In this document: positions 1-40,410 of the stretch, piece after piece | How positions within the stretch are numbered: position 1 is the first letter of the stretch | Layout of the letters: the number at the start of each line of letters is the position of its first letter | Assembly: GCA_000989305.1 (NCBI GenBank) | Contig: LBTB01000002.1 | Location: forward strand, 1-40,410 | Source of the DNA: Candidatus Shapirobacteria bacterium GW2011_GWF2_37_20 | Lineage (GTDB): Bacteria; Patescibacteriota; Microgenomatia; UBA12405 | Reading direction: 5' to 3' | DNA: 40,410 nt | The notes under the pieces: generated by a model | The model's input: only the letters and a program-made list of their open reading frames with translations | Databases searched by the model: none | Told to the model about the DNA's origin: nothing | Made by a program: the position numbers and the translations under genes

Positions 1-852
1 CAAAATTTAATCAAAAAATACAAAGCAGACTCTGTCGCAGTTTATGATAGTAATTTTTTTGTAGACGAAAAAAGAGTTACTGATATTTGTCAGGGAATGG
101 TCAACAAGAAAATGAAATTTAATTGGGGTAATGCCAATGGTCGAGCTGGTCAACTTTCACGCTATCAGGAAAAAACATGGAAATTAATGGAAAAAACAGG
201 TTGTGCCATGATCTTAACCGGAGCTGAATCCGGTTCACAAAGTGCCCTTGATTTCATTTCCAAAGACATGAACGTCGATGAACTGGTTAAGTTTACTCAA
301 AAATGCGCCCAACACCATATAAAAATACTCTATTCATTTTTGGTTGGTTTACCCTGGTCAAAAGATCCTCAGAAAAACAATGAATTTGTAGCCCAAGAGT
401 ACAAAGCCACCCTCAGTCTTATTGATAGATTGCTTAAAATTTGTGACCGTAATCGCTACACCTATTATATTTTTCTCCCTTATCCAGGCGCAGCCTTGTT
501 TAACCGGGCTGTTTCCTTGGGTTTAAAATATCCAAAAAGTCTTAATTCCTGGAGCAATTATTTGATGTCACCCGAAGACGCCTTTCACGAAACCCTTAAA
601 CAAAAGTGGATTAGTGCCCATGACGCTCGACTTACCGCCATGTTGACCCAATACATATTTGGAATTATGGATAAAGACACTCATGACATGCTTTACCCCC
701 GGATTAAATCATCCCTCGGTAAGCTTGCATTCAAAGTTGGTTATTATTTTGCCTTACTTTTAGTAAAAATACGATGGAAATTAAAGTTTTTTGATTTCCC
801 TTTAGATTATTGGATTTTTTCTCTAATTCATAGATATGCAGGCATACTCTAA
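1..852 (+). CDS. Radical SAM protein, 5'-truncated by window edge (C-terminal part)
   Basis: Frame is open from base 1 (QNLIKKYKADSVAVYDSNFFVDEKRVTDICQG...), so the listed ATG at 97 is probably internal. GAESGSQSALDFISKDMNVDEL and LVGLPW segments are typical of B12-binding-type radical SAM proteins. Confidence 0.75.
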   Translation, partial: QNLIKKYKADSVAVYDSNFFVDEKRVTDICQGMVNKKMKFNWGNANGRAGQLSRYQEKTWKLMEKTGCAMILTGAESGSQSALDFISKDMNVDELVKFTQKCAQHHIKILYSFLVGLPWSKDPQKNNEFVAQEYKATLSLIDRLLKICDRNRYTYYIFLPYPGAALFNRAVSLGLKYPKSLNSWSNYLMSPEDAFHETLKQKWISAHDARLTAMLTQYIFGIMDKDTHDMLYPRIKSSLGKLAFKVGYYFALLLVKIRWKLKFFDFPLDYWIFSLIHRYAGIL

Positions 853-1834
853 AGTCTCAATTATCATTCCGACACTCAATTCTGGCAGGGTACTTTCAAA
901 GTGTTTAAAATCAATTATATCCCAAACTTACAAGAATTTAGAAATATTAATAATTGACGGCGGCTCAAGTGATGCGACTCTAAAAATTGCCAAGAAATAT
1001 CGTTGTAAAGTTTTTAAAAATCCATTAAAAACTGCCGAAGCCGGCAAAGCAGTTGGACTCAAAAATGCCAAAGGTAATTTTATTGCTTTTATAGACTCGG
1101 ACAACGTCTTACCCAACACTAATTGGCTAAAAGACATGTTAATTCCCTTCATAGATTCAAGCATTATCGGAAGCGAGCCGATATCGTTCACATATAGAAA
1201 AAATGCCGGATATATCGAGAGATACTCCGCCCTTTTAGGAGCCAACGATCCCTACGCATATATTAATGGTAATTATGACCGTTATTCCCACCTTTCAAAA
1301 AAATGGACAAATTTAAAACTGGAAACAATAGATAAAATAAATTATCTAAAAGTAAAAATAGACGACAATCGACATATCCCCACATTCGGCGCAAACGGCA
1401 CAATATTTATAAAAAGTTTCTTAGACAATCTATTTAAAGGATCTTACCTTTTCGACATTGATATTATTGCCATGGCCCCAAAACCTATATATTTTGCCAA
1501 AGTTAAAACTGGCATTATTCATTCTTTTTGTGAATCTTCATTGACAAAATTCCTCAAAAAACAACAGCGTCGATTGAGTGATTATTATCAATACAAAGAC
1601 TTAAGACAATATCTTTGGTCAAACTCCAGCAATACTCTCTATTTTAGTTTATATAGTTTACTGATTATTCCCCCATTAGTTGATGCTCTAAGAGGATTTT
1701 TTCGCAAACCCGATCCGGCTTGGTTTTTTCACCCCCTGGCTTGTTTTCTAACCTGGTGGATTTACGCTATTGTTACAATTAAATACAAATTAAATATATT
1801 AAACCCGATTAATCGTCAAATTTGGCAACAATAA
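836..1834 (+). CDS. Glycosyltransferase family 2
   Basis: VSIIIPTLNSGRVLSKCLKSIISQTYKNLEILIIDGGSSDAT and IDSDNVLP; hydrophobic C-terminal segments. Confidence 0.9.
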   Translation: MQAYSKVSIIIPTLNSGRVLSKCLKSIISQTYKNLEILIIDGGSSDATLKIAKKYRCKVFKNPLKTAEAGKAVGLKNAKGNFIAFIDSDNVLPNTNWLKDMLIPFIDSSIIGSEPISFTYRKNAGYIERYSALLGANDPYAYINGNYDRYSHLSKKWTNLKLETIDKINYLKVKIDDNRHIPTFGANGTIFIKSFLDNLFKGSYLFDIDIIAMAPKPIYFAKVKTGIIHSFCESSLTKFLKKQQRRLSDYYQYKDLRQYLWSNSSNTLYFSLYSLLIIPPLVDALRGFFRKPDPAWFFHPLACFLTWWIYAIVTIKYKLNILNPINRQIWQQ

Positions 1835-1841
1835 AACACCC

Positions 1842-2513
1842 ATGTTACCGATAAGTTTACAAACCTGGATTAGAGGCTATAAAATTATACTAAGCTACGA
1901 TTATATAAAAAGACGTTTAAATTATCGCTTCCTTTTTGGCATCATAAAAAAAATACATGGTGAATTAAAAAGTAAAAATACTCCTTGGCTTACCGTCGAA
2001 TCAATAAAAATAATTGAAAATTTGGCCAAAGCCTCAGATGTGGTCTTAGAATTTGGCAGTGGCTCAAGCACTGTTTGGTTTTCAAAACATGTCAAAAAAA
2101 CTATTATCATCGAACATGATCTACAGTGGTATAAAATCTCTAAAAAACTTACCAGATCAGCCGGCAGTAAAATTAAGTTACATTTAGCAGAAAGTAAAAA
2201 GAAATATTTAGAAATATTTAATAAAATTCCTGACAATTCAATTGATATCTGTTTAGTTGACGGTGAGTGGAGACGCGATTGTCTTATTGGTTCTTTTCCA
2301 AAAATTAAGACAGGTGGAGTAATAATTTTAGACAATGCCGAAACATTTATTCCCAAGTTTTGGAAAAGTAATTCATTTCAAAGCGGATGGAAAGAGAGGG
2401 GTTCACTAGAAAGGGATAAAGTAAAAACAATCATTAATGAACTTAAAAAATGGCGTTTTATTGTCACCTCAGATGTCACCCAAGACACAATTTTCTTTAT
2501 AAAAAATGCTTAA
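1842..2513 (+). CDS. Class I SAM-dependent methyltransferase-like protein
   Basis: VVLEFGSGSSTVWFSKHVKKTIIIEHD (motif I-like) and IDICLVDGEWR. Confidence 0.75.
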   Translation: MLPISLQTWIRGYKIILSYDYIKRRLNYRFLFGIIKKIHGELKSKNTPWLTVESIKIIENLAKASDVVLEFGSGSSTVWFSKHVKKTIIIEHDLQWYKISKKLTRSAGSKIKLHLAESKKKYLEIFNKIPDNSIDICLVDGEWRRDCLIGSFPKIKTGGVIILDNAETFIPKFWKSNSFQSGWKERGSLERDKVKTIINELKKWRFIVTSDVTQDTIFFIKNA

Positions 2514-3612
2514 AAATATATTAACTATCACTCCATTTTTCTCACCAAATATTGGCGGTGTTGAAACTCATTTGACTGATTTAACATCCAAACTTTCTAT
2601 TCTGGGTTACCAAAATTATGTTTTAACATATTCACCTATTTCCACAACAGACGTAACCTGGCAACATTCAGAAAAAATTAATAAAAATCTACACATCAGA
2701 AGATTCTCTTGGTTTGGAAATAACTTGTTTCATCGTCTAGAAAAAAAACCCCTTTTAAACTTGATTTATATCACCCCCTACTTACTAATCCGATCAATAA
2801 TTTGGCTTATTATTCATCACCCCAAAATTGATGTCATCCACAGCCATGGCTTAAACGCCGCCATTATCGGGATATTTTTACAAAAAATCTTTCATATCAA
2901 TCGTCATATTGTCAGTATTTATTCTTCTTACGACAATGTTCCAAAAAGTAATTTATATATTTCAACAATTCTTAACCGTGTTGATGTTGTCTTAACCCAA
3001 TCACAGCGTTCAATTGATCAATTAACAAAACTAGGGGTCGATAAAAATAAAACTCATCGCTATCGTCATTGGATTGACACTGCTAAATTTAAGCCATTAA
3101 ATACCACCAGAAAAAGACCCTCCGTCTTGTTTATCGGTCGGATGATTCCACAAAAAAACGCCTTATTACTGGCTAAGGTCGCCAAAACTTTTCCCAATAT
3201 AGACTTTAATTTTGTTGGAGAAGGTCCCGATTATTCAAAAATTAAAAAATTATCTCAAGTCAACAAAAATATTATACTTCACGGCAATGTTTCTTATGAA
3301 AAACTTGCCGGCTACTACCAAAATTCAGATCTCTTTTGCTTGCCTTCCAAATACGATGAAGGTTGGGGTAGGGTATTAATGGAATCTATTGCCTGCGGAG
3401 TTCCTGTTTTGGCTACCGATATGGGAGCTGTACCTGAAGTTGTGGATAAAACTGTTTCTGTTCTGTTTACACCAAATTTAACCAATTTAAAGAAACATCT
3501 TACCAACATCCAAAGTATTATCACACTCAAAAAGAACTGTCGCTCTTACGCCTTAAAACACTTTTCTGATAAAAATATTTCTCTAATTACCCGCTTCTAT
3601 GTAAAGACCTAA
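2506..3612 (+). CDS. Glycosyltransferase family 4
   Basis: N-terminal PFFSPNIGGVETHLTDL; VLFIGRMIPQKN; LPSKYDEGWGRVLMESIACGVPVLATDMGAVPEVV (EX7E-like). Confidence 0.92.
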   Translation: MLKNILTITPFFSPNIGGVETHLTDLTSKLSILGYQNYVLTYSPISTTDVTWQHSEKINKNLHIRRFSWFGNNLFHRLEKKPLLNLIYITPYLLIRSIIWLIIHHPKIDVIHSHGLNAAIIGIFLQKIFHINRHIVSIYSSYDNVPKSNLYISTILNRVDVVLTQSQRSIDQLTKLGVDKNKTHRYRHWIDTAKFKPLNTTRKRPSVLFIGRMIPQKNALLLAKVAKTFPNIDFNFVGEGPDYSKIKKLSQVNKNIILHGNVSYEKLAGYYQNSDLFCLPSKYDEGWGRVLMESIACGVPVLATDMGAVPEVVDKTVSVLFTPNLTNLKKHLTNIQSIITLKKNCRSYALKHFSDKNISLITRFYVKT

Positions 3613-4194
3613 TTCCTGGTGCATTTTCAAATCAAGCCTCTTGATATCAGGACAAGCTCCAATTCCAAAACGCATTATTTTAATTTTATTAAATCCAGCA
3701 ATTTTCAATAGTTCCCTGGCCTCTTCTGCATCATACATCCATTGATGTCCTCTGATAAAAAGTTTTTTTATATTTCCTAATATGCCAACATACAGATCTT
3801 TATCAAATCCAAAATATTCACGATTAAAGCTTTCCGCGTTCTTATACTTTTTCATCATTTTTGTTAAATCTGGCAATACTATTCTAATCAAGCCTCGATC
3901 TTTTAAAACCCTTTTACATTCTCTTAATATTGTTATTGCTTCAAATTTCTCAAAGTGTTCTAAAACGTTTGAACAATAAATATAATCGACACTCTTATCT
4001 TCATCAGGGAGTCCTTTTCTTATATCCACTAATTCAATTTTTGGCCATTTCCACTTATAGTCCCGTGGTAACAGGGCCAATTTAACAAATATTGACGTTA
4101 ATTTATATTTCCCAAGTATTGGCAATAACCCCCAATCATAATTTGTCCAACCCCGACATGATGCCGGGCCACTTCCTAAATTAATTTTTCTCAT
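3583..4194 (-). CDS. Class I SAM-dependent methyltransferase
   Basis: INLGSGPASCRGWTNYD, VDYIYCSNVLEHFEKFEAITILRECKRVLKDRGLIRIVLPDL. The 3' end overlaps the convergent GT4 gene by 30 nt. Confidence 0.85.
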   Translation of the reverse strand: MRKINLGSGPASCRGWTNYDWGLLPILGKYKLTSIFVKLALLPRDYKWKWPKIELVDIRKGLPDEDKSVDYIYCSNVLEHFEKFEAITILRECKRVLKDRGLIRIVLPDLTKMMKKYKNAESFNREYFGFDKDLYVGILGNIKKLFIRGHQWMYDAEEARELLKIAGFNKIKIMRFGIGACPDIKRLDLKMHQELGLYIEAGN

Positions 4195-4213
4195 AATAAG
4201 CTAAAATAGCTAA
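4195..4213. promoter_or_regulatory. 19-bp divergent intergenic region with overlapping opposite -10 boxes
   Basis: Forward TAAAAT (4202-4207) 6 nt before GTG 4214; reverse TATTTT (4208-4203) 8 nt before ATG 4194. Confidence 0.5.
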
Positions 4214-5392
4214 GTGAAATCTAAACTGTTAATTATAGCTAATAATAACATTGGTACCGGTCAAAGTGGCGGCGACACCATCTTCCTCGAATTTATTAAA
4301 AACTGGCAAAAAAAATTAGATATAACCGTGTTTGGGGCCCAGGAAACTAAAGAATTATTAAATCGATACCACCTATCACCTAAGTTTATTCAGACTGATA
4401 AAGTTAACCAAAATTGTGACCCAACTGTTTTTAATCTCATTCGTCACACCCTGAGAAGAATCTTCTGGGGGAAGGTTGGATTTTTTACTCACCTAAAAGA
4501 TTTCAAAAATTCTCATTATTGCTATACTGTCTCTGATTTTTACCCTGATTTTATTTTAGGTCTCTTGTATAAAATAGTAAATCCAAAAGGTGTCTGGTTG
4601 TGTGGCCAATATTTATTTGCTCCATTTCCCGGATCAAAGTTTTCACCCTACGAACATCAACCTCTAAAGGGATTTTTCTATTATTTTCTTCAAATATTTT
4701 CAAGATTTTTAGCCCAACTCTTTGCCGATCAAGTATTAATCACCTCCGAGCCTGATCGTCGTCGTTTCCCCGGAAAAAGAGTTGTCATAGTTCAAGGCGG
4801 CGTTGATACTACTGAATCAGAAAAATATCTTAAATCAAATAAAATAATACCTGTAATGAGTAGAAAGTATGATGCCGTTTTTCAGGGACGTCTCCACTCC
4901 CAAAAAGGTGTATTAGAATTAATCGACATTTGGAAATTACTTATAAAACAAAAACCCCAGGCTAAATTGGCCATTATCGGCAACGGTCAACTGGAGCAAA
5001 AACTTAAATCCAAAATCAAAAAATTAAAACTGGATAAAAACATTATTCTTTTTGGGTTTCAAAGCGGACAAGGAAAATATGACATTTTTAAAGAGTCAAA
5101 GCTGGTGGTACATCCGGCGATATATGATAGTGGGGGAATGGCTGCCGCTGAAGCTATGGCCTGGGGCCTTCCTGGTGTTTCATTTGACCTGGAAGCTTTA
5201 AAAACATATTACCCAAAAGGTATGATAAAAAGTAAAAAAGGTAATTACCAGGATTTTTCGAATAACATCATAAAACTTCTTGAAAACAAAAAGTTATACC
5301 AACAAACCTCATCAGAAGCCCTGGAATTGATTAGAAATGTCTGGAACTGGTCTAAACGGGCCGACAAATTATATCAACAAATATTTAAATGA
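4214..5392 (+). CDS. Glycosyltransferase family 4 (GTG start)
   Basis: GQSGGDTIFLEF; FQGRLHSQKGVLELIDIW; VVHPAIYDSGGMAAAEAMAWGLPGVSFDLEALKTYYPKG. Confidence 0.88.
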   Translation: MKSKLLIIANNNIGTGQSGGDTIFLEFIKNWQKKLDITVFGAQETKELLNRYHLSPKFIQTDKVNQNCDPTVFNLIRHTLRRIFWGKVGFFTHLKDFKNSHYCYTVSDFYPDFILGLLYKIVNPKGVWLCGQYLFAPFPGSKFSPYEHQPLKGFFYYFLQIFSRFLAQLFADQVLITSEPDRRRFPGKRVVIVQGGVDTTESEKYLKSNKIIPVMSRKYDAVFQGRLHSQKGVLELIDIWKLLIKQKPQAKLAIIGNGQLEQKLKSKIKKLKLDKNIILFGFQSGQGKYDIFKESKLVVHPAIYDSGGMAAAEAMAWGLPGVSFDLEALKTYYPKGMIKSKKGNYQDFSNNIIKLLENKKLYQQTSSEALELIRNVWNWSKRADKLYQQIFK

Positions 5393-5396
5393 TTTC

Positions 5397-6902
5397 ATGA
5401 AACATTTTCGTGTCTTACTAATTAATCCTCCCAACTCGGTTCCAATAAAAAGTAACTTTGTTATTAATGTATTTCAACCCCTAGGTCTAGCTTATGTTGC
5501 CTCATCGCTGGAAAAACATAAATATTCTGTCGAAATATTTGATGCTCTCGCTCTTGGTTTCGACCAGGAGAAAATAATTGCATCTCGAAAAGTTATCGGA
5601 GCTGATTATCAAACCATAAAAAATAAAATTATTGACTACCGTCCTGATCTCGTTGGCATTGCTACTCCTTTCAGCTTTCAATCATTTGAATCACATCAGA
5701 TTGCCAAAATTGTCAAAAAAATTAATCCTAAAATCATCACTCTTGCCGGTGGTACCCATGCCACAATCCAACCGGATGAAATGTTAAATGATAAAAACTT
5801 TGATTATTTAATTCGCGGAGAAGGGGAGTATGCCACCGTCGAATTATTGAAAGCATTGGAAAAAAAGACATCATTAAAAAACATTAGTAGCCTGTCTTAC
5901 CGAAATAAACAAAATAAAATAATTCATAATCCACGCTCTCTACCGATTCAAAAATTAGATGCTCTCCCCTTTCCAGCCCGTCACCTTTTACCCATGGATA
6001 AGTATTTACAAGCCGCCAAAAAAGGTCGAGTTGTCGAAGGCATGCTGGCCTTTGGCCATAAAAGAACCAGTATTTTTACCTCACGTGGCTGTCCCTTTAA
6101 TTGTACTTTTTGTAGTGTTCACCTTACCATGACTCGAATGTGGCGTGGCCGTAGTCCAGAAAATGTTTTAAAAGAAATTAAAGAATGTGTTTATAAGTAC
6201 GGTATAAAATACTTCGATATTCTCGACGATAATTTTACTCTTGATCCAAAGCGTGCCAAAAAAATTTGTCGTTTAATTATAAAAGAAAAGCTAAATATCC
6301 AATGGTCTACCCCAAACGGTATCCGCGCCGACAGAGTTGATGAAACCCTAATAAAATTAATGAAGAAGGCGGGTTGTATTCAAGTAAAAGTTGCCCCTGA
6401 GTCCGGAAGTCCGCTTGTTTTAAAAAACATCATTAAAAAACATCTTGACTTAGATATGGTCAAAAAGACTGTCTCTTTGTGCAAAAAACATCACTTATCA
6501 GTCGAAGCTTTCTTCGTAGTCGGTTTTCCGGAGGAGACGATTGATGACATCTACAAAACTATAAGTTTTGCTAAAGAGCTAAGAAGACTTGGCTGTGATT
6601 ATTGTTATTTCTTTATTGCTACTCCCTATTATGGTACTGAAATGTATGCCGATGCGGTCAAGAAAGGCTATTTAGATGAATCTAGATATCACTTGAACAA
6701 AATTATCACTACCACCAATAAATCATTGTTGAAAAGCCCAAATTACACCCATAAAAAACTCTTTGAACTGTTGAAAGTAGCCGCCAAAGTTAACCCTCCA
6801 ATAACTAAAATACGTTTAAAGTCGGGATTAAAAATGCTTATTCTTGATCCCAAAAGAATCCTCACTTATTCCTTTGGTTACCTCAGGAACTTCCTACCCT
6901 AA
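5397..6902 (+). CDS. B12-binding domain radical SAM protein
   Basis: LLINPPNS...GLAYVASSLEKHKYSVEIFD; GGTHATIQPDEML; TSRGCPFNCTFCS (CxxxCxxC). Start placed at internal ATG 5397 (MKHFRVLL) rather than 5337. Confidence 0.93.
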   Translation: MKHFRVLLINPPNSVPIKSNFVINVFQPLGLAYVASSLEKHKYSVEIFDALALGFDQEKIIASRKVIGADYQTIKNKIIDYRPDLVGIATPFSFQSFESHQIAKIVKKINPKIITLAGGTHATIQPDEMLNDKNFDYLIRGEGEYATVELLKALEKKTSLKNISSLSYRNKQNKIIHNPRSLPIQKLDALPFPARHLLPMDKYLQAAKKGRVVEGMLAFGHKRTSIFTSRGCPFNCTFCSVHLTMTRMWRGRSPENVLKEIKECVYKYGIKYFDILDDNFTLDPKRAKKICRLIIKEKLNIQWSTPNGIRADRVDETLIKLMKKAGCIQVKVAPESGSPLVLKNIIKKHLDLDMVKKTVSLCKKHHLSVEAFFVVGFPEETIDDIYKTISFAKELRRLGCDYCYFFIATPYYGTEMYADAVKKGYLDESRYHLNKIITTTNKSLLKSPNYTHKKLFELLKVAAKVNPPITKIRLKSGLKMLILDPKRILTYSFGYLRNFLP

Positions 6903-8601
6903 ATCCGGCAATTTGAATTAAAGCATTTTTTGCTGGCGCATAATCTGGATAGACGGATAATATGCTTTGAAAAATTACTTTTGCCCTTTCGACTTGACCA
7001 ATTTGGGCGTTTACTATGCCCAGGGCATATTGAGCCTGTGGGTCATTTGGTTGTAATTCTACGGCTTTAGACGCATGACCTAAGGCCAAATCAGCCCTTC
7101 CTTCCATTAAGTCGATCTGGATTAAGCTCAAATATGTCTGATAAAGTCCGGGGGAAAATTGAATAGCAATATTGTATGATTCCCTGGCTAAATCTAATCT
7201 ACCAGTTTTATAAAATATATTAGCCCTATTGTGATAAGCATCAGCATAATTTGGTTTAACCAATACTGACTGGGTAAAACCTTTTACTGCATTGTCATAA
7301 TCTTTCAACTTATCGTAATCGTCACCAATATTATTCCAAGCATTGTGGCTATTGGGCGATACCTGACAGGTATTTACCCATAGATTATGATTAGTCTGCC
7401 AATCAATATTTCTCTGGATTATTCTAATGGAAAACGGCACCAACAAAACAGTAACAATTCCAATAGCTATATATTTATTTCTCTTCCACAGGTTATCAAC
7501 TATTATTCCCAAAAATAGTGCCACTCCGAGCGAAGGTAAGTAACCATATCGCTCAGCCACTAACCAGCTGACCTTTATTGGCGCCATAGAAGGCAATAAA
7601 GTTACTAAAAAAAACATTAAGGAAAAAAATATTAACTTGTGTTTAAAAAAGAAATAAAATATTAATCCGAAAAACGATAAAAATATTGACCAATTTAACC
7701 AAAAGGGGAAAACATACATTGTATGATACAAGGTTAAATCAACTGGAAAAAACATCAATTGTAAATATTTTGGAATTCCCGTTGGGTATTGAAATAGGGG
7801 ATTATAAAAAATACTCTCACTTTGGTTATACCCACTATTAACAATATTTACTCTTCCAGTAATCAAAGATATCTTCATTAAGATGGCCACTGCAATTAAA
7901 ACCAAAACATATGGCAATATTTTTTTAAATTTTGCCCAATATGACGGCTTATTTACCAAGACCAAATATAATCCCATTATAAAAAACAATGAAAAAGGTC
8001 TTGGCGGATCTGCCAAAATAGCCAATAAAAATGAAACTGCCCCATAAATCAGAAACCTAAGCTTCCCCTCCTCTAGATATTTAAAAAAAGTTATCGATGA
8101 AAACAATAAAAAGAAGGCTATAAACAAATACGGTTTTCCGGATATCCAGGATACAGCTTCGACATGAATTGGCATTACCGCAAAAATCAGCATGGTAATC
8201 CTGGATATCTTTTCATTGGTTAAAAAATTCAAAAATATCAAAGCCAGCCAGCAAGTCAGTATGTAAAACAAAACACTAAATAAGTGATAGGCCACGGGGA
8301 CAACTCCAAATATATTTCCAATCAAAAAATTCGTCAATACCACTGGTGTCACATTTCCTGAGAAATATTTAAGACTTTTTATATCACTATTATTAATAAT
8401 GGTTGCATAATCATCTGACACAAAGTCACCTTTCAGTCCATTAAAAAATAATAAAAAAATTCCCAAAGAAATAATCGCCATAAAAACCCAATTTTTTCTT
8501 AATATCTCTATTATCGAATGCTTTTCTATAGCGACTTCACTAGAAGCTTTCTGAGCAATTTTTTCTTCAGCCCTAATTTTTTTAATTTTTCTTTGGGACA
8601 T
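6883..8601 (-). CDS. Multi-pass membrane GT-C-like protein with C-terminal TPR repeats
   Basis: FVSDDY acidic motif in the first extramembrane loop, many TM segments, then about four TPR units (AWNNIGDDYDKLKDYDNAVKGFTQSVLVKPN; AYHNRANIFYKTGRLDLARESYNIAIQFSP...). Confidence 0.82.
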   Translation of the reverse strand: MSQRKIKKIRAEEKIAQKASSEVAIEKHSIIEILRKNWVFMAIISLGIFLLFFNGLKGDFVSDDYATIINNSDIKSLKYFSGNVTPVVLTNFLIGNIFGVVPVAYHLFSVLFYILTCWLALIFLNFLTNEKISRITMLIFAVMPIHVEAVSWISGKPYLFIAFFLLFSSITFFKYLEEGKLRFLIYGAVSFLLAILADPPRPFSLFFIMGLYLVLVNKPSYWAKFKKILPYVLVLIAVAILMKISLITGRVNIVNSGYNQSESIFYNPLFQYPTGIPKYLQLMFFPVDLTLYHTMYVFPFWLNWSIFLSFFGLIFYFFFKHKLIFFSLMFFLVTLLPSMAPIKVSWLVAERYGYLPSLGVALFLGIIVDNLWKRNKYIAIGIVTVLLVPFSIRIIQRNIDWQTNHNLWVNTCQVSPNSHNAWNNIGDDYDKLKDYDNAVKGFTQSVLVKPNYADAYHNRANIFYKTGRLDLARESYNIAIQFSPGLYQTYLSLIQIDLMEGRADLALGHASKAVELQPNDPQAQYALGIVNAQIGQVERAKVIFQSILSVYPDYAPAKNALIQIAGFRVGSS

Positions 8602-8625
8602 GTAAAAATTTTATCACGCTTAAAC

Positions 8626-9345
8626 TTAATCTAGTATTGATTCCAGCAACTTACTATATTTTGTTTTTACAAAAAGCTTCGCTAAAATTCTAATCATCCA
8701 AATAGGTGTTCTAAACGGTAATTTAAATCCTCCGGATATCTTATGAACCCTATCTAAATATTGATACTTAGTCATGGTTTTAACCGGTAATTCATTATTA
8801 ATACCATTTAATAAGTTAACAACATGCCAACAAAGATCTCTAACCTCAATAAAAGTAATCTTCTTACTTCCGTCACCAATTGTCGCCATCACTCCACCGG
8901 GCATTAATTGCCACCAGCTCAGTTTGCGTTTTAAATCCAAAACCACTGGCGGATAAACAATCTCAACATTATTATATTTTTTTGCAGTTTCTAATTGTGC
9001 TTTCTTAGATCTGGTATAAAAATCATCACTTTTATTAAAAACCACCTCGCTGGAAAATAGGATTAAACCTTTCTTATGTTTTTTGCATAAATCTAAAACA
9101 TTTTTTGAGCCTTCAACATTTACTTTTTTAAACCTTATATAACTTTTTTCAAAAACATTTTGATAAACAGCCAAATGGACAACAGCATCGCTATTCTTGA
9201 TAAAGCTCTCCAATAATCTCTTATTTGTTACATCTGCGTTATCCCTTGTTCCCTCAATCACCATAAAGCCACTATCTCTTAATGTCTTTACTAAAAATTT
9301 ACCTATAAATCCATTACTACCGGTTACCGCAATCCTTTTAGGCAC
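8626..9345 (-). CDS. NAD(P)-dependent epimerase/dehydratase (extended SDR family)
   Basis: IAVTGSNGFIGKFLVKTL Rossmann motif; YTRSK (YxxxK). Confidence 0.88.
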   Translation of the reverse strand: MPKRIAVTGSNGFIGKFLVKTLRDSGFMVIEGTRDNADVTNKRLLESFIKNSDAVVHLAVYQNVFEKSYIRFKKVNVEGSKNVLDLCKKHKKGLILFSSEVVFNKSDDFYTRSKKAQLETAKKYNNVEIVYPPVVLDLKRKLSWWQLMPGGVMATIGDGSKKITFIEVRDLCWHVVNLLNGINNELPVKTMTKYQYLDRVHKISGGFKLPFRTPIWMIRILAKLFVKTKYSKLLESILD

Positions 9346-10316
9346 TAAAGTTCAAAACTTTTAAAGAATTTAGCCAATTTTGCTTGACTATGGCGTAAAC
9401 GCCAGTTTACTTCGTCAATAGTCGCAATATCAGCCATCAGGGTCTTGACCTTTGAATTATCTATAAATTCAATATGCTTTGAATTTTCCAGTTCATAAAA
9501 ATCCAACACTCTATCCAACTTATTTTTATCTAATTTACCCAAATTTGCCATCAACAATAGATCAAATTCAATTTTTAAGTCTTTATAGAATAGTTCTAAA
9601 TAATCATTTTGATTTCTGATTTCTCCTTCATTTGCCGTTGACATAATATTTACCATTAACATCTTTTTGGCCTTACAGTTAGCAAAAACATCCCTCATTC
9701 CTTTGGTCAAAAAATTAGTAATCAATGATCCGTATACACTTCCCGGACATACAATTATTAAGTCAGCTTCGTTTAAAGCGTTGACTACCTCCGGGTTAGT
9801 GTTTACCTCTGGTTCTAGCCAAATCTTTTTGACATAATCCCTCGACATTCTAAGATCATCCAAATAGTGTTCTCCTTGATAGGTCTTACCTGTAACTGTT
9901 TCCAGGCAAATGTTTGCCGGCTGTAAGGACACGGGGATTACCTCTCCTTTCAAATCAGCTAAAGTTAATTTTTTAAATAACACATCTACATCAGCCAATG
10001 ATCCGGATTTTTCTGTCATGAATTGAAAAAAAGTGTTGCCAAAGTTTCGGCTTCTACCGTCCCTATACCTCAACATATCTTCCCACACACTTTTCTGATC
10101 TCCGTCCTTCCATAGAGATATCAGGGAGCGCCAATAATCTGAAGTTGCCAAAATTTGACCTCTTTCATCGGTCCTAAGGCGGCCAGTGTCTCCTCCGTTG
10201 TCAAAGGTAGTCACAATTGATTTTATGTTCTCAAATCCAGCTTGAACCAAAGCTTCATTGATTACCGGCATTCCGGTTCCACCACCTATCGTACATACTT
10301 TACTTTTATTATTCAT
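9345..10316 (-). CDS. YvcK/CofD-like protein (gluconeogenesis factor family)
   Basis: VCTIGGGTGMPVINEAL, TTFDNGGDTGRLR, DLIIVCPGSVYGSLITNFL are characteristic of the YvcK/CofD superfamily. Confidence 0.85.
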   Translation of the reverse strand: MNNKSKVCTIGGGTGMPVINEALVQAGFENIKSIVTTFDNGGDTGRLRTDERGQILATSDYWRSLISLWKDGDQKSVWEDMLRYRDGRSRNFGNTFFQFMTEKSGSLADVDVLFKKLTLADLKGEVIPVSLQPANICLETVTGKTYQGEHYLDDLRMSRDYVKKIWLEPEVNTNPEVVNALNEADLIIVCPGSVYGSLITNFLTKGMRDVFANCKAKKMLMVNIMSTANEGEIRNQNDYLELFYKDLKIEFDLLLMANLGKLDKNKLDRVLDFYELENSKHIEFIDNSKVKTLMADIATIDEVNWRLRHSQAKLAKFFKSFEL

Positions 10317-10393
10317 GGTTAAGATTATATCTCAATTCTTATCATGATATAGTAAATCAAAGTCAATTAAGCCCAAAAGGGCAATAAAACACA

Positions 10394-11452
10394 ATGAAGA
10401 TTAAAAAGGCCTTAATTACGGGAATTACCGGACAAGACGGAAGCTACTTAGCCGAATTACTACTTAAAAAAAACTATGAAGTTCACGGAATTATCAGAAG
10501 AACTAGTAATTTCAACACCAGCCGCATCGATCATCTTTTTCAGAATCCAAAAATAAAAGACCACACTCTTTTTTTGCATTACGGCGATTTAGCCGAACCT
10601 ACCGTTCTCGACAGACTTATACGTGAAATTCAACCCAACGAAATTTACAACCTCGCCGCCCAAACCCATGTCAAAGTAAGTTTCGAAATACCTGAATATA
10701 CAGCCGATGTTGTTGGCTTGGGAGTTATTCGTATTCTTGAAGCCATTAAAAACTACTGTCCCTCAACCAAATTTTTTCAGGCCTCAAGTAGTGAAATGTT
10801 TGGAAAGGTTTTGGAGAGTCCCCAAGACGAAAATACTCCTTTCTATCCCCGTTCCCCCTACGGTTGTGCCAAAGTCTTTGCTTATTGGATTACCAAAAAT
10901 TACCGGGAATCTTATAATCTTTTCGCCAGCAACGGTATATTTTTCAATCATGAATCTCCCCGTCGAGGCAAAACTTTTGTTACTAGAAAAATTACCCGTG
11001 CCGTAGCCAACATCAAGCTTGGCAAGCAGGATAAATTATATCTTGGAAATCTGGATGCCAAACGAGATTGGGGTTATGCTCGAGACTTTGTCAAAGCCAT
11101 GTGGCTGATGCTTCAGCAACCAAAGCCTGATGATTTTGTAGTTGCTACCGGAAAAACTCACAGCGTTAGGGAATTCGCAGTTTTAGCCTTTAAAGAAGCG
11201 GGTATTGATATCGTCTGGAAAGGTAAAAAGGAAAAGGAGCAGGGGATTGATAAAAAAACCGGCAAAACTTTAATTGAAATTGATCCCGAATATTTCCGTC
11301 CTGCGGAGGTTGATTTTCTTCAGGGAAATCCAAGGAAAGCAAATAAGATTTTAAAATGGAAATCAAAAACAAGTTTTGAAGAATTGGTTTCGCTTATGGT
11401 TAAATTCGACCTTGAAAATGAAGCCAAAGTTAATGGCTGGGTAAATTATTAG
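10394..11452 (+). CDS. gmd: GDP-mannose 4,6-dehydratase
   Basis: [80 protein letters not shown]. Confidence 0.97.
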
Positions 11453-12385
<933 letters not shown>

Positions 12386-12406
12386 ATTTTGCTTTATAAT
12401 AAACTC

Positions 12407-13207
12407 ATGTTGCCCTTAATCAAGGAAATAAAAGACGTCATTAAATGGCGTGAACTGCTTTGGCAAATGGTGGGCAGGGAAGTCAAAGCCCGATATAAGC
12501 AATCAATTTTGGGCTATTTTTGGGTAATATTAAATCCTCTAGCTCAAATGCTGGTCATGTCTTTTGCCTTTTCCATAATTCTTCGTATTCCCACCAATGC
12601 TGCCAGCAACATCCCCTACTCAATATTTCTATTTGTGGCCCTACTTCCCTGGAATCTTTTTGCCACTTCTTTATCATCAGCCGCCTCTTCATTGGTCAAC
12701 TCCAGTTCTCTGATTACCAAAGTTTATTTCCCCCGTACCATTTTAGTTCTGTCAACCATTATTGCCAAAATAATTGACTTTCTTTTTGCCAGCACCATCC
12801 TAATTGTTTACATGTTCGCCTACCATATTCCCATTTCACTCAATATCTTATGGATATTTCCCATTTTTTTTATTCAACAGATATTTACCCTGGGTTTATC
12901 TCTCTTCTTCGCCGCTGCCAACTTAATTTATCGCGACATTCAATATCTCTTAAACATGATTATTCTTCTTTGGCTATATGCTTCACCCGTCTTTTACCCG
13001 GTTGATCTAGTCCCAGAGAAATTCAAAATCATTTACCAGTTAAATCCCATGGCCGTAATCATTAACGCTTACCGTCAAACAATTCTTGGTAGTGGTGCCC
13101 CCAATTACACCAGCCTTGCTATTGCTCTTGTTCTTTCCCTCGTAGTTCTTTTACTCGGTTTATCATATTTTAAATCCCGCGAAAAAATCTTCGCAGATAA
13201 TATCTAA
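12407..13207 (+). CDS. ABC-2 type polysaccharide export permease (Wzm-like)
   Basis: WRELLWQMVGREVKARYKQSILGYFWVILNPLAQMLVMSFAFSIILRIP. Start set at ATG 12407, not the TTG at 12389. Confidence 0.93.
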   Translation: MLPLIKEIKDVIKWRELLWQMVGREVKARYKQSILGYFWVILNPLAQMLVMSFAFSIILRIPTNAASNIPYSIFLFVALLPWNLFATSLSSAASSLVNSSSLITKVYFPRTILVLSTIIAKIIDFLFASTILIVYMFAYHIPISLNILWIFPIFFIQQIFTLGLSLFFAAANLIYRDIQYLLNMIILLWLYASPVFYPVDLVPEKFKIIYQLNPMAVIINAYRQTILGSGAPNYTSLAIALVLSLVVLLLGLSYFKSREKIFADNI

Positions 13208-13208
13208 T

Positions 13209-13958
13209 ATGGAAAATACAGTTATCAAATTTGAAAATGTTACCAAAAAGTTTTCTTTGCAGAGTCAAAAAACTTTTAAAGAATTTATCCCCGCTCTTTT
13301 AAGGGGAGAAGAAACAACCAAAGGGTTTACTGCCCTCGATAACCTGAGTTTCGAGATACATAAGGGCGAAGTAGTTGGAATCATCGGCCCTAATGGCTCT
13401 GGTAAGTCCACCATTTTAAAGCTTATTGCCGGCGTTATGTCTCCTAGTATTGGAAAAGTAAGTGTTCACGGCCAAGTCTCACCCCTTATTGAGCTGGGCG
13501 CTGGCATGCACCCGGAACTAACCGGTCGAGAAAACATATATTTAAATGGCGCTATTCTTGGACTTAAAAGAAAAGAAATTGAAAAAAATCTCCAAAACAT
13601 AATTGATTTTTCTGAAATCTCAGAATTTATAGATCAACCGGTCAAGCATTATTCCTCAGGTATGTATATGCGCCTTGCTTTCTCCATTGCTATTCACGTC
13701 CACCCCGAAATTCTTTTGGTTGATGAAATCCTGGCCGTTGGTGACACCAACTTCCAAGCCAAGTGCTTTAAAAAAATGAATGAGTATAAAAAAGATAACA
13801 ATATTACTATAATCTTTGTCTCCCACAATCTAAAACAAGTCGCAACCTTTTGTGAAAGAGTTATATATCTCAACCACCACCAAATCTTTGCTGATGAAAT
13901 TCCAAAGAAATCAATTTTACTATATACAATAGATGAAAAACAAACTAACAAAACTTAA
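13209..13958 (+). CDS. ABC polysaccharide export ATP-binding protein (short Wzt-like, no C-terminal glycan-binding domain)
   Basis: Walker A GPNGSGKST, signature YSSGMYMRLAFSIA, Walker B ILLVDEILAVGD; KKFSLQ...FTALDNLSFEIHKGEVVGIIG. Confidence 0.95.
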   Translation: MENTVIKFENVTKKFSLQSQKTFKEFIPALLRGEETTKGFTALDNLSFEIHKGEVVGIIGPNGSGKSTILKLIAGVMSPSIGKVSVHGQVSPLIELGAGMHPELTGRENIYLNGAILGLKRKEIEKNLQNIIDFSEISEFIDQPVKHYSSGMYMRLAFSIAIHVHPEILLVDEILAVGDTNFQAKCFKKMNEYKKDNNITIIFVSHNLKQVATFCERVIYLNHHQIFADEIPKKSILLYTIDEKQTNKT

Positions 13959-14847
13959 ATTTACAGGAGAAAGACTAATACCAAAACTCAACGAAGGGTC
14001 GGCTTTTTACTATGAACACATAATTAGATATCTACTTGCTTGCCAGTATACAAAAGGTAAAACAATATTGGATGCTGGTTGCGGAACGGGCTATGGAAGT
14101 TATTTAATCAGTAAGCATGGTCTAGGTAAACAGATTCAGGCAGTTGATATATCGCCTCAAACGATAATCTACGCCAAAGAAAACTATGGTAAATCTAATA
14201 TAGACTTTCATGTTGATGATATTTTGAATCTCAAAACAATAAAAGATAAAACGATTGATTTAGCCATAAGTTTTGAGGTAATAGAACACATATCAAAACA
14301 AAATAAATTTTTATTACAAATTAAAAGAGTATTAAAAAATAAAGGCCTATTTATTGTCTCAACACCAAATGTTTTAACCTACCCAAAAGGGAATAAATAT
14401 CACCTGAAAGAGCTTGGGCCAAATGAATTCAAACAATTACTAAATAAACACTTTAAAAATATAACCATACTCAATCAAAACTTTTTTCTCAGCCAAGAAA
14501 TAAATATACCAAATAATAATAAACAAAAAGATATTAATATAAAAAACAATCAAAATTTTTTTGAACAAAAACAAATAAACTTAAAACAATCTAAAAATCT
14601 ATCTAATTGTGAATATATAATCGCGCTTTGCTCTGACAAAAGCATCAAGAACCCAATACCTGTTTCAATATCCCTAGAAAACGTCGACAATTTTAACTTA
14701 ACAGAAGGCATAATTTCCCTTTCAAAACAATTCAGTGAATTAATAACACAAAGAAACAACATTAAAGTTGAACTAGATATGATAAAATCGTCCAAATTTT
14801 TTAAGCTTTGGCCCACATATGACAGATTGAAAAAACTTTTTAACTAA
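13933..14847 (+). CDS. Class I SAM methyltransferase with C-terminal helical/coiled segment
   Basis: FTGERLIP, ILDAGCGTGYGSYLIS, ISFEVIEHISKQNKFLLQIKRVLKNKGLFIVSTPN; C-terminus ELDMIKSSKFFKLWPTYDRLKKL. Confidence 0.88.
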   Translation: MKNKLTKLKFTGERLIPKLNEGSAFYYEHIIRYLLACQYTKGKTILDAGCGTGYGSYLISKHGLGKQIQAVDISPQTIIYAKENYGKSNIDFHVDDILNLKTIKDKTIDLAISFEVIEHISKQNKFLLQIKRVLKNKGLFIVSTPNVLTYPKGNKYHLKELGPNEFKQLLNKHFKNITILNQNFFLSQEINIPNNNKQKDINIKNNQNFFEQKQINLKQSKNLSNCEYIIALCSDKSIKNPIPVSISLENVDNFNLTEGIISLSKQFSELITQRNNIKVELDMIKSSKFFKLWPTYDRLKKLFN

Positions 14848-16193
14848 TGAATAATAAAATACCATTAACACAACCTAAAACCTCAATAATTATTCTTAAT
14901 TACTTTGGAGAAAAGGTTATCACTGAAACAATAAATTCAGTTTTAAATCAAAATTATCCCAAAGATAAATACGAAATTTTAATCCCGGACAATGCTTCAA
15001 AAGATAAAAGTTTAGAGATTCTCAACAATTTTTCTAAAAAATATAAAAATATAAAAATCCTTCCTTTAAACAAAAATTACGGTTTTGCCGGCGGTAATGG
15101 TAAGGCTATTAAACATGCTAAAGGCGAATACATCATATTGTTAAACAACGATTGCTTGGTTGATAAAAATTGGCTAAAAAATCTTATAACCTGTGCAGAC
15201 AAGGATCCTCAAATATTTTCCGTATCTTCTAAAGTACTTATCTATCCAAAGTATTTTACTGTTACATTTAAAAGCACTGATAATTTAAAAAGTTGTAAAT
15301 TATTTAATACCAAACTGCTTAGATTTGGGAAAGAAACTTATCTCGAATTACCGTTTAAGAAAGAAAACAACTTATACTCACTAGACATCCCTTTTGAAGA
15401 AAAGAGCGACAACATACTTCAAATTTGTTTAGAGTTTATTGAGAAAAATATAAATATTCCAAAACTTAATGAAAAGATAGAACACACCTACGATAGAAAT
15501 AAAAAAAGTAACACTGTCTCCCTATTTATTAATACAAATAGTTCAACTATCAAAAAAAAATCATTTAATAAAATACAAAATGCGGGTTCATTGGTATTCC
15601 ACGATGGTTATGGACGGGATATTGGAGCCACTGTTCAAAATCAAAAAGGGGATTATGAAAGGGATTTTAGACAATACGATTATGACCGTGAAGTATATTC
15701 AACCTGCGGTGCAGCGTCACTTTATCGCAAATCAATTATAGACAAAATTGGTTTTTTAACCGACGATTTCTTTATGTATTACGAAGATACGGAACTTTGT
15801 GAAAGGGCAAGTCTCGCGGGGTACAAAAACTATTATTGTCATTCTGCTATTGCCAGACACCTTCACGCCTTATCAAGCAAAGAATGGTCACCCTTTTTCG
15901 TCTTTCATACAGAAAAAGGCAGATTATTACATATTTTTTATCATTTTCCCTTTAAAGTATTCTTAAAAGAATATTATGAATTTTTCAAATATTCAATATT
16001 ACGCCTAGGACACAATTCTGTATTTAATCGGAACCATTTATCAAAAGACATTCAGTATTTTAATGTAGCTATATATTTTATCAAAAATATTTTTTATATT
16101 ATTAATCGCAAAAAAGTTTTAAATCAAAATAATATTGTTAGTATTAATAGTTTTTACCACAAAATACTAAATGGCCATTGGGTTGAAAAATAA
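14847..16193 (+). CDS. Glycosyltransferase family 2 with internal extra domain
   Basis: SIIILNYFGEKVITETINSVLNQ, LNKNYGFAGGNG, LLNNDCLVDKNW, QNAGSLVFHDGYGRDIGA, ACGAASLYRKS-type segment, FFMYYEDTELCERASLAGYK. Confidence 0.9.
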   Translation: MNNKIPLTQPKTSIIILNYFGEKVITETINSVLNQNYPKDKYEILIPDNASKDKSLEILNNFSKKYKNIKILPLNKNYGFAGGNGKAIKHAKGEYIILLNNDCLVDKNWLKNLITCADKDPQIFSVSSKVLIYPKYFTVTFKSTDNLKSCKLFNTKLLRFGKETYLELPFKKENNLYSLDIPFEEKSDNILQICLEFIEKNINIPKLNEKIEHTYDRNKKSNTVSLFINTNSSTIKKKSFNKIQNAGSLVFHDGYGRDIGATVQNQKGDYERDFRQYDYDREVYSTCGAASLYRKSIIDKIGFLTDDFFMYYEDTELCERASLAGYKNYYCHSAIARHLHALSSKEWSPFFVFHTEKGRLLHIFYHFPFKVFLKEYYEFFKYSILRLGHNSVFNRNHLSKDIQYFNVAIYFIKNIFYIINRKKVLNQNNIVSINSFYHKILNGHWVEK

Positions 16194-17751
16194 TATAAAA
16201 AAAACAGCTGTTGTTTATGATAAATGGTTAAGCACGCTTGGGGGCGGAGAAGTTGTTGCTTGTAATTTTACCAAGGCCTTGCATGAGGTTGGATACGAAA
16301 CCACATTTATAGCAGGTAATTTAGTCGATCCAAAAATAATTAAGGATAAGTTAAAGATAGATCTTACTGGAATTAATTTTATAGAAGTTTGGAATGACGA
16401 GGATAGAATATCTCAGCTTACTGAGAACACAGACATTTTTGTCAATGCTTCTTATATGGATTACACTTTATCTAAATCAAAACATAACTACTATTACACG
16501 TCATTTCCAACAAAAGCCAATAACAATCCAAAAGCCTATATTATTAATAATATTTTATTACCCCTGCTTTCAAAGCATATAAAACCAGTTGAGTTTTCCA
16601 GTAACTCGGTCAATACAAAAGAGGAAAATGGTCACCTTCTCTATCAAATTGATAAAAACCTTGAAGTAAAATTTTCGTACCTAAAACCTGCTAGGGAGTA
16701 TCTATGTAAATTTTCAATATTTTATCCCCTAGTTTCAAAATATAGTCAAGAATGTACTAAATATGAATTGAAAAATGCCAGTCTAACTTCACAGAACATT
16801 AGATTTGATCACCTACATAATGTCATTCATTATGAATTAAAATTTATTCCAAATTTCAAAACAACTAATCTAAATATCATATTTTCCAATTTCCGAGACG
16901 AGGCATATCTAATTAACCCCAGAATTATTACATATAATCCCATAAATAAGCGCTTCCTAAAACTTATTGAACACAAGTTTATAAACCGTCTTAGAGCTGG
17001 TTTTTTTTACAATATTAAGGGTCGAATGAAAAAATTTGATTTAATTTTTGCCAACTCTTCTTTTACCCAAAAATGGATTAAAAAATATTGGAATACTCCA
17101 TCAACAGTTTTATACCCTCCAGTATCACTAATAAAATCCAACAAAAAAATTATCAAAAATAATCAAATATGTTCTGTTGGTCGATTTTTTACCCTTGGTC
17201 ACGGAAAAAAACAAGAAATAATGGTTAACGCTTTTAAACAACTATGCGATAAGGGCTTGAAGGAGTGGGAACTTCATTTGGCAGGCGGCCTTGGAAACGA
17301 GGAATCAAGCCAAAATTTTATGAAAGAGTTACAAAATCAATCTAAGGGTTATCCAATATTTTTTCACATAAACTGCTCTAGAAAGGAAATCGAAAACATA
17401 TATTTAAGCTCCAAAATTTATTGGCATGCCACAGGTTTTGGAGAAAATCAGGACATAAATCCTATTAAATTTGAACACTTTGGTATCGCCCCAATTGAAG
17501 CAATCTCAGCAAAATGTGTACCTGTTTTATTTAACGGCGGAGGCTTGCCAGACACCGTTAAATCTTTTCATATAAGCTCCAAAAAATATTTGTTTAACTC
17601 TATTCCAGAACTGATTGATAAAACAGAATATATTATTTTAAACTATAATAAACAGTCAAAAATAATTAATAAAATACAAAAAAAATTATTGGAAACATAC
17701 AGTGAAAAAGCATTTAAAAATAAATTTATTAAACAAATAACAAATGCTTAA
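16171..17751 (+). CDS. Glycosyltransferase family 4 with internal extra domain
   Basis: KWLSTLGGGEVVACNFTKAL; FDLIFANSSFTQKWIKKYWNTPSTVLYPPV; FEHFGIAPIEAISAKCVPVLFNGGGLPDTV. Confidence 0.88.
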   Translation: MAIGLKNNIKKTAVVYDKWLSTLGGGEVVACNFTKALHEVGYETTFIAGNLVDPKIIKDKLKIDLTGINFIEVWNDEDRISQLTENTDIFVNASYMDYTLSKSKHNYYYTSFPTKANNNPKAYIINNILLPLLSKHIKPVEFSSNSVNTKEENGHLLYQIDKNLEVKFSYLKPAREYLCKFSIFYPLVSKYSQECTKYELKNASLTSQNIRFDHLHNVIHYELKFIPNFKTTNLNIIFSNFRDEAYLINPRIITYNPINKRFLKLIEHKFINRLRAGFFYNIKGRMKKFDLIFANSSFTQKWIKKYWNTPSTVLYPPVSLIKSNKKIIKNNQICSVGRFFTLGHGKKQEIMVNAFKQLCDKGLKEWELHLAGGLGNEESSQNFMKELQNQSKGYPIFFHINCSRKEIENIYLSSKIYWHATGFGENQDINPIKFEHFGIAPIEAISAKCVPVLFNGGGLPDTVKSFHISSKKYLFNSIPELIDKTEYIILNYNKQSKIINKIQKKLLETYSEKAFKNKFIKQITNA

Positions 17752-18670
17752 CAATAAAAAACATATAGCTGACTTAATAATATTTTTAAGCAACAAGCTC
17801 AAGGTAACTTTTGGCGATTTTTCTAGATATGACATGTTTGAATATTTAGAATCAAAAGGACTACATTTAACACCAGTTCACTTTTATCAACCAATTCCTG
17901 ATCTATCATCGTTAAACTGGGAAAAAATATCGAAACCCCAAAAAATTTTTGGTATCAATTTTAATGACAAAAAACAATTGGTACTACTAAACAAGTTTAA
18001 AAAATATCAAAAAGAATATAACCTATTTCCTACAACAAAACCAAAAAAAAATTATGAATTTTTTCTAAATAATCTTGCATTTGATAATGTTGATGCAATG
18101 AACTACTACAATATTGTCCGCCACTTTAAGCCAAAAACTATCATTGAAATAGGATCGGGACAAAGTACAAAAATAGCCGCCAAAGCTTGCTTGCTCAACA
18201 AGGATACAAAATTAATTAGTATCGAACCTTACCCTCAGCCAATTTTAAGAAAAGGATTCCCGGGTTTATACAAACTTATTCCAAAAAAAGTGGAGAATGT
18301 CGATATAAACACTTTCAAAAAATTAAATAAAAACGATATACTTTTTATTGATTCATCCCACGTTTTAAATACCGGTAGTGACGTTGTTTATGAATATTTA
18401 CAAATACTACCTCAATTGAAAAAGGGGGTAATAATTCACATTCACGACATCTTTTTTCCATTCGATTATCCAACAGCCTGGATTAAAGATGAAAAACGCT
18501 TTTGGACTGAACAGTATTTAGTTCAGGCCTTACTCACATTCTCAAAAGCTTTTCAGATACTTCTATCAAACAATTATATCTCACACAAATATTCAAACGA
18601 ACTCAGAAACATTTATCCAAAACTACCACATATTGGAGGAGGTAGTTTATGGTTAAAAAAAATAATCTAA
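17744..18670 (+). CDS. Class I SAM methyltransferase-like protein
   Basis: KPKTIIEIGSGQSTKIAAKA, ISIEPYPQP, DILFIDSSHVLNTGSDVVYEYLQILPQLKKGVIIHIHDI. Confidence 0.82.
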   Translation: MLNNKKHIADLIIFLSNKLKVTFGDFSRYDMFEYLESKGLHLTPVHFYQPIPDLSSLNWEKISKPQKIFGINFNDKKQLVLLNKFKKYQKEYNLFPTTKPKKNYEFFLNNLAFDNVDAMNYYNIVRHFKPKTIIEIGSGQSTKIAAKACLLNKDTKLISIEPYPQPILRKGFPGLYKLIPKKVENVDINTFKKLNKNDILFIDSSHVLNTGSDVVYEYLQILPQLKKGVIIHIHDIFFPFDYPTAWIKDEKRFWTEQYLVQALLTFSKAFQILLSNNYISHKYSNELRNIYPKLPHIGGGSLWLKKII

Positions 18671-18672
18671 CA

Positions 18673-20460
18673 CTACAGATTGATTAGTATTGATTCAGCG
18701 GTTTCAAAAAACCTAAGCTGCTTATTAACCAATAAATATTTACTTATTTGATTAAACTCGTCAATTGATAAAGCCAATTTATTAACCTTAATATAATTTA
18801 CCCCTCGTTTTTTTAAAAAATCTATTGTCTCGTCATTATTAATACCTTTTTGTATAAAATTTGCATCAACTAAATAATCAAGAGGGTCAAACGAAGCATC
18901 ACCATTGAATAGGTAACAACCGTGAAATAATTGAGAATACAAAACTGTTTTTTTATATGAATGGTCTTCTAAATAATTTTTAACAGTCTTACTGTATATT
19001 GGATAGTCCAGAAGAACTTTTCCGTCACATATTTTATGCAACTCACCATAGGCCGCAATGTCAATATTTGGAACATTGACAGATTTTAGATTAATAGGAA
19101 CAAACTCAATGATTGATATTGCAAACAGAAATAAAACAAACCCCTTAAAAAATAAACTATCATATTTTTTCTGAATACTATTCATACAAAATATAGTTAT
19201 TAATACAAAACCAAAGTTAAATATAAAATACCACCTTGCTGGCGCACGCATATCTTTAAGTATTGGAAATTTAACAAAAAGATCATACGGCAAGGGTAAT
19301 CCCGCGTAAGCCCCATTAACAAACAACCTCGGACCCAATGAAAAAACAAAACCTATTATTATTAATAAAACAGAAGTGGCTAAAAGAGACTTATTTTCAA
19401 ATGAAACATCAATTAATTTCCTAGAAATTTTAATTCTACTAATCAAATAAACTCCAAGAACAAGTAATGGAACTATCCCCACAAAACTTGCACTTTCACC
19501 TGAATTATGAAGATTTAAACTATTCCACTTTTGAATCAATACAAAATTTCTAATTAATGATCTTGGAAGTATAAAAACATAATCAGTAATATTAGCAGAA
19601 TAAACTAAATACGTATTATATGGCCAGTCCAGCTCATACTGACTCCTTGTCTTTACAATGTTTACTAAATATGGAGATATAAATAAAGATATTAAAGCTA
19701 CTATTGATATCAGTGTAAAAAAATGTAACTTTACGGTTTTAAAATTTTTAATACCATATATCATCAATACTAGTCTATGTAAACCAATTGACACCATCAT
19801 ATACACAAACAGCATATTACTCGCATAAAATTGCAATGCACCTAGAAAAGAAATTAAAAATAGATTCATGACATAAACTTTCTTCTTTGTGTGAAAGTTT
19901 ATTTTTAAAAGTGATAAATTTATACCAAATGCAAAAAGTGTAAAAAAGAAACTTTGTAACTGGAAATGGCCAATATGAATCATGGCAAAAGGCATGTATG
20001 CAAACAACAAACCTCCTAAGTAAGATAAATACACACTCTCCGTCAATTTCCTCGATAAAAAAACACCACCGAGAAAATTTAAATATATTATAAAAAGATA
20101 TGTTAAGTTATATGCACCAACGGGGTTCTTTGTAATCAACTTAGCAATATGAACTATTGCTGATTGAGGATACAAAGGTTCAGAATACAACAGTGTGCCT
20201 TTCCTTGGATAAAAATGAGGTAAATTATTTAAATTCTTAAAATCAAATTTATATATTTTATTGCCAGTAACATTCAACTGCCAAACCATATGGAGACTAT
20301 CATACTTGTCTAAAAGGCTAGTATTAAGATTACTAACAAGTCCTCTGAATACAAATAAAATTAAAGTCACAGGAATAAACAAGTATAAAAAAAATATAAT
20401 TAATATCTTCTTAGCGTTTATTATCATTTGAGTGGAGTAATAACTCGTGTCATCTTTCAA
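18673..20460 (-). CDS. Multi-pass membrane protein, GT-C/YfhO-like
   Basis: Many hydrophobic segments; early acidic loop LLDKYDSLHMVWQ; start uncertain (TTG at 20460, or the ATG of MIINAKKI). Confidence 0.65.
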   Translation of the reverse strand: MKDDTSYYSTQMIINAKKILIIFFLYLFIPVTLILFVFRGLVSNLNTSLLDKYDSLHMVWQLNVTGNKIYKFDFKNLNNLPHFYPRKGTLLYSEPLYPQSAIVHIAKLITKNPVGAYNLTYLFIIYLNFLGGVFLSRKLTESVYLSYLGGLLFAYMPFAMIHIGHFQLQSFFFTLFAFGINLSLLKINFHTKKKVYVMNLFLISFLGALQFYASNMLFVYMMVSIGLHRLVLMIYGIKNFKTVKLHFFTLISIVALISLFISPYLVNIVKTRSQYELDWPYNTYLVYSANITDYVFILPRSLIRNFVLIQKWNSLNLHNSGESASFVGIVPLLVLGVYLISRIKISRKLIDVSFENKSLLATSVLLIIIGFVFSLGPRLFVNGAYAGLPLPYDLFVKFPILKDMRAPARWYFIFNFGFVLITIFCMNSIQKKYDSLFFKGFVLFLFAISIIEFVPINLKSVNVPNIDIAAYGELHKICDGKVLLDYPIYSKTVKNYLEDHSYKKTVLYSQLFHGCYLFNGDASFDPLDYLVDANFIQKGINNDETIDFLKKRGVNYIKVNKLALSIDEFNQISKYLLVNKQLRFFETAESILINL

Positions 20461-20480
20461 AAATATATATTTATATAGTT

Positions 20481-21665
20481 TTAGCTTTTTATTATTAATA
20501 ATTGATTCAAGCCGAATAAAAATCTTTTATAAGATATTAATTTAAAACCTTCTTTTTTGACCCATGACTTCATCGTTTTTAGTTCAATAAATTTCTCGTG
20601 TTCCTCACTAGCACCACGACTAAAAAAACCTAATTTTGCACCGATGTCGTGAATATTTCGCGAGATTGGGTGGGGAGTTGTTATAATAATTTTCCCATTT
20701 TTCTTTAGTACTGGTTTAACAAGCTTAAAAAAAATTTCAGGCTGTTTTACGTGTTCTAAAAAAGCTAAAGCCACAACGTAATCAAATTTTATTTTTTTGA
20801 TATTACTTGGAATATTTTTCATTACATCATAAACAATTAGATTATTACGCTCACCCCCCCAAGCCTTAAATATATTAATTCCATAATAATCACAACAATT
20901 TAGATATTTTTTAAAACCACCACTACCACACCCTATGTCCAAGACCAACGAATATGGTTCAATAGACTTACTGGCTGCCAAATATCGTCTACTACGTAAA
21001 TATGGCGATAATTTGCCTTCAGATTCTTGAGAAATACTTAAGCTGTCTCCACTCGTTAAAATCATCTGCCACGGGAATGGGTATTCCTTTCTAATGATTT
21101 CAATATTTTCTCTCTTAATAAATTTAATAAAGTTTGATTTAGTCCAGTGATTTATATGTCCGGGGGTATTACCTAAATCAGACAAATACTTTCCTCTAGA
21201 CATATTCAAAATTCTCCAAATCGGTTCATTAGGAACTGAAACCAAAATATATTTCCTTGAAACTCTTTTTAACTCACGCAATGCTTTTTTGTAATTTTTT
21301 ACATGCTCCAATACTTCACAGCAAACAACTAAATCAAATTGCTTATCCTTAAACAAATGTAAGTTTTCTGCGTTCTGAACATTAAAACTAACATTCTTTA
21401 TACCTTCCAAACTCTTCTTAGCTTTCTTAACCTCACCGGCAGATAAATCAGTTGCCCAATATTTAGCTTTTGGAAAAATATTTACTAAACTTTTCAACAA
21501 ACTACCTTCACCAACACCAACCTCACAAATCGTTTTAATTTCACTTTCATCGATTTCACTTAATAAGGCCTTAAAAGATTCGAGAAAGTTATTCATTAAC
21601 AATTTTGAAACCGGGTTCTTGGTATTATATTTGTCCTCGTAATTACCTTCAACAAAGTTAGTCAT
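20481..21665 (-). CDS. Tandem double SAM-methyltransferase-domain protein
   Basis: Domain 1: ICEVGVGEGSLLKSLVNIFPKAKYWATDLS...FDLVVCCEVLEHVKNYKKALRELKRV. Domain 2: LVLDIGCGSGGFKKYLNCCDYYGINIF...FDYVVALAFLEHVKQPEIFFKLVKPVLKKNGKIIITTP. Confidence 0.9.
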   Translation of the reverse strand: MTNFVEGNYEDKYNTKNPVSKLLMNNFLESFKALLSEIDESEIKTICEVGVGEGSLLKSLVNIFPKAKYWATDLSAGEVKKAKKSLEGIKNVSFNVQNAENLHLFKDKQFDLVVCCEVLEHVKNYKKALRELKRVSRKYILVSVPNEPIWRILNMSRGKYLSDLGNTPGHINHWTKSNFIKFIKRENIEIIRKEYPFPWQMILTSGDSLSISQESEGKLSPYLRSRRYLAASKSIEPYSLVLDIGCGSGGFKKYLNCCDYYGINIFKAWGGERNNLIVYDVMKNIPSNIKKIKFDYVVALAFLEHVKQPEIFFKLVKPVLKKNGKIIITTPHPISRNIHDIGAKLGFFSRGASEEHEKFIELKTMKSWVKKEGFKLISYKRFLFGLNQLLIIKS

Positions 21666-21930
21666 CTTTTCTCTTTGCTAAAACTAAATTTCTAGAATAA
21701 AGCAAAATTTGTAAAAATCCTGTCAATAAAAACACCAAGTCAGATCTTACAAAAGCATAAATCAAAGTCATTACTGCTCCACAAAGACTTAAATACCAAA
21801 AAATATGAGGGATCACAGTCCTTTTTGCTTTTTCAGAATAGTACCATTGAATAATAAAACGGCCAAAAAATAACCCTTGAGCAGTCATTCCCCAAAAAGT
21901 CCAGAAATCAATTTTATAACTATTTAACAT
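21658..21930 (-). CDS. Small membrane protein with lipid-A biosynthesis N-terminal (LABN)-like domain
   Basis: FWTFWGMTAQGLFFGRFIIQWYYSEKAKRTVIPHIFWYLSLCGAVMTLIYAFVRSDLVFLLTGFLQILLYSRNLVL resembles the LABN domain. Confidence 0.82.
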   Translation of the reverse strand: MLNSYKIDFWTFWGMTAQGLFFGRFIIQWYYSEKAKRTVIPHIFWYLSLCGAVMTLIYAFVRSDLVFLLTGFLQILLYSRNLVLAKRKDD

Positions 21931-22861
21931 TTTCTTTTTGATATTTTAAAATTTTTTCCATTAATCGGCGGTTGATACTTATTAAATCAGCTAAAATTCC
22001 AAGTGCCAGCATCTGAATTGAACTAATAAGAAAGGCGCTTCCAAATATCAACGACTGGATATGTCCCGCAGCATCAGTGGGAATGAACAAGTAAAAATAT
22101 ATAAATCTCAACATAAAAAACAATGCCGGTATCACCAATATAACTGCAATTATTAAAAAGGTCTTAAAGGGCTCGTACACTGCAAACACCCTTAATAAAT
22201 TTACTGACGATTTCCTTATGTGTTGCCAAATATTTTTGAATAAACGCGATTCACGGGTTGGTGAATTTATTATTATTGGTATTGACACAATCTTTAAACC
22301 TTTTTTGCCAGCCTGAACTATTGTGTCAATACAATAAGAAAACTTTGTAATTGTATTTAATTCTAATAATGATTCTCTGGAGTACGCTCTAAATCCAGAC
22401 ACTGCATCCGGAACATCTGTTCCAGATAAATACCTCACGGCAAAACTCCCTATACTCTGTAAATTCTTCTTATTTTTTGAAAAAAATTTTACTTTCTTAG
22501 TCTGTCTATTAGCGATTACTATATCAGCTTTACCTTCAATGATCGGGGCCACCAAATCATTTATATATTTTCCCGGGTATTGATCATCACCATCAGTATT
22601 AACTAAAATATCTGCCCCGGCTCGTAAAGCGGCTTCTACACCATCACTAAAAGATACGCCTAAACCTTGATTCATTTTGTGTTTAATAATCCTATCAACT
22701 CTAAACTTTTGGGCTATTTTAACGGTATTATCAATTGAACCATCATCAATAATTTGCACCTCAATATTACTAATTCCCTTAATTTTCTTCGGAATTTGGC
22801 CTAACACCTTTTCCAGGCTTTTTTCTTCGTTATAGCAGGGAATTTGTACAACCAATTTCAT
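21920..22861 (-). CDS. Glycosyltransferase family 2 (polyprenyl-P-sugar transferase-like) with C-terminal TM segments
   Basis: LVVQIPCYNEEKSLEKVLGQIP, QIIDDGSIDNTVKIA, LVNTDGDDQYPGKYI, ISGFRAYS-type segment AVSGFRAYSRESLL. ATG at 22861 preferred over TTG at 22876. Confidence 0.92.
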   Translation of the reverse strand: MKLVVQIPCYNEEKSLEKVLGQIPKKIKGISNIEVQIIDDGSIDNTVKIAQKFRVDRIIKHKMNQGLGVSFSDGVEAALRAGADILVNTDGDDQYPGKYINDLVAPIIEGKADIVIANRQTKKVKFFSKNKKNLQSIGSFAVRYLSGTDVPDAVSGFRAYSRESLLELNTITKFSYCIDTIVQAGKKGLKIVSIPIIINSPTRESRLFKNIWQHIRKSSVNLLRVFAVYEPFKTFLIIAVILVIPALFFMLRFIYFYLFIPTDAAGHIQSLIFGSAFLISSIQMLALGILADLISINRRLMEKILKYQKENVK

Positions 22862-22871
22862 ATTCAATTCT

Positions 22872-22915
22872 ACCAAATAAGTTCGTCAAAAATCATTTTT
22901 AACTTTTTATTTGGT
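22872..22915 (-). repeat. Long inverted repeat in the leader of the GT2 gene 21920-22861
   Basis: ACCAAATAA (22872-22880) and TTATTTGGT (22907-22915), with further pairing GTT/AAC and AAAAAT/ATTTTT inside. Confidence 0.55.
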
Positions 22916-23006
22916 GTCACAAAAAATACTGCTACAATCAGCTTCACCTTGAATACTTACCTTAAAATTAGGATATATATTCATATATAAAGCCAATTTA
23001 CCCGAA

Positions 23007-24038
23007 TTACATCAAAACAAATTTATTGTAGTAGATATAAAAAGGATTCACAAACAATTTTATTAAAACATTATTCATCACTTTAAAGTCTAGTCTTGAT
23101 TCAAAATTTTCAAAAACCACCTTGTCGTCCACTATTCTGGTTGATTGAACTGCTTCCCTGTATTTTTTAACAGTTTTTAAGTTTTTTAAAATATAAAAAT
23201 ACGATTTCAACTTCAAGTGAAACCAACCTGTAAATAATGAATAAACTATCATCAAAATTTCATTTATAACAATGATTGGCATTAGCTTCCAAAGTGTCAA
23301 CTTCTCATAATTTTCAAAAATTATCATCAACCTATTTTTCTCAGAGTGATACATTTTATTTTTATTTTTTGAAAATGAATACTTATGCCAGATTTTCCCT
23401 TTTACTGACAAAAAGTGTTTATAGCCCTTAAGTAGGCCTCGCCAAGAATAGTTCTGGTCCTCGTTATACATAAAAAAATCTTCATCAAACAAACCAACAG
23501 CCTTGTAATAATCTTTCGAAATTAACATCGCAGTCCCAGAAGCAGACACAATTTGTCGGTCAAGTTTTGGAATTTTTTCTGTTAAATAATTACCACAATA
23601 TCCATATCCCAAATAATGAATTACATTCCCAATGGTATTAATTTTATTAGGCAAATCATAAAGCATCACCGCAGGCTGAACCAAACCAACCTTATGTTTT
23701 ATAGAATTCATCTCGTATGAACTTACTAAATTATTCAATAGGTATTTGTCAACCTTCGTGTCGGCGTTTAACACCAAGCAAAAATCCGCCTTATCAGTAA
23801 AAGCTTTTTTAATTAATTTATTATTCCCTCCTGCATAACCACTATTATCCGTAAACTGGAAAGTTTTTACACTTGGAAAATTTTTTTTAATGTAATCAAC
23901 AGATCCATCATTAGAATTGTTGTCGGCATACCAAATCTTATAACTCTTATAACTTTGTTTAAGTAAAGATCTAATACACTCATCAACGTTATTTATATCT
24001 TTATATCCCAGAATCAAGACAAAAACAGACTTTATCAC
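23007..24038 (-). CDS. Glycosyltransferase family 2 (rhamnosyltransferase-like)
   Basis: FVLILGYKDINNVDECIRSLLKQSYKSYKIWYADNNSNDGS, DNSGYAGGNNKLI, LVLNADTKVD, FFMYNEDQNYSWRGLLKGYK. Confidence 0.9.
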   Translation of the reverse strand: MIKSVFVLILGYKDINNVDECIRSLLKQSYKSYKIWYADNNSNDGSVDYIKKNFPSVKTFQFTDNSGYAGGNNKLIKKAFTDKADFCLVLNADTKVDKYLLNNLVSSYEMNSIKHKVGLVQPAVMLYDLPNKINTIGNVIHYLGYGYCGNYLTEKIPKLDRQIVSASGTAMLISKDYYKAVGLFDEDFFMYNEDQNYSWRGLLKGYKHFLSVKGKIWHKYSFSKNKNKMYHSEKNRLMIIFENYEKLTLWKLMPIIVINEILMIVYSLFTGWFHLKLKSYFYILKNLKTVKKYREAVQSTRIVDDKVVFENFESRLDFKVMNNVLIKLFVNPFYIYYNKFVLM

Positions 24039-24367
24039 TTTTCTTTTTTTAGAGATATTATTCTAACCAGTTTCTCTATTTGTTGCTGCAATTTATTAAT
24101 ACGAAGATGATTCTCAAACATTACGTAGGCCAGCACAATCAGCGCCGCCACTGCTGCAAAATCAAAGGTTCTTATAAAGAACAATTCTTTTATAAATGGC
24201 TCGATTGACTTTGGAAACAATGTAATCCATATCAACCCCCCCCATAAAATAAACCACACCATTACTCCTTTAAAACCAATATCCTTCTTCTTCCAATGCA
24301 AAAACAGGTTATAAAGCATCAAGAAGCCAAAAGACGCTACAATTAGTTGTACACCTACAATATTCAT
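24035..24367 (-). CDS. DUF2304-like small membrane protein
   Basis: 110 aa, three hydrophobic segments, VWFILWGGLIWITLFPKSIEPF and C-terminal coil LRINKLQQQIEKLVRII, adjacent to a GT2 gene as is usual for DUF2304. Confidence 0.8.
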   Translation of the reverse strand: MNIVGVQLIVASFGFLMLYNLFLHWKKKDIGFKGVMVWFILWGGLIWITLFPKSIEPFIKELFFIRTFDFAAVAALIVLAYVMFENHLRINKLQQQIEKLVRIISLKKEK

Positions 24368-25038
24368 TATTTTTCAAAATACCAAAAGGGGATTTTTAAT
24401 AATATTTTAAAAGCATCAAATATAGTTACCCCTTTATACTTATCAATATAAATTGTATCAACTTTTACCTCTTTAAACTCAATATTATTTTTTCCCGCCC
24501 TGGCAGCAATCTCTGTTTCCACCCCATAGCGTCCTGAAGTCCACTTAATTTTAGGGTAAATTTTTAATTTAAAACCAAAATAACCACACAACAAATCAGA
24601 ACGGTTTATTTTAAATAAAACTTTAATTAAATTTATTGAAAACATATTTCCCAATTTTCTGACTACCGGCATTTCCGCCCCCATGCTTCGGTAACCAAAA
24701 ACCAAATCATTATTCATTAATACTTTTCCAAACTCAACCAAATGCTTTGGGTTATGTTGACCATCAGCATCAATAAAAACCACCGCCTCCATCTTTCTTT
24801 TTTTGGCCATTTTAATTCCGGTCTTCATCGCAGCCCCTTTACCCAAGTTAATTAAGTGTTTTAATAAAATTACCCTCTTTTCTTTGTCAAAACTATTTTT
24901 CAATAATTCATAAGAGTTATCATCAGAGCCATCGTCAACCACAATTATTAAATTTCTACTACAATTCAAAATACCGTTTACTGTCTCAACGGCTCTTTTT
25001 CCCTCATTATATTCCGGAACGATTATGCCAATTTTCAT
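24367..25038 (-). CDS. Glycosyltransferase family 2 (dolichyl/polyprenyl-phosphate sugar synthase-like)
   Basis: IIVPEYNEGKRAVETVNGIL, VVDDGSDDNSYELL, NLGKGAAMKTGIKMA, VFIDADGQHNPKHL. Confidence 0.93.
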   Translation of the reverse strand: MKIGIIVPEYNEGKRAVETVNGILNCSRNLIIVVDDGSDDNSYELLKNSFDKEKRVILLKHLINLGKGAAMKTGIKMAKKRKMEAVVFIDADGQHNPKHLVEFGKVLMNNDLVFGYRSMGAEMPVVRKLGNMFSINLIKVLFKINRSDLLCGYFGFKLKIYPKIKWTSGRYGVETEIAARAGKNNIEFKEVKVDTIYIDKYKGVTIFDAFKILLKIPFWYFEK

Positions 25039-26594
25039 TTCTTTCTTAACTCAACCAAATAAATCTTGCATTCTCCTAAACATCCATCTTTAACCTGAGT
25101 TAACTTAAAACTATCTTCTAAATTTTTATACTCTGGCTCCTTTGAGCCTTTATAATTCTTTAAATAATAATTGGTGACATACACCTTCTTCCCTTCAGTC
25201 AACAATCGCCTATACAAACTCACAATTGTTTTATCATCTTCATATATCTTTTCAATAAACCCCTTACCTTTTCCAGAAAATTCCTGAGAAACTGATATGG
25301 GTAAGTATTGATAATTTCCGTTACCAAAATACATTACATAAAAAGGGTTTATCAACGAACCCAAATAAGTATCATTGTTTTCTTCTCTAAAATAACTATT
25401 AAAATTTTCCATTGCCCGATAATTCCACGGCACCTCATTTTCCTCCAAACGATTGTTTAATATCTGTCTCTTTAGACTTGTTACTTTTCGCTCATAAAAC
25501 CCATTAATAGTTCCCCTCGATAAAAAGTAAATTCCCAAAAATATAATAATCAAAAAAGGACTTTTAAATTTTTCAAACAATATTCCGGCAAATATCAAAA
25601 AAAGGGGAACCACGGTCGATATATATCTTCCTTCCGGATAACTCATCAGTGAATGAAATACTGTTACCATCAGAATCACTGATCCTAAAATAAAAATATT
25701 TATTCTAAATTTTCTTAAAAATAATCCAAAAAGCATCCCAAATAAAGCCAAAATTCCGACAAACTTTTCTATTTGCTGGTTGTTGTACCACAAGTATTTT
25801 CCATCAATTCCAACAAACTCCTTCAAAAAAATCGGCAATGTTTTACCTAAAAACACCGGTGAAAAATTATTACCTGCACCAGACAATGCCTCAATATTTG
25901 GTAAAACAATTTTTGACAGTGTCACTACTACAACCAAAACTAACAAAGGAATTAAAAACCAGTACATTTTTTTTGGAATCTTGTATAAAAATTTTGAACT
26001 AATTATTTTAATCATTAAAACAATTCCAAAAACAACCAATACCGGAAAACTAGAAACCTTTGTAAAAGCCAAAATTGGTATTATCAATAAAGACAATATA
26101 AAGTTTTTTAAATCAAGCTTTTTTATCATCAAAATTGCCGCCGCCAAGGTCAATGGGATCAGTAAATTTTCAGCCATCAAAAGAGTGGGTAGATTATAAA
26201 AATAAAAATTAGTGACCAACACCAACCCCAAAGCAAATTTCAATAAATAACCTTCTTTTCCAAAAAATTCTTTAATTAATATTAAAAATAAATAAATACT
26301 AATAAAATCTAATAATAAGTTGAGAAAATAGTAACTTCTGACATCATTAAATATTTTAAAAAACGGCACTAAAGTCAATCCGTATAAGGGTGGTACTATT
26401 CTCCTTATCTCTACTCCATGCGCTACCATTTTAAACCCATTACCATGAACTAAATTCCAAGCGGGAACAGAATAATAAAAAGTATCCGGCCCTGGCTCCA
26501 GATTAGATATTAAGTTATTAGTTATAAAAGGATCTTTTATTGCCAAGGCAAAATATATTATTCCCAAGACAATAAAAATTAACCAATTTTTCAT
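25035..26594 (-). CDS. GT-C-like (PMT/ArnT-type) multi-pass membrane glycosyltransferase
   Basis: EPGPDTFYYSVPAWNLVHGNGF first-loop motif and many TM segments; 4-nt overlaps with neighbours. Confidence 0.75.
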   Translation of the reverse strand: MKNWLIFIVLGIIYFALAIKDPFITNNLISNLEPGPDTFYYSVPAWNLVHGNGFKMVAHGVEIRRIVPPLYGLTLVPFFKIFNDVRSYYFLNLLLDFISIYLFLILIKEFFGKEGYLLKFALGLVLVTNFYFYNLPTLLMAENLLIPLTLAAAILMIKKLDLKNFILSLLIIPILAFTKVSSFPVLVVFGIVLMIKIISSKFLYKIPKKMYWFLIPLLVLVVVVTLSKIVLPNIEALSGAGNNFSPVFLGKTLPIFLKEFVGIDGKYLWYNNQQIEKFVGILALFGMLFGLFLRKFRINIFILGSVILMVTVFHSLMSYPEGRYISTVVPLFLIFAGILFEKFKSPFLIIIFLGIYFLSRGTINGFYERKVTSLKRQILNNRLEENEVPWNYRAMENFNSYFREENNDTYLGSLINPFYVMYFGNGNYQYLPISVSQEFSGKGKGFIEKIYEDDKTIVSLYRRLLTEGKKVYVTNYYLKNYKGSKEPEYKNLEDSFKLTQVKDGCLGECKIYLVELRKK

Positions 26595-27854
26595 CTTCCC
26601 ACAGATATATAGTTAAATCCTTTGTCTTTCATTTCTTTCACATTAAATACGTTCCTACCATCAACTATGTTTGGACTTTTCATCAAAGATTTTATTTTTT
26701 TTAAATCCGCTTCTTTAAATACTTTCCATTCTGTCGTTATTACCAAACAATCTGCACCTTCTACTGCCTTATAAAAGTCAGGTGCAAATTCCAAATTATC
26801 TATCATTTTTTTTGCTCCTTCCGAAGCCACTGGATCAAAAACTACTAAATTTACATCTCTATCTTGTAGCTGTTTAATCGTCGGTTTCTGCCTTAAAAGC
26901 CAATCCCCACAAAGCAATCTTTTTTCCGCTTAAATTTTCTCCAATCAGTTGTTGAATCTTTGGTAATAAAGATTTCTTCTGGGCCTCATTGGTTGCCTCT
27001 ACTGATTCTAAGATATCAAAACCAACATTGTTTTCATGAGCTATCTGGATTAACCCCTTAACATCCTTTGGAAAACAGGAGCCACCATAACCCACACCAG
27101 CATTTAAGAAAGCATATTTTCCAATTCTTTTATCCAACCTCATTCCCTGAGCCACTTCGGTTACATCGGCTCCCACCTTTTCACAAATATTGGCAATTGA
27201 ATTAATAAAAGAAATCGAAGTCGCCAGATAAGCGTTTGAGGCGTATTTAATCATCTCTGCAGTCTTGATATTGGTCATCACCCTCTCTCCGGACAGGGGA
27301 GCGTATAAATCTAACATCACTTTTTGTCCCTTTTCGCCTCCATTACCAATTACAATCCGGTCTGGATTCATAAAATCATCAACCGCACTTCCTTCCCGTA
27401 AAAACTCAGGGTTAGATACAATATCAAATTCTCCTTTATAATGAGCAGAAATAATTCTGGAAACTACATCACCGGTTCCTATTGGTACTGTTGACTTATT
27501 AACAATTACTTTATATCCGTTCATGGCTTTTCCAATCGATTCTGCAGCTGACTTTACATATTCCAGATTAACCGAACCATCTGACATTGGCGGCGTACCC
27601 ACAGCAATAAAAACAACTTCAGACTTAGAAATAGCCTCATTTATATTAGTCGTAAAAACCAAACTTTTATTCTCAAAATTCTTTTTAACTAACTCTTCTA
27701 AACCCGGTTCATATATCGGAATAATGCCTTTTATCAAATTTTCAATTTTATTCTTATCAATATCCACACAGATTACTTTATGTCCTATTTCCGCCAAACA
27801 GGTACCTGTAACCAAGCCTACATAACCAGTTCCGATTACTGCTACATTTTTCAT
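26591..27854 (-). pseudogene. ugd: UDP-glucose 6-dehydrogenase, frameshifted/deleted (ORFs 26874-27854 and 26591-26917)
   Basis: N-part MKNVAVIGTGYVGLVTGTCLAEIGHKVICVD...GGSCFPKDVKGL...LWGLAFKAETDD then TAA. The C-part continues in another frame as IKQLQDRDVNLVVFDPVASEGAKK...GADCLVITTEWKVF...IVDGRNVFN. The conserved (M/I)REAPS-type segment between them is missing. Confidence 0.9.
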
Positions 27855-28053
27855 GTCTATATTATGCCTTTTTTTAGTGTCATTTCCAAGCCTTTACTCC
27901 GGTTTCATCTATTTCACTTCCAACATCATCAAAAGATATTCTTAGCAAGAATTCAGTGCCGGCTATTTTTCCACCTTTAGTGCTGATCCGCTTCACGACG
28001 GCATCATGTTAAAACCAGCCCTGGATGTCAGTAGGGGGCTCTCCGCTTAATCT

Positions 28054-29910
28054 CTACTTTTTCACCCTCATTAAAGGTACCCTCTCCATATCATTGAAAA
28101 TCTTCGCCAGTTTACTCAGGTCATTATCGGAAACCCCACTTTTCAAACTATATTCCAGCACTTTATCATCAAGCACATAACTAGCCTTCATCAGCTCTAC
28201 CGAGTCTTTGTCCATATTTTTAATAAAATAGTTCTCCATTATCCCGCTCTCTATCCTTGCCTCAACATAACTTACCCCACTTTCAAAATACAGTGGCCTA
28301 CTTGCACCATTGGTAATAAAATCAATTACAACCGGTAACTCTTGACTCTGGTTTATTGACAACATCTCCCTTATCTCATTTCTTCGAAGTCCAGTCATCC
28401 TCCATTGAAAAGAAATTACTACCCAAAGTATCAGTAAGGTGTTTACTACCAGTACCACTCCCAGCATCCCTCTCAGTGCCTTCAAAAATCGCTTATTTTC
28501 CTTGAAAGCCCAGCAAAAGGACAAAACCGGTAAAAAATATAAAAATGGGACATACCTGGCCCACCAGGACTCGGGATTTAGCCAAGTAGCTATTAAAATC
28601 ATCAGCCAAATAAAGATTAGTTCTATAAAGTGCTTAGAATTTACCAACATCAAAGCTAATAAAATCAATAGAGACAATATTAGTGCTCCTGAAAACCAAA
28701 CTCCGAATCCTGCCACTCGAACATCAGAATAATTAAAAGCTAACAATTCGTCTTTATGTATTAAAAATGGAACTTTCAACTCACTGACACTCTCGTCCAT
28801 TGCTCGACTGTCGTAACTAATCAAATGCGCGCTTGAAGAAACTGAAAAAATTGAATACCAAAATTTCCACCACCAACTCTTACCCGAAAAATTGCTAGGA
28901 GAATTTGCCGCCGACATAAATCTCCACACATTCCCATCAACTTCAAAACGCGGAGAAATTGTCCTATTATCAACCTCAAATTTTGAGGGATAAATTGGAT
29001 AAAAGGGATTTCCGTATCTTACTGTATTTGAAATATATGGATCAAAACCCAAAAGTAAAATTCCAACTATTCCAGCTAAAACAAAAATTTTAATCCATCT
29101 TTTAATCAATTCTTTGTGCCTTAAATATAGATAAAAAAGAATCATCACAAACAGCACAAAAACGTAAGCCAAGTTTGGCCATTTAATATTAAATAAAATT
29201 ACCGAGATTAAAAAGATAGAAAAGTCAGACCCCTTTATGTGAACTTTTTTGTCAATAAATATAAAAATATTCCACATCAAAAGTCCAAATAAAGAAGCAA
29301 TTAAGGTATCGACACTAAAAGTATTTAGCTGGCTAACGCAAATTGGATTAAAAGCTACCAAGCCCGAAACTAGAACTGATGTTTTTTTGTTAATTAATTT
29401 ATGTCTCAAATACCAATAACCCACCAAAAAATTTGACACTATAAACAACAAGTTCAATATTTTTGACATTTCCAGGTTTCCCAGCACCTTATATATCGCC
29501 CCAGATACTATCCAAAAAAATCTTGGAAAATGATTTAACCAAATACTGTGAGTACTGTCCCACACATCCGGAACAATCAATTCTTTAATTGGATTCCAGC
29601 CTAAAGCAATCTGCAGTACCCCCATCTGCTGGTAACTCTGCCCATCCCCGCTAAAATCGATAAAATATCGACTTATAAGTAACGCCAAAATTATAAGTCC
29701 ACCAAAAACTATCAAATAATATTTTAAAAATCGTCTATCAAGTAAACCCCAATAAATGACCAACATCACCACAGAAATAAAAATATTTATAAACGAAATT
29801 TTCCAATTCAAAAAATAAAATAAAGTTGAGGCACAAAATATACTAAAAAAGGAAAATATGATTCCCATTCCCAGATTGTAACCAAAAAATTTCATTTCTT
29901 TATTTCTCAT
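28054..29910 (-). CDS. Multi-pass membrane protein, GT-C-like
   Basis: 618 aa, about 12 hydrophobic segments; early acidic/loop region FSGDGQSYQQMGVLQIALGWNP. Confidence 0.7.
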   Translation of the reverse strand: MRNKEMKFFGYNLGMGIIFSFFSIFCASTLFYFLNWKISFINIFISVVMLVIYWGLLDRRFLKYYLIVFGGLIILALLISRYFIDFSGDGQSYQQMGVLQIALGWNPIKELIVPDVWDSTHSIWLNHFPRFFWIVSGAIYKVLGNLEMSKILNLLFIVSNFLVGYWYLRHKLINKKTSVLVSGLVAFNPICVSQLNTFSVDTLIASLFGLLMWNIFIFIDKKVHIKGSDFSIFLISVILFNIKWPNLAYVFVLFVMILFYLYLRHKELIKRWIKIFVLAGIVGILLLGFDPYISNTVRYGNPFYPIYPSKFEVDNRTISPRFEVDGNVWRFMSAANSPSNFSGKSWWWKFWYSIFSVSSSAHLISYDSRAMDESVSELKVPFLIHKDELLAFNYSDVRVAGFGVWFSGALILSLLILLALMLVNSKHFIELIFIWLMILIATWLNPESWWARYVPFLYFLPVLSFCWAFKENKRFLKALRGMLGVVLVVNTLLILWVVISFQWRMTGLRRNEIREMLSINQSQELPVVIDFITNGASRPLYFESGVSYVEARIESGIMENYFIKNMDKDSVELMKASYVLDDKVLEYSLKSGVSDNDLSKLAKIFNDMERVPLMRVKK

Positions 29911-30728
29911 TTTTTACCCATTATCACTACATTCCAACAGTACTTATGTAGTATTGGAAATATTTTTAATATTATCCTATCTATCCTTTCTAATATTAAA
30001 TATGGAAATCTTAATTTATCCGCCTCAACTATTACCTTCTTCCAATAGCGCTCCCTGTTAACATCAACCCTATCAATCAAATAATATTTGATAAATATCC
30101 ATAAGGTCAAAAACCAGGTATATCTGATCCTTACCGAGCGAAAATAACTCCTTATTGTTATTACTTCTGACAACTTTAGTGGATGTTCGTTTTTTGTTCT
30201 CACTTTAAATGCTTTTTTTCGATAAACGTTAATTAGGGGATTATGAATCAAGGGATCCCAGGCTACAAAAGAACCACCCTTTTTAAGCACCCTTTTTATT
30301 TCTTTGACACTACTTTCTATATCCACGTGATGCAAGACGTTTGCCGCATAAACCACATCAAAACTATTATCTGGAAAGGGGATACGATTACACGAAAACT
30401 TTAAAACTTTTGTTTCCACCCCGTTTAATTTCGACAGTTTTTTCACAAAATCAACCATTTTTTGCGATATGTCAGAGGCAACTACCCTAGCTCCCTTTTT
30501 TGCAAAATATACCGAAGCCTCACCAAAACCACATCCCACCTCAAGAATCCTTTTCCCTTTTAAGGGACCCAGATATTTCAATATATATTCATTTTCAGGG
30601 GCGGTAATCGCTGTAAACAGCTCTTCCACGTTTATCTTTTCCGCTTTCACCTCCTTTACCCAATTATCATAGAAGTTTTCTTCGCTTCCGTAATCCTTTA
30701 CTCTGTTAGATTCAAATTTGTAATTCAT
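29907..30728 (-). CDS. Class I SAM-dependent methyltransferase (UbiE/Methyltransf_11-like)
   Basis: GKRILEVGCGFGEASVYFAKKGARVVASDIS...NSFDVVYAANVLHHVDIESSVKEIKRVLKKGGSFVAWDP. Confidence 0.93.
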   Translation of the reverse strand: MNYKFESNRVKDYGSEENFYDNWVKEVKAEKINVEELFTAITAPENEYILKYLGPLKGKRILEVGCGFGEASVYFAKKGARVVASDISQKMVDFVKKLSKLNGVETKVLKFSCNRIPFPDNSFDVVYAANVLHHVDIESSVKEIKRVLKKGGSFVAWDPLIHNPLINVYRKKAFKVRTKNEHPLKLSEVITIRSYFRSVRIRYTWFLTLWIFIKYYLIDRVDVNRERYWKKVIVEADKLRFPYLILERIDRIILKIFPILHKYCWNVVIMGKK

Positions 30729-31897
30729 TTTGAGGTAATAATTTTATTATAGTATTTTGAGTTATTACCCTTAATTCTCTTTATCAAATCAAACAACTCT
30801 TTTTCTGAAAAGCTTTTAAGTCCAACCCTCTTTGATTTAAAATTTAAAAGCAGTCTTTCCCAAAAGGTACTTCCCGATCTTACTGATAATGAAATTTCAG
30901 GATAACTTCCATAGTTACAACCTTTGCATTTTTTCGTAATACAGTCGACATCTTGTCTAAATTTTCTTGAATTAAATATCTTGGGGAATTTATTGTCATA
31001 TAAATATACTTTTTCAGAGAAACGATAATCACAGCATGGAGCAAAAGAAGCATCAGGTAAAATCGCAAAATATAAATTCGGACTATCGCAAACTTCATTT
31101 TCTCTCCAGGTCACCCTACCCTGGTTAACATAATTCTCCATAGAATCCAAATAATCATTAGAGTCAAATAATAGATAGCCTTCTTTTTTCATCGCCTTTA
31201 GTCTTTTAATTAGTTGACTCACCTTTATTGCAGATTTCTTATCAAAACTAAAAGACTTATCCTGGCTTCTAAACTTTAAAACTTCGCCGCTTTTATTTAC
31301 ATGAGCCGGAACTAAGGATACCCACCATCCAATTTTTGTAGCAAACTCCAAAAGATATTCAATTTCGTCAATATTATACGGTGACAACACACAACCCAGG
31401 GCACAAATAGAATTATTCTTCGGAAAAATTTTTGACACCAAAGCAATTGACTTAATGGCATTTCTCCAAGACCCCTTAGCTCCGTTTATCTTGTCAGACA
31501 GTCCCTCGTCTAATGAATCCAAACTAATATTTATGTCTCTGGCTCCGTTTTTAACACATCTCTTCAACAAATCTTTCTTTGAAATTAAACCGGCACTTTG
31601 CATCCTGACATCCAAGCCCTTTGATTTAAACACTTTTACAATCTTATCTATATCTCCTCTCAACAGCGGTTCTCCTCCGGTCAGTAAAACTACGCCAGCT
31701 CCAATTTTTACCAAATTATCCGCAATTTTATTAATGTTTTTACTCTCAAAAGGAACTAAATCTGAATTTGATTCAACAATATTACACATCTTACAGTTTT
31801 GATGACAATATTTTGAAACATAAAATTGAACATAAAGCGGCGAGTTCTTCGTTAAAATTGCCTTTAACATCGATAATTTCGTCCTAAATGAGAACAT
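30725..31897 (-). CDS. Radical SAM protein with SPASM-like C-terminal Cys region
   Basis: YVSKYCHQNCKMCNI (CxxxCxxC), LTGGEPLLRGD, C-terminal CDSPNLYFAILPDASFAPCCDYRF...CITKKCKGCNYG. ATG at 31897 preferred over TTG at 31903. Confidence 0.9.
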   Translation of the reverse strand: MFSFRTKLSMLKAILTKNSPLYVQFYVSKYCHQNCKMCNIVESNSDLVPFESKNINKIADNLVKIGAGVVLLTGGEPLLRGDIDKIVKVFKSKGLDVRMQSAGLISKKDLLKRCVKNGARDINISLDSLDEGLSDKINGAKGSWRNAIKSIALVSKIFPKNNSICALGCVLSPYNIDEIEYLLEFATKIGWWVSLVPAHVNKSGEVLKFRSQDKSFSFDKKSAIKVSQLIKRLKAMKKEGYLLFDSNDYLDSMENYVNQGRVTWRENEVCDSPNLYFAILPDASFAPCCDYRFSEKVYLYDNKFPKIFNSRKFRQDVDCITKKCKGCNYGSYPEISLSVRSGSTFWERLLLNFKSKRVGLKSFSEKELFDLIKRIKGNNSKYYNKIITSK

Positions 31898-31910
31898 ATG
31901 CAATATTAAA

Positions 31911-31929
31911 GCTAAAAAGTCTTTTTAGC
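31911..31929 (-). terminator. Perfect 8-bp inverted repeat between galE and the radical SAM gene (weak terminator or operator)
   Basis: GCTAAAAA-GAC-TTTTTAGC on the minus strand, followed by TTTAATATT. Confidence 0.4.
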
Positions 31930-31937
31930 AATCAAGG

Positions 31938-32912
31938 TTACTTATCATCTTTCTTTTGATGCCACTTCCAAGCCGTAGCTACTATTTCTTCAATCTCCGT
32001 ATATTTTGGACTCCAACCCAGCTCCTTTCTAATTTTTTCAGAGGAGGCAATCAAAATTGGTGGATCTCCAGGCCTTCGTTCAACTTCCAAAACTGTGAAT
32101 TCCTTTTCTGTCACTTTTTTAACGGCATCAATTACTTCCCTGACTGAAAAACCCTTACCATTACCCAAATTATATTGCTTAGACTCGCCCCCATCCATCA
32201 AATGTTTCAAAGCCAGTAAATGAGCTGATGCTAAATCAACCACGTGGATATAATCCCTAACACAGGTACCATCTGGAGTAGGGTAGTCAGTTCCAAATAT
32301 TTTAATATTTTCTCTCTTGCCAATAGCCGCATCAAGAATTAATGGAATCAAATGTGACTCTTGAGCATGGTCTTCACCTATATCTGCCTCATCATTGGCT
32401 CCACAAGCGTTGAAATAACGTAAAGCCACATATCGAAGCCCGTAGGCCACATCATAATCCGCAAATACCCTTTCAATCATTAGCTTAGTCCAACCATAAG
32501 GATTAATTGGCCATTGGGGATGAACTTCATCAATTGGAGTGTATTTTGGTTCTCCAAAAGTTGCCGCAGTTGAGGAAAAGATAATCTTGTTTACTTCAAA
32601 TTCCTTCATCACTTTCAAAAGATTAAGAGTATTTACCAAATTATTAAAATAATATTTTTGTGGATCTTTGACTGATTCACCTACTTCAATGAAAGCCGCA
32701 AAATCAAAAACCGCCTCAATCTTATATTTCTTAAAAACACCCCGAATATCCTCTAAATTATTTAAATCCCCCTGAACAAATTCACCCCATTTTGTCGCCT
32801 CTTTGTGACCTGAAACCAAACTATCAAATACAACCGTTTGGAAACCGGCCTCGTTTAACTCTTTGTTTATTTCTGAGCCGATATATCCGGCACCTCCGAC
32901 TATTAATATCAT
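31938..32912 (-). CDS. galE: UDP-glucose 4-epimerase
   Basis: MILIVGGAGYIGSEINKELNEAGF; FDFAAFIEVGESVKDPQKYYFNN; NPYGWTKLMIE; RYFNACGA; GTCVRDYIHVVDLASAHL. Confidence 0.96.
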   Translation of the reverse strand: MILIVGGAGYIGSEINKELNEAGFQTVVFDSLVSGHKEATKWGEFVQGDLNNLEDIRGVFKKYKIEAVFDFAAFIEVGESVKDPQKYYFNNLVNTLNLLKVMKEFEVNKIIFSSTAATFGEPKYTPIDEVHPQWPINPYGWTKLMIERVFADYDVAYGLRYVALRYFNACGANDEADIGEDHAQESHLIPLILDAAIGKRENIKIFGTDYPTPDGTCVRDYIHVVDLASAHLLALKHLMDGGESKQYNLGNGKGFSVREVIDAVKKVTEKEFTVLEVERRPGDPPILIASSEKIRKELGWSPKYTEIEEIVATAWKWHQKKDDK

Positions 32913-32946
32913 GGTCTCAGTATAACAAAGAAAAACTATTTCTCAA
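32913..32946 (-). promoter_or_regulatory. galE promoter embedded in the metK 3' end
   Basis: Minus strand TTGAGA (32946-32941), 16-nt spacer, TATACT (32924-32919), GAGACC, ATG. Confidence 0.5.
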
Positions 32947-34033
32947 TTTGTTCCCAAGGATATTTTGCGTTTCCAAAATGACCATATTTGGCCGTTTGAG
33001 TAAAAATTGGTCTTTGTAAGTCAAATTTATTAATAATTCCCTGCACCGACAAATCCATCAAATTCCAAACGAAATTATTAATAGTTTTTAAGTCCTCAAC
33101 TTCGCTTCCAAAAGTATCAATTGACTTGCTTACTGGATCACGAACCCCAATTGCATACGCCAATTGCACCTCACAGCGTTTAGCCAACCCTTTGGCGACT
33201 ACATTTTTTGCTAAATACCTGGCTGCATATGCGCCACTTCTATCAACCTTTGTCGGATCCTTTCCGGAAAAACACCCACCACCAATTCTCCCCATTCCCC
33301 CATAAGTGTCAACCACAATTTTTCTTCCGGTAACTCCGGAATCAGTCGAAGGTCCTCCTCTTTCCCATCTTCCGGTACCATTAAAAATTACCTTATCTAT
33401 TCCTATCTCAAAACCACGTTCTGCTAACACCGGAACAACTACTCTGTTATAAAAATATTTTTTATAATCGATTTCCTTTTCATAATCCAAGGGTTTTGCC
33501 AAAACCACCTTATCCACCCCGACTACTTTCCCCTTTCTATAACTTACCGTGACTTGTGACTTCCCGTCAGGCCTAATCCAATCTTCCTTTATTTCTAACT
33601 CATCCATCTTTTTGCATAATTTATGAGCCAAAACTATCGGCAAAGGCATCAATTCACTCGTTTCGTCGGAGGCGTAACCAAACATCATTCCTTGATCTCC
33701 AGCACCCTCATTGTCCACCCCCAGTGCTATATCAGCCGACTGTTGATGAATATAAACTTCAACCGGGGAATAGTCGCCAAAATTTAAATATTTCTTATCA
33801 TAACCAATTTCATTTATCATCTTTCTTGCCACCCCTTCAAAATCAATCTTTTGCTTACACGTCACCTCACCCGCCATTACTATTTTATTAGTGGTCACCA
33901 AAGTTTCCACCGCCACTCGTGATTTTTTATCTAAGCGTATTGCTTCATCTAACACTGCATCGGAAATTTGGTCACAAATTTTATCAGGATGACCCGCCGA
34001 TACCGACTCGGAAGAAAATTGGGAATAGTTCAT
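32936..34033 (-). CDS. metK: S-adenosylmethionine synthetase
   Basis: SSESVSAGHPDKICDQISDAVLDE; GAGDQGMMFGYA; GGPSTDSGVTGRKIVVDTYGGMGRIGGGCFSGKDPTKVDRSGAYAARY. SD AAGGA 5 nt upstream of ATG. Confidence 0.98.
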   Translation of the reverse strand: MNYSQFSSESVSAGHPDKICDQISDAVLDEAIRLDKKSRVAVETLVTTNKIVMAGEVTCKQKIDFEGVARKMINEIGYDKKYLNFGDYSPVEVYIHQQSADIALGVDNEGAGDQGMMFGYASDETSELMPLPIVLAHKLCKKMDELEIKEDWIRPDGKSQVTVSYRKGKVVGVDKVVLAKPLDYEKEIDYKKYFYNRVVVPVLAERGFEIGIDKVIFNGTGRWERGGPSTDSGVTGRKIVVDTYGGMGRIGGGCFSGKDPTKVDRSGAYAARYLAKNVVAKGLAKRCEVQLAYAIGVRDPVSKSIDTFGSEVEDLKTINNFVWNLMDLSVQGIINKFDLQRPIFTQTAKYGHFGNAKYPWEQIEK

Positions 34034-34139
34034 ATTTTTCCTTTTTAATTAATAAGGCCTGTCTTTTAAATATTTCTATTTAAAAAGGCACCGTAAACTT
34101 TTTGAGTCTCGGTTGCCATCCCGAATTTATTATCAGGAC
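34034..34139 (-). promoter_or_regulatory. Structured metK 5' leader (candidate cis-regulatory RNA)
   Basis: Minus strand: GTCCTGA..TCGGGAT hairpin (34118-34139); GGC..CCGAGACT-CAAAA-AGTTTACGGTGCC hairpin followed by TTTTT (34087-34117); GCCTTTTTAAATA-GAAA-TATTTAAAAGACAGGC hairpin (34057-34089) sharing 34087-34089 with the previous stem. Confidence 0.5.
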
Positions 34140-34184
34140 TTCTTAACAGTAAAAAATATTAACATAAATAATAAAACAAATACA

Positions 34185-34553
34185 TTGCATATATGTAATA
34201 ATACTTACATAACACAAATTAAATATTACGTGGAACAAAATAATCAATCAAAATCTCCGCCGAAAATATATATCGATTCTTTAAATATAAAACAAAAAGC
34301 AAAAATATTTAGAATATTTACCAACATCGAAAACTACGGACTATCAACCATCCAACCACATATCAAAAAAGTTGTCGGTACACCGCTATGGGAAATTAGG
34401 ATTCTGGGACAGGACAACATCAGAATAATCTATGCTATACACCTAAAAAATATTGTTCTCGTCTTACATGCCTTCATTAAAAAAACTCAAAAAACGCCAT
34501 CCAAAGAAATTGAAATTGCTTTAAAAAAATTAAAACAAATACTTGACACTTGA
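34185..34553 (+). CDS. RelE/HigB-like toxin (start uncertain, somewhere in 34113-34230)
   Basis: IYIDSLNIKQKAKIFRIFTNIENYG...HIKKVVGTPLWEIRILGQDNIRIIYAIHLKNIVLVLHAFIKKTQKTPSKEIEIALKKL is a typical HigB/RelE-like (phage-derived Gp49-like) sequence. TTG 34113 start would lie inside the metK leader hairpin. Confidence 0.85.
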   Translation: MHICNNTYITQIKYYVEQNNQSKSPPKIYIDSLNIKQKAKIFRIFTNIENYGLSTIQPHIKKVVGTPLWEIRILGQDNIRIIYAIHLKNIVLVLHAFIKKTQKTPSKEIEIALKKLKQILDT

Positions 34554-34576
34554 TATCCTAAAAGATATCATATAAT
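34543..34576 (+). promoter_or_regulatory. Internal antitoxin promoter with operator-like palindrome
   Basis: TTGACA (34543-34548), 17-nt spacer, TATCAT (34566-34571). Perfect inverted repeat TGATATC-CTAAAA-GATATCA (34551-34570) fills the spacer and overlaps the -10. Confidence 0.65.
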
Positions 34577-34864
34577 ATGATTAATACAAAAAAACTACCA
34601 TCATTTAGGGAACATCTAAAAGAATCTCTTAAAAACCCTGAATTTAGAAAAGCCTGGAAAGAATCGGAACCAGAATATATTTTAGCGCGTCAAATTATCG
34701 AAAAAAGATTAAAGAAAAAAATGTCTCAGCGTGAGCTAGCCCGAAAAGCCAACACCACCCAAGCAGTCATCTGTCGAATTGAATCTATGAACGCCAATCC
34801 CTCAATTGAATTGCTCAAAAAAATCTCTCAGGGTCTTAATTCTCACCTAACTATAAAAATCTAA
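34577..34864 (+). CDS. XRE-family HTH antitoxin (HigA-like)
   Basis: FREHLKESLKNPEFRKAWKESEPEYILARQIIEKRLKKKMSQRELARKANTTQAVICRIESMNANPSIELLKKIS. Confidence 0.93.
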   Translation: MINTKKLPSFREHLKESLKNPEFRKAWKESEPEYILARQIIEKRLKKKMSQRELARKANTTQAVICRIESMNANPSIELLKKISQGLNSHLTIKI

Positions 34865-35784
34865 AACAACAATATCAATCCACCCAATAGGGCATTAAGT
34901 ATTCCCAGTATCCCTCCAAAGGCAGACACCAACAATAATTTCTCCGCCGGTATCCCCAGTTGCCCAAAAAACACTAAAAATAAATTCTCCCTAGCTCCAA
35001 AACCAGCCCAGGAAATTGGTAACACCAATATCAAAGAAATTATTGGCATAAATATAAACACTTCCAGCAATCTAATATTCGCTTTAAATGTTAATGAGGT
35101 AAACCAAGTCATCAGCAGCCATACCGGCTCTGCCACTATCGATATCAAAAAACAAATCAAAATCCGCTTCTTATTACTATTCTTCAACAAATCAACCAAA
35201 TTTAACAATTTTTTCAAAAACTTATATTTACTTAAAATTTTTTCAAAATCCAAACTGAACACTAAAACATAAAAAAGCACTAAGGCAAAATTTATTCCCA
35301 AAAAGATCCACCATAAAACATCAGGGAACTGATATTTTAATAATTTCCCAACAGTTAAAGCAATTAATGCTATTACTGCAAATGCACTGAAACCAATTAC
35401 TCTGTCAATTAATGCCGTCCCTGCCAGTTTTAACTTCGAAATCTCCGGATACTTTTTCATCAAAGCCGTCCACTTTAACAAATCTCCACCCACCATTGAA
35501 GGAAAAAACAGGGAATAAAAAGCCCCAGCATAAGTTGCCCGGGTAAAAGCCAAGACGTCCCTAAATTTAACTTTTTCCAGCACCAAGACGCTCCATCTCA
35601 AGCCCCCTATCATCATCGATACCGCCATATATGCCAATAAAGCCACTACCACCCACAAGGGTGCTTGCTGGACCTCATTGAACAACTTTCCCACATCTAC
35701 TTTTCTGAAAGCTACAAAAATCAACAAAGCCGAAAAAGATAATTGGAATAATTTCGAAGCAAAAATATTTTTTAACTTATTCAT
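34861..35784 (-). CDS. Lysylphosphatidylglycerol synthase TM-region/AglD-like (UPF0104) membrane protein
   Basis: GGLRWSVLV, FYSLFFPSMVGGDLLKW, LPISWAGFGARENLFLVFFGQLGIPAEKLL are characteristic motifs of this family. Confidence 0.88.
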   Translation of the reverse strand: MNKLKNIFASKLFQLSFSALLIFVAFRKVDVGKLFNEVQQAPLWVVVALLAYMAVSMMIGGLRWSVLVLEKVKFRDVLAFTRATYAGAFYSLFFPSMVGGDLLKWTALMKKYPEISKLKLAGTALIDRVIGFSAFAVIALIALTVGKLLKYQFPDVLWWIFLGINFALVLFYVLVFSLDFEKILSKYKFLKKLLNLVDLLKNSNKKRILICFLISIVAEPVWLLMTWFTSLTFKANIRLLEVFIFMPIISLILVLPISWAGFGARENLFLVFFGQLGIPAEKLLLVSAFGGILGILNALLGGLILLF

Positions 35785-35807
35785 CTCTTTGAAATATACT
35801 ATAACAA
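35785..35807. promoter_or_regulatory. 23-bp divergent intergenic region with overlapping opposite -10 boxes
   Basis: Forward TATACT (35795-35800) 7 nt before ATG 35808; reverse TATATT (35798-35793) 8 nt before ATG 35784. Confidence 0.55.
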
Positions 35808-37010
35808 ATGGCCAGATTATTACTAATCACCCACATTTACCCTCCGGCCGTCGATGGCGGTTCTAAAATCATAGCCCAAATAGGGGATTATCTGAAAAAT
35901 CACGGCCACCAGACTCTTGTTATTACTAGCAACTGCACTTCAAGCGACGACTTTTCCTTGTCTCGTCATAATCGATTAAATTATGGCCAAGACGCACCCA
36001 ACATTATCAGGCTTCCTGTTTTTACCCTTTTCCATCGTCCTTTAAAATTACTTGCCAAAATTTTCCCAAACCTTACCCTTTTTTCCAAAGGCCCTATTTT
36101 TAAATTTTTTCCCCTTCTTTCATCTCTAAAATCCATTCTCTCTTTTCGTCCCGACTACATTATTGCCGGCCCTCTTCCTACTACCATTATTATTTATGCC
36201 ATTTTTTTTCGCCGTCTCACTAAATTACTTTTAAACTACTCACCCAAATTGCTAACCATTCCCTGTTTTCACCCCCAGGACCCCGACTTCAAGGTTCCGC
36301 TTCTAATATCTGCTCTAAATCAATCCGACCACCTCTGGTGTTTAACCAATTACGAAAAAAAATATCTTCAAACTAAATTAAATATTACCTCGCCCAAATA
36401 TTATGTTCACGGATTGGGAGTCGAAGCCTCCTTCATTATTAAAAAAGAAAACATTAAATACCCCAAAAATCCCCGCCTGTTATTTATCGCCAATTTTTCC
36501 GCCCATAAAAGAACAGAATTGTTAATTCAAGCCTTCAATTTAATCCTAAATAAATATCCTCATACCTCATTGACCCTCCTTGGTCAAAAAACCTTATATT
36601 TTCCCCAAATTACTGCCTTCCTAAAAAAGATATCTCCCCAAAGCAGAAAAAAAATAAAATTTGTTTTTAGCCCTACCCGCAGTCTTATAAAAAAATCTAT
36701 CGACTCGGCCACCTGTTTAATTCTTCCTTCAATCCACGAAAGTTTTGGTTTAGTCTTTGTTGAAAGTTTAGCCAGAGCTAAAGCAGTTGTTGGTGCCAAT
36801 ACTCCCCAAACATCGGAAGTTATTAAAACCTTGGGAGGCGGACTAACTTTTGACAGTGACAATCTTGACAGTCTACACAAAACAATAAGAAAACTTTTAG
36901 ATTCTAAGTCTTTGTCTCAAAAATTAGCCACCAAAGGCTATCAAACAGTTAAAAAATATTATACCTGGGATAAAATAGGGGAGAGCTTATGCAAAAAATT
37001 GGATATCTAG
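35808..37010 (+). CDS. Glycosyltransferase family 4
   Basis: LLITHIYPPAVDGGSKIIAQIGDYL; LLFIANFSAHKRTELLIQAF; LPSIHESFGLVFVESLARAKAVVGANTPQTSEVI. Confidence 0.9.
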   Translation: MARLLLITHIYPPAVDGGSKIIAQIGDYLKNHGHQTLVITSNCTSSDDFSLSRHNRLNYGQDAPNIIRLPVFTLFHRPLKLLAKIFPNLTLFSKGPIFKFFPLLSSLKSILSFRPDYIIAGPLPTTIIIYAIFFRRLTKLLLNYSPKLLTIPCFHPQDPDFKVPLLISALNQSDHLWCLTNYEKKYLQTKLNITSPKYYVHGLGVEASFIIKKENIKYPKNPRLLFIANFSAHKRTELLIQAFNLILNKYPHTSLTLLGQKTLYFPQITAFLKKISPQSRKKIKFVFSPTRSLIKKSIDSATCLILPSIHESFGLVFVESLARAKAVVGANTPQTSEVIKTLGGGLTFDSDNLDSLHKTIRKLLDSKSLSQKLATKGYQTVKKYYTWDKIGESLCKKLDI

Positions 37011-37438
37011 TCATCATTCTGCTTATCGGAATCTTGGTATATATAAAATATCCCCGAAAAATTAATAAAACAATTAACCAAGAAATCGGCAATCAAAGCT
37101 TTTCTCTTGAGCTTGCCAATAATTCATATTTACAAGCCAAGGGACTTTCCGGCCGAGATCATCTTTGCCCTGAGTGTGGCATGTTATTTGTCTTCAGCCG
37201 GGAAACTACTCAAACTTTTTGGATGAAAAACACTCTAATACCTTTAGATATCATCTTTATAAATAGTAATAATCAAATTACTGATATTTACACTGCTTCA
37301 CCGCAGCCCGGTAAAAGCGATTTTCAACTGACACTCTATCAAAGCACCGCCCCCTCCATTTATGTCATTGAACTAAACGCCGGCTTAGCCCAAAAACTTA
37401 ATCTCAAACCAGGCGATAAGATTGATCTAAATCTATGA
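36989..37438 (+). CDS. DUF192 family protein with N-terminal TM segment
   Basis: LANNSYLQAKGLSGRDHLCPECGMLFVFSRETTQTFWMKNTLIPLDIIFINSNNQI...NAGLAQKLNLKPGDKI. Confidence 0.92.
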   Translation: MQKIGYLVIILLIGILVYIKYPRKINKTINQEIGNQSFSLELANNSYLQAKGLSGRDHLCPECGMLFVFSRETTQTFWMKNTLIPLDIIFINSNNQITDIYTASPQPGKSDFQLTLYQSTAPSIYVIELNAGLAQKLNLKPGDKIDLNL

Positions 37439-38361
37439 CCAAAATTTCCATTATTATCCCAAACTACAACGGTGCTTCCTGGCTTTCCGACTGTCTCAAG
37501 TCAATAGTTGCCTCAGCTCAAAACTGTCCCAAATTACTTATAGAAACAATATTAGTTGACAATAATTCCTCCGATAACAGCCGGGAAATATTTCATAAAA
37601 TTGGTCAAAAACACCCCCTCCTTCATCCTCACTTTTTAAAACTTGACCAAAACTTTGGCTTCGCCGCCGCAGTCAATCAAGGTATAGAGATTTCAAAACA
37701 TCCTCTTCTTTTTGTTTTAAACAATGACATTAGGCTTTCAAGTAATTGGTTTAACCATCTTGTTGATTCGATGAATAAATATCCCGATTTTTCGGTATAT
37801 TACGCCCTCGTCCTAAACAAAAAGGGTACCAAAATTGAATCAAGCGGTCTTAAGTATTTTATGTCGGGCAAATGTCTAAACCTTAACAACAACCAAAATA
37901 ATACTTATAAAAAAAGGCTTGCTGGTTTTGGGCCAATTTGGGGAGCTCCGGCCTCAGCTGTTATCTATAAAAAATCTGCCCTAAAACAAGTCGGACTCTT
38001 TGACCCCCGCTTTTTCGCTTATATAGAAGACGTGGATCTTGCCTATAGATTAGCCAAATCAAATCACAAAACCCTTTATATTCCCACTTCCTATTCCTAT
38101 CACCTAGGAGGTGCCACCTCATCAAAAATGGGAAACTTGCGCGCCAAAATGACCTACCGCAACTGGCATTATCTGATTCTTAAAAATTATTCCCCCAACG
38201 ATATCATTCAAAACCTCCCGGGTATTTTTCTTGAGAGACTAAGAAATCTTAAATATTTTTTTCAATCCACCCCAAAACTGTCTTTTCCCTTTGAATTTAT
38301 TCGGGTTCACTTTCAAATTTGCCGTTTTTTCTTTACTAATTTGTTAAAATCAACCTTATAA
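37435..38361 (+). CDS. Glycosyltransferase family 2
   Basis: ISIIIPNYNGASWLSDCLKSI, ILVDNNSSDNSREI, NFGFAAAVNQGIEIS, FVLNNDIRLSSNW, FFAYIEDVDLAYRLA. Confidence 0.94.
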   Translation: MTKISIIIPNYNGASWLSDCLKSIVASAQNCPKLLIETILVDNNSSDNSREIFHKIGQKHPLLHPHFLKLDQNFGFAAAVNQGIEISKHPLLFVLNNDIRLSSNWFNHLVDSMNKYPDFSVYYALVLNKKGTKIESSGLKYFMSGKCLNLNNNQNNTYKKRLAGFGPIWGAPASAVIYKKSALKQVGLFDPRFFAYIEDVDLAYRLAKSNHKTLYIPTSYSYHLGGATSSKMGNLRAKMTYRNWHYLILKNYSPNDIIQNLPGIFLERLRNLKYFFQSTPKLSFPFEFIRVHFQICRFFFTNLLKSTL

Positions 38362-38362
38362 G

Positions 38363-39499
38363 ATGATTATCGGCATTGACGCTTCCTCTATCGCTTACGG
38401 AACCGGTGTTAGCAACTACACTCTAAATTTAATTCGACACCTACTAAAAAACGACCGTCAAAATTCATATAAAATATTTTTTTCCTCGCTTCGCTTACCC
38501 CTACCCCAGGATCTTATTCGCTTACTAAAATATAAAAATGTCAAAATATTTCATTATCGTTTCCCTCAAACTCTTTTAGCCTTTATTTGGAATCGGCTTC
38601 ACCTCTTTCCCATAGAGTTATTTATTGGCAACTGCGACCTTTTCCACACCTCCGACTGGACTCAACCTCCAGCCTTTAAAGCCAAAACCTTAACCACCGT
38701 CCACGACCTAACTCCCTTTTTATGTCCCCACTGGCTTAATTCAAAGATTGTCTCTACCCACCACCATAAAATGTACTGGGCCTCCAAAAAATGTCAGCAT
38801 TTTATTTGCGTTTCCCAAAACACAAAAACAGATTTACTGAAAATATTTCCCAAAATAAATCCTCAAAACTGCAGTGTTGTTTATGAAGCCGCCGAGGACA
38901 AGTACGGTAAATTTTTAAAATTACCCCTCGACATCCAAAACAAAAAAATTTCTGCCATCGAAAAACAGTATGGTTTAAAAAAATTTATTCTCTCCCAAGG
39001 TACCCGGGAACCCAGAAAAAACCTGATCAATCTAATCAGCGCCTTTAATCTTTACCGTCAAAAATACCCCAAAAGTAAAATTGAATTGGCTATCACCGGC
39101 AAGTATGGTTGGGGTAAAGACATTATTCACTTAAAAAATCCCTATATCAAAATTCTTGGATACATCCCGGAAAAAGACATGGTGGCCCTTCACGCCTCAG
39201 CTCTATTTTTAGCCTATCCTTCTCTTTACGAAGGCTTTGGTTTACCTCTAATCAAATCCATGAAAGTTGGCGTCCCAGTATTAAGTAGTACCACCTCCTC
39301 AATGCCCGAAGTTGTTGGTAACTCAGGTATCTTAGTTAACCCCACCTCCGTTAAAGAAATCTATCTTGGCCTGCACAAGCTACTTTCCTCATCAACTCTG
39401 AGAAAACAGTTATCCCATCGGGCCATAATGATTTCCAACCGTTTTTCCTGGGATCAAACCGCCCTCAATACTTTAGACATCTATAGTAAACTAAGATAA
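38363..39499 (+). CDS. Glycosyltransferase family 4
   Basis: IIGIDASSIAYGTGVSNYTLNLI; TTVHDLTPFL; SQGTREPRKNLINLISAF; YPSLYEGFGLPLIKSMKVGVPVLSSTTSSMPEVVG. Confidence 0.95.
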   Translation: MIIGIDASSIAYGTGVSNYTLNLIRHLLKNDRQNSYKIFFSSLRLPLPQDLIRLLKYKNVKIFHYRFPQTLLAFIWNRLHLFPIELFIGNCDLFHTSDWTQPPAFKAKTLTTVHDLTPFLCPHWLNSKIVSTHHHKMYWASKKCQHFICVSQNTKTDLLKIFPKINPQNCSVVYEAAEDKYGKFLKLPLDIQNKKISAIEKQYGLKKFILSQGTREPRKNLINLISAFNLYRQKYPKSKIELAITGKYGWGKDIIHLKNPYIKILGYIPEKDMVALHASALFLAYPSLYEGFGLPLIKSMKVGVPVLSSTTSSMPEVVGNSGILVNPTSVKEIYLGLHKLLSSSTLRKQLSHRAIMISNRFSWDQTALNTLDIYSKLR

Positions 39500-40410
39500 T
39501 GAACATTGGCATTGACGGCAATGAAGCTAACAGTAAAACCCGTGTTGGTGTTGGTTGGTATGCCTTTCACCTTTTAACCGAACTTAATCGTCAAAATGTT
39601 GACGACCACTATTTTATTTATCTAAAAAGTCCACCTCTTTCCGACTTGCCACCTGAAAACAAAAATTGGCATTATATTGTTTTTGGCCCAAAATTTTTAT
39701 GGACCAAAATCGCCCTTCCTCTTCGTCTAATATTTTTTTCAAACAAATTAGATCTACTTTACTCACCCAGTCACTATTCACCCCTCTCTTTCTCTGTTCC
39801 CACCATGCCCACCATCCACGATATCGGCTATCTAAAATACAAAAACCAATTTACCAAAAAAGACCTCTACCAATTAGTTAACTGGACCCAAGATTCTATA
39901 AAAAAAGCCAAGCACATTATCGCCGTCTCTCAATTCACCAAAAATGAATTAATCAACACTTATCAGATTCCTGGTGACAAAATATCAGTTATCTACAATG
40001 GTGTCGGCACACCCCTGCCAGTTTCCTCAAAAGACAGTCAAAAAATATTAAACAAATTTAATATCCACCATCCCTATTTCTTATCTGTCGGCACTCTTAA
40101 ACCAAACAAAAACTATCCTTTTTTAATCCGTTCCTTTTCTTCTTTTCTCAAACACCAAGACTCAAAAGACTCAACATACCAATTAGTCATCGCCGGAAAA
40201 AGAGGTTGGCTTTTTGATGAAATCGATAAACTTATCCAAAAACAAGGTTTGGGCTCAAAAGTAATTTTTACAGATTACATTAGTGAAGAGGAAAAGTGGG
40301 CTCTTTATCAAAACGCTATTTCCCTGGTTATTCCCAGCACTTACGAAGGGTTTGGAATTCCGGCCATTGAAAGCCAGAAAACAGGAACTCCGGTAATTGC
40401 CAGTGACATT
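39499..40410 (+). CDS. Glycosyltransferase family 4, truncated by window end
   Basis: ATG at 39499 overlaps the previous stop (TAATG); open to the last base: MNIGIDGNEANSKTRVGVGWYAFHLLTEL...TIHDIGYLKY...LSVGTLKPNKNYPFLIRSF...YEGFGIPAIESQKTGTPVIASDI. Absent from the ORF track because no stop is present. Confidence 0.94.
   Translation, partial: MNIGIDGNEANSKTRVGVGWYAFHLLTELNRQNVDDHYFIYLKSPPLSDLPPENKNWHYIVFGPKFLWTKIALPLRLIFFSNKLDLLYSPSHYSPLSFSVPTMPTIHDIGYLKYKNQFTKKDLYQLVNWTQDSIKKAKHIIAVSQFTKNELINTYQIPGDKISVIYNGVGTPLPVSSKDSQKILNKFNIHHPYFLSVGTLKPNKNYPFLIRSFSSFLKHQDSKDSTYQLVIAGKRGWLFDEIDKLIQKQGLGSKVIFTDYISEEEKWALYQNAISLVIPSTYEGFGIPAIESQKTGTPVIASDI

Follow-up and report, generated by a model that had tools for sequence, protein, structure and literature searches.

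The metK leader of a small, probably patescibacterial genome as a likely SAM-I/IV-type riboswitch acting on translation

The window, that is, the whole stretch of 40,410 nucleotides analysed here, carries on its minus strand a metK gene identified by three Pfam S-AdoMet_synt matches (N-terminal, 1.1e-34; central, 1.6e-31; C-terminal, 1.7e-60), with its ATG at 34033-34031. The predicted features of the gene and its leader, listed in the direction of transcription, are as follows.

34156..34161 (-), candidate -10 element TAATAT, from the sequence
34145..34149 (-), 5' strand of P1, CTGTT, from the RF01725 alignment, with covariation at base pair 34149-34059
34139..34144 (-), J1/2, AAGA including G11 of the SAM-I pocket (34142), followed by the A34140-U34118 pair, with G34139 bulged, from the RF01725 alignment
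34118..34138 (-), P2 hairpin (hairpin 1 of the initial annotation), without internal loop or kink-turn, double changes in all six pairs
34087..34117 (-), P3 hairpin (hairpin 2 of the initial annotation), SAM-pocket residues GC-AA-CC ... GG-U-GC, invariant motifs and covariation
34064..34085 (-), P4 hairpin (inner part of hairpin 3 of the initial annotation), its 5' arm being the U-run, covariation
34059..34063 (-), 3' strand of P1, GACAG, from the RF01725 alignment and covariation
34040..34057 (-), P5, anti-SD CCUU (34057-34054) paired with the SD AAGG (34043-34040), 16/16 relatives and the MFE fold
34039..34043 (-), Shine-Dalgarno (SD) AAGGA of metK, GG-AUG spacing 6 nt in the window and 4-7 nt in relatives
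32936..34033 (-), metK, S-adenosylmethionine synthetase of 365 aa, the gene presumed to be regulated, three Pfam S-AdoMet_synt domains

An NAD-dependent epimerase gene (GalE-like; Epimerase Pfam, 2.9e-53) lies at 31938-32912 (-), and several relatives have a similar sequence after metK. As it starts only 23 bases after the metK stop, the epimerase may be co-transcribed with metK and share its riboswitch. A divergent pair is found beside metK, encoding Gp49/DUF891 (PF05973; 34113-34553, +) and then HTH_3 (PF01381; 34577-34864, +), an arrangement like that of HigBA toxin-antitoxin systems. The listed TTG start at 34113 runs through the riboswitch, and the true start of this reading frame is therefore probably further in. 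The genome itself, at 0.81 Mb and 96% completeness, has neither ribosomal protein L30 nor L9, both present in most control genomes. Given the ribosomal protein losses known in CPR, this absence fits a Patescibacteria/CPR affiliation, probably Microgenomates-like.

The initial annotation had described three hairpins on the minus strand upstream of metK (hairpin 1, 34139-34118; hairpin 2, 34117-34087; hairpin 3, 34089-34057) and an SD with AAGG at 34043-34040 (AAGGA to 34039), and all of these segments were found where it had placed them. It had, however, missed P1, the pairing of CTGTT (34149-34145) with GACAG (34063-34059) that closes the junction. The 120-nt leader (34150-34031) folds with a minimum free energy (MFE) of -32.1 kcal/mol, compared with -16.35 +/- 3.28 kcal/mol in dinucleotide shuffles (z = -4.8); none of 200 shuffles folded as stably, and the stability of the leader is well beyond chance. 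The MFE fold consists of P1-P5, a closed four-way junction followed by a fifth hairpin. P2, capped by an 8-nt loop, is a simple helix that is continuous except for one bulge. J3/4 measures a single nucleotide in the window, which leaves no room for PK-1.

Transcription might start near 34150, just 5' of P1, from the TAATAT at 34161-34156. Most of the 16 family members have a hexamer resembling a -10 element that ends 6-10 nt upstream of P1, often with a TTGACA 16-18 nt further upstream (L003, L004, L009, L010, and L011). No good -35 was seen for TAATAT in the window, and a consensus scan gave no minus-strand promoter there, so this assignment is weak and suggestive only.

The leader had been proposed as a SAM-responsive cis-regulatory RNA in which GGCAACC...GGTGCC resembled the SAM-I/IV core, and a check against the Rfam SAM families had been recommended. 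In an E-value search of 601 bases, RF01725 (SAM-I/IV riboswitch, “SAM-I-IV-variant”) matched 34154-34024 over the full length of the model (1-99 of 99), with a score of 38.3 bits and an E-value of 1.2e-4, calculated for all of Rfam on the 601 bases. The gathering cut-off of RF01725 is 41.1 bits, which is why standard annotation misses the leader: the Rfam scan of the window at gathering thresholds found nothing, and an RF01725 search of the whole genome did not report this site. At the same place before metK, RF01725 was above its cut-off in the relatives L005 (50.8 bits), L012 (47.2 bits), and L014 (45.3 bits), and other related genomes gave weaker SAM-I/IV, SAM-I, or SAM-IV matches; L013 scored best with the SAM-IV model RF00634 (31.5 bits, below 38) and L009 reached 34.7 bits with the SAM-I model RF00162 (below 44.4). 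Across the bacterial class, RF01725 matched in 42 of 288 genomes, 18 of them over the cut-off. Thirty of these places were taken as loci, and metK was found by tblastn in all except L033, L036, L040, and L050, SAM-I/IV matches with no metK found nearby.

The leader was tied to metK within the family to which this genome belongs. A covariance model built from 15 leaders of that family (R1) matched in 16 of 36 family genomes, each time before metK. It was present in all 15 family genomes with metK and in none of the 20 found to lack it; the sixteenth match (G304) is also upstream of a MetK reading frame. The gene is patchy in this family, occurring in 15 of 35 genomes (G001-G034 family set), and many of the genomes without it are more than 90% complete, which suggests that these bacteria take up SAM or depend on a host.

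Conservation and covariation of the stems among related metK leaders, the other check proposed at the outset, were found in the 16 family members. CAACC and CGGTGC are invariant in 15/15 family leaders. In the structure-fitted alignment (A4), 92.3% of the pair cells hold a pair, compared with 77.5 in shuffles; double changes occupy 76 cells (27.5 in shuffles), and the covariation score of 0.489 drops to 0.080-0.178 once the pairing is slid. A structure-blind MAFFT alignment gave the same picture (88.1% paired; 57 double changes against 23.1; score of 0.383 against at most 0.159). Double changes occur in all six pairs of P2, the outermost P1 pair (34149-34059) is found as UA, CG, GC, and AU, and the pair equivalent to A34140-U34118 is GC in nine members, AU in six, and GU in one. 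The alignments show strong compensatory change in P1-P4. Taken with the RF01725 match and the metK linkage, this covariation upheld the proposal of a SAM-responsive RNA with a SAM-I/IV-like core. The suggestion that the leader might represent an unrecognised class was dropped.

The CCTT following hairpin 3 had been suggested to pair with the SD, and this pairing, P5, was strongly supported. Its four pairs form in 16/16 family members and in the MFE fold; the fourth pair is U-A in 10 members and C-G in six and is never mixed, where arms swapped across members would match at 0.50 only. This switch requires at least five parsimony changes on the MetK tree, two of them forced by well-supported branches. 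The other three pairs never vary, a constraint imposed by the SD, so a single pair carries all of the covariation of P5. Low complexity also lets a slid P5 pair often. The helix is weak alone, a model with P5 being only 1.6 kcal/mol better, and the fold becomes less clear-cut with 20 more metK bases, where P5 competes with other pairings of the SD. The matched changes in the two arms provide direct evidence, from comparison, that pairing of the SD belongs to the predicted structure.

Another reading is that the switch depends not on P5 and the SD but on PK-2, a pairing of the P3 loop with the first part of metK. PK-2 belongs to the SAM-I/IV fold, as described by crystal-structure work. PK-2 is also part of SAM-IV (PMC6890682). 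When the P3 loop was set against the sequence after P5 and partners were permuted, giving p values that ignore relatedness, PK-2 gained support from further families of the class (p = 0.0008). In the family studied here, the true partners did not clearly outperform shuffled ones (p = 0.41 for the longest Watson-Crick run and 0.045 for duplex energy). The best pairing available in the window is -1.0 kcal/mol. Good pairings exist in a few family members (L005, L004, and L008), which had first suggested a PK-2 into metK codons 2-4; this candidate failed the family permutation test. A switch based on PK-2 is unlikely for this leader.

Other expression platforms were observed elsewhere in the class, where the SD lies outside P5. 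In L019, L034, L023, and L041, P5 and the 3' strand of PK-2 overlap the metK start codon and first codons, so that aptamer and coding start are fused. In L031, L032, L033, L047, L048, and L051, PK-2 is followed, immediately 5' of the ATG, by a hairpin that bears a U-run, for example CCUCUC...GAGAGG. The 5' arm of this hairpin is complementary to P1-J1/2 over 9 nt in L048 and L032 and over 8 nt in L033 and L051 (group permutation: p = 0.026 for the Watson-Crick run and 0.12 for energy), which makes P1-J1/2 pairing with this arm a candidate antiterminator in these four loci. In L149 (1501-1702), P5 contains a repeat insert of ~60 nt (CGAAGGGTTACAATCCTGAG...) between anti-SD and SD.

Could the fold serve another ligand, such as SAH, or have changed its specificity? 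With SAM-I pocket positions taken from PMC3764141 and mapped by eye from the alignment, U7, G11, A12, G43, C44, A45, C47, G56, U57, G58, C59, and A87 are kept in the window. The sole listed position that is not kept is A6-U88, here G34147-C34061. A6 and U88 are conserved in SAM-I (PMC3764141), and the carbonyls of U7 and U88 lie near the SAM sulfonium (PMC6914780). The position is G-C in 16/16 family members and A-U in 27/27 other aligned class members (L065 included). A G-C also occurs there in L149, L158, and L161, which belong to other families, and in the Rfam SAM-IV consensus (ggUC...GAcc), ruling out the idea that it is unique to this family. Because SAM-IV has this G-C and binds SAM (PMC6890682), the substitution is no argument against SAM. 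None of the other listed contacts is altered, the gene product makes SAM, and every family member precedes metK, making a different ligand very unlikely.

Hairpin 2 with its TTTTT had been described as terminator-like, and hairpins 2 and 3, which share a GCC, as mutually exclusive. In the corresponding attenuator model, P3 and the UUUUU would form an intrinsic terminator and hairpin 3 the competing antiterminator. Considered alone, the window is compatible with this: the UUUUU is directly 3' of P3, P3 overlaps the clamp of hairpin 3, and elsewhere in the class there are families in which terminator-like hairpins do follow the aptamer. The U-run is, however, the 5' arm of P4, whose pairs are 97.1% paired in the family alignment with double changes, and its sequence is not kept, being replaced by CCCCC, CCCAC, UACUU, or CAAAG in relatives. 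The AA/U of the SAM pocket also lies unpaired within P3, the terminator scan of the window found none at the metK leader, and the covariation of the anti-SD points to translation. We therefore rejected the terminator reading of hairpin 2 and consider attenuation very unlikely. The mutual exclusion of hairpins 2 and 3 is possible in the window but is not conserved across relatives. Hairpin 3 itself held up in its inner part, which is P4 (34085-34064), but its GCC/GGC clamp is incompatible with P3, P1, and P5. In isolation, hairpin 3 with the clamp is more stable than P4 alone (-8.4 versus -3.5 kcal/mol), at the cost of these three helices. As read from the alignment, 8 of the 12 relatives with P4 could form the clamp pair 34087-34059. 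The clamped hairpin 3 might be an alternative state of the leader. It is extremely unlikely that the leader is a conserved structure of another kind, bound by a protein or only setting translation efficiency, as it matches a known SAM aptamer, conserves the pocket, and is confined to the SAM synthetase gene.

The metK leader is thus most probably a SAM-I/IV-type riboswitch of the SAM clan that acts on translation, a reading drawn from sequence comparison in which SAM is the predicted ligand. SAM would bind between P1 and P3 and stabilise P1. P1 ends one nucleotide before P5, and stacking of P5 on P1 would be the simplest coupling between them; P5, held by stacking on the SAM-stabilised P1, would hide the SD and lower metK translation. 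When SAM is low, P1 would open, perhaps through the extended P4 hairpin (GCCU...AGGC), P5 would be lost, and metK would be translated.

If correct, this would be a sub-threshold SAM riboswitch in a small-genome lineage, probably of the Patescibacteria (CPR), that annotation pipelines would overlook; no native riboswitch work in this group was reported in the open literature searched. The way in which the anti-SD arm tracks SD changes across the family predicts a minimal mechanism for turning translation off, and the family shows that the sulfonium-contact pair can be G-C in a SAM-I/IV-like frame. More tentatively, the leaders of this family might be a distinct SAM-clan subgroup combining a SAM-IV-type P1, marked by the G-C at the sulfonium contact, with SAM-I/IV-type P2 and P4, with PK-2 lost or unneeded and P5 as an SD lock on P1. 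Sister families would keep the aptamer on metK with other platforms, either a start codon in P5/PK-2 or a terminator with an arm able to pair with P1-J1/2. One aptamer-gene pair would then have undergone several platform swaps inside one bacterial class.

The core of the SAM clan (P1, J1/2 with G11, and P3 with GCAACC...GGUGC) is present in the metK leader. With SAM-I (S box, RF00162), it shares the ligand-pocket residues of J1/2 and P3, but it has neither the P2 kink-turn nor the L2-J3/4 pseudoknot that mark SAM-I, and its translation platform is in P5. The initial annotation had noted the missing kink-turn, which is to be expected as SAM-I/IV RNAs have a P2 without internal loop (PMC2864571). 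With SAM-IV (RF00634), it shares the G-C at the A6-U88 position and a P5 after P1. SAM-IV, however, has P2a/P2b with PK-1, PK-2, and no P4 (PMC6890682); the metK leader has a single, simple P2 and usually a P4. In SAM-I/IV RNAs there is a single P2 along with a P4, and PK-1 is missing (PMC6890682), as in the metK leader. The leader departs from typical members in its P1 (UGUY...RACA, with G-C at A6-U88, instead of CAUC...GAUG), in using the SD as the 3' arm of P5, in its PK-2, whose pairing in the family is not clearly above that of permuted partners, and in the absence of P4 from 4 of the 16 family relatives. It nevertheless shares with RF01725 the P1-P2-P3 core, the GCAACC...GGUGC pocket, a P2 without internal loop or PK-1, a P4 between P3 and P1, a P5 just after P1, and a position that, for most RF01725 hits in the class, is upstream of metK.
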